Origin: Flavobacteriaceae bacterium
GTDB lineage: Bacteria; Bacteroidota; Bacteroidia; Flavobacteriales; Flavobacteriaceae
Length of the DNA stretch: 64,000 nucleotides
Assembly: GCA_947464335.1 (NCBI GenBank)
Contig: CANHWG010000002.1
Span: 21,701 to 85,700 of the forward strand
Reading direction: 5' to 3'
Position 1 is the first letter of the stretch; the number at the start of each line of letters is the position of its first letter. Shown here in pieces: positions 1 to 64,000 of the stretch. The notes under the pieces were generated by a model, which saw nothing but the letters and a program-made list of their open reading frames with translations, had not been told where the DNA came from and ran no database searches. The translations under genes and the position numbers were made by a program.

Positions 1-405
1 AGACAAAGCAGGATTACCATCTGGAAATAAGGTTAGTGAAGTTAATAAACTTATTTCTCTACTTCCATTAGAAAAACCAGGAAAATAGACATACAAGAAA
101 TACATTAAAATCCCAATCGGTAGGTACGGGATATAAATTCTTATGATTCTATTTTTAATATATTTTTTAAAGGATTCGGGTTCGCTATATTTGTAATAAA
201 CAGAATAAGAGATAATAAATCCAGATAATATAAAAAAGAAATCAACTCCAAATTTTCCAAATGTTCCTATTCCTTGAAGAAAAGAGTTATTAGTATTATG
301 ATAATATTTTAGAGAACCAACAGCGTGGTGAACAACTACCATAAGTGCAGCAATTCCTCTGAATATCTGTAATGAGTTTAGGTATCTGTTTTTACTTTCT
401 GTCAT
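1..405 (-). CDS. Acyltransferase-3 family membrane protein (N-terminal part; runs off window start)
   Basis: Minus-strand reading from ATG at 405: MTESKNRYLNSLQIFRGIAALMVVVHHAVGSLKYYHNTNNSFLQGIGTFGKFGVDFFFILSGFIISY, typical acyltransferase-3 N-terminus; open to window edge. Confidence 0.85.
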   Translation of the reverse strand, partial: MTESKNRYLNSLQIFRGIAALMVVVHHAVGSLKYYHNTNNSFLQGIGTFGKFGVDFFFILSGFIISYSVYYKYSEPESFKKYIKNRIIRIYIPYLPIGILMYFLYVYFPGFSNGSREISLLTSLTLFPDGNPALS

Positions 406-1459
406 TATTAAAAAGTAAAATTAATTTTTTGAAGTTACGTTCCAAATTGTATTCTCGTTCAACTTTTTTCCTGCTGTTTTCTCCAAACTCTTTTCTTAAA
501 TTGACATCATGAATTAATAAACTTAATTTATCTATCCATTCGTTATTATTTTCTACTAAAAAGCCATTTACTCCATTGTTAATTACTTCTTTATTCATGC
601 CAACAGAAGAAGCTACAACGGGCAATCCACAGCCCATGTATTGTATTAATTTATAGGCGCATTTCCCCAATTCCCAAGGTGTGTTTTCTAATGGCATTAT
701 TCCAATATCAAAATTTGATATCATAGCAACTTCATCAGCTTCAGACCAATTAAAATAGTGAGTAGAACCTTTGAATTTTAATTTTTCAGTTGCTCCAATA
801 ATATGCAATTCGATTGGGAACTTGCTTTTTAGCTCTTCAAATACATTACTTAAGCTTTGCATATATTTAAAAGTAGACGGAGAACCAATCCAACCTATAA
901 TTATAGGGTCATTTTTTTTTAAAAATGTTTTAGAATGGTATCTATTGATATCAATAACTGTTGGAAATAAGACAACTTTTCTTGCCCCCGATTGTTCCGC
1001 TTTATCTGCTAGATAATGATTACCCGCTAAAACACAATCGCTATACTTCATGACATTACTAATCTTATTTTTAAGAAAAAATCGAATGATCTTATTCTTG
1101 CTTAAATCATAATTATGAAAAATAGCGTCATCATAATCTACAATGTATTTTACTTTTAACAGAAATAATATTTTTTCAAACCAACTAAAAAAATAAGGAA
1201 AAAGCTCTTTCTCAATAATGACTTTGTCATATTTAACGATACTGAAAAGAACAAAAAATCGTTTTAAATAATAGAAAAGCAATTTTAAATTAGATATCTT
1301 TTTTTTTGCGTATAAATTATTTAAGTAATCTTCATCAAAAAAAGGTTTAACAGTTATAACTAATCCTTCCTTTTCTAAAAGAGGAAAATAGTGATAGCTT
1401 CTCAAGCGGCTACTTGCACCATTTCTACTGTATTTTGTGAGGTATAGAATTTTCATCAA
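392..1459 (-). CDS. Glycosyltransferase (GT4-like)
   Basis: ORF; C-terminal GIMPLENTPWELGKCAYKLIQYMGCGLPVVASSVGMNKEVI motif typical of GT-B family 4 enzymes. Confidence 0.85.
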   Translation of the reverse strand: MMKILYLTKYSRNGASSRLRSYHYFPLLEKEGLVITVKPFFDEDYLNNLYAKKKISNLKLLFYYLKRFFVLFSIVKYDKVIIEKELFPYFFSWFEKILFLLKVKYIVDYDDAIFHNYDLSKNKIIRFFLKNKISNVMKYSDCVLAGNHYLADKAEQSGARKVVLFPTVIDINRYHSKTFLKKNDPIIIGWIGSPSTFKYMQSLSNVFEELKSKFPIELHIIGATEKLKFKGSTHYFNWSEADEVAMISNFDIGIMPLENTPWELGKCAYKLIQYMGCGLPVVASSVGMNKEVINNGVNGFLVENNNEWIDKLSLLIHDVNLRKEFGENSRKKVEREYNLERNFKKLILLFNNDRK

Positions 1460-2643
1460 AATTTATCTAAAGCTTTTATATAACTAGCAGCACTAATTTC
1501 TATTGAAAAATGATCACGACCAAACTTTTGAATTTCGGTTTTATCTAAAGCATCCGCATTTCTAATAAATTGTAATGCTTTTTCAATTGAGTCTGAAGCG
1601 TCGTGCTTATACAAATAGCAAAAATGTTTGTCTTTTAAAATAGCTTCTGTATCTCCAATTCCTAATGAAGCAATAGTTGGAATTCCAATTAATAAATATT
1701 CGCCCAGTTTTATTGGAGCTACACCTTTCATACTTGGTTTTGGTTCTCTGATAGCAAAAGCAATATCGCCCATTGTTAAGTATTTTGGCACCTCTTCAAA
1801 AGGCAATGATTTAATTATAATATGATTTTTTAAAGCTAATGGAATTCTTTTTTCTGCAAAATCTATATTCCCTGTAAAAATTAAAAAAATAGCGTTATGA
1901 TTTATTTCTAAATATCGTTTAAAAATTTTAATCATAATTTCCCAACCATATTGCGGACCAAGAGAACCACTATATATAAAAACTTTGGTGTCTTTTTTTA
2001 TATTAATTTCTTTTCTAAGTTTTTTGGCATCGGGTTCGTTAGGTTTAAAAAAGTTCGTGTCTCTGCCATTAACTACTACAAAAAACTTATCCTTATAACT
2101 TTTACCGATTGAATTTAAATGAAAATTAATTGCTTTTTGACTTCTTGTAATCACTACATCCGCTTTACAAAGCATGGCCTTTTCTTCTTTTTTGTAGAAA
2201 TAGTATAAAATACTGTTCTTTTTTAATCTTCCAAAATCAATACGCTCTTCTATTGGTAGGCCATCTGCATCAAAAAGAATTTTATAATTACCAGCTTTCA
2301 AACGATTTACCATAATTGATGGCATCGTACTTCTAGGCATTACGATAGCTATTTTATAGGTTTTTATATATTCCCGTATAAATGAAGTTCCTTTTATAAT
2401 AGTGAAAAGACTGCCTAGTAATGAATTAGGTTTTCTGTGTATTTTTTTATAGGTATACTTTATTCCTAATTCGTTTGCTTTATTTTGGGTAATAGCTATT
2501 CTTTCTTTTGTTCCCCAAGTAAATTGAATTACATGAAAACAATAGTTATTCTCTTTTTGAATCTCATTAAATATTGGCATAAACAAGCCTTCCATATAAC
2601 TGGTTTGTGGCCCATCCCAAGTAATAAAAAGTATATTTTTCAT
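1456..2643 (-). CDS. Glycosyltransferase (GT4-like)
   Basis: ORF; FIYSGSLGPQYGWEIMIKIF and IKLGEYLLIGIPTIAS motifs; 4-nt overlap with the next gene. Confidence 0.8.
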   Translation of the reverse strand: MKNILFITWDGPQTSYMEGLFMPIFNEIQKENNYCFHVIQFTWGTKERIAITQNKANELGIKYTYKKIHRKPNSLLGSLFTIIKGTSFIREYIKTYKIAIVMPRSTMPSIMVNRLKAGNYKILFDADGLPIEERIDFGRLKKNSILYYFYKKEEKAMLCKADVVITRSQKAINFHLNSIGKSYKDKFFVVVNGRDTNFFKPNEPDAKKLRKEINIKKDTKVFIYSGSLGPQYGWEIMIKIFKRYLEINHNAIFLIFTGNIDFAEKRIPLALKNHIIIKSLPFEEVPKYLTMGDIAFAIREPKPSMKGVAPIKLGEYLLIGIPTIASLGIGDTEAILKDKHFCYLYKHDASDSIEKALQFIRNADALDKTEIQKFGRDHFSIEISAASYIKALDKF

Positions 2644-2654
2644 TGTTTATTTAT

Positions 2655-3755
2655 TTAAAATTTATTTGCAATGCTATGTAAAGTGGTGTATTTGTATTTC
2701 AATTTTAAAAAATACTTTTCAAAATAGTTATACGAAATATGCGCTACAAATATGATTGCTAAAATCACTAAAACATAAATTACCGATTTTTTGATCAGTA
2801 TATTTGTAATCATAATGTAATTAAATACATAGGACATTAAATAAATTACTAACGGATTGTATACATACAAACCAAAAGAAATTTTTCCTAAATAATCAAA
2901 TAGCTTATTCTCTAAAGAAATAATTTTTTTAGGATTGTCTATTTGATTAAATATGATGATTAAAGTAAATAGTGAAATTATTTCATGATCAATTATTGAG
3001 GTAATATGAAATTTATTTGCTCCTACAATAATAAAAAATAGCCAAGCTATAATTTCAACCCACTTACTTTTGAGTCTTTGAACTAGATTGTAATTTTTAA
3101 AGAATAAATAGGCACCTAAACCACCAATAACAAGGCATCCAAAACGAGTATAATTTACAAAAACAAGTATGTTGTAATGCGCATGAAATAATCTAAGCAT
3201 TAGTTTTAGAAGTACAAAAGCTATTGGAAATAGAATTAAAAAGTACATTAAATTTTTAGACTTTTTTACTATCCAAGGCCAAAAGGCATAAAACTGTTCT
3301 TCTACTCCAAGTGACCAATAATGTCCAACCATAAAAGTCATTATTTTATCGCCAACAATAGTATTTACTATCCCTACAAACGAATTCTTTAGATTTGGAA
3401 TCATAAAGAAATAAAATAATATTGGCCATTGAATATTTGAAATACCATTTAAGAAAACAACAATAATTAGATAAACATAATACAACGGCCAAATGCGTAA
3501 AATTCTTCTCATGTAGAATTTTTTTACATCTATAGTATTCGTTTTTTCTAATTCTTTAAGCAATAGAAACGTTATCAAAAAGCCACTTAACGTAAAAAAA
3601 ATAGTTACTCCATAAGTTGCCAAGTCTAATAAAGCAGCATTTGGAATACCATAATATTCTAATCGATTGTTAATATGCGTGATTACAACAGCCATTGCGG
3701 CAATTGCTCTTATGCCGTTTAAACCTGGTAAGTATATGCTGTCTTTTGCAATCAT
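2655..3755 (-). CDS. Acyltransferase-3 family membrane protein
   Basis: LPGLNGIRAIAAMAVVITH, HYWSLGVEEQFYAFWPW and multiple TM segments. Confidence 0.9.
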   Translation of the reverse strand: MIAKDSIYLPGLNGIRAIAAMAVVITHINNRLEYYGIPNAALLDLATYGVTIFFTLSGFLITFLLLKELEKTNTIDVKKFYMRRILRIWPLYYVYLIIVVFLNGISNIQWPILFYFFMIPNLKNSFVGIVNTIVGDKIMTFMVGHYWSLGVEEQFYAFWPWIVKKSKNLMYFLILFPIAFVLLKLMLRLFHAHYNILVFVNYTRFGCLVIGGLGAYLFFKNYNLVQRLKSKWVEIIAWLFFIIVGANKFHITSIIDHEIISLFTLIIIFNQIDNPKKIISLENKLFDYLGKISFGLYVYNPLVIYLMSYVFNYIMITNILIKKSVIYVLVILAIIFVAHISYNYFEKYFLKLKYKYTTLHSIANKF

Positions 3756-3756
3756 A

Positions 3757-4845
3757 TTATTCTTTTATGGGATTACTAGAATAACTTCTGATTGTCGTAA
3801 ATCTATTTTTTAACTTTAAAAATCGTTTTTCAAAATAAAAATAGGAAATGTGAGAAACCAAAATGACCGCAAAAAAAGTCAAAGCAATAAATGAAATCGA
3901 TTTTAACAATCCTTTTGAATCATTATTCAGCATTAATAAAGAAAGAAAATAAATCACTAATGGATTGTAAATATATAATCCGAAAGAAATCTTACCTAAA
4001 TAATCAAAATATTTATTCTCTAAAGGAAGTAAAGGTTTTGGATTATTTATTTGATTAAAAATGAGTATCACCACCATTATAGAAATAACCTCATTATTAA
4101 CTATGGAGAAAATTCTAATTTGATTTGTTAAAAAAAGAATAATTATGAGCCAAGCTATAAATTCGATAATTTTCTTGTTTGCCATTTTAAGTATATGACT
4201 GTTTTCAAAATACAAACAGGCACCAATTCCGCCAATTCCTAGACAACAAAATCGCGTATGCAATAAAATGGATTGCCAAACTATAGGTGCATTGAGTAAC
4301 GACATAGCTATTTTTAAGCCAAAATACCCTAGGCAAAAAATGATAATCGTTTGTTTTATTTTTGAGGAATATTTTAGTAACCATGGCCAAAAAGCGTAAA
4401 ATTGTTCTTCAACTCCTAACGACCAATAATGAATTAATAACGGAATTGTAATAATTGAATTTCCGGCAAGATGAAGGGCAAAAGGTATATTCGGAAATAT
4501 AAGTATGTAATACCAAATTGTATTGGGCACCGAAAACTTCATAACCAACACCACCAAAAAGAGATAAAGGAAATAGAGTGGCCAAATTCTCAAAATCCGT
4601 CTTATATAAAACTTTTTGACATCAATTTTAGCATGTAACTCAATTTCTTTCAGTAAAAGATACGTAATCAAAAAACCACTGAGTGTAAAAAAAATGGTAA
4701 CCGAATATCCTCCAAAATGCCCAAAATAATTAGATTTAAAAAATCTATTTTCTACCAATATTTCGGATGCATGCGCAAGAATCACCGACAATGCAGCTAT
4801 TGCTCTTAAACCATTTAATCCTGGTAAAAATAATTTAGACTTCAC
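3757..4845 (-). CDS. Acyltransferase-3 family membrane protein (paralog of the adjacent gene)
   Basis: LPGLNGLRAIAALSVILAH, HYWSLGVEEQFYAFWPW, LGKISFGLYIYNPLVIY shared with 2655-3755. Confidence 0.9.
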   Translation of the reverse strand: MKSKLFLPGLNGLRAIAALSVILAHASEILVENRFFKSNYFGHFGGYSVTIFFTLSGFLITYLLLKEIELHAKIDVKKFYIRRILRIWPLYFLYLFLVVLVMKFSVPNTIWYYILIFPNIPFALHLAGNSIITIPLLIHYWSLGVEEQFYAFWPWLLKYSSKIKQTIIIFCLGYFGLKIAMSLLNAPIVWQSILLHTRFCCLGIGGIGACLYFENSHILKMANKKIIEFIAWLIIILFLTNQIRIFSIVNNEVISIMVVILIFNQINNPKPLLPLENKYFDYLGKISFGLYIYNPLVIYFLSLLMLNNDSKGLLKSISFIALTFFAVILVSHISYFYFEKRFLKLKNRFTTIRSYSSNPIKE

Positions 4846-5969
4846 GTAATGGTATTTTTTGTACTAAGTTGTGTGTATAAATCTTCAACGTTTTTTACAT
4901 AGCGTTCTTCTGTATAGTTTTGTAGGGCTTTAGCATATCCATTTTCACCCAATTGTTTTCTTAAATCAGCGTCATCAGATAAAACATGAAGCTTTTCACA
5001 AATTGCATTTACATCAAATTTATTTACCAAAAACCCAGTGTCATTATCATCTACTATATAAGACATTCCTCCAACATTTGTAGCAACTATGGGTAATTTA
5101 TGCAACATTGCTTCAACCAAAACAAGTCCAAATGCTTCATAGGCAGACACCAAACAAAAAATATCAAAGACAGAGTAAAATTTCCCTATTTCATTTTGAT
5201 ATCCTGCAAATACCACACGATTTTCTATTCCAAGTTTGACCACTAATTGTTCATAATTACTTCTTTCGGGACCATCACCCACAAGTACAAGCTTTACTTT
5301 GTTGTTTTTGTGAGCTATTATTGAAAATGCCTGTATTAAATCTGAAAATCTTTTATGAGCGTCAGAGTTCATTCTACCAACTGAACCAATTACAATTTCA
5401 TCTTCTAGAATTTGATATTTTAGTTTAATTTGTTTACTATTTTCATTGCTCTCAATAATAGGAATTACTACGCCATTGTTTATTAATATAACTTTATCTT
5501 TAGGTAAATTAATTTTGTTTTCGAGGTAATTGGTTGCCGCGGGAGAAACACCTATCACTTTATGGGCAGTTAAACAAAGCATTTTCATTAATAAATTTCC
5601 TTTCCAACGTCTGTTTTGCGGATCCGATGTTTCTTCTAAAATAATTATGGGAACTCGCTTGTAAAATCCGTTAATAGCTGCCATGGTAACTCCTTCAAAT
5701 ACGGCACCATGAATAATGTGAGGTTTAAATTCGTTTATTACTTTTTGTACTTTTCTGTGTTGTTTTATATCTAAAAACGAATTTAAATCACCAATTTCTA
5801 TGATTTCTACATCATATTTTTTAAACTCTTTTGGAAAATCACCCACGGCATTGGTGCAAATAATTTTAAGTTCGAATTTGGTTTTATCTAATAATTTTGC
5901 CAATGACAAACGCCTGCGTTCAACACCACCTGAACCCATTGTATCAATTATATTTAAAACTCTAATCAT
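4842..5969 (-). CDS. Glycosyltransferase family 4
   Basis: GSGGVERRRLSLAKLL, IGSVGRMN, LVLVGDGPER, EAFGLVLVEAMLHKLPIVATNVGG. Confidence 0.92.
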   Translation of the reverse strand: MIRVLNIIDTMGSGGVERRRLSLAKLLDKTKFELKIICTNAVGDFPKEFKKYDVEIIEIGDLNSFLDIKQHRKVQKVINEFKPHIIHGAVFEGVTMAAINGFYKRVPIIILEETSDPQNRRWKGNLLMKMLCLTAHKVIGVSPAATNYLENKINLPKDKVILINNGVVIPIIESNENSKQIKLKYQILEDEIVIGSVGRMNSDAHKRFSDLIQAFSIIAHKNNKVKLVLVGDGPERSNYEQLVVKLGIENRVVFAGYQNEIGKFYSVFDIFCLVSAYEAFGLVLVEAMLHKLPIVATNVGGMSYIVDDNDTGFLVNKFDVNAICEKLHVLSDDADLRKQLGENGYAKALQNYTEERYVKNVEDLYTQLSTKNTIT

Positions 5970-7029
5970 GATTTTTTAGATAAAGATTTTCTAGATTTTC
6001 GACATACTGTTGAACCGAAAAACGATTTTCAACGGATGCCTTGCCTTGTTGTGCTACTTTTTCGATTTCAGAAAACGGTGATTTAATGATGGTATTTAAT
6101 AGCCCCACTAATTCCCTTTCGTCATTAGGATTAAATAGCCAACCATTTTCATTATGAGTTATAAATTCGGGGATTCCGCCAACATTTGAACACAAACTTG
6201 CTATACCAAGCTGCATAGCTTCTACAACTGCAATACCAAAACCTTCTGAAAGAGACGGAAGTACAAATAAATGTGATTTTAAAAGATAGTCTTCAGGATT
6301 ATTGACAAATCCAGTTAGTGTTACTCTTTCTTGTAAATTCAAACGTTGTATTAATGATTCAAGATTTTTTCTTTCGGATCCTTCTCCTACTAAAACTAAT
6401 TTAGTCCTTGCATTCTCAATTTTAGAGAAAGCATTAATTAGCAAGGATTGATTCTTAACTTTTTCAAAACGACCAACCGATACAATTGTAAATTCATTGG
6501 CGAGTTGTTTTTGGGTTGCTTTAGCTTTTGTAACTGGATTATAAATCACGATTCCTTTTTTAGCATTGATTTCTTGGGTTGTCACTAAGAAATCCTTTAC
6601 GGCATTGGAGACACAAATAACTTTATAGGTGAATTTATAGATACATTTAAAAATAATTTTGGCTTTATTAGAATGATTTGGATATCCTATTTCTTCTCCG
6701 ATTATTCTTTTAACTCCAGCCAATTTTGCTGCGATAATCCCGTGAAAATTTGCTTCTGCAGCTGCGGTATGTACTATATCTGGTTTTGTTTTTTTAAACC
6801 ACTTATACAAAATCCAAATGTTTTTTAAATTTGATATTTTTGGGTTTTTATTAAATATAACTACTTCAAATCCTTTTTCTCTAATCAGCTTTTCTGCATT
6901 GCCTCCATGACCAATAGCAGCAAAAACATATTCGTTTTGCAGTAATTGTTTATCTGATTCAGCAAAAGCAATATATTGTTGTTCTTGTCCACCAAAATCT
7001 AATAAAGTTGTCAAACGGATTACTTTCAT
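5962..7029 (-). CDS. Glycosyltransferase family 4
   Basis: FGGQEQQ, VSVGRFEKVKNQ, LVLVGEGSERKNLE, EGFGIAVVEAMQLGIASLCSNVGGIPE. Confidence 0.92.
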   Translation of the reverse strand: MKVIRLTTLLDFGGQEQQYIAFAESDKQLLQNEYVFAAIGHGGNAEKLIREKGFEVVIFNKNPKISNLKNIWILYKWFKKTKPDIVHTAAAEANFHGIIAAKLAGVKRIIGEEIGYPNHSNKAKIIFKCIYKFTYKVICVSNAVKDFLVTTQEINAKKGIVIYNPVTKAKATQKQLANEFTIVSVGRFEKVKNQSLLINAFSKIENARTKLVLVGEGSERKNLESLIQRLNLQERVTLTGFVNNPEDYLLKSHLFVLPSLSEGFGIAVVEAMQLGIASLCSNVGGIPEFITHNENGWLFNPNDERELVGLLNTIIKSPFSEIEKVAQQGKASVENRFSVQQYVENLENLYLKNHD

Positions 7030-7031
7030 TT

Positions 7032-7973
7032 TTATAGAATGGTATAACGAATTATAAATTTTAAATACAATCTAATGTATTTATGACCGGCTTTAGTTTC
7101 TATTATTTTCTTCCCTAGTGAAACTGGTATTAGATACAAAAGTTTTAACAAAAAGTAACGATATTCAATAGAACTAAGTAACTCCTTCGCTTTAGTATAA
7201 GATTGTTTATCAAAATAATAAGGATACAGATTAAAATAAACATAAAGACTAATAAACTTATTGAAATCCTTGTTTTGGTTTGATTTGATTACATCTTTAT
7301 AAATCGAATTAATATGACCAACTAACGTATGGTCTAAGTCAATTTTTTTTTGGGTAGCTTGGTTGGTATCTTCATCAGAATAAAAAACTAACGTATTGGT
7401 AATGTAATAGGAATTGCCACCACTTAATAGTACTCTGAACCAAAGGTCATGATCTTCTCCTTTTTTTAGATTTATATTAAATCCTTCATTTTCATCAAAG
7501 AAACTTTTTTCAATTACGGAAGATGACGAAGTGAAATAGGTATTTCTAATGGCTTTTTTGAAGTAATTTTCAAATTTAAAATAACTTGGAATGGTATGTT
7601 TATTTTCAAAAAAGCTTACATCTCTCGAATAATGACTGCCTACAATTTTAACTTCTTTTTCGGCTGTTATAACCCAGTTTACACTTTCTAGATATTGAGG
7701 ATGCCAAGCATCATCGGCATCTAACAATGCAATGTATTTATATTTTGCTTTTTCTATTCCATGATTTCGTGCGGCAGAAACTCCTTGATTATCCTGATGA
7801 AAAACCCTTATCAAATCACCATATTTTTTTGAGATTAATTCGATTCCATTATCGGTAGAACCATCATCGACTAGGATGACTTCATAGTCTGGAAATGTTT
7901 GATTCAAAATGGAATCAATACACCGAACGATGTAAGCTGATTTATTATAATATGGAATAACTATTGAAAACAT
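7032..7973 (-). CDS. Glycosyltransferase family 2
   Basis: FSIVIPYYNKSAYIVRCIDSILNQTFPDYEVILVDDGSTDNG ... ALLDADDAW. Confidence 0.93.
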   Translation of the reverse strand: MFSIVIPYYNKSAYIVRCIDSILNQTFPDYEVILVDDGSTDNGIELISKKYGDLIRVFHQDNQGVSAARNHGIEKAKYKYIALLDADDAWHPQYLESVNWVITAEKEVKIVGSHYSRDVSFFENKHTIPSYFKFENYFKKAIRNTYFTSSSSVIEKSFFDENEGFNINLKKGEDHDLWFRVLLSGGNSYYITNTLVFYSDEDTNQATQKKIDLDHTLVGHINSIYKDVIKSNQNKDFNKFISLYVYFNLYPYYFDKQSYTKAKELLSSIEYRYFLLKLLYLIPVSLGKKIIETKAGHKYIRLYLKFIIRYTIL

Positions 7974-7981
7974 TTACACTT

Positions 7982-8629
7982 TTATTTCCATTCTACATTT
8001 TCTTTAATAACCTTGGCAGGAATTCCAGCGGCTAAGCAATTGGCAGGTATATTATTTGTAACTACAGAACCAGCTGCAATAATGGCTCCGTCACCAATAG
8101 TAACACCTTTTAAAATAGTAACATTAGTGCCTATCCAAACACGATTTCCAATCACAATGGGTTGTGTCATCAAATGTTCTTTTCCTATAATAGCATGCGC
8201 ATCACTATCCCAAATAGATACATTTTCAGAAATAGCAACATCATTACCAATAGTTATAGAAGTATAGCAACGTATTTTAGCATATCGATTGATATAACCT
8301 CCGCCTAGGTTTAACTGTGCGTTTTCGAAAACCATCACATCACAACCACTGTGAATAAAAAAGGTGTTTTCTACATTTATTGCTGAGTTTTCATAAAGTT
8401 CAATATTTCCAATGAACGGATCTTTTTTAGTAATGAATCGATTGATTACTAAATGGCCATTTTTTATATTAATCCGAGCTGATTTATGAAAAGCATAACC
8501 ACAATTTCCGAATAATAAAATTCGACTCCATTGGTTTCTATTTCCTTTTGTAAAAACATTAACAATGAAGTTAGTATATTTTAGCAAATGAATATTCGAA
8601 GCGTATATTTTCCTTAATTTTTCTACCAT
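7982..8629 (-). CDS. Hexapeptide-repeat (left-handed beta-helix) acyltransferase
   Basis: IGNRVWIGTNVTILKGVTIGDGAIIAAGSVVTNNIPANCLAAGIPAKVIKENVEWK. Confidence 0.92.
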   Translation of the reverse strand: MVEKLRKIYASNIHLLKYTNFIVNVFTKGNRNQWSRILLFGNCGYAFHKSARINIKNGHLVINRFITKKDPFIGNIELYENSAINVENTFFIHSGCDVMVFENAQLNLGGGYINRYAKIRCYTSITIGNDVAISENVSIWDSDAHAIIGKEHLMTQPIVIGNRVWIGTNVTILKGVTIGDGAIIAAGSVVTNNIPANCLAAGIPAKVIKENVEWK

Positions 8630-8630
8630 T

Positions 8631-10064
8631 TTAGGTGTTAAATTTTAATTTCTTTATTAAATTAAATAGTAACTCTTTTTCAAAAAAGAATAAGGATAAA
8701 AAATAAACAGAAGCACCAATGATAACTTTTACAATCAATCCATTTAGAATAGAAAAATCGGAATAATTAGAAATGATCAGTAAAAACAAAGCCATTAGTA
8801 AGCTTGCTAATAAAATTCCTTTTATAGTTTTGAAAACTTCCAGTAGTGAAGTATTTATTTGTTTTATGGCAATTTGATACATCGGAATTAATAAAAGAGC
8901 ACTTGCAATTAAATAACTGTAAGCAACTCCAATTAACCCATAGTTTACACCAATAACAAAAGCGATAACAAGTACAATATTGGTTAAAATAGAAACTTTA
9001 AATGCAATATTTACTTTGCCTAATGAGTTGTATATTAATCCGTTTAACGATACTATTGATTGAATGGCACCCAATCCGCTTAAAATGGAAAGTACGGGAA
9101 TCATTGCCGACCATTGGCTGCCAAAGAATAAAAGCACAAATTCTCTAGACACTATCGAAAGCCCTATCATTAATGGAAATGTAATAAGTGCTATATGTTG
9201 AATAATGGATAAATAATATTTTTTTAATACTTGAATGTCATCTTGTTTTTTTGAAAATGCCGGAAACATCACTTTTGTTATAATAGTTGAGACATTTCGG
9301 AGTGGCAATAACATTAAAGAATAAGCTCTTGTATAAATTCCTAAATCAGTACTTCCTAACACTTTTGCAATAATAAAATTGTCAAAATTGCGTGACCAAT
9401 AATTCACACTTGCTTCTCCCAAAAAGTTTAATCCATAATGCGATAACTCTTTTACTTTTTTCCATTCAAAAATGAATAAAGGAACCCATTTGGAAACAAA
9501 CCAATACAATATTGAGTTTAATATAACCGTTAGTAAAGTCATCATTACTAATGACCAAACACCATAACCTTGGTAGGCCATAATGAACGCAAGTGCATAA
9601 CCAATAAGCATTGCAATCCAATTTATGATTACTTTTTTCTTGAAATGCATTTCTTTAATTAAGATATTGGCCTGAACCGAAGCGAATGAAGAAACGATAA
9701 ACGATAAGCAAATTACTCGAATTAAAAGCGTCAATTCGGGTTGATTATAAAACAAGCTAATTAATGGTGCACATACATAGAAAATGAGATACATTAAAAA
9801 TCCAATGCCCACATTAAGCCAAAACACTGAAGAGTAATGGGCATCGGTAATTTCTTTCTTTTGAATTAATGCAGCACTAAACCCTAAGTCAATAAATAAA
9901 GCTGCAAAATTCGAAAAAATGGTTACCATACTTACAATTCCGAAAATAGATGGAGTTAATATTCGAGCCAGAAAAATGCTAAAAACTAAAAAAATTACTT
10001 GAGACAGAATTTGGTCGACAAAAGTCCATTTCAAACTATTTTTTACTTTGCTTTTTAGATTCAT
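8631..10064 (-). CDS. Wzx-like polysaccharide flippase (MOP superfamily)
   Basis: SLKWTFVDQILSQVIFLVFSIFLARILTPSIFGIVSMVTIFSNFAALFIDLGFSAALIQKKE; ~12 TM profile. Confidence 0.9.
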   Translation of the reverse strand: MNLKSKVKNSLKWTFVDQILSQVIFLVFSIFLARILTPSIFGIVSMVTIFSNFAALFIDLGFSAALIQKKEITDAHYSSVFWLNVGIGFLMYLIFYVCAPLISLFYNQPELTLLIRVICLSFIVSSFASVQANILIKEMHFKKKVIINWIAMLIGYALAFIMAYQGYGVWSLVMMTLLTVILNSILYWFVSKWVPLFIFEWKKVKELSHYGLNFLGEASVNYWSRNFDNFIIAKVLGSTDLGIYTRAYSLMLLPLRNVSTIITKVMFPAFSKKQDDIQVLKKYYLSIIQHIALITFPLMIGLSIVSREFVLLFFGSQWSAMIPVLSILSGLGAIQSIVSLNGLIYNSLGKVNIAFKVSILTNIVLVIAFVIGVNYGLIGVAYSYLIASALLLIPMYQIAIKQINTSLLEVFKTIKGILLASLLMALFLLIISNYSDFSILNGLIVKVIIGASVYFLSLFFFEKELLFNLIKKLKFNT

Positions 10065-10065
10065 T

Positions 10066-11310
10066 TTAATTTAAAATTTGAGACCAATTTTTAATAATGT
10101 GATCATTACTAAAATAATTTTTTATGAATGGCTTATTTTTAGAAGCTATTTCTTTTTCTTCACTGAAGTTATCTATGATGGAATCAAGTTTTTCAGAAAG
10201 TTCAAGAAAATCAAAAATTTCATGGTAGTTTAATTTTGCTTTTCTATAGGTTTTGTAGGGCAACCAAGAACCTGTAATAACACTATTTGAGGCATATAAT
10301 AATTCTAACATTGTTCCACTTAAAGCATCAGAAATAGGCGTATGAATAAAAATATCGGAAGCTAATCTAGAAATAGCCAGTTCTTCATTAACAAAGAATT
10401 TTTCTAAAATGACATAGGAACAATTTAGCTTCTTTAAAGCATCATTTAGTTCTTTTTTATAAATCGTTTTTTCATCTTCAGTAATAGCATAGTTAAGATT
10501 GATTATTAAATGAATCTTACTTTTATTTTTTAAATGCGCTAAAGAGTTAATTATTTTCAAGTGGTTGTTAGCTCGGCTTCCGCTGTGCCCAATTAAAACA
10601 TTTATTTTATCATCTGAATAGCTAAAGTTTGATTTGAAAACGTTAATCGCTTCATTATTATTATAATTCAAATCCATTAAATCATAAATCTTTTCGTAGG
10701 TTGGAAACAAGGCAATTTGGATTTTGTCGGTTAGATTTCTTCCAAACTTTGAAAGTATGATTTCTTTTAATTCTTGTGATTGACAAGTTATAACGTTGGC
10801 TCTGTTTAGTGCTTTTTTTACAAAATAGAAATTTAAAATATCATGGGTACGCAACAAGTCAGAACCCCAAAATGAACAAACAATTTTTTTATCTTTTGGA
10901 ACTAAAAACAATTCTCTTAAATAACTATACTGCATGAAGTGAAAATGAAAGGTGTCATAATTTTTAAAATTATGGTTTCGATCAAAAAAACTCTTAGCCA
11001 TAATTTGCTTATAACAAAAATGTAGCGCCTTCCCCATTTTACTTTCTACTAATAATATAAAGAAAAAAGTTTGATAAAAATGTTTAGAAAACATACAATA
11101 TAGTGAAGCACTTACTATAGAAATAAGCGAATTATTGAAAAAGACATTTTTATTATCATACATCCAGGTGTCGTGCTCTGAATCTTTTGTAATCTCATTA
11201 TAAAAAGGAACAGTTATAGTATAGGATGGATCATGCTTTTTTAATGCAGAATATAAAAAAGAAAGGAAATTATTTTGACCTAAACCTAAAACGAGTATTT
11301 TTTTGTTCAT
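10066..11310 (-). CDS. Glycosyltransferase-like protein (possibly Glyco_transf_56/TDP-Fuc4NAc transferase-like)
   Basis: FHFHFMQYSYLRELFLVPKDKKIVCSFWGSDLLR; VLIGHSGSRANNHLKIINSL; last gene of the collinear locus. Confidence 0.6.
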   Translation of the reverse strand: MNKKILVLGLGQNNFLSFLYSALKKHDPSYTITVPFYNEITKDSEHDTWMYDNKNVFFNNSLISIVSASLYCMFSKHFYQTFFFILLVESKMGKALHFCYKQIMAKSFFDRNHNFKNYDTFHFHFMQYSYLRELFLVPKDKKIVCSFWGSDLLRTHDILNFYFVKKALNRANVITCQSQELKEIILSKFGRNLTDKIQIALFPTYEKIYDLMDLNYNNNEAINVFKSNFSYSDDKINVLIGHSGSRANNHLKIINSLAHLKNKSKIHLIINLNYAITEDEKTIYKKELNDALKKLNCSYVILEKFFVNEELAISRLASDIFIHTPISDALSGTMLELLYASNSVITGSWLPYKTYRKAKLNYHEIFDFLELSEKLDSIIDNFSEEKEIASKNKPFIKNYFSNDHIIKNWSQILN

Positions 11311-11410
11311 CTTATATTAAATACTTTTTATTGAAATAGTGTTTTATATACTAGAGAAATATAATGAAAAGCTACCAATGTGTTTTGTATTATGTTATTT
11401 TATTTAGGAA

Positions 11411-14215
11411 CTATTCCTTTAAAAATCTGATGCTTGAAGTTTTATTTTCTGAACTAATACTTAAAAAGTAAACACCTGTTCTTAGTGAAGCAACATTTAT
11501 AGATAAATTACTTGGATTTACGATTGTTTGTAGTAATTGTCCAATTGAGTTATAGATACGTATTGAGTTAACAGAAACAGAATTTTCAGAATATACATTT
11601 AAAGTTTCTTTTACCGGATTTGGATAAACTTTAATTCCAGCCGATTCAATTGTTTGATTTCCTAAGTTTTCAAAAATTGTTATTTCATTATTGGTTGAGG
11701 TTGGCACTAAATAATCAAAATAAATTGAAGCAGTGTTAGAAACACTATTTCCAATAGATAGTGATGGTAACGTTTTTATTTTAAAAAGTACAAAACCATC
11801 GCTATTATTAACTCCAAAGGATAAATTAATATTCTTAAATATAAATTCAACTGTATTGGTATTGGTAATCTTTGTCTCAAATAAATGGCTACCATCTATA
11901 GGAATTAGCGAATTAATATCAAATTTAGAAGTGTCAATTATGTCTTTTATTACAATATTTTGTGCGATAGCGGTACCTGTATTTTGAAAACGAATACCGT
12001 AATGTAAATAGTCACCAATTCGCGAGGTAGAAACACTAGTACCTTCAATACAAACTTTATCATTTGTACTAGTTTCATTAACCACTTTTTGATTTAATGT
12101 TATGGAATTGTCGTTAGGGAACTCATCTGTATTTGAACTTGAAACTAGAGCAGTAAATGGCAATAACTGACCAACGTTTACAGAGGGCGTATCGTTAGTA
12201 GCATTCACGTTAAATGTCACTAATATTGCTCTTGATTCAAGTGGTTTAAGATTTGAAAAACTCCAACTTACATTGTTTACGCTTTGATTTGTAATAACCG
12301 GGTTAGAATTTAAAAAATCCAAAACGGCGTCATTAAAATTTAAATTCACAGTTCCAGATTGTGTAATTGTTCCTTTATTTTTATAGACTATTTTATAATT
12401 TGCGTCTTGTCCAGGATTAACATTGTTTAATGGTAGATATGCTATTTCTAAATCGGCATGATTACCATTTGATAAAACACAAAAATTTTGAAATAGAGGA
12501 CTGGTTTGAAAAGGAAATTCAACGGAAACTGTTGATGGTGAAATCGAAAAATAATTAGGGTTTTCTAGAAATGGAGTAATCGTGTAAGTGCCTTCTTTTA
12601 CTGATTTAGAATAATTGCCAGAAGTATTTGAAATTAGATTTTCCGTAATTGAACCATCTGAGAAAGACATTTTCAAATTAGGAAACAAGCTGTCTAATGC
12701 ATCACATCCGTTTGTGTTTGAGTCAAATTTTGCGTTGCCTTCAACTGTATAAGAAAGGCCACCAGGTGCGAAAGAGCAATAACTATTGACATGACAATTA
12801 GTGTAATTATTGTTGTTTATCTCATCTTGAATAAATTCTAATTGAAATTCATCAGCGCATATATAATTGAGGTTTGGGTTATTAGAAAACTGTAAAATTC
12901 CTTCAAAGCTGCCGTTTTTTATAAAAATACTGGTGAGTTGATTGCTGTAGCAAAATAAACTTTGAAGATTAAAAGCATTGCTTAGATTTAAAGTTGTAAT
13001 CTGATTGTTATTGCAATAAACGGATTGAAGATTGGCTAAACTGGTCAAATTTAAATTTACAATTTGGTTGTTGGCACAATTTAAAACCAAAAGTGAACTT
13101 AGTTCGTTTGTATTAAATGCATTAAGTAAATTAGAATTACAGTACAGATATTTAAGACTAGACAACCCGCTTAAATCGAAATTAACGAGTTGATTATTGT
13201 TGCAGCTTAAAGTAATAAGTTGATTTAAACCAGTCAACACTAGGGAAGAAATTTGGTTATTATCACTATTTAATTCTTCTAATTGAGTTGAACTAGATAA
13301 ATCCAAAAAAAGAATTTGATTATTCTGGCAACTTAATTTTTTTAAACTAACCAAACCGTTTAAATTAACTAATATAAGTTGATTGTTACTACAATTTAAA
13401 TCGTTTAAATTGGATACATTTAATAGAGTAAGACTTGAAATTAAATTACTACTACAGTTTAATACTTTAAAGTTAATTAAATTACTTAATGTAAGTGACA
13501 CTAATACATTTGAATTACAATTTAATGTTTCAAGACTAATAAGATTGTTGGTGTTAATAGCGTTAAGCAGATTGTTATTACAATCGAGTAATGTAAGACT
13601 AATTAAATCAGATAAGTCAAAATCAGTTATTTGATTGTTACTACAATTTAATTCTTCTAAATTCAGTAAGTTGTTAAAATTTAGGGTAACGATTTGATTG
13701 TAACTACAATTTAAGTTGGTAAGATTTGTAATATCGCTAACATTTAAATTAATAAGTTGGTTGAATTGACAATTTAAATTTCGCAATTCGGTTAACCCAT
13801 TTACGTTTAAATTAGCTAATTGATTGTTACTACAGTTAAGTAAAGTTAAATTGTTAAGATTGGACACATTCAATCCTGAAAGAAGATTGTTTTCACAATT
13901 TAATGATATTAAATTAGTAAAAAAGCTTATCCCATTTAATGATGAAATAGTAGCATTACTTATATCTAAAGCACTAACTAATAAAGCTTCACTTTCTTCA
14001 ATTTGATTATTTGAATTGGCATCTATGGCAAAATAATCACCATTTAGGTTTTGCGCAATAAAGTTGCCAGCATTAGACTCGAGTAATTTAGATTTAAAAG
14101 TATCATCATTAAAACTAATTACTTGTGAATGAGAAACGCCTATAAAAAAAGAAAAAATGAATATAAAATATAGTTTTTTCATACTAAAATTAAAAGCTAT
14201 AAAGTTATAAATCAT
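11411..14215 (-). CDS. Leucine-rich-repeat surface protein with T9SS C-terminal sorting domain
   Basis: Many ~21-aa LNCSNNQLxxLxLxxLxNL repeats; C-terminus IKVYPNPVKETLNVYSENSV...RTGVYFLSISSENKTSSIRFLKE is Por/T9SS type. Confidence 0.9.
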   Translation of the reverse strand: MIYNFIAFNFSMKKLYFIFIFSFFIGVSHSQVISFNDDTFKSKLLESNAGNFIAQNLNGDYFAIDANSNNQIEESEALLVSALDISNATISSLNGISFFTNLISLNCENNLLSGLNVSNLNNLTLLNCSNNQLANLNVNGLTELRNLNCQFNQLINLNVSDITNLTNLNCSYNQIVTLNFNNLLNLEELNCSNNQITDFDLSDLISLTLLDCNNNLLNAINTNNLISLETLNCNSNVLVSLTLSNLINFKVLNCSSNLISSLTLLNVSNLNDLNCSNNQLILVNLNGLVSLKKLSCQNNQILFLDLSSSTQLEELNSDNNQISSLVLTGLNQLITLSCNNNQLVNFDLSGLSSLKYLYCNSNLLNAFNTNELSSLLVLNCANNQIVNLNLTSLANLQSVYCNNNQITTLNLSNAFNLQSLFCYSNQLTSIFIKNGSFEGILQFSNNPNLNYICADEFQLEFIQDEINNNNYTNCHVNSYCSFAPGGLSYTVEGNAKFDSNTNGCDALDSLFPNLKMSFSDGSITENLISNTSGNYSKSVKEGTYTITPFLENPNYFSISPSTVSVEFPFQTSPLFQNFCVLSNGNHADLEIAYLPLNNVNPGQDANYKIVYKNKGTITQSGTVNLNFNDAVLDFLNSNPVITNQSVNNVSWSFSNLKPLESRAILVTFNVNATNDTPSVNVGQLLPFTALVSSSNTDEFPNDNSITLNQKVVNETSTNDKVCIEGTSVSTSRIGDYLHYGIRFQNTGTAIAQNIVIKDIIDTSKFDINSLIPIDGSHLFETKITNTNTVEFIFKNINLSFGVNNSDGFVLFKIKTLPSLSIGNSVSNTASIYFDYLVPTSTNNEITIFENLGNQTIESAGIKVYPNPVKETLNVYSENSVSVNSIRIYNSIGQLLQTIVNPSNLSINVASLRTGVYFLSISSENKTSSIRFLKE

Positions 14216-14307
14216 ATAATCACAATTATTTTTATAGTGTTATGTTTAAGTTATTTTTTTACATTTTTATGATGTTTAATTTACAATTATTAAATATTAT
14301 ATAAAAA

Positions 14308-14333
14308 AAAAGACCGCCAATTGGCGGTCTTTT
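14308..14333. terminator. Rho-independent terminator hairpin downstream of 14351-18376
   Basis: Perfect palindrome AAAAGACCGCCAATTGGCGGTCTTTT. Confidence 0.85.
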
Positions 14334-14350
14334 AACTTGATTAATAAAGA

Positions 14351-17300
14351 TTAGTTTTTGATTAATTTTTTAACCATTACTTCTTTATTAGAAGAATCTA
14401 CTAATCTTACAATGTAAATACCATTGCTTAAATTTGAGATATTCTCACTAATTGTATTTCTACCTTCTTCCAAGTTTATTGATTTAGAATTCAATACCAT
14501 GATACCATTGATAGAATAGATTGACATTTGAATATTACCATCTTTTGAAGCATCGATATCAATATTGAATTCAGATGTTGCAGGGTTTGGATAAACAGAT
14601 GCATTGCTGAATGAAATTGTTTCTTCAATAGCTGAATCAGCTTTAGAGTTACAAGGAGCATTGGTTATAGTAAGTGTTTTGTTAGTAGCACTAGCACCAA
14701 ATCCGTTTACAGCAGATATTACCACTGTTTTTGGAGTAACTGTTGACAAGTTAGGATATACTACTGTGAAAATCAAATCACTTGTAGTTAATACATTAGT
14801 TGTATTAGTTGTATTACTTGCAGATGTTACTACTGATCCTGTAGGAGCAGTAATCACATAAGAACTTGCTAATGGAGATCTTGTAATTGTATAGTTGTAT
14901 GAAGTACCACAAACTACATTACTAATTGTTCCAGTTACAGTTGTAACAGCAGCTGGTACTGTATTAACTATTCTTAACAATTTAGCTGTAGAACTTGTTG
15001 CAGGAACTGCAGTAGCATTTGAAGTAACTGAAGAACCAACCGCATTAACCGCTTTAACTCCAAAATCTAATCTTACAGTCCCTGGAGTAACACCCGCTAA
15101 ATCTACAGTAATAATTCTTGAATTTCCACCAGTTAATTGAGTTACACCACCTGGCAATTCCCATGAGTAAGAAGTTGCTAATGCAGAAGCAGCAGCAGTC
15201 AAAGTTAATGGAGTAGTAGTACCAAGATATAAACCAGCATTAAGTAATGCAGTTGCACTAATTGCAGGGTTAGTCAATGCTAATGTTGTTGGAGCAGCAG
15301 GAACCGTAGCTGTTACTTTTAACAATTTAGCCGTAGATGAAGTTGCAGGAATAACAGTTGCAGCAGAATTATTTGTAATTGAAGAACCAATACCGTTTAC
15401 TGCTTTACAACCTAAATACAATGAAGTTACACCAGAAACACCTGCAAAATTGATAGTGATTTGATTTGTGTTTCCACCACCTACTTGATTAACACCCGCA
15501 GGTAATTCCCAAGTGTAAGAAGATGCAGTTGCAGATGGAGTAGCCGTCAATGTTAATGGAGTTGTAGTTCCTAAAAATGTTGTAACAACTGTTACTCCTA
15601 AAGTAGTACTTACTGCATCGTTAGTTAATTTCAAAGCAGAAGGCGCAGCAGGTAATGCCGCTACGAATTTCTTCAATTTTGAAGTTTTTGGAGCAAATCC
15701 ACTTGCAGTATAAGTTGTAGTACCTTGTGTACTAGGAGGAGTAATTAATGTCTCTGTTGCTGTATACGTTGTGTTAAATAAACCTGGAATTCCAGTTAAG
15801 TTTGCAACTACATCAGCATTAGTAGCATTTGGTGTTACCGAATATCCAACACCGTTAAGTGATCTAACTCCGAAATATAATGCCGTTGTAGCAGGATTTG
15901 TTACACCAGCAAAGTTAACTAAAATAGAATTTAAGTTACTTCTAACTACAGTTCCGTATTGTAAGAAAGGTGCCGTTGTAGAAGGATATAGTCCACCACC
16001 TTGGTATCTTTGAGCACATGTAGAAACGGTAACAGTAGTAGAAACACCATTTACGTTAATCGTGTACGTATTGTTAGTAACTGTCCAAAATCTTGTTCCT
16101 GTAGGTAGTGTACCTGTTGATGGACTAAAGAATGGTTGTGAAGTATAGTTTACAGTGGTAGTTACTGGAGCAGCAGTTCCTGCAGGAATACTAATAGTAA
16201 CACCAGTTGGTAATTCCCACTCATAGATGTTGATACCAGGTACTGCTGTTGCAGTTAATGTTAATGGAGTAGTAGAACCCATATATTTCGCATACGATGT
16301 AAGTGCAGTTGCAGGAGTAGTAGAAGCTGTATCAAACATATTTATGGCTAATGGAGCAGTAGGTAAAGCTTTAGTTAAAGCTAAAGTTTTTGCAGCAGTT
16401 CTACAACCAGAAGCGTTTTGAGCTTGTAATTGGATTGATCCTACGTTACCAGCACCAAATGGTACGTTAGCAAAGTTTACAACAATAGAATTTGTACCTT
16501 GTCCTGAAACAATATTAACTCCCAAAGGCAATGTCCAAACATAAGATAATGTAGTATCAACAAAAGGAGTAACTGAATACGTGAATTCAGAAGTAGTTCC
16601 AACATAACTTCCTATTGCAGTAACAGAAGTTGATCCAACAGGACCTACACCAGTAATAGTGCTAATTACCTCAGTTGGTAAAGCATTTACGGTAACAGTT
16701 AACAATACTCTTGTGCTTTCTCCTAATGGATTTGCAACAGTAGCACTTCCTGGATTAAGTTGAGAAACCCAGTAATTTTTAACACCAACAATAGTGGTTG
16801 CAGGGGTTGGAGCAGTAGTTGCAGCAATACCACCAGTAACAACAGTATACCATCTTAAAGAAGTACCAGAACCAGTAATAGTTGCTGTTAATGGAGTAGC
16901 AACAGCACCTCTACAATAGCTAAGGTTTGTTACTAATGGAGTTGTACCAGCCACAGGAGCAATTACTAAACCAGTAAATGCGCTGTCAGTAAAGTTAGCT
17001 CCAGATAAAGCTGCACTTCCAGTAGCTGGTCTGTAATCTAAACCTAAGTATGAATTTGTAGTAGCGTTATAAGGTGAAGCCAATATCCCAGCGCTAGTTG
17101 CTTGAGTAGTGTTTCCATTTGTAGAGAAAAATGAGTTTAATGAAGTAGGGTTAATTCCTCCTGTGAAGGTAGTTCCAACTGCACCTGCCATAATATTATT
17201 TGCGAATTTTAAAGTACCACCGTTAGCATTACCAACCGCAAGAGTACCATCAATAAACACGATACTTGATTTGAAATCCATAAAGATTGAATTGAAAACT

Positions 17301-18376
17301 TTCAATTGTGTAGCTCTTCTTAAACGCAACGCTCTTTCATGTCCTACTGCTAATGTCGTAGTTGGAGATAAAGTAGCACGGAAAGATGGTCCTACTGAAG
17401 TAATATTGGTAAATATTGCAGAAGTACTATCATAACCAGAAGCTGAAGCAGTTCCTGTAGCATTATTATCAGACTCAAAACTTTCAGAAGTAGAAACTGA
17501 TGGGTTATCAGCGATAGATGGATCTCTTACGATTAAACCAAATTGTACTATACCTTTGTAACCGTTATCCGTATCAAAATCGTCATCTAAATTTCTGTAA
17601 GAAACTAAGTGCTTACAATTTACTGAACCACCAAACCACTCAAAAGCATCGTCATTAGTGTAAGATACTTGTACATAATCAATAGTAGTACCATTTCCTA
17701 CAGCACCCATTGTTAAACCGTTGATCTCATTATTAGGAGAGAAAACATATCCACCAAATTCAATTCGAACATATTTTAATGTACCTGAATCATCATTATT
17801 GATTGCAGTTGTTCCACCACCATATTCAGTGTTAAGATTAGCTGTAATACCTTCAATGTTATTAACACCATTAGTACCGGCAGCTGAACCAGCTGGTACG
17901 TTGGCGTTGAATCCAGCTCTACCTAAAAGGATAATTCCACCCCAATCACCTGGCTGTCTTCCTTGAGCAACTGTTTTTCCAGAAGTAAATACAATAGGAC
18001 TAGCAGCAGTACCAATAGCATTTAATTTAGAACCTTTGGTAACAATTAATGCTGTCCCGTTTACAGAAGAAAGTCCTTTAACAACTACACCAGGTTGGAT
18101 TGTTAAGGTTGCATTGTTTCTTACATAAATTAAACCTGTTAATTTGTAAGTTCTTCCAGCCAACCACGTTGTGTTTGCTGTAATGTCAGCAGTAACATTT
18201 ACTACAGTTGCAGCATCTAGGTACGGCTCGTTGATAGGATCATAATTGGTCCATGAATCCGTCCACATAGGAGTTGAAGGTGCAAATGCACCACGATAAG
18301 TAGTTGACTCAATAAATTGAGCATTTGCAAAGTTGACAAATAAGGCCAAAAGAGCAATTAAATAATTTTTTTTCAT
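14351..18376 (-). CDS. Large secreted protein with internal Ig/PKD-like repeats and T9SS C-terminal sorting domain
   Basis: Signal peptide MKKNYLIALLALFVNFANAQ; repeats around PLTLTAxxxAxxSYxWELPxGV...VPATSSTAKLL; C-terminal VYPNPATSEFNIDIDAS...LSNGIYIVRLVDSSNKEVMVKKLIKN. Confidence 0.9.
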   Translation of the reverse strand: MKKNYLIALLALFVNFANAQFIESTTYRGAFAPSTPMWTDSWTNYDPINEPYLDAATVVNVTADITANTTWLAGRTYKLTGLIYVRNNATLTIQPGVVVKGLSSVNGTALIVTKGSKLNAIGTAASPIVFTSGKTVAQGRQPGDWGGIILLGRAGFNANVPAGSAAGTNGVNNIEGITANLNTEYGGGTTAINNDDSGTLKYVRIEFGGYVFSPNNEINGLTMGAVGNGTTIDYVQVSYTNDDAFEWFGGSVNCKHLVSYRNLDDDFDTDNGYKGIVQFGLIVRDPSIADNPSVSTSESFESDNNATGTASASGYDSTSAIFTNITSVGPSFRATLSPTTTLAVGHERALRLRRATQLKVFNSIFMDFKSSIVFIDGTLAVGNANGGTLKFANNIMAGAVGTTFTGGINPTSLNSFFSTNGNTTQATSAGILASPYNATTNSYLGLDYRPATGSAALSGANFTDSAFTGLVIAPVAGTTPLVTNLSYCRGAVATPLTATITGSGTSLRWYTVVTGGIAATTAPTPATTIVGVKNYWVSQLNPGSATVANPLGESTRVLLTVTVNALPTEVISTITGVGPVGSTSVTAIGSYVGTTSEFTYSVTPFVDTTLSYVWTLPLGVNIVSGQGTNSIVVNFANVPFGAGNVGSIQLQAQNASGCRTAAKTLALTKALPTAPLAINMFDTASTTPATALTSYAKYMGSTTPLTLTATAVPGINIYEWELPTGVTISIPAGTAAPVTTTVNYTSQPFFSPSTGTLPTGTRFWTVTNNTYTINVNGVSTTVTVSTCAQRYQGGGLYPSTTAPFLQYGTVVRSNLNSILVNFAGVTNPATTALYFGVRSLNGVGYSVTPNATNADVVANLTGIPGLFNTTYTATETLITPPSTQGTTTYTASGFAPKTSKLKKFVAALPAAPSALKLTNDAVSTTLGVTVVTTFLGTTTPLTLTATPSATASSYTWELPAGVNQVGGGNTNQITINFAGVSGVTSLYLGCKAVNGIGSSITNNSAATVIPATSSTAKLLKVTATVPAAPTTLALTNPAISATALLNAGLYLGTTTPLTLTAAASALATSYSWELPGGVTQLTGGNSRIITVDLAGVTPGTVRLDFGVKAVNAVGSSVTSNATAVPATSSTAKLLRIVNTVPAAVTTVTGTISNVVCGTSYNYTITRSPLASSYVITAPTGSVVTSASNTTNTTNVLTTSDLIFTVVYPNLSTVTPKTVVISAVNGFGASATNKTLTITNAPCNSKADSAIEETISFSNASVYPNPATSEFNIDIDASKDGNIQMSIYSINGIMVLNSKSINLEEGRNTISENISNLSNGIYIVRLVDSSNKEVMVKKLIKN

Positions 18377-18593
18377 TTTTTTAAAATGTTATTTTGTTAG
18401 ACATGGCAAACTTAGATTCGGGAGAATAATTGAGTGTAAAAAATGAATTAAATAAAGATGATTATTAAGTAAAAAAATAGTTTGCAAAACAACCCTTATT
18501 GTAAAAAAATAATTTTCTATTTGTTAAGTTAGTATTAATCCTTTAGTTAGCAGCATAAATTTTCAATCAAATGTTAACTAATGTTTACTAAAG

Positions 18594-19967
18594 TTACTTG
18601 CCTTCTAAAAATTTTTTATACCAATTACCGGATTTCTTTATTGTTCTTTTTTGTGTAGTATAATCAACATGTATTAGACCAAAGCGTTGTTTGTATCCTT
18701 CAGTCCATTCAAAATTATCTGTTAAAGACCATATAAAATAACCTTTAACTTTATCTGTTTTTTCTTTTGAGTATAAAACTTGTTGTAGGTAACTTTCTAT
18801 AAAATTGACGCGTTTTTCATCGTTAATTATATCTGATTTAACTTCATCTAAAAAGGATGCTCCATTTTCAGTAATTATAATTTTTTTGACACCATTATAT
18901 TCACTAAATTTTAAAATCATCATATAAATTGACTTTGGATGTATTTCCCAATTCATCAATGTGGTATCAACATTTCTTTTGTTTGCGGGAATTAGTTTTG
19001 CATTTACATAAGGAGTATAAGAATGATGTTCTACCACTTCTCTTGTATAATTTTGAAGACCTATAAAGTCAAATTCAACTTTTATTAAGTCTTCATCACC
19101 TTTAATGAAGTATTTATCAATATGCTTAAGAAATGGTAAGGTTGCTATAGGATAGCCTAATCCCAAAGAAGGTTCTATAAAGGCTTTATTAAGCAAAGTG
19201 TCAATTCTTTCTGCAGCTTTAATATCTTTTTCACTGTAGGTTTTTGGAGTAATATAGGTGCAAGAAAAAGTAGTTCCTACCTGTGATGTGGGATCAATTT
19301 CTTTGATGGTTTTAAAGCCAATAGATTGACAAAGTAAGGAGTGATGCATTGCGGGTAAAAAGTTTTTTATTCCCTTTTTTCCTGGGGCATGTATTCCTAA
19401 AAAATATCCAGCACCAACAAAAACAGAAGGCTCATTTAAAACAACCCAATACTTAACTTTGTTTTTAAAAGCATTCACACACACTTTTGTATATTCTTCA
19501 AACCAGTCTAATACATTTCTATTAGTCCATCCTCCTTTTTTTTCTAGTTCAAGTGGTAAATCCCAATGATATAAGGTTACAAATGGTTCAATGTTATTTT
19601 CTAAACAGGCGTCTAATACATCATTATAAAAATTGATACCTTCTTGATTAATCTCTCCTATACCATTTGGGAGAATTCTTGACCATGAAATTGAAAATCT
19701 AAAATAAGGTATTGATAATGCTTTAACTAGTTTAATGTCTTCTTTATAATTTTCATAAAAGTTGGTAGCAATATTAGGAGAATCATTATTTAGAATGGCT
19801 TTCTTCCTGCTAGAAAATTCATCCCAGATAGATGCCCCTTTTCCAAATTTATCATGATTTCCCTCAGTTTGAAATGCAGACGACGCTACACCCCATAAAA
19901 AGTCATCACCAAAATTAGCTTTAGTATAATTGAAATTTATATCGATATTTTGTTCTTGACTTTTCAT
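18594..19967 (-). CDS. GH1 family beta-glucosidase
   Basis: FLWGVASSAFQTEG, YWVVLNEPSVF, IIITENGAS, KVKGYFIWSLTDNFEWTEGYKQRFGLIHVDY. Confidence 0.95.
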   Translation of the reverse strand: MKSQEQNIDINFNYTKANFGDDFLWGVASSAFQTEGNHDKFGKGASIWDEFSSRKKAILNNDSPNIATNFYENYKEDIKLVKALSIPYFRFSISWSRILPNGIGEINQEGINFYNDVLDACLENNIEPFVTLYHWDLPLELEKKGGWTNRNVLDWFEEYTKVCVNAFKNKVKYWVVLNEPSVFVGAGYFLGIHAPGKKGIKNFLPAMHHSLLCQSIGFKTIKEIDPTSQVGTTFSCTYITPKTYSEKDIKAAERIDTLLNKAFIEPSLGLGYPIATLPFLKHIDKYFIKGDEDLIKVEFDFIGLQNYTREVVEHHSYTPYVNAKLIPANKRNVDTTLMNWEIHPKSIYMMILKFSEYNGVKKIIITENGASFLDEVKSDIINDEKRVNFIESYLQQVLYSKEKTDKVKGYFIWSLTDNFEWTEGYKQRFGLIHVDYTTQKRTIKKSGNWYKKFLEGK

Positions 19968-20989
19968 TTTAACGAATTGTCAATTTGAAATTCATCAATT
20001 AAAACTTTATGGTTTTTAATAATTGTATCAATAATATCTTTAACATTATCCTTATAATCTACTTCTACTACACTAGAATTGTTTACCCATTCAACTATGG
20101 GTTCGATCATTTTTTTACTAAATTTTTTTAATACGGTAACTCCCATTTCTTCTAACATAGCAGCATTACAATGTTGCTCATATTGTTTTTTCATTGGAAT
20201 TACTAGTAGTTTCTTTTTAAGGAATAAAGCTTCACTTGTAGTGCCAAAACCAGCATTTGTCAATATACCTTCGGCAGAAGCCATGCTTTTCAGAAAAAGA
20301 TCAGAGTTGATAGGGTTTATTGATATGTTGTGAACTTTGTATTTTTTGGTACTATGTTTTGAAAAAACTTGCCACTCAACATGGTCGATTTTTTTCAACC
20401 TTTTGATAATTTGTATATCATCAAAAGAGGGTAAGTAAACGGTATAATGGCCATTATTTGTAGGGGTAATAGCTCTTACTTCTTTTCGAATTATTGGGGT
20501 AAAAACAGTAGAATCTAGACTTTTAAAATGTAGACCATAATTATAATTTGTAGGAGCGTAATTTTGTAAAATTAGTCTTCCCAAGACATCGTCATTTTCA
20601 GGTTTAGGGGCTAAATGATGTAGGGTTGCAACTTGATTACTTAGACCAACACATGCTTTTTTGGCTTTAATTGCAGCCCATACAGAAATGGGTTCAAAAT
20701 CACTAATTATTAAATCATATTCTTTGATATTTAGTGCTTTAATGTCTTTTAATAGTTTTCTTGAATTTAATTTTAAAAAAGTTTCCCAAAAATTAATTCC
20801 TCCTTTTTTTCCAAAAATAAATGAAAGCCCTTTAAACTTATATTTTACTTCAAAAGGGAGTTCAATATCTGATTGAATACCACTAACGAGTATGTCTAAA
20901 TCACCTTTTTTTTGTAAATAGGGAATAATTTCTATAGCTCTTGTGATATGGCCATTTCCAGTTCCTTGTACAGCATATAGAATTTTCAT
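19964..20989 (-). CDS. Glycosyltransferase (MJ1255-type / COG1819-like)
   Basis: MKILYAVQGTGNGHITRAIEIIPYL; GILTNAGFGTTSEALFLKKKLLVIPMKKQYEQHCNAAMLEEMG. Confidence 0.85.
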   Translation of the reverse strand: MKILYAVQGTGNGHITRAIEIIPYLQKKGDLDILVSGIQSDIELPFEVKYKFKGLSFIFGKKGGINFWETFLKLNSRKLLKDIKALNIKEYDLIISDFEPISVWAAIKAKKACVGLSNQVATLHHLAPKPENDDVLGRLILQNYAPTNYNYGLHFKSLDSTVFTPIIRKEVRAITPTNNGHYTVYLPSFDDIQIIKRLKKIDHVEWQVFSKHSTKKYKVHNISINPINSDLFLKSMASAEGILTNAGFGTTSEALFLKKKLLVIPMKKQYEQHCNAAMLEEMGVTVLKKFSKKMIEPIVEWVNNSSVVEVDYKDNVKDIIDTIIKNHKVLIDEFQIDNSLK

Positions 20990-21107
20990 AAATCTGATCT
21001 CATAAATCTTAATTAGTAAAAGTTAAAGAATATGATGTTATATATTTTTTATTATCAATTATTCTATGACTTCGGGCTAAATCCACCTCTTATCTTAAAG
21101 TAACTAT

Positions 21108-24014
21108 TTAAAAATTATAGGTCATTGAAAAAGAAAATGTAGGTCCAAATTTTGTACGCCAATAAAGATTATCGTACTTGGGATTATAGCCATCTTCATA
21201 TAGGTAGTCTCCAGTAAAAACATAATTCCCAAATGTTTCAAAAGTTCCATATCGACTTGCTTTACTGTAATCATTCTGATAGAAAATTTGATCTTGAGCC
21301 AAAATATTTTGAATGTTAAGTTTCAGTTCTATTTTGTTTTTCATTAAGTTTTTTGCTACTTGAAAATCAATTATTGTCCTTCCTTTTTCCCATAAAGCTG
21401 GATTAAATTCATTTCCTGCAATTGCAATTCTATTTCCAACTCTATTTAAATTAGAGGAAAAGACCCAGCCATTCTCTTTGTTCAAATATTGCAAACCTAC
21501 GTTTATCACAAAAGGAGATTGACCTTGTAGCGGAATGCTCGAATCGGTATTGATAGAACTAATACTCGAAACATCCACCACTGATTTAATTATCGCAGTA
21601 TTAGCAAATAATGTGATATCATCAAAAACGGTAGTATTTTCGTTTGTGAAAATAGAACTCAATAAGGTTCTAAATTCTAATTCTATACCGCTATTTATGG
21701 CACTGTCTGCGTTTCTATAGGTTACAGTTTTATTGTTGATTTCCTGCTTAAGCTCTATAGGATTCGTGAAATTTTTTCTAAAATAGGAAACTGAAAATAG
21801 CTGTCCTTTTCCGGGATAAAATTCATAACGTATGTCAAAATTTTTAACTTTAGCTATTTTCAAAGTATCATTTCCTTGAGTAAAAAATTGAGTGGTAAAA
21901 TCATAAAATCCAAAAGGTGCTAATTCTCTATATTCAGGTCTGTTTAACGTTTTTGAATAGCTAACACGTAAATTTTGTTTACTGGTTAAAGCATAGACTA
22001 TATTTACAGAAGGAAGTATATCATTTTGAGGCTTATTTAAAGATAGATACTCCGTTTCACCTTTTCGAGCATCCAAAGTTTGAACGAAACTTTCATATCG
22101 AACGCCCCAGATGACTCTGAATTTTTTATAGCGATTATCTAGCATAATATAGCCTGCATTTAATCTAGAGGTTGCAGAATACGAATCTGTAAATTTTGTA
22201 AAATCAAACAGAGTAAAACCGTTTAATCCGGATGGAAGTTGCCCCATATTGGCAACATTAAAAATAGTAGCATTAGGCAATTCTAATAGTTGTGTATCAA
22301 AACTTCCTCCTTGTGTCAGCGTATTATATTGTAATTGACGAGCAAAAAAGTCTCTTTCTCTGTATTGTGTAAAACCACCAATTTTTAATTCATTATTTAA
22401 TTTTTCACCAATTAAAAATTTTCTTGAAATATCTATTTTACCTCCAGTGATAAATTCTTTATTTTCAGAAAAAAACATTCCTCCACCGTAATCAGGACCA
22501 CCATTATTATTTGCAATTAGTGCAATAGGCGTCGTTTGCGCCGGATCTGTACTAGTAGGGTCCGCTATAGTATACATATTTCTACGCAAATTGGGAATGT
22601 CTCTATTAATGTCGCTATAAAAGCCAGTCCAGTTCAGTTTAATTTTTGGTTTAGAAAAATAATGTTCTCCATTTAATTGTCCAGAATAAATTCTATTGCT
22701 TGTAAACCATCTCACATCTGAAACAGTTTCTCTAACATCTGGAACATCATTTTGACCATTTCGTTCTACTACTAAATCAGTTGAATTTATACTGAAAATG
22801 TTTTTAAAAGAAAGGGAATGATTATCATTAAATTTCAACGAAAAATTTGCTAATGCAGCGGTTAATACTTGCTCACTGTAGTTTCTGTCATTATATTGTT
22901 TGGTCAAAATTGCCGGTAAATCTTGTCCAGGATTGTCATAATCATTCCTTAATACGGTAGTAAAATTATTCGATTTGTTATTGGAAACCGAAAACATTAT
23001 CCCTAGTGTTTTATCTTTAATATCAAAATGATGACCTATAGAATATTGAAAGCTATAATTTGGGCCAAAAGTGCTATCATTGATGTTCCAATCTGATTTA
23101 AAAGATTTGGCTACATCTACTCTTTCTTGAAAAGACAAATTGCTAAATACCTCAGTACTAGGAATAGTTGATGGTAAAGCTCGTGGGCCATTATCAAACC
23201 CTAACCAATCAGTTCCACTGCCTTTATAAGTTCTTTGATTTTCACCTGTTGTTATGGTATTGTATCCCGTACCAATAGTTACGGATTGAAAATCTTTATC
23301 AGGAACCGATTTTGTATTTATCTGAACAACACCTCCGGCAAAATCACCAGGTAAATCTGGTGAAGCTGTTTTGGTTATTATTAAATTATCCAACATATTA
23401 GATGGAAAAATATCAAAAGAGAATGCTTTTCTATCTGATTCCGAACTCGGCAATGGCGCTCCATTTAAAAAAGCGGCATTATAACGATCATTCAAACCTC
23501 TAATAATTACAAATCGATTATCTTGAATACTTGCCCCGCTAATTCTTTTTAAAACATCAGAAGTATTTTTATCAGGAGTTCTCTTAATGGTTTCGGCAGA
23601 AATACCATCAGATACATTGGCGCTATTTTTTTGAGCTATTAATAAAGATTTAACCGATTCTGTTTTTGCTTTTGTTCTGGTAATTACGACTTCATCCAAT
23701 ACATTTTTTTGTGAATTTAAAGACGCATTTATGTTGGTTGTTTCATTTGCTATTACGTTTACATCAGAAACAGCTTTTGTTTGGTAGCCAACAAATCGAA
23801 ATTCTATTTCATAAAGACCAACAGGAATATTTCTAAAGATAAATTTTCCTTCGGAGTCACTGGTTATGCTTTTTTTTAACTCTTTGATGCTAATATTAAC
23901 ACCCGGAAGAGATGAACCATTTGATTCATCAAGAACACTTCCTGAAATTATGCCGGATTGAGAGTAAATAGTTTGTGATATAATAAATAACAATAGAGAG
24001 TAAAATAATTTCAT
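21108..24014 (-). CDS. TonB-dependent receptor with N-terminal carboxypeptidase-like (CarboxypepD_reg) domain
   Basis: GIISGSVLDESNGSSLPGVNISIKELKKSITSDSEGKFIFRNIPVG; plug domain GISAETIKRTPDKNTSDVLKRISGASIQDNRFVIIRGLNDRYN. Confidence 0.95.
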   Translation of the reverse strand: MKLFYSLLLFIISQTIYSQSGIISGSVLDESNGSSLPGVNISIKELKKSITSDSEGKFIFRNIPVGLYEIEFRFVGYQTKAVSDVNVIANETTNINASLNSQKNVLDEVVITRTKAKTESVKSLLIAQKNSANVSDGISAETIKRTPDKNTSDVLKRISGASIQDNRFVIIRGLNDRYNAAFLNGAPLPSSESDRKAFSFDIFPSNMLDNLIITKTASPDLPGDFAGGVVQINTKSVPDKDFQSVTIGTGYNTITTGENQRTYKGSGTDWLGFDNGPRALPSTIPSTEVFSNLSFQERVDVAKSFKSDWNINDSTFGPNYSFQYSIGHHFDIKDKTLGIMFSVSNNKSNNFTTVLRNDYDNPGQDLPAILTKQYNDRNYSEQVLTAALANFSLKFNDNHSLSFKNIFSINSTDLVVERNGQNDVPDVRETVSDVRWFTSNRIYSGQLNGEHYFSKPKIKLNWTGFYSDINRDIPNLRRNMYTIADPTSTDPAQTTPIALIANNNGGPDYGGGMFFSENKEFITGGKIDISRKFLIGEKLNNELKIGGFTQYRERDFFARQLQYNTLTQGGSFDTQLLELPNATIFNVANMGQLPSGLNGFTLFDFTKFTDSYSATSRLNAGYIMLDNRYKKFRVIWGVRYESFVQTLDARKGETEYLSLNKPQNDILPSVNIVYALTSKQNLRVSYSKTLNRPEYRELAPFGFYDFTTQFFTQGNDTLKIAKVKNFDIRYEFYPGKGQLFSVSYFRKNFTNPIELKQEINNKTVTYRNADSAINSGIELEFRTLLSSIFTNENTTVFDDITLFANTAIIKSVVDVSSISSINTDSSIPLQGQSPFVINVGLQYLNKENGWVFSSNLNRVGNRIAIAGNEFNPALWEKGRTIIDFQVAKNLMKNKIELKLNIQNILAQDQIFYQNDYSKASRYGTFETFGNYVFTGDYLYEDGYNPKYDNLYWRTKFGPTFSFSMTYNF

Positions 24015-24202
24015 GCTTTAGATTTTTGCTTCATGCAAACTAAAGGCGCAATTGTCAAATTATTGTTAATATAAAATTATTTAATACAAGCATATCATTA
24101 TAAAAACATTAATAAATCATTACTTACAAAACCAAAAGCATAATGAATGTTTTGAAATTGTTAATAATTAATTTGCTGGTGTTTAACGACTACTAATTTG
24201 AA

Positions 24203-24210
24203 TAGATTTG
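24203..24210 (+). promoter_or_regulatory. Bacteroidota -7 element TAGATTTG upstream of the OmpA-family gene
   Basis: TAnnTTTG match 18 nt upstream of the ATG at 24229. Confidence 0.4.
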
Positions 24211-24228
24211 CAAAAAAATATATATTTT

Positions 24229-25548
24229 ATGAGAAAATATTTGTCATTAATTTTGATAATTCTTGTTGCTAGTAGTTCTTTTTCACAAGAAAGTATTGAT
24301 TCAGCAAGTATAAAAAAACCAAAAATAAATAGATGGTCTATAGATTTTTCTTTTGGAAGTAGTCGGGGAATTAGACCTTACAATGAGGGTTATTTTTCTA
24401 CTGAAAATGAAAAGTTTTTAGGGGAATTTAATTTAAATTCTATCAATATTGGAGCAAGGTATTATATTAATAAATACGTAACATTTAAATCTGATTTAGC
24501 TTTTGATCGATTTTTACCTACGAACGATAAAAGTTTAGATTTTGATGTGGCTCAATATAGATTGTCTATTCAGACCATGTTTAACATTAATATGTTATTT
24601 GGTTTAGATGAATTTTCAAAATTCAAATTACAACCTCATTTAGGGTTAAATATTGCTTCTTTGAAAACTATTAAATCATCCCAAAATCAGGTCATTGGTT
24701 CGCCTGATCATATCATCGGAATGATTATAGGTATTACTCCTTCCTACAACATAACAAGTAAAACTAATTTATTTTTAGATTTAAGTTTAATAAACAATTT
24801 TAGACAACATCATACTTGGGATGGAAATGTGTCAGATGAAACGAATAATTTAACAGGTCAGATGAGTAACATTTCATTAGGAATTAGCTATAAATTAGGA
24901 AAACCAATTACTAATGATGAAAAAGAAGCACTAAAAAAACTGGAAGAAGCCAAAAATAACGAATTAGAAAAAAGACTTACTGATGTTGAAACTAAACTGA
25001 TTGATACTGATAATGATGGAGTACCAGATCTTATTGATCAAGAGAAAAGTTCATTAGAAGGAGCCTTGGTAGACAGTAAAGGTGTTATGATTGACAAAAA
25101 CAAAAATAATATTCCTGATGAAGTAGAAAAGTATTTAGATAAAACGAATGGAAAAACGAATGGGAGTGGTTTAAATAATTCAGAAGATTCAAGTAATGAA
25201 ATGTTCAAAAAAGCAATAGATGAAGGTTATATCTGTGTGTTTTTCGAAACAGGTAAAGCAGTGTATTCTAATTCTTCTAAAGATGCTATTAATTACATAC
25301 AAACTTTCTTAATAACAAATCCTGAGGCTAAAATCGATTTGATTGGGTACACTGACGATATTGGAACAAGCGAGTACAACCAAAAATTAGGTTTAGATAG
25401 AGCTAATAATGTAAAAGATACTTTAGTTAAATTAGGAATTGAACCTTATAGATTAAAGGCAATATCTGCTGGGGAAGATCAAACTTATAATCCAAGTACA
25501 CAAGAGACAAGAAGTTTTGTTAGAAAAGTTATTTTTAGAATAAAATAA
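24229..25548 (+). CDS. OmpA-family outer membrane protein
   Basis: Signal peptide MRKYLSLILIILVASSSFSQ; DTDNDGVPDLIDQE calcium-type repeat; OmpA domain IDLIGYTDDIGTSEYNQKLGLDRANNVKDTLVKLGI. ORF track starts at a TTG at 24208; the ATG at 24229 looks better. Confidence 0.92.
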   Translation: MRKYLSLILIILVASSSFSQESIDSASIKKPKINRWSIDFSFGSSRGIRPYNEGYFSTENEKFLGEFNLNSINIGARYYINKYVTFKSDLAFDRFLPTNDKSLDFDVAQYRLSIQTMFNINMLFGLDEFSKFKLQPHLGLNIASLKTIKSSQNQVIGSPDHIIGMIIGITPSYNITSKTNLFLDLSLINNFRQHHTWDGNVSDETNNLTGQMSNISLGISYKLGKPITNDEKEALKKLEEAKNNELEKRLTDVETKLIDTDNDGVPDLIDQEKSSLEGALVDSKGVMIDKNKNNIPDEVEKYLDKTNGKTNGSGLNNSEDSSNEMFKKAIDEGYICVFFETGKAVYSNSSKDAINYIQTFLITNPEAKIDLIGYTDDIGTSEYNQKLGLDRANNVKDTLVKLGIEPYRLKAISAGEDQTYNPSTQETRSFVRKVIFRIK

Positions 25549-25580
25549 TGGGATTAACTATATAGTAAATATATTTTATG

Positions 25581-25608
25581 AAAACCTGAAATTTTAATTT
25601 CAGGTTTT
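25581..25608 (+). terminator. Terminator of OmpA-family gene
   Basis: AAAACCTGAAATT-TT-AATTTCAGGTTTT followed by T-run. Confidence 0.85.
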
Positions 25609-25896
25609 TTTATTTGTATTAGTGATCAACTTCAATTACATTTAAGCTACGTTTTTCTATTTATTAATTGGTAATGAGATTTGATATAAAGAGGAGGACT
25701 GCCAGTGGCAGTCAGGCCTGCCTGCCGGAAGGCAGGTACGCGAGCTTTAGCTCGCTAAGTATCGCTTGGGATTAACTTCGTTGATCCTTTTTGGTAGAAC
25801 CTAACACAAAAAAACCTCCAAGAACGCTTCGCGTCCTTTTGTTTTTTTTTCTAAAACACTTACAAGAGCAAACTCTTTACGCGTTTTAAAAATAAA

Positions 25897-25920
25897 AACC
25901 GATTAGTTTCCTAATCGGTT
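25897..25920. terminator. Terminator-like hairpin of repeat unit 1 (loop TTTC on + strand)
   Basis: AACCGATTAG-TTTC-CTAATCGGTT with flanking A/T tracts. Confidence 0.75.
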
Positions 25921-26156
25921 TTTTTGTGGGTAATGAGATTTGATATAAAGAGGAGGACTGCCAGTGGCAGTCAGGCCTGCCTGCCGGAAGGCAGGTACGC
26001 GAGCTTTAGTTCGCTAAGTATCGCTTGGGATTAACTTCGTTGATCCTTTTTGGGAGAACCTAACACAAAAAAACCTCCAAGAACGCTTCGCGTCCTTTTG
26101 TTTTTTATTTCTAAAACACTTACAAGAGCAAACTCTTTACGCATTTTAAAAATAAA

Positions 26157-26180
26157 AACCGATTAGGAAACTAATCGGTT
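26157..26180. terminator. Terminator-like hairpin of repeat unit 2 (loop inverted, GAAA on + strand)
   Basis: AACCGATTAG-GAAA-CTAATCGGTT. Confidence 0.75.
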
Positions 26181-26387
26181 TTATTGTGGGTAATGAGATT
26201 TGATATAAAGAGGAGGACTGCCAGTGGCAGTCAGGTACGCGAGCTTTAGCTCGCTAAGTATCGCTTGGGATTAACTTCGTTGATCCTTTTTGGTAGAACC
26301 TAACACAAAAAAACCTCCAAGAACGCTTCGCGTCCTTTTGTTTTTTATTTCTAAAACACTTACAAGAGTAAACTCTTGACGCGTTTT

Positions 26388-26420
26388 AAAAATAAAAACC
26401 GATTAGTTTCCTAATCGGTT
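26388..26420 (-). terminator. Probable tRNA-Val terminator (repeat unit 3 hairpin)
   Basis: Minus strand: AACCGATTAGGAAACTAATCGGTTTTTATTTTT starting 6 nt after the tRNA discriminator base. Confidence 0.8.
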
Positions 26421-26426
26421 TTATTG

Positions 26427-26501
26427 TGGGTAATGAGGGATTCGAACCCCCGACCCTCTCGGTGTAAACGAGATGCTCTGAACCAACTGAGCTAATCACC
26501 C
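26427..26501 (-). tRNA. tRNA-Val (anticodon UAC)
   Basis: GGGTGATTAGCTCAGTTGGTTCAGAGCATCTCGTTTACACCGAGAGGGTCGGGGGTTCGAATCCCTCATTACCCA folds as a cloverleaf; anticodon loop TTTACAC; CCA not encoded. Confidence 0.97.
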
Positions 26502-26570
26502 GTGTTGCGCTTTAATGCGAGTGCAAATATAGGACTCTTTTTTATATCTGCAAACTTAAATTGAAAAAAA

Positions 26571-27791
26571 TCACAAAATTTCTGCTACTACAAACGTACT
26601 CCCACCAAGATAAATGAAGTCATTATGGTTGGCATTTTTTTTAGCGGTTAGATAAGCTTTTGATACTGAAATATATGTTTCTCCGCAAAGAGAATAAGTC
26701 ATTGCTTTTTCTTTTAAAATTACAGGATCTAATCCTCGAGGAATATTTGGCTTACAGAAATAATAAATGGCATTTTTGGGAAATATAGGTAGAATTTCGT
26801 CTAGATTTTTGTCATTTACTAATCCTAAAACTATATGTAATTGATCATAAATTTCATTTTTTATTTGGTTCATAACAATTTTTAACCCGTGAGCATTATG
26901 TGCCGTATCACAAATAATTTTTGGATTTGAACCCAGTTGTTGCCATCTTCCTTGAAGCCCTGTATTTTTAATTACATTCAAAAATCCTTTTATAATAGCT
27001 TCTTCAGGAACGATTAGCAACTTTTTAGTATTGACTACTTTTAGGGTTTGCAATACCGTTTTTTTATTTTGAACCTGATAATCGCCCAGCAAAGCCGAAG
27101 GATAAGTTTCTTGAATCAAATCGGAGGCAAAATAGATTTCAGAGTGCATCTCTTTTGCTTTAGTTAAAAAAACAGATTCTGTTTCAGTCGTATATTCTCC
27201 AATAATTATAGGGATATTGGATTTAATAATTCCGGCTTTTTCATACGCTATTGCTTCTAAAGTATCTCCTAAAAATTGTGTATGATCTAATCCGATATTT
27301 GTGATAACCGATACTATTGGAGTAATTATATTAGTCGAATCTAATCTTCCTCCCATTCCCACTTCAATAATATTGATATCTGTTTTTTGTTTCACAAAAT
27401 ACTCAAATGCCAAACCAACACTCATTTCAAAAAAACTTAATTCATGTGTTTCAAAAAACGCTTTGTTTTTGTTTATAAAATTACAAACGTATTGCTCCGG
27501 TATCGGTTTCCCGTTAATGACAATTCGTTCTCGATAATCTTTTAAATGGGGTGATGTATACAAGCCAACGTTATAACCTGCTTCTTGTAAAACCGAAGCT
27601 AAAAGATGCGATGTTGATCCTTTACCATTGGTTCCTGCCACGTGTATACATTTTAAATTTTTCTCTGGGTTACCTAAATGATTGGATAATAAAACGGTAT
27701 TGGTTATATCTTTTCTGTAGGCAGTTGCACCTTGTGTTTGATACATGGGCAATTGGTTAAACATCCATTTTAACGTTTCCGGATAGTTCAT
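26571..27791 (-). CDS. folC: Folylpolyglutamate synthase / dihydrofolate synthase
   Basis: HVAGTNGKGSTSHLLASVLQEAGYNVGLYTSPHL; VGMGGRLDSTNII; DTAHNAHGL. Confidence 0.95.
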   Translation of the reverse strand: MNYPETLKWMFNQLPMYQTQGATAYRKDITNTVLLSNHLGNPEKNLKCIHVAGTNGKGSTSHLLASVLQEAGYNVGLYTSPHLKDYRERIVINGKPIPEQYVCNFINKNKAFFETHELSFFEMSVGLAFEYFVKQKTDINIIEVGMGGRLDSTNIITPIVSVITNIGLDHTQFLGDTLEAIAYEKAGIIKSNIPIIIGEYTTETESVFLTKAKEMHSEIYFASDLIQETYPSALLGDYQVQNKKTVLQTLKVVNTKKLLIVPEEAIIKGFLNVIKNTGLQGRWQQLGSNPKIICDTAHNAHGLKIVMNQIKNEIYDQLHIVLGLVNDKNLDEILPIFPKNAIYYFCKPNIPRGLDPVILKEKAMTYSLCGETYISVSKAYLTAKKNANHNDFIYLGGSTFVVAEIL

Positions 27792-27918
27792 AATTTTAGG
27801 AAAATTTTTGAGCAGCTATATACTTTAGTAAACTTTTTTTCGTTTATATTGTCATGCGTATTCTAGAAGTACAAAATTGAAATTATTTTCAGAATTAATA
27901 GAAAAAAATTAAATAAAT

Positions 27919-28638
27919 ATGATTAGTACATTTTTGCAGTTACAAGCCGATACTTTAGCTCAAGCGATTCCGACTATAGAAAAAGCCAATGATGCTTTAA
28001 CCAATGAAGTTTCTGTGTTAGAATTTATTTTTAAAGGTGGTTTGTTCTTAATACCCATTGCTATTTTATTGTTCTATACTCTTTATGTAATTTTTGAACG
28101 CTATTTATACATACATAAAGCAGCAAAAATGGACAAACATTTAATGAAAGATATACGAAATCATTTAATTAATGCCAATATCGAAATGGCGGTTAATTCG
28201 GCTGAAAGGAGTGGAAATGCACAAGGCACAATAATTAAAGAAGGTGTGTTAACAATTGGAAGACATATTAATGAAATAGAATCTAATATGGAGCGTGCTG
28301 CCAATATCGAAATTGGCTATATGGAAAAAAAATTAGGACAACTTGGACTGATTGCGGGTATTGCTCCAACACTTGGTTTTATTGGTACGATTTCGGGAGT
28401 AATTAAAATATTTTATAGTATATCTGTGACAGAAGATATTAGTATTGGAAATATTTCTGGCGGATTGTATGAAAAAATGATTAGTAGTGGTGCCGGATTG
28501 ATAGTAGGAATTATAGCTTATAGTGCTTACCACCTATTCAACGGGAAAATAGATGCATTCTCATTAGATATACAAAAACAAGTATTAGAATTTGTAAATA
28601 TCATTCAAAGACCAAATCATGGCAATAAAGCGAAATAA
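27919..28638 (+). CDS. MotA/TolQ/ExbB proton channel family protein
   Basis: GYMEKKLGQLGLIAGIAPTLGFIGTISGVIKIFYSI; three TM segments. Confidence 0.93.
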   Translation: MISTFLQLQADTLAQAIPTIEKANDALTNEVSVLEFIFKGGLFLIPIAILLFYTLYVIFERYLYIHKAAKMDKHLMKDIRNHLINANIEMAVNSAERSGNAQGTIIKEGVLTIGRHINEIESNMERAANIEIGYMEKKLGQLGLIAGIAPTLGFIGTISGVIKIFYSISVTEDISIGNISGGLYEKMISSGAGLIVGIIAYSAYHLFNGKIDAFSLDIQKQVLEFVNIIQRPNHGNKAK

Positions 28639-29014
28639 AAGATTTCATGCAGAAGTCGCTACCTCTTCATTAAGCGACATTATGTTTTTCTTGTTGTTGT
28701 TTTTCTTAATCATTTCGACTTTGGCAAATCCAAATGTAATTCGAATGACATTGCCAAAATCTAAAACCAATGAAAAAACAAACAAGCAATTAATTACTTT
28801 GTCTATTACAGATGAAAAACGTTTTTTTGTGGATAAAGAAGAAGTAGACTTTGGACAGTTAGAAGATAAATTGTTATCCAAAATGGATCCTGCAAAACAA
28901 CAAACCGTAGTCATTAGAATTCCAGCGACATTGCAAGTACAAGATTTAGTAGATGTATTGCAAATAGGAGTCAAAAACAAACTTAAGTTTGTGATAGCTA
29001 CAAGTCCAAATTAA
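28619..29014 (+). CDS. ExbD/TolR biopolymer transport protein
   Basis: SSLSDIMFFLLLFFLIISTLANPNVIRMTLPKS; overlaps the exbB-like gene by 20 nt. Confidence 0.92.
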   Translation: MAIKRNKRFHAEVATSSLSDIMFFLLLFFLIISTLANPNVIRMTLPKSKTNEKTNKQLITLSITDEKRFFVDKEEVDFGQLEDKLLSKMDPAKQQTVVIRIPATLQVQDLVDVLQIGVKNKLKFVIATSPN

Positions 29015-29036
29015 ATTAATATAAAATCTTTATAAA

Positions 29037-29573
29037 ATGAAACTGAAAGCGTTCGTGTTGATGACATTTATTACAATAGCAACTTTTGCACAAGAGACCG
29101 AATTTAAGTTTTCTAAAGCAGGATTAACTGACTTTATTGTAACAAATTATGACGGCTCTGCAAAAGACAACTATAAAAGAGCTTTAGCATGGGTAAATGA
29201 AAATAGCAAGAAAGGATATACTATAACATCATCTTCCGAAAATGAAAGTTTGACGATTCAAGGAAACAAAGAGAATTTTCTTTGTAGCAAGGCCGGAGGG
29301 ACAAATGTTTGTACTACAGGAATATTTACCATTGAAATCACATTTAAAGACGGAAAATTTAAATTTGACGCACTTAGTTTAAGCGAAAAACCGAATAATG
29401 CCACTACAATTACGGCTCATAATCTGGATGATTTTTCAGAGTATTATGATAAAGACGGGAGTTTAAAAAAATACAAAGATGATGTGCCAGCAGCTTACGA
29501 GTCACTTTTCAATGATTTGAATAAAAGTTTGATTGCTTTTATGGATAAAAAGAAGAAAGCTGAAAACTGGTAA
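29037..29573 (+). CDS. Secreted protein of unknown function
   Basis: Signal peptide MKLKAFVLMTFITIATFAQ; no recognised domain. Confidence 0.75.
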   Translation: MKLKAFVLMTFITIATFAQETEFKFSKAGLTDFIVTNYDGSAKDNYKRALAWVNENSKKGYTITSSSENESLTIQGNKENFLCSKAGGTNVCTTGIFTIEITFKDGKFKFDALSLSEKPNNATTITAHNLDDFSEYYDKDGSLKKYKDDVPAAYESLFNDLNKSLIAFMDKKKKAENW

Positions 29574-29587
29574 TAGAATCAATAGTA

Positions 29588-29611
29588 AAATCCCAATTTA
29601 AATTGGGATTT
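29588..29611. terminator. Bidirectional terminator between convergent genes
   Basis: Perfect palindrome AAATCCCAATTTAAATTGGGATTT between converging CDSs. Confidence 0.85.
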
Positions 29612-29616
29612 TTTAT

Positions 29617-30426
29617 TTAATAATTTCGAGTGTATTCTTGTTTTGCTTTCAGAATTTCTGATTTGGTACCATCATTAATTTTGAACTTTGTCCTCAAACT
29701 TACCTGCTTTTCTATTTGCTGAATGAAAACCATAAAATGCAAATGAGGACCGTTCGCCCAACCCGTATTGCCACTATAACCAATTACATCTTTTTCTTTA
29801 ATTTGATCTCCTTCTTGAACTAGAGCACCCTCTTTTTTGAGATGAACGTATTGTGAAAAAGTACCATCGTTGTGATAAATTAAAATATAATTATTGAATG
29901 AAGCGCAACTTTTGTCTGCACAACTTTGATCATTGTTTTCAACCACTTTTACTACAACTCCATCCCGAGCTGCCGTTATTTCAGTGCCTATTGGCATAGT
30001 AAAGTCTAATGAGTTCTCATTTTGATGCGAAAAAGTTCCGTTATAACCTTGATCAATCATAAAAGATTTTCCTTTCTGAAAAGGTAGTGAATAATTGTAA
30101 TCTAATGGTTGAGTTATTGTAGCATCGCCATAATTTGCCTGTGATTTTGTGTTAAATCCACCACCGCCATTTGGTTTTATGGCTTGAATTTTAGAAATGA
30201 AAAAACCTTTTGTTTTAGCTGGAACAACAAATATCTTATTATTTCCATTTGAGGAAGACATGTTGGTTAATTCGAGATTAATTTTTATTGAAACAGGACA
30301 AAATTCATCATTATCAACCAACAGGTTGAAGCTATTGTCAATTTTTTCGTTGTAGAGTTTGATTTTAAGTTGTGCAAAACTTGACACACAAAGTGACATC
30401 AAAAAACCTGTCAATAAAAACTTCAT
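29617..30426 (-). CDS. M23 family metallopeptidase
   Basis: NSLDFTMPIGTEITAARDGVVVKV ... VIGYSGNTGWANGPHLHFMVF. Confidence 0.92.
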   Translation of the reverse strand: MKFLLTGFLMSLCVSSFAQLKIKLYNEKIDNSFNLLVDNDEFCPVSIKINLELTNMSSSNGNNKIFVVPAKTKGFFISKIQAIKPNGGGGFNTKSQANYGDATITQPLDYNYSLPFQKGKSFMIDQGYNGTFSHQNENSLDFTMPIGTEITAARDGVVVKVVENNDQSCADKSCASFNNYILIYHNDGTFSQYVHLKKEGALVQEGDQIKEKDVIGYSGNTGWANGPHLHFMVFIQQIEKQVSLRTKFKINDGTKSEILKAKQEYTRNY

Positions 30427-30427
30427 A

Positions 30428-31306
30428 TTAGTTTAAGCTGAACGTGTAGATTATTTTCCCAACTTGCTTTTCAGGTGCATTACCGTCTGCTTGCCATTTG
30501 GTATTCTGAGCAGCAATTTTTGCTTGATCTAACAAACATTTTGCGGTATTGGTCGTGCCTTGTACTCCAGCCGTTACACTAATTGTATTTCCATTTCTAT
30601 CAACCGTAACCTGAACAGCAACTCTACCTTGCTCTTGGCAAGTATATTCAGGTTGAGGTTTATTTAATGCTTTTCGGTTTCCTAAGGAATATCCCGAACC
30701 ACCTCCGCTACCGCTACCATTTCCGGGTCCGGTACCACTGCCATTTCCAGTCCCGTTTCCGGTTCCATTTCCACCACCTGTTCCGTTTCCGCTTCCGTTT
30801 CCATAATAGCCACTTGAGTTAAGATTTCCGTTCGCATTTCCTTTATTTCCGCTTTTAGAATCATTTCCATCGCCACCTTTATTGCCCAAAATACTGGATA
30901 AAGCATCGTTGGCATTTTTAGAAACTTTTGGTTTTTCAACTACGGGTTTTATATCTTTTTTAGGTATAACAGGAGTAGGTGTTTTTTTTATCTCTTTTTT
31001 AGGAATTATGGCATTAACGTCTTCTGAATTATCATCTGAAATTATGTCGTCCTCAGGAGAAGTAGTTGTAGGAGTAACTTTGGCTTGGTCTTTTACGTTT
31101 AACACTTCGCTTTTAAAGTTGTCTCCCATACCAAAATCACTATCGCCAAAATTCATTTCGATACCGCCACCGCCACCGCCGCCCATAATTTTCATATCGG
31201 CCGGAGGCCAAAAACGCAATATGAAAAGTAGAAGCAATAACAATGCATATACAATTGTTGTTATGGCTAACGATTTTTTGTCATCATTTGATAATTCTAA
31301 GCTCAT
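30428..31306 (-). CDS. Energy transducer TonB-like protein
   Basis: Single N-terminal TM, proline/lysine and Gly/Asn-rich linker, C-terminal YTCQEQGRVAVQVTVDRNGNTISVTAG TonB-like domain. Confidence 0.82.
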   Translation of the reverse strand: MSLELSNDDKKSLAITTIVYALLLLLLFILRFWPPADMKIMGGGGGGGIEMNFGDSDFGMGDNFKSEVLNVKDQAKVTPTTTSPEDDIISDDNSEDVNAIIPKKEIKKTPTPVIPKKDIKPVVEKPKVSKNANDALSSILGNKGGDGNDSKSGNKGNANGNLNSSGYYGNGSGNGTGGGNGTGNGTGNGSGTGPGNGSGSGGGSGYSLGNRKALNKPQPEYTCQEQGRVAVQVTVDRNGNTISVTAGVQGTTNTAKCLLDQAKIAAQNTKWQADGNAPEKQVGKIIYTFSLN

Positions 31307-31380
31307 AATGATATATACGTTTGTTAATAATAATAAAACGTTTAAAAATACAATTTATTGTGCAAGTTTGAGTCTTATTT

Positions 31381-32610
31381 TTACTGCACTAATTGTTTAA
31401 GTGCTATTTCAAAAGCGGTTGCACTAATGTTCTTTTTATCAGAATTTAAATTATTAGCTTTTTCCAGAGCTTTTTTTATAGTTTCAGAAATATCATAAAA
31501 AATAGCTTCGTCGGTCATTTGAACCTTTTTCTCCATAAAATAGGCAAAAACTCTCGCCATTCCACAGTTAGAAATAAAATCGGGTATCAAACTTACTTTG
31601 CTATCTGTTTCTTCCATAATGCTACCAAAGAATATTTCTTTATCGGCAAAAGGCACATTTGCACCACAAGAAATCACTTCTAGACCATGTTGAATTAAGT
31701 TATCTATTTGCTCTTTAGTTACCAATCTTGAAGCCGCGCATGGGGCAAAAATATCGGCTCCTAAAGTCCATATTTTTTTATTGATTTCTTCAAATGGAAT
31801 CATATTTTGAGCTACTAATTTGTTGCCGTCTTTGTTCAAGAATAACCTTTTGATTTCTTCAAAAGTGAATCCTTCTTCATTAATAATTCCACCATCACGA
31901 TCAATAATACCAACTATGTTCGCACCCATTTCCGCAAGATAAAAAGCTGCCGCTGAACCAACATTTCCAAATCCTTGAACGATGGCTTTTTTTCCGATAA
32001 CATCGCCTCCATAAATATGATAATAATGGCGCACTGCTTCAGCTACACCATATCCAGTAATCATATCGGCAACCGTATATTTGCGCAATACATCAGGTGA
32101 AAATTTTGGGTTTTCAATTACTTTGATTACGCCTTGACGCAATTGCCCAATTCTATTGATTTTATCAGCTTCGGTTGGTTTGAAATGCCCATTGAATACA
32201 CCTTCTTGTGGATGCCAAACCCCACACTCTTCTGTAAACGGAATTACCTCATGAATTTCGTCTACATTTAAATCGCCGCCGGTTCCGTAATAACTTTTTA
32301 ATAAAGGAGAAACCGCTTTATACCAACGTTGTAAAACTCCTTTTTTTCTTGGATCATTGGGGTCAAAATTGATGCCCGATTTAGCACCTCCAATAGCAGG
32401 TCCAGAAACCGAAAATTTCACTTCCATAGTTTTGGCTAACGAAAGTACTTCATTCATATCCAATCCTTTTCTCATTCGGGTTCCACCTCCAGCAGCACCT
32501 CCACGCAGACTATTGATGACTGTCCAACCTTCGGCATCTGTTTCTGAGTCTTTCCAATTGAATACTATTTCGGGTTGTTTATTTTCGAATTTTTTTAATA
32601 ATTCCTTCAT
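31381..32610 (-). CDS. Glu/Leu/Phe/Val dehydrogenase
   Basis: GGAAGGGTRMRKGLDMNEVLSLAKTMEVKFSVSGPAIGGAKSGI; AIVQGFGNVGSAAAFYLAEMGANIVGIID. Confidence 0.93.
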   Translation of the reverse strand: MKELLKKFENKQPEIVFNWKDSETDAEGWTVINSLRGGAAGGGTRMRKGLDMNEVLSLAKTMEVKFSVSGPAIGGAKSGINFDPNDPRKKGVLQRWYKAVSPLLKSYYGTGGDLNVDEIHEVIPFTEECGVWHPQEGVFNGHFKPTEADKINRIGQLRQGVIKVIENPKFSPDVLRKYTVADMITGYGVAEAVRHYYHIYGGDVIGKKAIVQGFGNVGSAAAFYLAEMGANIVGIIDRDGGIINEEGFTFEEIKRLFLNKDGNKLVAQNMIPFEEINKKIWTLGADIFAPCAASRLVTKEQIDNLIQHGLEVISCGANVPFADKEIFFGSIMEETDSKVSLIPDFISNCGMARVFAYFMEKKVQMTDEAIFYDISETIKKALEKANNLNSDKKNISATAFEIALKQLVQ

Positions 32611-32717
32611 TCTGATAAGTATATATCGCTTTGTTTAATTAGATTAGAATTCGTTTCTAGTGATAGTGGTGCAAATATATCATTTTGACATTAAAGATTG
32701 TAGTTTTCGAAATGCTC

Positions 32718-32750
32718 TTTGAGAACATAATGCAACCTTACTTATATTTG
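32718..32750 (+). promoter_or_regulatory. Bacteroidota-type promoter TTTG-N21-TATATTTG
   Basis: TTTG 32718-32721, TATATTTG 32743-32750; 30 nt before ATG 32781. Confidence 0.5.
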
Positions 32751-32780
32751 TTCATCTGAAAGACATTAAACAATAATAAA

Positions 32781-33098
32781 ATGAAAAAATTATTCTACAC
32801 TTTGTATTTATTTTTATTACTGTTTTGTTTGAATAGTTGTACTAATGATAACGCTATTTCCTATGAAGATACAGGTCAAATGATTGGACAAGATGCCGCT
32901 TTATGTGCCTGTTGTGGAAATTGGATTATAAAAATAGAAGGTAGAGCTGAAAATTTTCAAGCTGTTGAAATTCCGGAAAGTTTGGGACTTGATTTGATTG
33001 ATGCTGTTTTTCCAATTCCAATAAAATTAAATTGGTCTTTTGACCCCAACTCTTCTTGCGGTCATATTATTATTGAAGATATAGCTCGGAACAATTAA
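32781..33098 (+). CDS. Small lipoprotein of unknown function
   Basis: Lipobox-like LLLFCLNSCTNDN; possible CxCC cluster (LCACCGNW). Confidence 0.75.
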   Translation: MKKLFYTLYLFLLLFCLNSCTNDNAISYEDTGQMIGQDAALCACCGNWIIKIEGRAENFQAVEIPESLGLDLIDAVFPIPIKLNWSFDPNSSCGHIIIEDIARNN

Positions 33099-33113
33099 GG
33101 AAAACATCATTCT

Positions 33114-33284
33114 TTAATTTGATTTACTGAAATATTTTGCAATCGCCCAGATAAAAAATACTAAAGCAGATACTAAAAAGATATAATGAATAGTAGTATT
33201 CCTCTCCATAGAACTAGATGCAATAGATAAAATCCCAGCGATTATATACAAATAAACGGGTTTCAAATTCTTGATTTTTTCCAT
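33114..33284 (-). CDS. Small two-TM membrane protein (56 aa), absent from the ORF track
   Basis: MEKIKNLKPVYLYIIAGILSIASSSMERNTTIHYIFLVSALVFFIWAIAKYFSKSN*. Confidence 0.65.
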   Translation of the reverse strand: MEKIKNLKPVYLYIIAGILSIASSSMERNTTIHYIFLVSALVFFIWAIAKYFSKSN

Positions 33285-33316
33285 TTTGAAAATAAATTTT
33301 AATTTAATTATATTTG
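33285..33316 (+). promoter_or_regulatory. Bacteroidota-type promoter TTTG-N20-TATATTTG
   Basis: TTTG 33285-33288, TATATTTG 33309-33316; 17 nt before ATG 33334. Confidence 0.55.
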
Positions 33317-33333
33317 ATTTTCGGTAAACATCT

Positions 33334-34182
33334 ATGAAAACAAAAATAGCATTTTCCCTTTTATTGCTGGTATATTCCCTCAGATTGTTTTCTCAGGTAG
33401 AAAATAGAGCCACTTTATTTTACTCTTATTATTCACCATCTTCATCGGATGGATTAAATAGTATTGAGCAATCTAACTTCGATTTTCTATATCATTTAAA
33501 AAGCAAGACTTTAGCCAAAAAAATCCGCTGGGATAATTCCTTTTCACTCAAAACAGTTCTTTTGGATGAAATAACGAGTCAAAATCTTTATGACGTTTCC
33601 TATGTAAGCTCTTTTGTTTATACTAAAAACGCTAAAAATTTTATTATCGGAAATGCCAGAATTAATTTCAGAAACGAAATAGGAGCAACATTATCAAATG
33701 ATGCGCTTTATACTGCTTTTTCATTTGGTTATATGAGACAATCTCAAACCCATAAATCGATTCGATGGGCTGCTGGGATTAATTATAATAATGATTTTGG
33801 AAAAAATGTGATATTGCCTTTTTTTATATTTAATTATGAAACTCAAAAGCTTAAATTTAACGCAACGCTTCCTAACTCTGTTTTGCTATTAATTAGAAAT
33901 AATCCTAAATTTTACTATGGATTAAATGTTACTTTAAATTCATCTATTTTTGAGGTAGAGGATGATTCCTATCAGAGATTACAACTGTTAAATGCTAACT
34001 TTTTTGCTTTTACTCAAATAAAACTAGGCAAAAAGTTATGGATAGAAGTAAAGCCAGGTGTTACCTTGCGTAGAGATGTTAATTTTTTACAGCATGATTT
34101 CGAACCCATTAATAGTAGTTCAGAAAATAGTTTAAATCCTAATTTTGTTTTTACTTCTGGACTGCTATATAGAATGAATTAG
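33334..34182 (+). CDS. Outer-membrane beta-barrel-like secreted protein of unknown function
   Basis: Signal peptide; alternating beta-strand pattern ending in ...[14 protein letters not shown]. Confidence 0.7.
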
Positions 34183-35243
34183 CTATAAATTACACCACTT
34201 GAATGATCGTTTTTTGCACCAGTAACACTGGAGAGAACATTCATTTCATTTCTAAGTTTTAAAACACCAAGCAATCCAAAAATCAATGCTTCTTTGAACT
34301 CAATAGTTTTTTTGTCGGGAATGATTATTTCAAGTTGCGGTAAATGAAACAGCATTCGTTCCATCAAAAAATCATTATAAGTACCGCCACCAGTTGCTAA
34401 AAGTTTTCCGTGCTTCATTGGCAATGCTAAAGAAATTTGCAAAGCGATATGTTCGGTAAACGTATGCATTTTGTCTTGGATTGGTATATTGTATTTTTCA
34501 ATCAAGGGCAAAACAATGGTTTTAACAAACTCAACTCCCAACGATTTTGGAAACGGTTTTGAATAATATTCCAATGCGTTTAAATCAGCCAATAAATCTA
34601 AATTTAGTTTTCCATTTTTTGAAATTTTGCCTCTGTCATCATATTCCAAGTCAAGTTGATTGGCATAAAAATTCAAAACCGTATTCACCGGTGAAATATC
34701 AAAAGCAATACGTTTCCCTTCATGCTCAAACGAAACATTAGAAAAACCACCTAAATTCAAACAAAAATCATATTCTGAAAAAAGTATCCGGTCTCCAATT
34801 GGAACCAAAGGTGCGCCTTGTCCGCCTAATTGAACATCTTGAACCCGAAAATCACAAACAACAGTTTTGCCTATAATGGTAGCAATTTGAGGAAGGTTGC
34901 CAATTTGAAGTGTCAATCCGTTTTGAGGTTGGTGCAAAATTGTATGTCCGTGACTACAAATAGCATCAAGGTTTTGTAATTGATGTTTTTCAATGAATGA
35001 CTTGATAATAGTACCTAAAAGTAGGGTGTAATCCTGATTCAATTGCTTCAATTTGGTATCCGAAAAATCAACAGCAATTTTAAGTTTGTTCAACCAATCT
35101 TTGTCATAGGATTGTGTTTCAGTTTCAAGAATTTCGAATTGCCAATTCCCTTCTAGGATACTGAAATGTATATGTGCTAAATCAACGCCATCTAATGAAG
35201 TCCCCGACATTACACCAATTACATTATAGGATTCTTTAAACAT
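34179..35243 (-). CDS. anmK: Anhydro-N-acetylmuramic acid kinase
   Basis: [45 protein letters not shown]. Confidence 0.93.
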
Positions 35244-35263
35244 TATCTAAATTTACGAAATCG

Positions 35264-35295
35264 TTTGAAATTTTGAGTTTTATATACTATTTTTG
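35264..35295 (+). promoter_or_regulatory. Bacteroidota-type promoter TTTG-N20-TATTTTTG
   Basis: TTTG 35264-35267, TATTTTTG 35288-35295; upstream of acyl-CoA dehydrogenase. Confidence 0.5.
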
Positions 35296-35338
35296 CTCAC
35301 CAAAAATAAAGAAACAACCAACATAATCGTAACTATTT

Positions 35339-36478
35339 ATGGATTTTAATTTAACCGAAGAGCATTTAATGATACAACAAGCCGCTAGAGATTTTGCTCA
35401 AGCCGAATTGTTGCCTGGCGTAATTGAAAGAGACGAACATTCAAAATTCCCTACCGAGCAAGTCAAAATGATGGCCGAACTAGGTTTTATGGGAATGATG
35501 GTTGATCCTAAATATGGTGGTTCAGGTTTAGACAGTGTTTCTTATGTTTTGGCCATGACCGAAATTGCCAAAGTAGATGCTTCGGCTGCGGTTATCATGT
35601 CAGTTAACAATTCATTAGTTTGTGCTGGTATGGAAAAATATTGTTCTGAGGAACAAAAAATGAAATATTTAGTGCCATTAGCAAAAGGTGAAGTGATTGG
35701 AGCTTTTTGCTTATCAGAGCCAGAAGCCGGAAGTGATGCTACTTCGCAAAAAACAACCGCAATAGATAAAGGTGATCATTACCTTTTAAACGGAACCAAA
35801 AACTGGATTACCAATGGTGCAACGGCTTCTACTTATTTAGTAATTGCGCAAACCGATGTCGAGAAAAAGCACAAAGGAATCAATGCTTTTATTGTTGAAA
35901 AAGGTTGGGCTGGTTTTGAAATTGGACCTAAAGAAAAGAAAATGGGAATTAGAGGAAGCGACACGCATTCGCTGATGTTTACCGATGTGATAGTTCCAAA
36001 AGAAAATAGAATAGGAGAAGATGGTTTTGGGTTTTCATTTGCCATGAATGTATTAAACGGTGGAAGAATTGGAATTGCATCTCAAGCATTAGGTATTGCA
36101 ACGGGTGCCTACGAATTAGCATTGAAATATTCACACGAAAGAAAAGCTTTTGGAAAAGAAATTTTCAATCATCAAGCCATTGCTTTCAAATTGGCCGATA
36201 TGTATGTAAAAATAACAGCGGCTAAATTGTTAGTCATGAAAGCCGCTTGTGAAAAGGATGAAGGAAAAGACATTGCACATTCTGGAGCTATGGCAAAATT
36301 ATATGCTTCTGAAATTGCTTTAGAAGTAGCCAATGAGGCAGTACAAATTCACGGAGGAAACGGTTATGTTGCCGAATACCATGTAGAACGTATGATGCGT
36401 GACTCAAAAATCACACAGATTTATGAAGGAACTTCTGAAATACAAAGAATTGTAATCTCTAGAGGTTTGGTTTCTTAA
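35339..36478 (+). CDS. Acyl-CoA dehydrogenase
   Basis: GAFCLSEPEAGSDATSQKTTA; QIHGGNGYVAEYHVERMMRDSKITQIYEGTSEIQRIVISR. Confidence 0.96.
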   Translation: MDFNLTEEHLMIQQAARDFAQAELLPGVIERDEHSKFPTEQVKMMAELGFMGMMVDPKYGGSGLDSVSYVLAMTEIAKVDASAAVIMSVNNSLVCAGMEKYCSEEQKMKYLVPLAKGEVIGAFCLSEPEAGSDATSQKTTAIDKGDHYLLNGTKNWITNGATASTYLVIAQTDVEKKHKGINAFIVEKGWAGFEIGPKEKKMGIRGSDTHSLMFTDVIVPKENRIGEDGFGFSFAMNVLNGGRIGIASQALGIATGAYELALKYSHERKAFGKEIFNHQAIAFKLADMYVKITAAKLLVMKAACEKDEGKDIAHSGAMAKLYASEIALEVANEAVQIHGGNGYVAEYHVERMMRDSKITQIYEGTSEIQRIVISRGLVS

Positions 36479-36498
36479 AACATAAAGCAACGAAATCG

Positions 36499-36532
36499 AA
36501 AACCCTTTTCAATGAAGATTGAAAAGGGTTTT
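36499..36532 (+). terminator. Terminator of acyl-CoA dehydrogenase gene
   Basis: AAAACCCTTTTCAAT-GAAG-ATTGAAAAGGGTTTT. Confidence 0.85.
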
Positions 36533-36573
36533 TAATTTGTATTTTTTCTATATTTACCCAAAAGACGAAAACC

Positions 36574-37251
36574 ATGTATGAAGAACTAAAGTATTGGTAT
36601 CTTAAAGATCATAAACTCTTTAGAACTTTAAGCATGGCACAAATTAAACAGTTGTGCATTATTACTGGCTTCAAAAAAGGGAATAAGGGAGACGTGATTT
36701 ATTTTTCTTCTTCGGATGTACCTCGGATTTTTTTTCTAAAAAAAGGCAATATCAAAATTGTCTCTATTGATGAAGAGGGTAATGAATCTGTTAAAGATAT
36801 CATTCAAAAAGGTGATTTATTTGGTGAGTTGGAACTCGATAGTGACAAAAATTCTAATGAATATGCTAAAGCTTTAACGGATGAAGTTATTATATGTAGT
36901 TTTTTGCTTTCTGATTTTGAAAATTTATTACTTCAAAATCCTAGTTTAGCATTGTCTTATACAAAATTTGTTGGCATGAAGATGAAACGCATCAAAAATA
37001 ATTATGCTAATTTGATTTCTAAAGATGCAAAAACACGATTAGTTAGTTTTATAAAAGAGTGGGCTGAACGAGAAGGAAAGCAAATTGAAAACAGAATAGT
37101 TATAGAAAATTATCTCACTCAAACGGATATAGCTCAAATTATTTGCACTTCAAGACAAACAGCAACTTCTTTGCTAAACGAATTAGAAGAAAAGGGTGTG
37201 ATGTATTACGGCAGAAAAGAAATCATTATTGAGGATATTTCGAAGTTTTAG
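36574..37251 (+). CDS. Crp/Fnr family transcriptional regulator
   Basis: Cyclic-nucleotide-binding-like N-terminus GDLFGELELDS; HTH LTQTDIAQIICTSRQTATSLLNELEEKGV. Confidence 0.92.
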   Translation: MYEELKYWYLKDHKLFRTLSMAQIKQLCIITGFKKGNKGDVIYFSSSDVPRIFFLKKGNIKIVSIDEEGNESVKDIIQKGDLFGELELDSDKNSNEYAKALTDEVIICSFLLSDFENLLLQNPSLALSYTKFVGMKMKRIKNNYANLISKDAKTRLVSFIKEWAEREGKQIENRIVIENYLTQTDIAQIICTSRQTATSLLNELEEKGVMYYGRKEIIIEDISKF

Positions 37252-37305
37252 TTTTATTTTGTTTTAAATGTAAACTATCTGACACTTTTCTTTTTTTACT
37301 TAATA

Positions 37306-37313
37306 TACTTTTG
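37306..37313 (+). promoter_or_regulatory. Bacteroidota -7 element TACTTTTG
   Basis: TAnnTTTG match 35 nt upstream of ATG 37348. Confidence 0.35.
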
Positions 37314-37347
37314 TTTTGTTAAACTTGATAAACTAAAATTAAATATA

Positions 37348-37809
37348 ATGAAAAACCAAATTGTAATTCTATTCCTTGCAGTAATATCTGCAACATCATT
37401 TGCCCAAACTGCAGCAAAAAGAACCAAAGAGTTTAATCTAGAAAATAAAGTAGCCATTCAAGGTTATGATCCTGTGGCTTATTTTACACAAAAGAAAGCC
37501 GTAAAAGGAAAGTCAGCATTCACTTCAACCTATGAAGGAGTTATTTATAATTTTTCATCACAAGCCAACAAAGATGCTTTTCTTAAAAATCCAATTAGTT
37601 ACGAACCACAATATGGTGGATGGTGTGCTTATGCCATGGGAGCCAATGGCGAGAAAGTAGAAGTTGACCCAGAAACTTTTAAAATCGTAGATGGAAAATT
37701 GAACTTGTATTACAATGCATACTTCAATAATACCTTGAAATCATGGAATAAAGACGAAGTGAACTTAAAGAAAAAAGCAGACGCTAACTGGAAAAAATTT
37801 ATCAACTAA
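37348..37809 (+). CDS. YHS domain-containing secreted protein
   Basis: AIQGYDPVAYFTQKKAVKGKSAFTSTYEGVIYNFSSQANKDAFLKNPISYEPQYGGWCAYAM. Confidence 0.92.
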   Translation: MKNQIVILFLAVISATSFAQTAAKRTKEFNLENKVAIQGYDPVAYFTQKKAVKGKSAFTSTYEGVIYNFSSQANKDAFLKNPISYEPQYGGWCAYAMGANGEKVEVDPETFKIVDGKLNLYYNAYFNNTLKSWNKDEVNLKKKADANWKKFIN

Positions 37810-37826
37810 TCATAAATTTTAAAAAA

Positions 37827-38216
37827 ATGAAAAACCCTATTTTTATTTGGATTGTTAAACTAACTGCGGTTATAATTCTAGTACAAACCTTATTTTTTAA
37901 ATTCACTGGCGCTGAAGAAAGTGTCTATATTTTTCAAACCCTAGGCATTGAGCCATTGGGTAGAATTGGTTCTGGAATAGTAGAGCTAATTGCTTCAATA
38001 TTGATATTAATACCAAGAACTACTTTAATTGGAGCGCTTCTAGGATTAGGAACTATGGCAGGAGCTTTATTTTCTCATCTCTTTGTGTTAGGAATTGTGG
38101 TAAAAGATGATGGCGGAACATTATTTAGTTTAGCAATTATTACTTTAATTTGTTGCTTGATTTTAGTTTATAATCAAAAACATAAAATCCCCGATTTATT
38201 ACGTTTAAAATTTTAA
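37827..38216 (+). CDS. DoxX-like family membrane protein
   Basis: Four TM segments; FFKFTGAEESVYIFQTLGIEPLGRIGSGIVELIASILIL. Confidence 0.8.
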   Translation: MKNPIFIWIVKLTAVIILVQTLFFKFTGAEESVYIFQTLGIEPLGRIGSGIVELIASILILIPRTTLIGALLGLGTMAGALFSHLFVLGIVVKDDGGTLFSLAIITLICCLILVYNQKHKIPDLLRLKF

Positions 38217-38225
38217 TTTAATGCT

Positions 38226-38714
38226 ATGATAATTATCTCTATCCAAAAAACATTAAATGAGTTAAGCCAACTAATAAGTCAGCTTTCTACAGAAGAATAT
38301 TGTCGCCCATGCGAAGGATTGAGTAATGCTACTATTGGTGAACATTCTCGTCATATTATAGAAATGTTTCAATGTCTGAATAATCAGTACGAATCGGGTA
38401 TTGTCAATTACGATAATCGTAAAAGAGATTTTAAGATTCAAACCGATACGGCTGCCGCAAATTCTGCCATCAATACAATACTTGATCAACTTGAAAAACC
38501 AAACAAAACTCTTCAATTACAACAAATAATTGACGGAGAAGAACTATTGATTGCTTCTAATTATCATCGTGAATTGTTATATAATCTTGAACATTGTATT
38601 CACCATCAGGCATTAATTAAAGTGGCAATCATTCAATTTAATACTATTTCAGTTGATGAAGATTTTGGAGTGGCTCGTTCTACCATCGAATACAGAAAAC
38701 AATGTGCACAGTAA
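38226..38714 (+). CDS. DinB-like (DUF664/DfsB-type) protein
   Basis: IGEHSRHIIEMFQCL; ELLYNLEHCIHHQALIKVA His motifs. Confidence 0.8.
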   Translation: MIIISIQKTLNELSQLISQLSTEEYCRPCEGLSNATIGEHSRHIIEMFQCLNNQYESGIVNYDNRKRDFKIQTDTAAANSAINTILDQLEKPNKTLQLQQIIDGEELLIASNYHRELLYNLEHCIHHQALIKVAIIQFNTISVDEDFGVARSTIEYRKQCAQ

Positions 38715-39412
38715 GTTTTGTCAATGCCAATGGCAAAATAATTATCACTTCCAATAGAGATGAAAAAATCATTCGGCCTAATGCTATTGAACCAAAAAAT
38801 TATTTGATTAATAATAAAAAAATCCTCTTTCCAAAAGATAAAAAAGCGGGAGGAACTTGGTATGCCGCCGATGAATATTCTAATGTTATGGTATTACTCA
38901 ATGGAGCCGAAGAAAAACATATTGTAAAGGATAATTATAGAAAAAGTCGTGGACTAATTTTATTGGAATTGATAAGCAGTTTGTCGCCCATCGAATTATG
39001 GAAAGAAATAGATTTAAACGATATAGAGCCATTTACCATTGTCTTATTTGAGAATCAAAAACTTTATCAATTACGTTGGAATCAAATTGAAAAAGAAATA
39101 ACATCACTAGACGCAACAAAATCCTATATTTGGTCTTCAGCCACATTATATTCAGAAGAAATTAGAAAAAAAAGAGCCCAATGGTTTTATACTTTTCTTG
39201 ATATTAAACCTGAAGTTAATGAAGAAGAGTTGTTTAACTTTCATCGTTATACCGAAGAAGAAAATAAAGAACACGGTTTGGTCATTAATCGAAATGATGT
39301 TTTAAAAACGCTGAGCATCACACAAACCATAATAGAGCAAAACCGATTGGAAATGAAGTATTTCGATTTGCTCAACAAACAAGAATATAACAACACTTTT
39401 TTTGTGATTTAA
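38702..39412 (+). CDS. NRDE/TANGO2 family protein
   Basis: MCTVSFVNANGKIIITSNRDE N-terminal Cys-2 and NRDE motif; overlaps the DinB-like gene by 13 nt. Confidence 0.88.
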   Translation: MCTVSFVNANGKIIITSNRDEKIIRPNAIEPKNYLINNKKILFPKDKKAGGTWYAADEYSNVMVLLNGAEEKHIVKDNYRKSRGLILLELISSLSPIELWKEIDLNDIEPFTIVLFENQKLYQLRWNQIEKEITSLDATKSYIWSSATLYSEEIRKKRAQWFYTFLDIKPEVNEEELFNFHRYTEEENKEHGLVINRNDVLKTLSITQTIIEQNRLEMKYFDLLNKQEYNNTFFVI

Positions 39413-39423
39413 AACACGAACTC

Positions 39424-40458
39424 TTGAAACTATTTTTTCACAAACTTTTTCATTGGGAATATTGGCCATTTCAAATTGTCTATATTCCAATTTACTTTTT
39501 ATGGGCCTATTATGCGCTGAAAGTAAGAACGATTTTCTTTTTCAATGCAGCAAACCCAACCATAAAAAACGGTGGATTTGTAATGGATAGTAAAAAAGAA
39601 ATTTATGATTTAATGCCACAACAGTTTTATCCGAAAACCAAATTCGTAACAGAAAAATTACCTTTTAAAGAAGTTGAAGTCTTACTTGAAAATTCTAAAA
39701 TCAACTTTCCTTTTATCGTAAAACCCGACATTGGTTTACGAGGTTCGGCAGTAAAAAAAGTGACCAATTTAGCCGAATTAGAATCGTATCATAACAAAGC
39801 CAATTTTGATTATTTGATTCAAGATTTGATTCCGTTTGAAAATGAAGTGGGTATTTTTTATGTCCGCTTTCCGCATGAAAAGCATGGGCAACTTACGGGA
39901 ATTGTTGCCAAAGAGTTTTTAATTGTTGAAGGTGATGGTTGCTCAACTATTGAGGAATTATTAAAAGCCAATCCACGTTACGAATTTCAACTAAAAGCAC
40001 TCGAAAAAGAATATGGCAATCAGCTTAAAACCATCTTAGATAAAGGCAAAAAAAGAAATTTAGTTCCATATGGCAATCATGCCCGAGGTGCCAAATTTCT
40101 AGATTATAGTCATTTAATTTCTCCTCAATTGACCAAGGTTATTGACGAAATATGTCTGCAAATTGACGAGTTTTATTTTGGCAGAATGGACTTAATGTAC
40201 AATACTTGGGAAGAGTTAGAGCAAGGTAAAAACTTTATGATAGTAGAATTAAACGGTGCTGCTAGTGAACCAACCCATATTTATGACCCAAAACATTCGT
40301 TGTTTTTTGCTTGGAAGGAATTGGCGCGGCATATCCGTTATATGTTCAAAATTAGTGTGGCAAATCACAAACGGGGATTTCCGTATTTGACACATAAAGA
40401 AGGTATGGAGCAGTATCGATTGCATTTGGAACAAAGTAATAAGATTGTTAATTTTTAA
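39424..40458 (+). CDS. ATP-grasp domain protein with N-terminal hydrophobic segment (D-Ala-D-Ala-ligase-like fold), TTG start
   Basis: FPFIVKPDIGLRGSAVKKV; NFMIVELNGAASEPTHIYDP; EIDEICLQIDEFYFGRMDL-type metal site. Confidence 0.75.
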   Translation: MKLFFHKLFHWEYWPFQIVYIPIYFLWAYYALKVRTIFFFNAANPTIKNGGFVMDSKKEIYDLMPQQFYPKTKFVTEKLPFKEVEVLLENSKINFPFIVKPDIGLRGSAVKKVTNLAELESYHNKANFDYLIQDLIPFENEVGIFYVRFPHEKHGQLTGIVAKEFLIVEGDGCSTIEELLKANPRYEFQLKALEKEYGNQLKTILDKGKKRNLVPYGNHARGAKFLDYSHLISPQLTKVIDEICLQIDEFYFGRMDLMYNTWEELEQGKNFMIVELNGAASEPTHIYDPKHSLFFAWKELARHIRYMFKISVANHKRGFPYLTHKEGMEQYRLHLEQSNKIVNF

Positions 40459-41093
40459 TGCAAAACATCAAGAACATATTCGTTGGTTTTCTAGTTAGTT
40501 TTATTGGTTCTATTCCTTTGGGATATTTGAATGTGGTTGGCTTTGATATTTATGCTCAAAAAGGATTGATTTCAACCGTATTTTATTTGCTGGGTGTAGT
40601 TATTGTTGAATTTTTTGTAATTTTTTTCACCTTGATTTTTGCTAAAAAATTAGCTGAGAATAAAAGATTAACGAAATACATCGAAGGTTTTTCAGTCTTG
40701 TTTATGATTGTTTTGTCAGCGGTCTTTTATTTTAGCGCCAATTCTGTAAGTAGTAATAGAACTGTATTCTCGAATGTATCTCAAAATTATTTCTTTGTCG
40801 GATTATTTTTTAGTGGTCTTAATTTTGTTCAAATTCCGTTTTGGACGGGCTGGAATTTATATTTGTTAAATGGTAGCTATATTGAAGTTTCTAAATCTAG
40901 AAAATACTTTTATGTTTTGGGAACTATTGCTGGAACCTTTAGTGGAATGTTAATGCTAATCCTTTCCCTTAACTATTTTGCTTCTAATGTTGATTTTCTT
41001 TCGAAATACTTGATGAAGTTTATTATTCCAACAGTCTTCTTAGGATTAGGGATTTTTCAAGGATACAAATTTTATAGAAAGTACTTTCATTAA
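40458..41093 (+). CDS. LysE-type/multi-TM membrane protein
   Basis: FVGFLVSFIGSIPLGYLNVVGFDIYAQKG; six predicted TM segments. Confidence 0.65.
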   Translation: MQNIKNIFVGFLVSFIGSIPLGYLNVVGFDIYAQKGLISTVFYLLGVVIVEFFVIFFTLIFAKKLAENKRLTKYIEGFSVLFMIVLSAVFYFSANSVSSNRTVFSNVSQNYFFVGLFFSGLNFVQIPFWTGWNLYLLNGSYIEVSKSRKYFYVLGTIAGTFSGMLMLILSLNYFASNVDFLSKYLMKFIIPTVFLGLGIFQGYKFYRKYFH

Positions 41094-41113
41094 TTTCATT
41101 ACGTCACTTTTAG

Positions 41114-41121
41114 TATCTTTG
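41114..41121 (+). promoter_or_regulatory. Bacteroidota -7 element TATCTTTG
   Basis: TAnnTTTG match 18 nt upstream of ATG 41139. Confidence 0.4.
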
Positions 41122-41138
41122 TATCATTAAAAAAAATA

Positions 41139-41816
41139 ATGAAAAACATCATCATTACCGGAACCTCTCGTGGCATTGGCTACGAATTGGCTTTACAGTT
41201 TGCAAATGCAGGGCATCATGTTTTAGCTATTTCGCGTAAAACGGCAAAAGGGTTACAAGCAAACCAAAATATTACCTGTCTTTCTGTTGATTTATCCAAA
41301 GAAAACGAACTAGTTGCCATTGAAAATTTTATTTCACAAACATGGAAACGAGTAGATATTATCATTCATAACGCAGGAAGTTTGATCAATAAACCCTTTG
41401 CTCAAACAAGTCAAATTGACTTTGAAAATGTATACAAAGTAAACGTATTTGGAGTAGCGAATCTTACTCGAATTTGTTTGCCCTATATGCAAAAAGGAAG
41501 TCATGTAGTTTCTATAAGTTCGATGGGTGGCATTCAAGGGAGTATGAAATTCGCGGGTCTTTCGGCCTATAGTTCCAGTAAAGGTGCCGTAATCACATTG
41601 TCTGAATTGTTAGCCGAAGAATACAAAGAGCAAGAAATCGCTTTCAATGTATTGGCACTTGGAGCTGTAAATACCGAAATGTTACAAGAAGCTTTTCCAG
41701 GATATGATGCTCCAATTTCTGCGGCTGCAATGGCTGATTATATTTTCAATTTTGCCTTAACAGGAAACCAATATCACAACGGAAAAATAATTCAGGTTTC
41801 ATCATCAACGCCGTAA
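41139..41816 (+). CDS. Short-chain dehydrogenase/reductase
   Basis: IITGTSRGIGYELALQFANAGH; SAYSSSKGAVITLSELLAEEY. Confidence 0.94.
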   Translation: MKNIIITGTSRGIGYELALQFANAGHHVLAISRKTAKGLQANQNITCLSVDLSKENELVAIENFISQTWKRVDIIIHNAGSLINKPFAQTSQIDFENVYKVNVFGVANLTRICLPYMQKGSHVVSISSMGGIQGSMKFAGLSAYSSSKGAVITLSELLAEEYKEQEIAFNVLALGAVNTEMLQEAFPGYDAPISAAAMADYIFNFALTGNQYHNGKIIQVSSSTP

Positions 41817-41820
41817 TTCA

Positions 41821-42423
41821 TTGAGCGAAGTTTTATCAAAATACTTGCCTGAGCATTCTGTTCATTCTTGTTTTGAATTAATCAAGGAGAATAATGTGCA
41901 TCTTAAAATCGTCAACGAACGACAAACCCGTCATGGCGATTATCGCAGAGCAGTAGGAGGAAAGCATGAAATTACAGTGAATGCTAATCTCAATAAATAT
42001 CGTTTTTTGATTACTCTAGTTCATGAGATAGCCCATTTGGTTGCTTATGAAAAATTCGGTCGCTTCATAAAACCCCATGGTAACGAATGGAAACTTACTT
42101 TTCAACGATTGATGGTTCCTTATATACGCCCAGAGATTTTTCCGCATTCGGTATTGCCCTTAGTGGCGAATCATTTTCGAAATCCATCGGCTAGTAGTGA
42201 TACTGATGCTCGTTTGGCTTTTGCCCTAAAACAGTTTGACGAACGAAAACCCGATGTTCATTTCATTCACGAAGTACCAAGTGGAAGTTTATTCCGAATA
42301 AAAAACGGTAGAATTTTTCAAAAGAAAGGATTGCGGGTTAAGCGCTACGAATGCCTCGAAGTAAAAACGGGAAGATTGTATTTGTTTAATGCCAACGCTG
42401 AGGTGGAAATTTTACCAGGTTAA
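41821..42423 (+). CDS. SprT-like zinc metalloprotease domain protein (TTG start)
   Basis: LITLVHEIAHLVAYEKFGRFIKPHGNEWK HExxH motif. Confidence 0.88.
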   Translation: MSEVLSKYLPEHSVHSCFELIKENNVHLKIVNERQTRHGDYRRAVGGKHEITVNANLNKYRFLITLVHEIAHLVAYEKFGRFIKPHGNEWKLTFQRLMVPYIRPEIFPHSVLPLVANHFRNPSASSDTDARLAFALKQFDERKPDVHFIHEVPSGSLFRIKNGRIFQKKGLRVKRYECLEVKTGRLYLFNANAEVEILPG

Positions 42424-42501
42424 TTATTTTGTCATTTCGTCTCGTCTTTTGGGACGGGAGAGAAATCTCATCACAATGATTATTTCCTATTTTATTATAA
42501 A

Positions 42502-42509
42502 TATATTTG
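42502..42509 (+). promoter_or_regulatory. Bacteroidota -7 element TATATTTG
   Basis: TAnnTTTG match upstream of the 42571 CDS. Confidence 0.45.
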
Positions 42510-42570
42510 CATCACTAATAAATATATTCTCTTATTAGTAAAAAAAGATACTGAACTAAATTCAGCAAAA

Positions 42571-43632
42571 ATGAATAAAAATTATTATGCCATTTTAATG
42601 GCTGGTGGAGTTGGTTCAAGATTTTGGCCAGTGAGCACTTCAGATTTTCCGAAGCAGTTTCACGATATGTTAGGATCTGGTGATACTTTGATACAAAAAA
42701 CATTCAGTAGATTATCAAAATTAATTCCAACGGAAAACATTTTGATTTTAACCAACGAACGGTATAATGATTTGGTTTTAGAACAATTGCCAATGGTAAA
42801 ACAAGAGCAAGTCCTTTTAGAACCTGCTATGCGAAATACAGCACCTTGCATTTTATATGCATCGTTAAAGATTCAAAAGCAAAATCCAGATGCTGTTATG
42901 GTCGTGGCGCCAAGCGATCACTGGATTGAAGATGAAGCTGAGTTTTCTAGAAATTTACAACAGTGCTTTGATTTTTGTCAAAAAGAAAATGCCTTGATGA
43001 CCTTAGGTATCCAGCCCACGTTTCCAAACACTGGATTTGGTTATATCGAATTTGATAAGCTAGCTATAAATCCGATAAAAAAAGTAAATCAGTTCAGAGA
43101 AAAACCCGATTATGAAACCGCTAAAGCTTTTTTAGAAGCTGGGAATTTCCTTTGGAATGGGGGGATTTTTATTTGGAGTGTGCAATCAATAACGGAAGCA
43201 TTTGAGAAGTTTCAACCGCAAATGAATGCCTTATTTCAAAAAGGGATAGAAACTTATAATACTTCTAATGAAAAACAATTCATTGAAGATAATTATGCTA
43301 ATGCAGAAAATGTTTCGATTGATTATGCGGTGATGGAAAAAGCAACTAATGTTTATGTTTTACCAGCCACTTTTGATTGGAATGATTTAGGCACTTGGGG
43401 ACAACTGCATGAGAAATTAGAAAAAGACGAAAACAACAATGGAATTATCAATGCTAAAGTGGTCATGGAAAATGCTTCAAATAATATTGTGCGTTCCGAT
43501 GCTAATAAAATAATTGTTATTGATGGTTTACACGATTATATAATCGTTGATAAAGAAGGCGTTTTGTTAATTTATCCCAAAAGTAAAGAACAAGATATCA
43601 AACGAATTACCGCATTGGCAAATGAATTATAA
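42571..43632 (+). CDS. Mannose-1-phosphate guanylyltransferase
   Basis: YAILMAGGVGSRFWPVSTSDFPKQFHDML; APSDHWI; FREKPDYETA; FDWNDLGTW. Confidence 0.94.
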   Translation: MNKNYYAILMAGGVGSRFWPVSTSDFPKQFHDMLGSGDTLIQKTFSRLSKLIPTENILILTNERYNDLVLEQLPMVKQEQVLLEPAMRNTAPCILYASLKIQKQNPDAVMVVAPSDHWIEDEAEFSRNLQQCFDFCQKENALMTLGIQPTFPNTGFGYIEFDKLAINPIKKVNQFREKPDYETAKAFLEAGNFLWNGGIFIWSVQSITEAFEKFQPQMNALFQKGIETYNTSNEKQFIEDNYANAENVSIDYAVMEKATNVYVLPATFDWNDLGTWGQLHEKLEKDENNNGIINAKVVMENASNNIVRSDANKIIVIDGLHDYIIVDKEGVLLIYPKSKEQDIKRITALANEL

Positions 43633-43635
43633 AAT

Positions 43636-43655
43636 AAAAAGGAGCAATTGCTCCT
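43636..43655. terminator. Bidirectional terminator between convergent genes
   Basis: AAAAAGGAGCAATTGCTCCTTTTT. Confidence 0.8.
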
Positions 43656-43658
43656 TTT

Positions 43659-44423
43659 TTATAACTCTTTATTCTGCGCTTTCCTAATTTTTTTGAATAG
43701 TTCTGATGAGTAAACAAAATCGACTACAGCTTCATTATCGGTTTTAAAAATCTCTTTTTTACTACCTTCCCAAGCCAATATTCCTTCTTTTAAAAAAACA
43801 ATTTTTTCGCCAATTTCCATTACGGAGTTCATGTCATGGGTATTGACTACGGTTGTAATATTATATTCTACCGTGATTTCATGTATCAAATTATCAATAA
43901 TCGTTGCTGTTTTTGGATCTAAACCTGAGTTGGGTTCGTCGCAAAAAAGGTATTTGGGATTATTTACAATAGCACGGGCAATAGCCACTCGTTTTTGCAT
44001 CCCACCGGAAAGTTCTGATGGTTTTTTTAAATTAGCGTTTTGTAAATTAACCCTATTAATTACAAAATTGGCGCGTTCTCTTATTTCTTCTTCAGATTTT
44101 TCTGAAAACATTTTTAAAGGGAAACCCACATTTTCTTCAACGGTCATACTGTCAAATAAGGCACTTCCTTGAAAAACCATTCCGATTTCGGTACGCAATT
44201 CTCTTTTTTCAGCATCGGTGAGCTTGGTGTAAATTCTACCATCAAAAGCGATGGTTCCTTTTTCTGGTGTATGAATTCCGAGTAAACTTTTTAATAAAAC
44301 AGTCTTTCCGGAACCACTTTGGCCAATAATAAGATTGGTTTTGCCGGTTTCAAAAGTAGTTGAGATTCCTTTTAAAACTTTGGCATCGCCAAATGATTTT
44401 TCCACATTTTTTACTTCTATCAT
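43659..44423 (-). CDS. ABC transporter ATP-binding protein (MlaF-like)
   Basis: MIEVKNVEKSFGDAKVLKGISTTFE, LIIGQSGSGKTVLLKSL, LSGGMQKRVAIARAI. Start placed at 44423 (TGATG junction with the permease stop) rather than the track start 44483. Confidence 0.92.
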   Translation of the reverse strand: MIEVKNVEKSFGDAKVLKGISTTFETGKTNLIIGQSGSGKTVLLKSLLGIHTPEKGTIAFDGRIYTKLTDAEKRELRTEIGMVFQGSALFDSMTVEENVGFPLKMFSEKSEEEIRERANFVINRVNLQNANLKKPSELSGGMQKRVAIARAIVNNPKYLFCDEPNSGLDPKTATIIDNLIHEITVEYNITTVVNTHDMNSVMEIGEKIVFLKEGILAWEGSKKEIFKTDNEAVVDFVYSSELFKKIRKAQNKEL

Positions 44424-45169
44424 CAGGTTAAAAGTAATTGCGTTAATATATAATTCATTAAAATGATTGTCACGGATGTCCAAACAAAGGATACAGTACT
44501 CGCTTTTCCAACTTCGAGTGCACCGCCTTTCATATAATAACCATGGAAGGAAGGAATTGTTGCTAATATCAAAGCAAACATAAAAGTTTTGATAAAGGCA
44601 TAAGTGATATGAAATGGAATAAATTCCATTTGAAGACCACTAATAAAATCAGTGCTGTTTCCAAAACCTCCATAAACACTGGCGATAAAACCACCAGATA
44701 TTCCCAAAAACATCGCAATTCCAATCACAAATGGATAGAGTAGTAGTGCAACTATTTTTGGAAAAACTAAATAATTCAAAGAATTTACTCCCATAACTTC
44801 TAAGGCATCAATTTGCTCAGTAACGCGCATAGTTCCGATACTAGAAGTAATAAATGATCCCATTTTACCTGCCATAATTATAGAAATAAAAGTAGGGGCA
44901 AATTCTAATATAATTGATTGTCTTGTTGCAAAACCGATAAGGTATTTTGGAATTAACGGATTGGTTAGGTTCAATGCAGTTTGAATAGCCACAACGCCTC
45001 CAACGAAAAATGAAATAAAAGCTACAATACCAAGTGAATCAATAATTAAGTCATCGATTTCCTTAAAGATTAAGGTTCTCATAACTGACCACTTTGTGGG
45101 CTTTCTGAAAATTTCAGCCAGCATCAAAAAATATTTTCCTATTTGTGATAAATAGCGGATAAGCATCAT
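44423..45169 (-). CDS. MlaE family ABC permease
   Basis: FVGGVVAIQTALNL; MAGKMGSFITSSIGTMRVTEQIDALEVMGVNSLNYLVFP. Confidence 0.93.
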   Translation of the reverse strand: MMLIRYLSQIGKYFLMLAEIFRKPTKWSVMRTLIFKEIDDLIIDSLGIVAFISFFVGGVVAIQTALNLTNPLIPKYLIGFATRQSIILEFAPTFISIIMAGKMGSFITSSIGTMRVTEQIDALEVMGVNSLNYLVFPKIVALLLYPFVIGIAMFLGISGGFIASVYGGFGNSTDFISGLQMEFIPFHITYAFIKTFMFALILATIPSFHGYYMKGGALEVGKASTVSFVWTSVTIILMNYILTQLLLT

Positions 45170-45223
45170 AGCATAAAAATATTGGTAAAAATAGTTATAA
45201 GTTGTGAGTTATGCGTTTTTACT

Positions 45224-46072
45224 TTAGAACAATTTTTCTTTCATCTTTTTCCAACGATAGTTTCGTATAAATTGGGCTTGTTCTGCAGTGACCAAAAGTG
45301 GTTTTTTTGCCGATTTGGCTTTCCAAAAGCCTTTGATGTAATCTAAAAATAAAAAGGGTCTCTTTTTCAACAACGCTAATTTTGCTGAAGCAATTGTTGT
45401 AATTATAAAACCGTAGCCCAAAGTGTAAAAAGCTTCACCTTGCTTGTATCGCGAGGTTTTGTTATAATTAGCTCCTGTTGGCTTTAAGTGTTTTACTTTA
45501 AGTGTTTTATCGGTAACTACTTTCCAATGGTAAAATTTACTCAATAATTCATCTACAGTATCCCAGCCCATTGCTGGTTTTAATCCTCCAATTTGCTGAA
45601 AACATTCTTTTCGATACGCTTTAAAAGCACCGCGAATATGGTCTTTATCGGTTAGATTTTCTAAGATCCATTCCTCATTTTTTTTGATGTAAGCAAAACC
45701 ACCAACCATTCCGATTTTCTCATCGGATTTGAAATGAGAAATTATGGTTTCAAAATAATTGGCTGGGAAAATCAAATCGGCATCCGCTTTTACAATGAAA
45801 TCATAGTTTTCATCTAAAGAATTTAATCCTTTTTGAAAGGCTTGAATTACTTTACTTCCCGGAAGATGTATGGCATCTGAAGTTTTATTTATCAAAGATA
45901 TCCAAGAATATTTTACTGAGAATTCTTTAACGATTAGAGCTGTTCTATCAGTAGAATTATCATTCACCACCACAATTTTTGAGGGTAAAACGGTTTGCTC
46001 GACCAACGATTGTAAAGTTAGGGCAATAAATTTTTCTTCGTTGTAAGCGGGAATAATAACATAATATTTCAT
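45224..46072 (-). CDS. Glycosyltransferase family 2
   Basis: YYVIIPAYNEEKFIALTLQSLVEQTVLPSKIVVVNDNSTDRT. Confidence 0.93.
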   Translation of the reverse strand: MKYYVIIPAYNEEKFIALTLQSLVEQTVLPSKIVVVNDNSTDRTALIVKEFSVKYSWISLINKTSDAIHLPGSKVIQAFQKGLNSLDENYDFIVKADADLIFPANYFETIISHFKSDEKIGMVGGFAYIKKNEEWILENLTDKDHIRGAFKAYRKECFQQIGGLKPAMGWDTVDELLSKFYHWKVVTDKTLKVKHLKPTGANYNKTSRYKQGEAFYTLGYGFIITTIASAKLALLKKRPFLFLDYIKGFWKAKSAKKPLLVTAEQAQFIRNYRWKKMKEKLF

Positions 46073-46086
46073 TGGCTAATCACTAT

Positions 46087-46620
46087 TTACTGATAACTTT
46101 TTACTCTTTCAGCATAAACCATATAATATCGTGGAGTGAAATACCTTAATAAAGGGCGAAGCCCAAATTTCTTTACTGGATGTGTAAACTTTACAGAGTC
46201 AATAATTTCCCAGCCATTTTTTTCTAAAAGCCAGTCCAATTGCCAATCTTCAAATTCGTGATAATGTCTGTCCCATTGGTCCGTTTTACTACGGTAGGCA
46301 GGAGAAAACCATAATCGTAATGGAATTGAAATGAGTAGTTTATCACATGTAACGTTTTCTAAAATAGTGTACGGGTTTAATAAATGCTCAAAAATCTCAA
46401 AACCTGTAAAGACATCATACGTTTCTTTTTGCAATGCAGTTTGGTTTTTGTCTAAATCTTCTCCATTAGTATTGATAACCGAATAACCATTAGCTTCCAT
46501 AATTTTAGAAAAAGGATTGGGTACTCCAAGATCAAAAATGGTTTCCGATGTTTTGATGTGTTTTTGTAAAAAAGCTAATGTTATATTGAAACGTTTGCTA
46601 GGATAGGTCTTCTCGTACAT
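46087..46620 (-). CDS. Class I SAM-dependent methyltransferase
   Basis: ETIFDLGVPNPFSKIM; DVFTGFEIFEHLLNPYTILENV; YHEFEDWQLDWLLEKNGW. Confidence 0.8.
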   Translation of the reverse strand: MYEKTYPSKRFNITLAFLQKHIKTSETIFDLGVPNPFSKIMEANGYSVINTNGEDLDKNQTALQKETYDVFTGFEIFEHLLNPYTILENVTCDKLLISIPLRLWFSPAYRSKTDQWDRHYHEFEDWQLDWLLEKNGWEIIDSVKFTHPVKKFGLRPLLRYFTPRYYMVYAERVKSYQ

Positions 46621-46707
46621 GTAATAAGTTTGTGGTTTTTTATTCGTAATCTTATCAAGGCAAAATTAACTATAAACCTTAAACCAAAAACTATAAACAG
46701 TTAAAAA

Positions 46708-47766
46708 TTACATTTGGTATACGATTGCATTAACATTCATTCCAGCTCCAACGGAAGCAAAAATAATAACATCGCCTTTGTTTAGACTTTGATGTTCAAT
46801 TTGACCTCTAACAAGTGAGTCGTATAAAGTTGGTACAGTTGCTACACTTGAATTTCCTAATTTATGTATGCTCATTGGCATAATGCCATCAGGTGGTGTC
46901 TGTCCATATAATTTATAAAAACGACTAATAATGGCTTCATCCATTTTTTCGTTTGCCTGGTGAATCAATATTTTTTTAAGATTGGAAATAGATACGCCAC
47001 TTTTATCTAAACAATCTTTCATGGCTTGCGGAACTTTATTTAAAGCAAATTCGTAAATCTTTCTGCCATGCATTTTGATATAGCGAACATCTGGGTCAGT
47101 ATTTTGATTGTTAGATTTCCCAAAAAATAAATAATTGGCTTCTTCATAAGAAAAAGTGGCTGATTCATGTGCTAATATTCCACCATCATCATCGGTAGCT
47201 TCTATGATTGTTGCACCTGCGCCATCAGAATAAATCATCGAATCTCTATCGTGAGGATCTACTACTCTTGACAATGTTTCGGCTCCAATAACCAAACATT
47301 TTTTTGCCATTCCAGCGTTAATAAATGCACTTGCTTGAATGACACTTTCTACCCAACCCGGGCAACCAAAAAGCATGTCATACGCTACGCATTTTGGATT
47401 TTTTATCTTTAAATTATATTTTACTTTTGAGGCTAAACTTGGTAGCATATCTCCTTGAATGGCGTCTTTTTTTACATCACCAAAGTTATGCGCAAAAATA
47501 ATATAGTCTAATGTTTCAGGATCGATTTTTGCCGCTTCAATCGCTCTTTTTGCTGCAATACAAGCAATGTCTGAAGTTTGCAAATCATCAGTGACGTACC
47601 GACGTTCCAAAATTCCAGTGATTTCAAGAAATTTTTCGGCGACTATATCATTCGGATGCGGAAATGGGGTGCCGTCATCGTTCAAAAAAACATGTTGTGC
47701 AAAATCGTTATTGGATACTATTTCAGTTGGGATATAACTTCCGGATCCTGTTATTTTTATATTCAT
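46708..47766 (-). CDS. 3-oxoacyl-ACP synthase III (FabH-like)
   Basis: GSGSYIPTEIVSN; DMLFGCPGWVESVIQASAFINAGMAKKCLVIGAETLSR; ILIHQANEKMDEAI; KLGNSSVATVP. Confidence 0.93.
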   Translation of the reverse strand: MNIKITGSGSYIPTEIVSNNDFAQHVFLNDDGTPFPHPNDIVAEKFLEITGILERRYVTDDLQTSDIACIAAKRAIEAAKIDPETLDYIIFAHNFGDVKKDAIQGDMLPSLASKVKYNLKIKNPKCVAYDMLFGCPGWVESVIQASAFINAGMAKKCLVIGAETLSRVVDPHDRDSMIYSDGAGATIIEATDDDGGILAHESATFSYEEANYLFFGKSNNQNTDPDVRYIKMHGRKIYEFALNKVPQAMKDCLDKSGVSISNLKKILIHQANEKMDEAIISRFYKLYGQTPPDGIMPMSIHKLGNSSVATVPTLYDSLVRGQIEHQSLNKGDVIIFASVGAGMNVNAIVYQM

Positions 47767-47888
47767 TATTTTAAATATTTCGTTGCGAAATTATAAATAA
47801 AAGCTATTGAATGTTATTAAAATATAAAGAAACAAGATTAAATTATGAATATTTTTAATATTGAATACTTATATTACGAAAATCACAT

Positions 47889-48269
47889 TTATTTGTCTTT
47901 TTCTTGTGCGATTTTAATTTGCATTACAGTTGCAATATTCAATGCTTGTGTTTTTATTTGCTCCGCTTTTTCGCCTCTAAAATTTTCATCTACGGAAACA
48001 TTGAAATGATTCAACCAAATTTTAAATAGTTCAGGAGTCAACAATTCTTTTTTATTGATATCCAAATGAATTTGAGTTAAATTATTGGTATATCCGCCAG
48101 TTCCAAGAATGGCCTGCGACCAAAACGTTACCAAAATAGGTAAGTGTTCTTCTATTTTTATCTTAACTACATCGGTAAAAATATAACTTATAGAGTCGTC
48201 TGAAAGCAATTTTTTGTAAAACTCATCTACCAGTAAATATAAGTCGTCTTGGTTTTGAATGTCATTCAT
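47889..48269 (-). CDS. Group III truncated hemoglobin
   Basis: LYLLVDEFYKKLLSDDSISYIF; HLPILVTFWSQAILGTGGYTNN. Confidence 0.88.
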   Translation of the reverse strand: MNDIQNQDDLYLLVDEFYKKLLSDDSISYIFTDVVKIKIEEHLPILVTFWSQAILGTGGYTNNLTQIHLDINKKELLTPELFKIWLNHFNVSVDENFRGEKAEQIKTQALNIATVMQIKIAQEKDK

Positions 48270-48361
48270 CTTTTTGGTCTTTAGGTCATAAAGTCAAAAG
48301 TCGAATGCCAAGTGCTTTAGACTTTAAGACATTCGACTTTAAGATGTTACGACTTTTAATT

Positions 48362-51205
48362 TTACATATAGGCCTCAATCGGAGCACAACTACAAACCAA
48401 ATTTCTATCGCCATACGCTTCATCTACACGACGTACTGTTGGCCAAAATTTATTTTCATGAATATAGTCTAATGGAAATGCTGCTTTTTCTCTAGTGTAA
48501 GGAAAAGTCCAACTATCGCTAGTAATCATGGCTAAAGTATGCGGAGCATTTCTTAAAATATTATTGACATCCTCTTTTGTTGAAACTTCAATTTCTTTTC
48601 TAATGGCAATCATAGCATCACAAAAACGATCTAGTTCCCCTAAATCTTCAGATTCTGTTGGTTCTATCATCAAGGTTCCCGCTACTGGGAAAGAAACTGT
48701 TGGCGCATGAAAGCCATAATCCATTAATCTTTTGGCGATGTCTGTTACTTTTATACCATTTTCTTCAAAAGCTCTACAATCTAAAATCATTTCATGCGCA
48801 GCACGTCCCATTTCTCCAATATATAAAATAGGATAATGTTCTTCTAAACGGACTTTCATATAATTGGCATTTAAAATGGCAAACTCGGTTGCGTTTTTTA
48901 ATCCTTCTGCGCCAAGCATAGTGATATACCCATAAGAAATCAAACAAACCAAAGCAGAACCATAAGGTGCCGCTGATATAGCAGTTATTGCTTGTTCGCC
49001 TCCAACTTTTATTATTGGATTTGTTGGTAAAAAAGGAACTAATTTTTCGTTAACACAAATGGGTCCAACGCCAGGGCCGCCTCCGCCGTGTGGGATAGCA
49101 AAAGTTTTATGTAAGTTTAGGTGGCATACATCAGCACCAATGGTTGCTGGATTGGTTAAGCCAACCTGTGCATTCATATTGGCGCCGTCCATATAGACTA
49201 GACCACCGTTATCGTGAATTATTTTAGTTATTTCACAAATGGCACTCTCAAAAACGCCATGTGTAGAGGGATAGGTTACCATTAATGCAGATAAGTTGTC
49301 TGCGTGTTGAATTGCTTTTGCTCTTAAATCTTCTACATCGATGTTACCGTTTTCCATAGTTTTGGTTACGATAATTTCCATTCCCGCCATGGCAGCTGAA
49401 GCTGGATTAGTTCCGTGTGCGGATGAAGGAATCAAACATACATTTCTATGATTATCGCCACGCGATAAATGATAAGCACGAATTGCCATTAAGCCGGCAT
49501 ATTCGCCTTGAGCTCCAGAGTTTGGTTGTAATGTTGTTCCAGCAAAACCAGTAACAATGTTTAATTGATGCTCTAATTTTTTTAGCATTATTTGATATCC
49601 TTCCGCTTGTTCAATTGGGGCAAATGGATGAATGCTGTTCCAGTTGGCCATTGATAATGGTAGCATTTCAGCAGCAGCATTCAATTTCATGGTGCACGAA
49701 CCTAATGAAATCATCGAATGATTTAAAGATAAATCTTTGCGTTCTAATTTTTTGATATAACGCATCAACTGAGATTCAGAATGATGGTTGTTAAATACTT
49801 CGTGTTGTAAAAATAATGAAGTTCTTTCTAGAGATTTTGGAAAATGACTAGAAGAATTGAATTCAGAAATAGTAAAATTTTCTTTACCAGTAGCTTCTGC
49901 AAAAATGGCAATGATTTGATTTAGGTCTCTTTTGGATGTAGTTTCGTTTAAAGAAATTGAAATTGTATCTTCATTCACATAAAAGAAATTCACTTCGTTT
50001 TTCTCTGCAATGTCTTTTACTCTTTGAGCATCTGCTTTAACCGAAATGGTATCAAAAAAAGCGGTATTGGTTTGATATACTCCCAATTTATTCAAAGCAT
50101 CTGCTAAAGTTGCAGCAGAAGCATGTACTTTATTAGCAATATATTGCAATCCTTTTGGACCATGAAATACAGCATACATTCCGGCCATAACAGCTAGTAA
50201 AACTTGAGCGGTACAAATATTTGAAGTAGCTTTTTCACGTTTGATATGCTGCTCACGAGTTTGCAAAGCCATACGTAAGGCGCGATTGCCATTGGTATCG
50301 ATAGTTACTCCGATGATTCTTCCTGGCATTGAACGTTTGTATTCTTCTTTGGTAGCAAAAAAGGCAGCATGTGGTCCGCCATATCCCATCGGAATTCCGA
50401 ATCGTTGCGTGGTTCCTACAACTACATCAGCACCCATTTCACCGGGTGGCGTTAATTTTACTAATGATAAGATATCTGCAGCAACAGCCACTTTTATTTC
50501 ACTCTCTTTTGCTTTTGAAATAAATCCGGCATAGTCGTAAACCTGCCCAAATTTTCCTGGATATTGAAGAATAGCTCCAAAGAAATCAGACGAAAAATCA
50601 AAAGTTTCGTGATTGCCGATTACCAATTCAACACCAATTGGAGTGCAACGTGTTTGTAAAACCGATATGGTTTGGGGTAAAATTTCTTCGGAAACGAAGA
50701 ATTTATTAACGTTATTTTTCTTTTGATCACGTGAGCGTACATCAAATAACAATGCCATAGCTTCTGCAGCAGCCGTAGATTCATCTAATAAGGAAGCATT
50801 GGCAATTTCCATACCCGTTAGTTCTATAACCGTAGTTTGAAAATTTAAAATAGCTTCTAATCTTCCTTGAGCAATTTCGGCTTGATAAGGAGTATATGCG
50901 GTATACCAACCTGGATTTTCGAAGATGTTTCTCTGAATTACAGCCGGAACAATTGTTGGATGATAGCCCAAACCAATATACGATTTAAACACTTTATTTT
51001 TTTTACCTAATTCTTGAATATGATTTAGATATTCATATTCGGTCATAGGTGTCTCTAAATTCAAATTACTTTTCAAACGAATATCATTGGGAATAGTTTC
51101 ATAAATCAACTGTTCAAAAGTTTCAACTCCGATCGTTTTAAACATGTGATTAAGGTCGTTTTCTCGTGGGCCAATATGGCGTAATGCAAATGCGTCTGTT
51201 CTCAT
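48362..51205 (-). CDS. gcvP: Glycine dehydrogenase (aminomethyl-transferring), GcvP
   Basis: FALRHIGPRENDLNHM; MGYGGPHAAFFATKEEYKRSMPGRIIGVT; DVCHLNLHKTFAIPHGGGGPGVGPI. Confidence 0.98.
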   Translation of the reverse strand: MRTDAFALRHIGPRENDLNHMFKTIGVETFEQLIYETIPNDIRLKSNLNLETPMTEYEYLNHIQELGKKNKVFKSYIGLGYHPTIVPAVIQRNIFENPGWYTAYTPYQAEIAQGRLEAILNFQTTVIELTGMEIANASLLDESTAAAEAMALLFDVRSRDQKKNNVNKFFVSEEILPQTISVLQTRCTPIGVELVIGNHETFDFSSDFFGAILQYPGKFGQVYDYAGFISKAKESEIKVAVAADILSLVKLTPPGEMGADVVVGTTQRFGIPMGYGGPHAAFFATKEEYKRSMPGRIIGVTIDTNGNRALRMALQTREQHIKREKATSNICTAQVLLAVMAGMYAVFHGPKGLQYIANKVHASAATLADALNKLGVYQTNTAFFDTISVKADAQRVKDIAEKNEVNFFYVNEDTISISLNETTSKRDLNQIIAIFAEATGKENFTISEFNSSSHFPKSLERTSLFLQHEVFNNHHSESQLMRYIKKLERKDLSLNHSMISLGSCTMKLNAAAEMLPLSMANWNSIHPFAPIEQAEGYQIMLKKLEHQLNIVTGFAGTTLQPNSGAQGEYAGLMAIRAYHLSRGDNHRNVCLIPSSAHGTNPASAAMAGMEIIVTKTMENGNIDVEDLRAKAIQHADNLSALMVTYPSTHGVFESAICEITKIIHDNGGLVYMDGANMNAQVGLTNPATIGADVCHLNLHKTFAIPHGGGGPGVGPICVNEKLVPFLPTNPIIKVGGEQAITAISAAPYGSALVCLISYGYITMLGAEGLKNATEFAILNANYMKVRLEEHYPILYIGEMGRAAHEMILDCRAFEENGIKVTDIAKRLMDYGFHAPTVSFPVAGTLMIEPTESEDLGELDRFCDAMIAIRKEIEVSTKEDVNNILRNAPHTLAMITSDSWTFPYTREKAAFPLDYIHENKFWPTVRRVDEAYGDRNLVCSCAPIEAYM

Positions 51206-51381
51206 TAAATGGTTTGTTCTAAGTGTGTTTAGTTGTGCTTATTCCGTTAAAGAACGGTATTGTTTTTAACGTCAACAAAAGTAATTAATACTGTTTTATT
51301 TTAATGCTAAACAAAGTCTAATATTTTGACAATTTTTCAACTAATTGTACTTCTTATTAACAGTTTGTTTATTTTTATACG

Positions 51382-52155
51382 ATGAGATTTTTAATCCAAC
51401 TTTTCGATTTTTACATCAAATCTTCCATACACGTTGGGCTAGCGGTTTTTAGTTTAGTTTATCTAACTGCTTTTTCCAGTGATTTGCGTATGCCTAATGA
51501 ATATCTGGGTTGTATTTTTTTTGGAACTATATTGGGATATAATTTTTTAAAATATTTTCGTGTTTTTTACAGTAGAGATTTTCATCGCAACAGGTATAAT
51601 AGTATTTTAATAATAAGCATTTTGGCTGCCATTGGGTTTTTCTTTTTCTTTTTAGGGTTAAACAGAAGTATACAAATTCATTTGCTTATTTCGGGAATTG
51701 CTGTTTTGATTTATCCTTTGTTGCGAAAATTTGGCTGGTTGAAATTGTTTTTAGTGAGTATCGTTGTAACGTATGTCACAGTTTATATTCCTTTTCAATC
51801 AATAAATGGGTTGCCATTAGATTTTTATATTTGTTTGATTCAACGCTTTTTGATTGTAATTAGTTTACTAATTCCGTTTGAAATTTTAGATAGTAAAACA
51901 GATGCTGAATCGATGAATACCTTACCTCAGTTGTTTGGAATTAATCGCGCAAAAATCTTTGGAATACTACTATTATTTCCGTTTATGGTTTTAGAATTTT
52001 TAAAACCGAATCCAAGTTATAGTGTAATTCCGATAACTATTATTACAGGATTGTTTATTCAGTTTACAACATTGAATAGAAATCAATATTACACTTCGTT
52101 TTGGGTGGAAAGTTTACCCGTTTTTTGGTTGGGTTTATTAATTTTATTTCAATAA
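51382..52155 (+). CDS. Multi-TM membrane protein (UbiA prenyltransferase-like)
   Basis: Hydrophobic throughout; IPFEILDSKTDAESMNTLPQLFGINRAKIFGILLL resembles the second UbiA motif region. Confidence 0.6.
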   Translation: MRFLIQLFDFYIKSSIHVGLAVFSLVYLTAFSSDLRMPNEYLGCIFFGTILGYNFLKYFRVFYSRDFHRNRYNSILIISILAAIGFFFFFLGLNRSIQIHLLISGIAVLIYPLLRKFGWLKLFLVSIVVTYVTVYIPFQSINGLPLDFYICLIQRFLIVISLLIPFEILDSKTDAESMNTLPQLFGINRAKIFGILLLFPFMVLEFLKPNPSYSVIPITIITGLFIQFTTLNRNQYYTSFWVESLPVFWLGLLILFQ

Positions 52156-52182
52156 AAAAACCGAATAATTATTCGGTTTTTT
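52155..52182. terminator. Bidirectional terminator between convergent genes
   Basis: AAAAAACCGAATAATTATTCGGTTTTTT. Confidence 0.85.
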
Positions 52183-52188
52183 GACTCA

Positions 52189-52791
52189 TTAATCGATCTT
52201 AATATGACCCCAATTTTCTCCGCTTTTTATTCGGCTGATTTGCATCTCGCTAACACCAAATTGCTTTGCAATCATTTTTAATCGTGTTTTCCGATCTGGT
52301 TTAGCCAATATTTTTTTAATTAACATAACTTTTGTCACAGTTAGTTTTCTTCCGTCAGATTTAATATTGTGTTCTAATAAATTCTTTCTGGCCTGAATTA
52401 CAAATGGACTTTGATTACTAAATTCAATCATTTCTTGTCTCGTAGCCCATTTTAAATTTCTGTAATCATCATTGTCTCGTTTTCGGTCTAAATGCAGAAC
52501 ATAGGTTTGATCTTCTGATTCTTTTGGAATGAAAAAAGTTGCAATAAGTTTTGAATAAAATAAATGTTTGTATTTTGTTTTGCCATTTATTATAGTTTTA
52601 TAACTTACAATGTTATAGCCGTCTGCTTTACCAGGTTTTAAAAGTCGACCAAATTTAATGTCATTGGTAAAGCTAATCAATCTTCCTTTGTTAGAAATTG
52701 CATATCGCAATTTTCGTTCCTCTTCAAAAATAATTTCCCTAAACTCTTCGTTTGGTAAGAGCCTAATTGGAATCATAGGATTAAGTTTCAT
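52189..52791 (-). CDS. NUMOD4/HNH-like protein with C-terminal helix-turn-helix
   Basis: YAISNKGRLISF, YVLHLDRKRDNDDYRNLKWAT (HNH_3-like), C-terminal RLKMIAKQFGVSEMQISRIKSGENW. Confidence 0.75.
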   Translation of the reverse strand: MKLNPMIPIRLLPNEEFREIIFEEERKLRYAISNKGRLISFTNDIKFGRLLKPGKADGYNIVSYKTIINGKTKYKHLFYSKLIATFFIPKESEDQTYVLHLDRKRDNDDYRNLKWATRQEMIEFSNQSPFVIQARKNLLEHNIKSDGRKLTVTKVMLIKKILAKPDRKTRLKMIAKQFGVSEMQISRIKSGENWGHIKID

Positions 52792-52835
52792 TTTATTGTG
52801 GTATTAAATAGAAAGCACTAAACTACAATATTTTT

Positions 52836-54878
52836 TTAAAGTAAACCTGCTCTTTTTAATAATGCTTCCGGTTTTGGTTCTTGTCCACGGAAACGTTTGT
52901 ATAACTCCATTGGCAATTCTGTTCCGCCTTTAGATAAAATATTGTCTTTGAATTTTAGTGCAGTTTCTTTATCAAAAATTCCTTTTTCTTGAAAGTAAGC
53001 AAAAGCATCGGCGTCTAACACTTCAGCCCATTTATAGCTATAATAACCTGAGGAATAACCACCTTGGAAAATATGTGAAAATGAAGTGCTCATACAATTT
53101 TCTTCGACATCAGGGTATAATGAAGTGTTATTCATGACTGTTTTTTCAAAAGCTTTTACATTCTGAATTTCTTGAGGTTGACTATGATAATTCATATCTA
53201 AAATTCCAAAACTTAATTGACGCAAAGTAGCCATTCCCTCTAAAAAACTGGCACTTTCTTTTATTTTGTCAACATATGCTTGCGGAATAATTTCTCCTGT
53301 TTCGTAATGCTTTGCAAATAATGCTAAAGCATTGGGCTCGTAACACCAGTTTTCCATCACCTGACTTGGTAATTCTACAAAATCCCAATACACAGAGGTT
53401 CCCGATAAACTAGGATAGGTTGTGTTAGCCAACATCCCATGTAAAGCATGACCAAATTCGTGAAATAAAGTCGTAACTTCATTAAATGTTAGGAGTGAAG
53501 GTTTGGCTTCCGACTCCTCGGAAGTGACAATTGGTGGTGTAAAATTACATACAATAGAAACGTGAGGTCTTTCGTTTACACCATCTTTTATAAACTGAGG
53601 TTTGAATGATGTCATCCAAGCACCGTTGCGTTTTCCTTTTCTAGGAAAAAAATCGGTATAGAAAACAGCCACCAAATTTCCTTCCATATCAATAACTTCA
53701 AAAGTTTGAACATCATTATGGTATTTGTCAATATCAAAAACTTCTTTGAAGGTAATGCCAAAAAGCATCTCTGCTATTGTAAAGGCACCATTCAATACAT
53801 TTTTTAATTGAAAATAAGGCTTTAAAATTTCATCATCAAAATCAAATAATTTTTGTTTCAATTTTTCCGAATAATAGGCGCCATCCCATTTTTCGAGTCG
53901 GTCGATTCCGTCAAGCTCTTTTGCAAAAGAACTGAGTTGGGCAAATTCTTTTTCGGCTGCAGGTTTTGCTTTGGCTAATAAATCATTCAAAAAGGAAAGG
54001 ACTTTTTCGGGTGTTTGGGCCATTCGTTCTTCTAAAACAAAATGCGAATGCGATGGATAGCCCAATAAACGGGCTCTATCGTGTCGCAAAGCCACTATAT
54101 TTTTTAGATTCTCTTGATTGTCATTCTCGTTTTCCTGAAATGCTTTTTTGCCAGCTGCAACAGCCATTTCTTTTCGTAATTCTCGGTTTTCTATATAAGT
54201 TACAAAAGGCAGATAACTCGGAAAATCTAGAGTAAACATCCATCCTTCTAAATCATTAGATTTTGCCAGTGCACGCGCCATTTCTTTGGCGCCATCGGGC
54301 AATCCTATAATATCCGCTTCGTTAGTTAAATGCAATTTGTAATTGTTAGTTTCAGCCAAAACATTTTCACCATAAGTCAGTTTTAATTGGGCCAATAGTT
54401 TATCTATTCCGCGTAAAATTTCCTTTTTTTCGTCTGGAAGTAAGGCTCCATTTCGTGAAAAGCTTTTGAATTTTTTATCTAATAATGTTGCTTGTTCTGG
54501 AGATAATGTCAAAGATTCTTTTTGATCATAAACTGTTTTTACTCGTTTGAATAAGTTTTCGTTTAAGGCAATATCGTTACTAAATTCGGTTAATAAAGGC
54601 GAAACTTCTTGAGCAATTTTTTGCATCTCGTCACAGGTTTCAGCCGAATTTAAATTAAAGAAAATAGATGATAATCTATCTAAATTTTCACCTGAAAAAT
54701 CTAGGGCTTCGATAGTGTTTTCAAAAGTGGGTGCTTCAGGATTGTTGGTAATGGCTTCAATTTCGGCACGAGCTTTTGCTATGTTGGCTTCAAATGCTGG
54801 TTTGTAATCTTCGATTTTAATTTTAGAAAATGGAGCGGTATTGTGTTTGGTAGTGAATGTTGAGGTTAAGATTTTCAT
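52836..54878 (-). CDS. M3 family oligopeptidase (peptidyl-dipeptidase Dcp-like)
   Basis: TLFHEFGHALHGMLANTTYPSLSGTSVYWDFVELPSQVMENW; ATG at 54878 (MKILTST) preferred over 54884, which lies in a repeat-like end. Confidence 0.94.
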   Translation of the reverse strand: MKILTSTFTTKHNTAPFSKIKIEDYKPAFEANIAKARAEIEAITNNPEAPTFENTIEALDFSGENLDRLSSIFFNLNSAETCDEMQKIAQEVSPLLTEFSNDIALNENLFKRVKTVYDQKESLTLSPEQATLLDKKFKSFSRNGALLPDEKKEILRGIDKLLAQLKLTYGENVLAETNNYKLHLTNEADIIGLPDGAKEMARALAKSNDLEGWMFTLDFPSYLPFVTYIENRELRKEMAVAAGKKAFQENENDNQENLKNIVALRHDRARLLGYPSHSHFVLEERMAQTPEKVLSFLNDLLAKAKPAAEKEFAQLSSFAKELDGIDRLEKWDGAYYSEKLKQKLFDFDDEILKPYFQLKNVLNGAFTIAEMLFGITFKEVFDIDKYHNDVQTFEVIDMEGNLVAVFYTDFFPRKGKRNGAWMTSFKPQFIKDGVNERPHVSIVCNFTPPIVTSEESEAKPSLLTFNEVTTLFHEFGHALHGMLANTTYPSLSGTSVYWDFVELPSQVMENWCYEPNALALFAKHYETGEIIPQAYVDKIKESASFLEGMATLRQLSFGILDMNYHSQPQEIQNVKAFEKTVMNNTSLYPDVEENCMSTSFSHIFQGGYSSGYYSYKWAEVLDADAFAYFQEKGIFDKETALKFKDNILSKGGTELPMELYKRFRGQEPKPEALLKRAGLL

Positions 54879-54879
54879 T

Positions 54880-54960
54880 GTCATTGCGAGGAACGAAGCA
54901 ATCTCGTTCTTTTATTTAGTTATATTAATTTAGGTCTCTAGCCCCGATTGCAGTGACATC
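54880..54960. repeat. Intergenic element with GTCATTGCGAGGAACGAAGCAATC end and imperfect inverted GATTGCAGTGACATC end
   Basis: Left TGTCATTGCGAGGAACGAAGCAATC; right, reverse complemented, GATGTCACTGCAATC. Confidence 0.6.
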
Positions 54961-55003
54961 CTTTTACACCTGTCAGGTTTATAAAACCTGACAGGTGTAA
55001 AAG
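54961..55003. repeat. Perfect 20-bp inverted repeat with 3-nt loop (palindromic element/terminator)
   Basis: CTTTTACACCTGTCAGGTTT-ATA-AAACCTGACAGGTGTAAAAG. Confidence 0.95.
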
Positions 55004-55035
55004 ATATAACGGAAAGCGGGAAATTGCTTCTAAAA

Positions 55036-55521
55036 TTATTTCTTCATTTCATCCGATGATTTATTCACCGCATCTTTCAAACTTTCTTTATAGAAAACAA
55101 TTTTATCGAGCACGCATTTATCGTGACTTCCGATGATTTGAGCAGCAAGAATTCCAGCATTTTTGGCACCATTAAGCGCGACAGTTGCTACGGGAACGCC
55201 ACCAGGCATTTGCAAAATAGATAAAACCGAATCCCAACCATCGATAGAATTACTCGATTTAACGGGAACGCCAATTACAGGAAGTGGCGACATCGAAGCG
55301 ACCATTCCAGGTAAATGTGCGGCACCGCCAGCACCTGCAATGATAACCGAAATGCCTCGATTGTGTGCATTTTTGCTGAAATCATATAATTTTTCTGGAG
55401 TTCGATGTGCTGAGACAATATCGACTTCGGTTTCGATGTCAAATCCTTTTAAGATATCGATGGCTTCTTGCATTATTGGCAAGTCGCTTTGACTTCCCAT
55501 TATGATGGCTACTTTGCTCAT
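55036..55521 (-). CDS. purE: N5-carboxyaminoimidazole ribonucleotide mutase
   Basis: VAIIMGSQSDLPIMQEAIDIL; SAHRTPEKLYDF; IIAGAGGAAHLPGMVAS. Confidence 0.97.
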   Translation of the reverse strand: MSKVAIIMGSQSDLPIMQEAIDILKGFDIETEVDIVSAHRTPEKLYDFSKNAHNRGISVIIAGAGGAAHLPGMVASMSPLPVIGVPVKSSNSIDGWDSVLSILQMPGGVPVATVALNGAKNAGILAAQIIGSHDKCVLDKIVFYKESLKDAVNKSSDEMKK

Positions 55522-55629
55522 GATTTTAGTTTAAAAGTTTGTAGTTTTATTCCGTTGCGCTCCATACAATTCGGCTTCGCCTCGGTTGTTGTTTATAGTT
55601 GTATTTTTTAATATGAGACTGACCACTAT

Positions 55630-56787
55630 TTACTGACCACTGATCACTCTAATTGTATTTTTAACTTCCTCCGCAATTTTTCTGGCTTCATTCATATCCT
55701 CATTTACAATCGTTACATGTCCCATTTTGCGGAAAGGACGCGTTTCTTTTTTGCCGTAGATGTGTGGTGTCACGCCATCAATTGCCATAATTTTTCCGAT
55801 ATTTTCGTAAACAACTGAACCTGAAAAACCTTCAGCGCCGACCAAATTTACCATAATTCCGGCAACTTTGCTAGCGGTATTTCCCAAAGGTAAATCAAGA
55901 ATAGCACGGAGATGATTTTCAAATTGGGAAGTAAAACTCGCTTCGATACTGTAATGTCCTGAATTATGTGGCCTTGGAGCCACTTCGTTTACTAAAATTT
56001 CTTCGTCATGCGTTTGAAACATTTCAACGGCCAACAATCCAACATGATTATATGCTTGTGAAACGTGTAACGCAATTTTGTTTGCTTTTTTTGCAATATT
56101 AAAATCGATTCGAGCAGGACAAATCACATACTCTACTTGGTTGGCCTCGGGATGAAATTCCATTTCAACAACCGGGTAGGTTTTTACTTCACCTGAAGCC
56201 GAACGTGCTACAATTACGGCCAATTCGTTTTTAAAAGGAACCATTTGTTCGGCTATGCATTCAACGTTGGGAAGGTTTTCAATATCAGTAATTGTGCGAA
56301 CAATCTTTACGCCATTTCCATCATAGCCAAATTGAGCACATTTCCATACGAAAGGCATTTCAATAAGTTTGTTTTCAATTTCAGTGCGCAGTTTGTTTAT
56401 GTTGTTGAATCGTTTAAAGGCAGCCGTTGGAATTTGATTTTCGATATAAAAATCTTTTTGAACGCCTTTGTTTTGTATTAATCTTAACGTTTTTGGAGAT
56501 GGATACACTTTTAATCCTTCTGCTTCCAATGTGTCCAAAGCATCAAGGTTTACATTTTCAATTTCAATGGTTAATACATCTACTTTTTTCCCAAATTGAT
56601 AAACCGTATCATAATCCATTAAATCACCAATGATGAAATGTGTAGCGCCAAATTGACAAGGCGCATCCTTACTTGGGTCAAGAAAATAGGTCTGAATGTC
56701 GAATTTTCGAGTTTCGGCTAAAAGCATTTTGCCTAACTGACCGCCGCCTAAAATTCCCAGTTTAAAATTAGATGAGAAATAGTTCAT
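55630..56787 (-). CDS. purK: N5-carboxyaminoimidazole ribonucleotide synthase
   Basis: LGILGGGQLGKMLLAETRKFDIQTYFLDPSKDAP; EVAPRPHNSGHYSIEAS. Confidence 0.97.
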   Translation of the reverse strand: MNYFSSNFKLGILGGGQLGKMLLAETRKFDIQTYFLDPSKDAPCQFGATHFIIGDLMDYDTVYQFGKKVDVLTIEIENVNLDALDTLEAEGLKVYPSPKTLRLIQNKGVQKDFYIENQIPTAAFKRFNNINKLRTEIENKLIEMPFVWKCAQFGYDGNGVKIVRTITDIENLPNVECIAEQMVPFKNELAVIVARSASGEVKTYPVVEMEFHPEANQVEYVICPARIDFNIAKKANKIALHVSQAYNHVGLLAVEMFQTHDEEILVNEVAPRPHNSGHYSIEASFTSQFENHLRAILDLPLGNTASKVAGIMVNLVGAEGFSGSVVYENIGKIMAIDGVTPHIYGKKETRPFRKMGHVTIVNEDMNEARKIAEEVKNTIRVISGQ

Positions 56788-56903
56788 TTGTGTTGTTGTA
56801 GTTGAGGTAGTTTAGCGCAAAGATAATTTTTCTAAAACAATAATTAAAACCAAAATTGTAACAATATTTTAAATTGATAAACTAATTTCAAAATTTGACA
56901 TAT

Positions 56904-57959
56904 ATGAAAACAGTATTCTCTGCAATTTGTATCTTGACATTCATTATTTCTGATGCACAAGAAAGTGTATGGAAAAAACTAGCAACAGAACCTTATCCTG
57001 GTAAACAAGACGATATCACTTTTATTGATGAAAATTCGGGTTGGTATGTGAATGGATATGGAAAAATTTATCATACCGAAGATGCAGGTTTAAATTGGAT
57101 AAAGCAACTAGAACAAAAAGGCACTTTTTTTAGAACCATTGCTTTTGTTGATAAAAACATAGGTTTTGCTGGAACGGTTGGAACCGAATATTTCCCGAAT
57201 GTGACGGATACTATTCCGTTATATAGAACAAAAGATGGCGGTAAAACATGGAATCCAGTTTCGTATAAAGGCAATTATGTTAAAGGATTGTGCGCTATCG
57301 ATATTGTAAAAGAACAATTTATTAATCATGGAAACATCGATTATAAAACTCATGTTTTTGCGGTAGGTAGAGTTGGAAGTCCAGCAAATTTTATGGTTTC
57401 CCATGATGGCGGAGAAACATGGACATCCAATAGTATGAATGCCGATTGTAAAATGTTGTTCGATATTAAAATGTTGAATAAAAACGAAGGATTTGCTTGT
57501 GCGGCGAATAATGAAGACATTACACAATCGAATGCTGTGATTTTAAGAACTTCAGACGGAGGAAAAACGTGGCAAAAAGTGTATCAATCGTCTCGACCTT
57601 ATGAGACTACATGGAAAGTGTCTTTTCCGACTCCAAAAGTTGGCTATGTGACGATTCAAAGTTATAACCTAGATCCTAATGTAAAACAGCAACGTATTGC
57701 CAAAACAATTGATGGTGGAAAAACATGGGAAGAAATAAACTTGGTTGAAGATGCTGGTTCACGCGAATTTGGAATTGGATTTATTGATGAGAATCATGGA
57801 TTTGTAGGCACAATGAACTCTGGGTTTGAAACAAAAGATGGTGGTAAGACCTGGGAAAAAATTGATTTGGGTCGAGCATGTAATAAGATTAGAATCTATA
57901 AAGACAAGAAAGGAAAAGTATACGGTTACGCCATTGGTGTCAACGTGTTTAAGTTGTGA
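56904..57959 (+). CDS. BNR/photosystem-II-stability-like beta-propeller secreted protein
   Basis: Repeated HTEDAGLNWIK / RTKDGGKTWNPV / SHDGGETWTSN / TSDGGKTWQKV / TIDGGKTWEEI motifs; ATG at 56904 preferred over TTG at 56895. Confidence 0.85.
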   Translation: MKTVFSAICILTFIISDAQESVWKKLATEPYPGKQDDITFIDENSGWYVNGYGKIYHTEDAGLNWIKQLEQKGTFFRTIAFVDKNIGFAGTVGTEYFPNVTDTIPLYRTKDGGKTWNPVSYKGNYVKGLCAIDIVKEQFINHGNIDYKTHVFAVGRVGSPANFMVSHDGGETWTSNSMNADCKMLFDIKMLNKNEGFACAANNEDITQSNAVILRTSDGGKTWQKVYQSSRPYETTWKVSFPTPKVGYVTIQSYNLDPNVKQQRIAKTIDGGKTWEEINLVEDAGSREFGIGFIDENHGFVGTMNSGFETKDGGKTWEKIDLGRACNKIRIYKDKKGKVYGYAIGVNVFKL

Positions 57960-58485
57960 TTTTCTTTAAAATATCTTTCACAGCATATCTATACCCTGGA
58001 GTTTGATCGCTAAACTCGCGTGATAGAAGCACCCTTAATTCTTCTTTTACCCAAGAATATTTTTTACCTAAAAGGTATAAAAAACGCATAGTGTAAGCAG
58101 CGTTAGCCGCTTTTTTGATTTGAATAAGCCAGTCTAAGCCAGTTTCAATGATTTTTTCTTCCTGAATTTTGGAGAGCTTAATTTTTTTGCTCTTGATTAA
58201 AAACAAGCAAATTTTTGAAATAGACCGAATAGCAGAATCTGATTTATAAGAAGCTAGTATAGTGCAGAAATTATCTATAAAAGGAACAAAAAGGGTTAAT
58301 TCTTCTTCACAAATCATTTCTAAAATCCAACAAGCTTTTATATGATTTTTGTCGCTTGTGGCAAACGCAATTTCAACCAATTGAGAAACATATATTGGAT
58401 TTTCAATACAATAATCTCTAATTAATTCCCTTGGTTTTCTATGAGCGGTACACGTTGCAACTTGATTGTAAAATGCAGTATTCAT
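57949..58485 (-). CDS. Helical-repeat (HEAT-like) protein of unknown function
   Basis: All-helical composition; converges on and overlaps the preceding gene by 11 nt. Confidence 0.65.
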   Translation of the reverse strand: MNTAFYNQVATCTAHRKPRELIRDYCIENPIYVSQLVEIAFATSDKNHIKACWILEMICEEELTLFVPFIDNFCTILASYKSDSAIRSISKICLFLIKSKKIKLSKIQEEKIIETGLDWLIQIKKAANAAYTMRFLYLLGKKYSWVKEELRVLLSREFSDQTPGYRYAVKDILKKITT

Positions 58486-58582
58486 GAAGTAAAAAAATCA
58501 AATTTAGAAAAAAGTACAATTACTTAGTCCTTAATACTTAATAGTTATTTAAATTTGCACCTTATTTTAAATTCAAAGCGAC

Positions 58583-59113
58583 ATGATACATCTACACGAT
58601 AAAACTTTTGAGCCATTTATTTCTTCAGATGAAATTGAATTTGCTATAAAGAACATGGCTAAACAAATGGATGATGATTTTTTTGATGAAGTGCCTGTGT
58701 TTATTGGTGTTTTGAATGGTGCATTTATGGTGTTGTCTGATTTGATGAAACAGTACCGTGGCATGTGTGAAGTGAGTTTTGTAAAATTGGCTTCCTATGA
58801 AGGAACTTCGACTACCAATGATGTGAAGCAATTGATTGGATTGAATCAGGATTTGGAAGGCAGAACCGTTGTAGTGGTAGAAGATATTGTAGACACAGGT
58901 AATACCGTAGAAGAATTGAAAGCCATTTTCAAAGAGAAAAAGGTAAAACATTTAAAAATTGCAACGCTTTTCTTCAAACCAGAAGCGTATAAAAAAGATA
59001 TTAAAATTGATTATATAGGTATTAGAATTCCAAATAAATTCATTGTTGGTTATGGTTTAGACTATGATGGATTAGGGAGAAATTTGCCAGACGTTTATCA
59101 ATTGGCACAATAA
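58583..59113 (+). CDS. hpt: Hypoxanthine phosphoribosyltransferase
   Basis: PVFIGVLNGAFMVLSDLM; VVVVEDIVDTGNTVEEL; FIVGYGLDYDGLGRNLPDVYQL. Confidence 0.95.
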   Translation: MIHLHDKTFEPFISSDEIEFAIKNMAKQMDDDFFDEVPVFIGVLNGAFMVLSDLMKQYRGMCEVSFVKLASYEGTSTTNDVKQLIGLNQDLEGRTVVVVEDIVDTGNTVEELKAIFKEKKVKHLKIATLFFKPEAYKKDIKIDYIGIRIPNKFIVGYGLDYDGLGRNLPDVYQLAQ

Positions 59114-59223
59114 TAATTAAAGATTGAAGATTAACGATTTTTGAACTAAGAACTTTGTACAAAATGACTAAGCATATTAGAATGAAAATCATAAATCAGC
59201 AATCAAAAATCAAATAAATTTTT

Positions 59224-59796
59224 ATGATTAACATCGTTCTTTTCGGAAAACCAGGTGCAGGAAAAGGCACACAAGCTGAATTTTTAAAAGGAAAATACAA
59301 TCTGACACATCTTTCAACCGGAGATATTTTCAGATACAATATTAAAAATAATACCGAGTTAGGCAAATTGGCACAAACCTTTATGGAAAAAGGTGATTTG
59401 GTTCCAGATGAAGTTACCATTCAAATGTTGCAAAGCGAAGTAGATAAAAATCCGGATTCTGCAGGGTTTTTATTTGATGGTTTCCCAAGAACAATTGCTC
59501 AAGCTAAGGCTTTGGATAGTTTTTTAGAATCTAAGAACCAAAATATTACCGCAACGGTTGCTTTAGAAGCTGACGATACTATTTTAGTGGCCCGATTGTT
59601 AGAAAGAGGTAAAACCTCAGGCAGACCTGACGATCAAGATGAAGAAAAAATCAGAAATCGTTACGAAGAATACAATCAAAAAACAGCACCTTTGATGGAT
59701 TATTATAAATCGCAAGGCAAATTTCACGCAGTTAACGGAATTGGTTCGATAGAAGAAGTAACACAGAGATTGAACAACGTTTTTGATAAATTATAA
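59224..59796 (+). CDS. adk: Adenylate kinase
   Basis: INIVLFGKPGAGKGTQAEFLKGKYNLTHLSTGDIFR; FDGFPRTIAQAKAL. Confidence 0.98.
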   Translation: MINIVLFGKPGAGKGTQAEFLKGKYNLTHLSTGDIFRYNIKNNTELGKLAQTFMEKGDLVPDEVTIQMLQSEVDKNPDSAGFLFDGFPRTIAQAKALDSFLESKNQNITATVALEADDTILVARLLERGKTSGRPDDQDEEKIRNRYEEYNQKTAPLMDYYKSQGKFHAVNGIGSIEEVTQRLNNVFDKL

Positions 59797-59872
59797 AAGT
59801 TTATAGTTTATGGTTCTTGGTTGGTAGTTAGATTCAACAACAAACCACAAACAACAAACAATAAACAACACA

Positions 59873-61147
59873 ATGGAACTACTTATCATACTTTTTTTAA
59901 TACTCCTAAATGGTGTGTTTTCCATGTCGGAAATTGCATTAATTTCGGCGCGTAAAAACCGTTTAGAAACTGCTGCTAAAAAAGGTAATACCAATGCCAA
60001 AGTTGCATTGGATTTGGCGAATTCACCCAACAAATTTCTTTCGACAGTTCAAATTGGAATTACCTTGATTGGAATTTTAACCGGAATTTATTCTGGTGAA
60101 AAAATTACCAATGATGTACAAGAATTTGTTTCAGGTTTTCAGGTGTTTAAACCCTATGCAGAAAGTATTGGCGTGGTCATTGTCGTGGTTGTTTTAACTT
60201 TCTTTTCTTTGGTATTAGGTGAATTGTTACCCAAAAGAATCGGCTTAAATCATCCCGAAAGTATTGCCAAAGCAGTAGCACTTCCAATGAAAATTGTTTC
60301 ACAAATTACCGCTCCATTCATTTGGTTATTGACAATTTCGACAGACGGATTACTAAAGATTTTGAACATCAAACCCACAGCAGACGGAAAAGTTACCGAA
60401 GAAGAAATTAAAGCTATTATTAAAGAAGGTACCGAAGGTGGTGAAGTACAAGAGATTGAACAAGATATAGTAGAACGCGTTTTTCATATTGGAGATAGAA
60501 AAGTAAATTCATTAATGACTCATAGACAATCTATAGTGTACCTTTCTCTTGAAGATACCCTAGAAGTATTGAAGAATAAAGTCCTTGACGAATTACATTC
60601 AGTGTATCCAGTTTGCAATGAGAATATGGATGATGTAGTCGGAGTCGTTTTACTCAAAGATTTGTTTACCAGTTTTGAAAAAGGGCCGTTTGATTTACAA
60701 TCGATTACGAAAGACCCAGCTTATTTTATAGAACATACATCAGTTTATAAAGCGTTAGAGAATTTTAAAAAATCAAAAGTGCATTATGCATTTGTAACCG
60801 ATGAATATGGAGTTTTTCAAGGAATTATTACTCTAAATGACATCTTAGAAGCTCTTGTAGGAGACGCCTCTGATTTTGATGAAGATGAATACCAATTGAT
60901 AGCAAGAGAAGACGGAACATGGCTTGTTGATGGTTTGTATTCTTTACACGATTTCTTGACCTATTTTGATATGGATGAGTTAACCAATGACTATGAAGTA
61001 ACTACTGTAAGTGGATTAATCATGACAGAACTAGGCAATATTCCAAAAACGGGTGAAAAACTGATTTGGAATAAATTTGTGTTAGAAGTAATTGATATGG
61101 ATGGTGTGAAGATCGATAAAGTACTGGTGAAAGCATTGAAAGAGTAA
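59873..61147 (+). CDS. CNNM/CorC-type hemolysin-family transporter with CBS domains
   Basis: LILLNGVFSMSEIALISARKNRLE; VLGELLPKRIGLNHPESIA; CBS region and C-terminal CorC_HlyC domain. Confidence 0.94.
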   Translation: MELLIILFLILLNGVFSMSEIALISARKNRLETAAKKGNTNAKVALDLANSPNKFLSTVQIGITLIGILTGIYSGEKITNDVQEFVSGFQVFKPYAESIGVVIVVVVLTFFSLVLGELLPKRIGLNHPESIAKAVALPMKIVSQITAPFIWLLTISTDGLLKILNIKPTADGKVTEEEIKAIIKEGTEGGEVQEIEQDIVERVFHIGDRKVNSLMTHRQSIVYLSLEDTLEVLKNKVLDELHSVYPVCNENMDDVVGVVLLKDLFTSFEKGPFDLQSITKDPAYFIEHTSVYKALENFKKSKVHYAFVTDEYGVFQGIITLNDILEALVGDASDFDEDEYQLIAREDGTWLVDGLYSLHDFLTYFDMDELTNDYEVTTVSGLIMTELGNIPKTGEKLIWNKFVLEVIDMDGVKIDKVLVKALKE

Positions 61148-61148
61148 A

Positions 61149-61270
61149 CAGTGTTCAGTATTTAGTATTCAGAATTAACGGATTGCTTGATATTGTTCAT
61201 TGAAAATAAAAATAGTTTGAATTTTAGTGCTAAGTTTTAACTGACCACTAATAACTGATGACTGAACACT
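61149..61270. repeat. MITE-like spacer with inverted terminal AGTGTTCAGT/ACTGAACACT
   Basis: 10-bp perfect inverted ends at 61150-61159 and 61261-61270 inside longer imperfect CAGT-rich arms. Confidence 0.7.
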
Positions 61271-61277
61271 AAGAATT

Positions 61278-62312
61278 ATGACAGAAGGCAACTTCGTAGA
61301 CTACGTAAAAATATATGTTTCTTCCGGAAAAGGAGGAAAAGGTTCTTCGCATCTACACCGAGAAAAATTTATTGAAAAAGGCGGACCTGATGGTGGTGAT
61401 GGCGGACGTGGCGGACACGTTATTTTAAAAGGGAATAAAAGTCTTTGGACTTTGTTTCACCTCAAATTTGCGCGTCACATCAAAGCAGGACACGGTGGCG
61501 ATGGCGGAAGCTCTAGAAGTACAGGTCACGATGGTGAAGACAAAACAATTGAAGTGCCACTAGGAACCGTAGTTCGGGATAAAGAAACTGACGAAATCTT
61601 ATTTGAAATAACGGAGCACGGTGAAGAACGAATTTTGATAAAAGGCGGTAAAGGCGGTTTAGGAAATTGGAACTTTAGAAGTTCAACTAATCAAACGCCA
61701 CGCTATGCTCAACCCGGAATGCCATCGGAGGAGATGGATGTTATTTTGGAATTAAAAGTATTAGCCGATGTTGGTTTGGTAGGTTTTCCAAATGCAGGTA
61801 AATCGACTTTGCTTTCGGTATTAACTTCTGCCAAACCCAAAATTGCCGATTATCCGTTTACAACCTTAAAACCCAATTTAGGAATTGTTGCCTATCGTGA
61901 ATTTAAGTCTTTTATTATGGCTGATATTCCCGGAATTATTGAAGGTGCAGCCGAAGGTAAAGGATTAGGACATTATTTTTTACGTCATATTGAACGTAAT
62001 TCAACATTGTTGTTTTTGGTTCCAGCTGATGCTGATGACATTAAAAAAGAATATGAAATTCTATTAGATGAATTGCGTCGGTATAACCCAGAAATGTTAG
62101 ATAAAGACAAGCTTATCGTCGTTTCTAAATGTGATATGCTTGATGACGAGCTTAAAGCAGAATTAAAATCACAACTAGATGCAGCCTTTAAAGGAACGCC
62201 TTATTTATTCATTTCCTCAGTGGCCAATCAAGGATTAACGGAACTCAAAGACAAACTTTGGGAAATGCTCAACATTGACACCGAAGAACCTGAAAATAGT
62301 CATGGTTTGTAG
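61278..62312 (+). CDS. obg: GTPase Obg
   Basis: [75 protein letters not shown]. Confidence 0.98.
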
Positions 62313-62318
62313 AATAGT

Positions 62319-62340
62319 AAATCCCTCAGCTGAGGGATTT
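62319..62340 (+). terminator. Terminator of obg
   Basis: AAATCCCTCAGCTGAGGGATTT followed by T-run. Confidence 0.85.
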
Positions 62341-62540
62341 TTTTATAACTATATTCTGAAACTACATTTTTTCTAAATAGAATGTTAAAATTTATGCTAA
62401 CGATGTAGTTTTTAGAACTGATTGTTATTCAACTAATTCAAAAAAACTATATTCGCATCGCTAATTAAAGATGTTGTTGTAACAATTAAAAAAAACGACA
62501 GACTAGTAGCATTCAATCGTATAACTTATCAAATATTATT

Positions 62541-64000
62541 ATGAAGAAAATTGTTTTATCTCTAATCGCTGGGATATTATTGATGCCAATCAATATGAAA
62601 GCCGACGAGGGAATGTGGTTCTTAATGTTTATTGAAAGATTAAACCACCGCGACATGCAAAAAATGGGCTTGCAATTAACAGCCGAAGAAATTTACAGCA
62701 TTAATAATCACAGTTTGAAAGATGCCATAGTGCAATTTAACGGCGGTTGTACTGCTGAGATGATTTCAAAAGATGGTTTGGTTTTAACCAATCACCATTG
62801 TGGTTATGATGCTATTGCCGAACTTTCTACAGCACAAAAAAACTTATTAAAAGATGGTTTTTGGGCAGAGAATAGAAAAGCAGAGATAAAACCATCTAGT
62901 TTATTTGTGCGTTTCTTCGTGAGAATGGATGATTGCAGTAAAAGAATTTTGGCTAAAGTAAATCCTTCTATGTCAGAAGCCGATAGAGAAAAAGCAATCA
63001 ATGCAGAAATCGCAGCTATCGAAAAAGAGAACAATCAAGGTGGAAAGTATACGGTTTCAGTACGTTCCTTTTTTCAAGGAAATGAGTTTTACTATTTTGT
63101 GTACCAAGATTACAAAGACGTTCGTTTAGTAGGGACACCACCTGAGAGTTTAGGAAAATTTGGTGGCGATACTGATAACTGGGAATGGCCACGTCATACT
63201 GCCGATTTTTCTATGTTTAGAGTTTATGCCGATGCAGCCGGAAATCCAGCAGATTATTCAGAAAATAACGTTCCGTTAAATCCAAAACATTATTTACCTG
63301 TGAATTTAGGTGGAGTAAAAGAGAATGATTTTGCTATGATTTTAGGTTATCCTGGAAGAACCAACCGTTGGATGCCAGCAGCAGGAATTGAGCAAAATGT
63401 AAAATTTGCTTATCCAGCTTGGGTTGAAGGTGCTAAAACCGGAATGGACGGAATGAAAAAATATATGGATCAAAGCGATGCTTTGAATTTAGTTTATGCG
63501 TCTAAATATGCTTCAACTGCCAACTATTGGAAAAATCGTCAAGGGATGATTGATGCGTTAACTAAGTTTGGAACTTCAAAAACCAAAGCAGCTCAAGAAG
63601 CTAAATTTAATACTTGGGCAAACAAACCAGCCAACAAAGCGAAGTACGGAAATGTAGTGGCGACCATAAATAAATATTACGGAATGACAAACGAAAAGTC
63701 AAGACATGATAATTATTTACAACAATTATTCAGAACTAGTGGTTTTGGAACTATCGGAAGAACTTTAGGACGTCAGTTAGAAAGTTATGCAAAAGCAGAC
63801 GCTACTAAACGGGCTCAAATGGCTCCTGGAATCGAAGAAATGGCAGCAGAAATGTATAAAGAACTTCACTTGCCAGCAGAGAAAGATATTTTGGCAGCTC
63901 AATTGAGAATTTATGCTACTAAAGCTACAGGTTATGCCATTGCGCCAATGGTAAAAAAGATTGGGGATGAAAACAATAATGATTTTACAAAATATGTAAA
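62541..64000 (+). CDS. S46 family peptidase (DPP7/DPP11-like), truncated by window end
   Basis: ATG at 62541, signal peptide, FNGGCTAEMISKDGLVLTNHHCGYDAI and FGGDTDNWEWPRHTADFSMFRVYAD; open to window edge (not in ORF track). Confidence 0.93.
   Translation, partial: MKKIVLSLIAGILLMPINMKADEGMWFLMFIERLNHRDMQKMGLQLTAEEIYSINNHSLKDAIVQFNGGCTAEMISKDGLVLTNHHCGYDAIAELSTAQKNLLKDGFWAENRKAEIKPSSLFVRFFVRMDDCSKRILAKVNPSMSEADREKAINAEIAAIEKENNQGGKYTVSVRSFFQGNEFYYFVYQDYKDVRLVGTPPESLGKFGGDTDNWEWPRHTADFSMFRVYADAAGNPADYSENNVPLNPKHYLPVNLGGVKENDFAMILGYPGRTNRWMPAAGIEQNVKFAYPAWVEGAKTGMDGMKKYMDQSDALNLVYASKYASTANYWKNRQGMIDALTKFGTSKTKAAQEAKFNTWANKPANKAKYGNVVATINKYYGMTNEKSRHDNYLQQLFRTSGFGTIGRTLGRQLESYAKADATKRAQMAPGIEEMAAEMYKELHLPAEKDILAAQLRIYATKATGYAIAPMVKKIGDENNNDFTKYV

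Follow-up and report, generated by a model that had tools for sequence, protein, structure and literature searches.

The window, i.e. the whole stretch of 64,000 nucleotides analysed here, contains one tRNA-Val(UAC) gene, which was called by ARAGORN and Rfam at 26426-26501 on the minus strand. It is preceded by folC and followed by a tandem array, on the other side of which a gene for an OmpA-domain protein is located. The initial annotation had described three tandem units behind the tRNA gene, each with the tRNA 3′ end, and this description was confirmed by ARAGORN, Rfam, TRF and an exact motif count. The following features were assigned, the unit limits being counted from the insertion point along the tRNA strand:

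24208-25548, plus strand: gene of an OmpA-domain protein, other side of the array
25670-25678, minus strand: 9-nt remnant of the tRNA 3′ end (CTCATTACC), terminus of the array
25679-25937, minus strand: unit 3, 259 bp
25679-25755, minus strand: dispersed element in unit 3, split by a 20-bp palindrome at 25717-25736
25894-25923, minus strand: terminator of unit 3
25938-26197, minus strand: unit 2, 260 bp
25938-26014, minus strand: dispersed element in unit 2, split by a 20-bp palindrome at 25976-25995
26155-26182, minus strand: terminator of unit 2, with inverted loop (TTTC instead of GAAA)
26198-26437, minus strand: unit 1, 240 bp, comprising tRNA end, terminator, hairpins and element
26198-26254, minus strand: dispersed element in unit 1, with hp2 (GCGAGCTAAAGCTCGC), hp1 (ACTGCC-ACT-GGCAGT) and the end CCTCCTCTTTATATCAAAT
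26395-26422, minus strand: intrinsic terminator of unit 1, directly behind the tRNA
26426-26501, minus strand: tRNA-Val(UAC), intact, target gene (ARAGORN and Rfam)
26437-26438, no strand: insertion point in the T-arm of tRNA-Val, ..TTCGAATCC^CTCATTACC.., at the same position in G141 (L190) and strain J49 (L064)
26571-27791, minus strand: folC, upstream of tRNA-Val, synteny anchor for finding relatives

The motif GGTAATGAG, which is the complement of the tRNA 3′ end CTCATTACC, has exactly four matches in the 64-kb window, at 25670, 25929, 26189 and, inside the tRNA gene, 26429. TRF and a repeat search revealed spacings of 259, 260 and 240 bp. Thus, the boundary positions given by the initial annotation were reproduced, but the true boundary lies inside the T-arm (..GGTTCGAATCC^CTCATTACCCA..), and the last boundary retains CTCATTACC only. 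Every unit starts with the tRNA 3′ end CTCATTACC(CA). At aligned positions the units are 96.2-98.7% identical; they differ by substitutions, by the inverted terminator loop of unit 2 and by the palindrome CCTGCCTTCCGGCAGGCAGG, which the distal units 2 and 3 contain and unit 1 lacks, and which makes up the size difference of 20 bp. Palindromes similar to it occur elsewhere in the window genome (C4, C22, C35). Since the units differ from each other, they are not copies of a single sequence multiplied during assembly; the copy number, however, could still be wrong, the window genome being fragmented (92 contigs, 87% complete). No open reading frame of at least 50 amino acids was found between the OmpA-domain gene and folC (25549-26570), and the array shows no sign of a cellular function.

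All units have the same order: the tRNA tail is followed by a strong intrinsic terminator, further hairpins and a compact terminal element, after which the next copy of the tRNA end begins directly. Terminator-like sites numbered 13 in the array region compared to 0.8 in shuffled sequences. The loop TTTC of the unit 2 terminator is the reverse complement of GAAA, the loop in the other two units, a change of the type produced when template switching inverts a hairpin loop. In E. coli tyrT, repeats behind the tRNA gene likewise each contain the tRNA 3′ end (rtT RNA), and the initial annotation had suggested that the array is a counterpart of this locus. Of this suggestion, only the resemblance in layout was upheld. 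The Rfam search (cmscan to E 5) listed no match to the RtT covariance model and homology was therefore rejected, a terminator stands behind the tRNA end, and the element is dispersed at 5S rRNA, tRNA-Leu and protein genes. That the units might nevertheless be cotranscribed with the tRNA gene and yield small RNAs by processing is highly improbable. Such a function would agree with the tRNA 3′ end in each unit and with the strong folding of the unit as RNA (z -7.6), but the unit folds just as strongly as single-stranded DNA (z -7.4), which is to be expected when palindromes are stacked, and the array is absent from most relatives with folC synteny. Due to the terminators, which are located directly after the tRNA and at the start of each unit, release of a processed RNA from the tRNA transcript is unlikely.

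The element corresponds to the last ~57-77 bp of the unit and consists of hp2, hp1 and the tail TCCTCCTCTTTATATCAAAT, with which it ends exactly. In the window genome, matches to the whole unit were restricted to the tRNA-Val locus, while the last ~40 bp of the unit were also present at C47, C2 and C16. Dispersal of the unit over many non-tRNA sites, named by the initial annotation as the finding that would speak against it, thus holds for the terminal element but not for the whole unit, and an interpretation of the whole unit as an interspersed repeat was rejected. A pattern for the element end (ATTTGANATNNANAGGAGG, at most one mismatch) matched eight times in the window genome, 82 times in G016, 40 times in G212 and 21 times in G142, whereby single matches per genome may be due to chance. 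Beyond the genus, an exact 20-mer of the element was found once each in two of 236 other Flavobacteriaceae genera. The copies are palindromic, mostly intergenic and dispersed. Compensatory changes preserve the pairing of hp1, the loop ACT being combined with at least seven different stems. From this preservation it appears that recognition of hp1 probably takes place in its folded, single-stranded form.

To what extent the element is accompanied by a duplicated target was determined with 112 copies taken from around a dozen genomes of Flavobacterium. The DNA starting directly (1 nt) after ATCAAAT was repeated upstream of the element in 37 copies, a few of which represent direct repeats of the element or second units within one array; a control with swapped flanks gave 2 of 555. 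The remaining 75 copies, which may be old, very short or made without a duplication, showed none by the same criterion. After removal of array and direct-repeat cases, 28 distinct insertion sites were left. Their consensus is TNC^(G/C)T, in short TNC^ST (T in 24, C in 22, G/C in 23 and T in 21 of the 28), and the duplications extend from 15 to at least 150 bp. Gene ends account for most of the sites. If a gene points towards the element, the upstream copy contains its stop codon (in the clear cases), and if it points in the opposite direction the start codon is found there, indicating that the interrupted gene survives. Besides tRNA-Val, the targets include tRNA-Leu of G142, at the equivalent position of the T-arm, 5S rRNA and a protein gene of the window genome, and the RNase G/E gene of the window genome (G000), G013, G032 and G146. 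The RNase G cassette is itself doubled in G032 and G013, and in G212 RNase G is likewise followed by a related element. At L314, L315, L324, L327, L334-L336 and L338, an intergenic repeat, GGCTATnCGnTnCAATCTTTT..AAAAGGATTTCCACTnCTATCnGGGCTAGGG, recurs downstream of RNase G.

These data also bear on the question of whether the array might have arisen by ordinary replication slippage with the hairpin element as a mere passenger. Unequal exchange between direct copies would indeed suffice to convert one unit into three, but slippage leaves unexplained why the exact element end forms the junction in 37 copies at different genes and why the sites share the consensus TNC^ST. We consider this origin improbable.

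The gene order folC, tRNA-Val(UAC) is shared by nearly all of the relatives examined. The site is empty in G170 (L035) and in strain AS60, whereas the single-contig genome G141 (L036/L190) contains one element with a duplication of ~190 bp (98% identical) and the window genome three units. Strain J49 (L064) has at least one insertion, namely one element and, up to the contig end, the beginning of a second unit. Contig ends within about 350 nt behind tRNA-Val were encountered in about 12 of 80 named loci, as expected of repeats. Other arrangements were observed as well. Tandem complete tRNA-Val genes also occur behind folC among the named loci, and L044 and L074 harbor, 978 nt behind tRNA-Val, a larger insert whose two small ORFs resemble, by eye, a nucleotidyltransferase/HEPN pair and whose end is formed by a tRNA 3′-end copy. 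L113 and L034 show older-looking hairpin modules behind tRNA-Val, which end with GTTAATCC or GCTAACCC and are immediately followed by a tRNA 3′-end copy; these modules possibly represent a second element family at the same site.

Taken together, the array is likely the insertion product of a hairpin element that targets gene ends and was later multiplied. This reading draws directly on the exact element end, the duplicated target, the site consensus, the empty, one-unit and three-unit states and the same behaviour at other genes. It also supports one suggestion of the initial annotation, that integration or duplication took place repeatedly at a tRNA 3′ end and left the repeats behind, in this case by element insertion with duplicated gene ends. 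According to the proposed course of events, a small hairpin element of Flavobacterium, exact at one of its ends (..hp1-TCCTCCTCTTTATATCAAAT), would insert at the T-arm of tRNA-Val, possibly triggered by a strand break at this position, and would leave a second copy of the gene end and of downstream DNA (~190 bp in the relative with the single insertion). The tRNA would stay intact because the upstream copy retains the whole 3′ end and the terminator. Recombination between the direct copies could then have raised the number of units to three; the distal remnant in the window comprises only 9 nt and this last array step was not read directly. Tandem duplication of a segment plus element as the first step was rejected, as G141 has one element and two copies of the gene end.

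The two copies of the gene end do not necessarily have a local origin. In another scenario the cassette brings in the gene end of another strain or species, similar to tRNA-targeting islands, so that the two copies are alleles. The copies at protein genes do diverge like functional alleles: of 29 differences, 23 affect the third position of a codon (binomial p 5e-7), and the encoded peptides are mostly the same. The RNase G genes of G000, G013 and G146 have identical coding ends with different terminators behind them, different terminators were also found at L184, and matches between gene-end copies often stop exactly at the ATG or the stop codon. Neither the third-position bias nor the limits at start and stop codons nor the differing terminators are predicted by plain local duplication. 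On the other hand, both RNase G copies bear the species' own C-terminus in four species, and in the duplication at tRNA-Val of G141 conservation is as high in the non-coding stretch as in the stretch that belongs to the tRNA (98%), which fits local duplication. Moreover, replacement of the upstream gene by another allele after the insertion could yield the same third-position bias. For the protein genes, the allele-like copies can hence be attributed either to a foreign gene end brought by the cassette or to a functional copy later replaced by other alleles. As a general explanation, import of gene ends is conceivable but rather doubtful.

Which enzyme mobilises the element was approached through the gene content of the carriers. 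At E 1e-5, no Y1_Tnp gene was detected in G000 (87% complete), G016 (82 element matches) and G212 (40), and RVT_1 was absent from G000, G141, G170 and G155; the present-day absence of a gene is compatible with past or outside activity, and G000 is incomplete. The geometry of the insertions is like that of target-primed insertion, but an origin by reverse transcription was rejected since RVT_1 is missing from the four carriers. The possibility of a usual REP element moved by a RAYT (Y1) transposase would be in line with its dispersed, palindromic, mostly intergenic copies and its covarying hairpin. Against it stand the element-rich genomes without Y1, the lack of GTAG/GTGG at the hairpin foot and the Y1 transposase genes located downstream of RNase G in G141 (L314) and G185 (L315), which are flanked by a different palindrome, AATCCCGTTAGGGATT. 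A RAYT origin was therefore rejected as very unlikely. The palindrome AATCCCGTTAGGGATT itself looks like the REP of a Flavobacterium RAYT. In the open-access papers on Flavobacterium, no description of gene-end-duplicating palindromes or of tRNA-linked GIY-YIG cassettes was found. We tentatively raise the possibility that Flavobacterium possesses a family of non-coding hairpin elements, exact at one end, which insert site-specifically (TNC^ST) at gene ends and repair the interrupted gene by means of an end that is copied or imported, in the absence of a transposase or reverse transcriptase of their own, which would constitute a distinct minimal mechanism of mobile DNA.

A candidate for the initiating strand break is provided by cassettes of another kind at the same locus. 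In L083 (F. dankookense) and L102 (Flavobacterium sp. 11), tRNA-Val is followed by two tandem cassettes of ~363-367 bp in which an ORF for a small GIY-YIG nuclease lies between copies of the tRNA 3′ end; further GIY-YIG cassettes behind tRNA-Val are present at L127 (one) and L290. Similar cassettes were found behind tRNA-Leu (also in the window genome, L144), Met, Arg, Pro and Ala. Mini-cassettes with an ORF of ~85-120 amino acids were seen at L144 (G000:C4:65669-65866), L083, L102, L127, L279, L282, L288, L290, L291, L295 and L302, usually with a degenerate tRNA copy bearing a palindrome such as CCTGCCTGCCGGCAGGCAGG, while at L143 (G000:C12:49915-50133) a small GIY-YIG ORF is located between palindromes of the CCCTTCGACTGCGCTCAG type. 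The end of the hairpin element was absent from the 32 GIY-YIG loci examined, and G142 revealed no small GIY-YIG gene despite its 21 element copies. Due to the lack of common ends and of such genes in G142, GIY-YIG was rejected as the element's own enzyme. In phage T6, the GIY-YIG nuclease SegB drives tandem amplification of a tRNA-Tyr segment and prefers the motif RAWTSGAAC (PMC13096335). The complement of this motif, GTTCSAWTY, matches the T-arm of tRNA-Val at 26439-26447, adjoining the insertion point. Considering the cassettes at tRNA genes, the SegB precedent and the motif match, it is plausible that a GIY-YIG nuclease of the tRNA-cassette kind cuts the T-arm and thereby acts as the trigger.

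The element may be a general source for the fragments of tRNA, rRNA and protein gene ends that are scattered in Flavobacterium. The series of empty, one-unit and three-unit sites offers a natural system for studying how tandem arrays begin behind tRNA genes, and the exact junctions together with the site consensus make the mobilising enzyme findable. Caution is advisable in the annotation of related genomes, since gene-end duplications and contig breaks behind tRNA-Val may stem from such cassettes and not from functional RNA arrays.

With tyrT/rtT, the locus has in common the repeats behind a tRNA gene and the tRNA 3′ end in each of them. What separates it is an array that gave no sequence match to rtT, starts each unit with a terminator, is driven by an element and has parallels at non-tRNA genes. 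Integrative islands and prophages that target tRNA genes insert in the 3′ part of the tRNA, regenerate the gene end and leave an orphan copy. The array shares these three properties, but its units of 240-260 bp possess neither an integrase nor any ORF. Terminal inverted repeats, as in MITEs and insertion sequences, were not seen by eye, nor was there a target duplication of fixed length. The DDE insertion sequences IS1549 and IS1634 generate direct repeats of 8-514 bp (PMC2266710) and are in this respect similar to the element with its long target duplications of variable length. Contrary to the element, they are 1.5-2 kb in size and have inverted ends and a transposase gene. REPs and REPINs with their RAYT transposases are short dispersed palindromes, mostly near gene ends, whose stems are kept by paired changes (PMC3733652, PMC6006769). 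The element corresponds to them in its shortness, dispersal, palindromic nature, conserved hairpin and frequent position near gene ends. It differs in that no GTAG/GTGG or CGTC tag was seen at the hairpin, whose feet on the two strands are AGGAGG and CCTGA, in that several carrier genomes lack a RAYT, and in that it has one exact end with duplicated gene ends. As it resembles REPs but fails two defining REP features, it is filed as a palindromic mobile repeat variant and not as a REP. Unlike the GIY-YIG/SegB cassettes (PMC13096335), the window cassette contains no nuclease ORF and has an end of its own, absent from the GIY-YIG loci examined, but both kinds of cassette occupy the same locus and other tRNA genes, regenerate or duplicate tRNA 3′ ends and form tandem copies.
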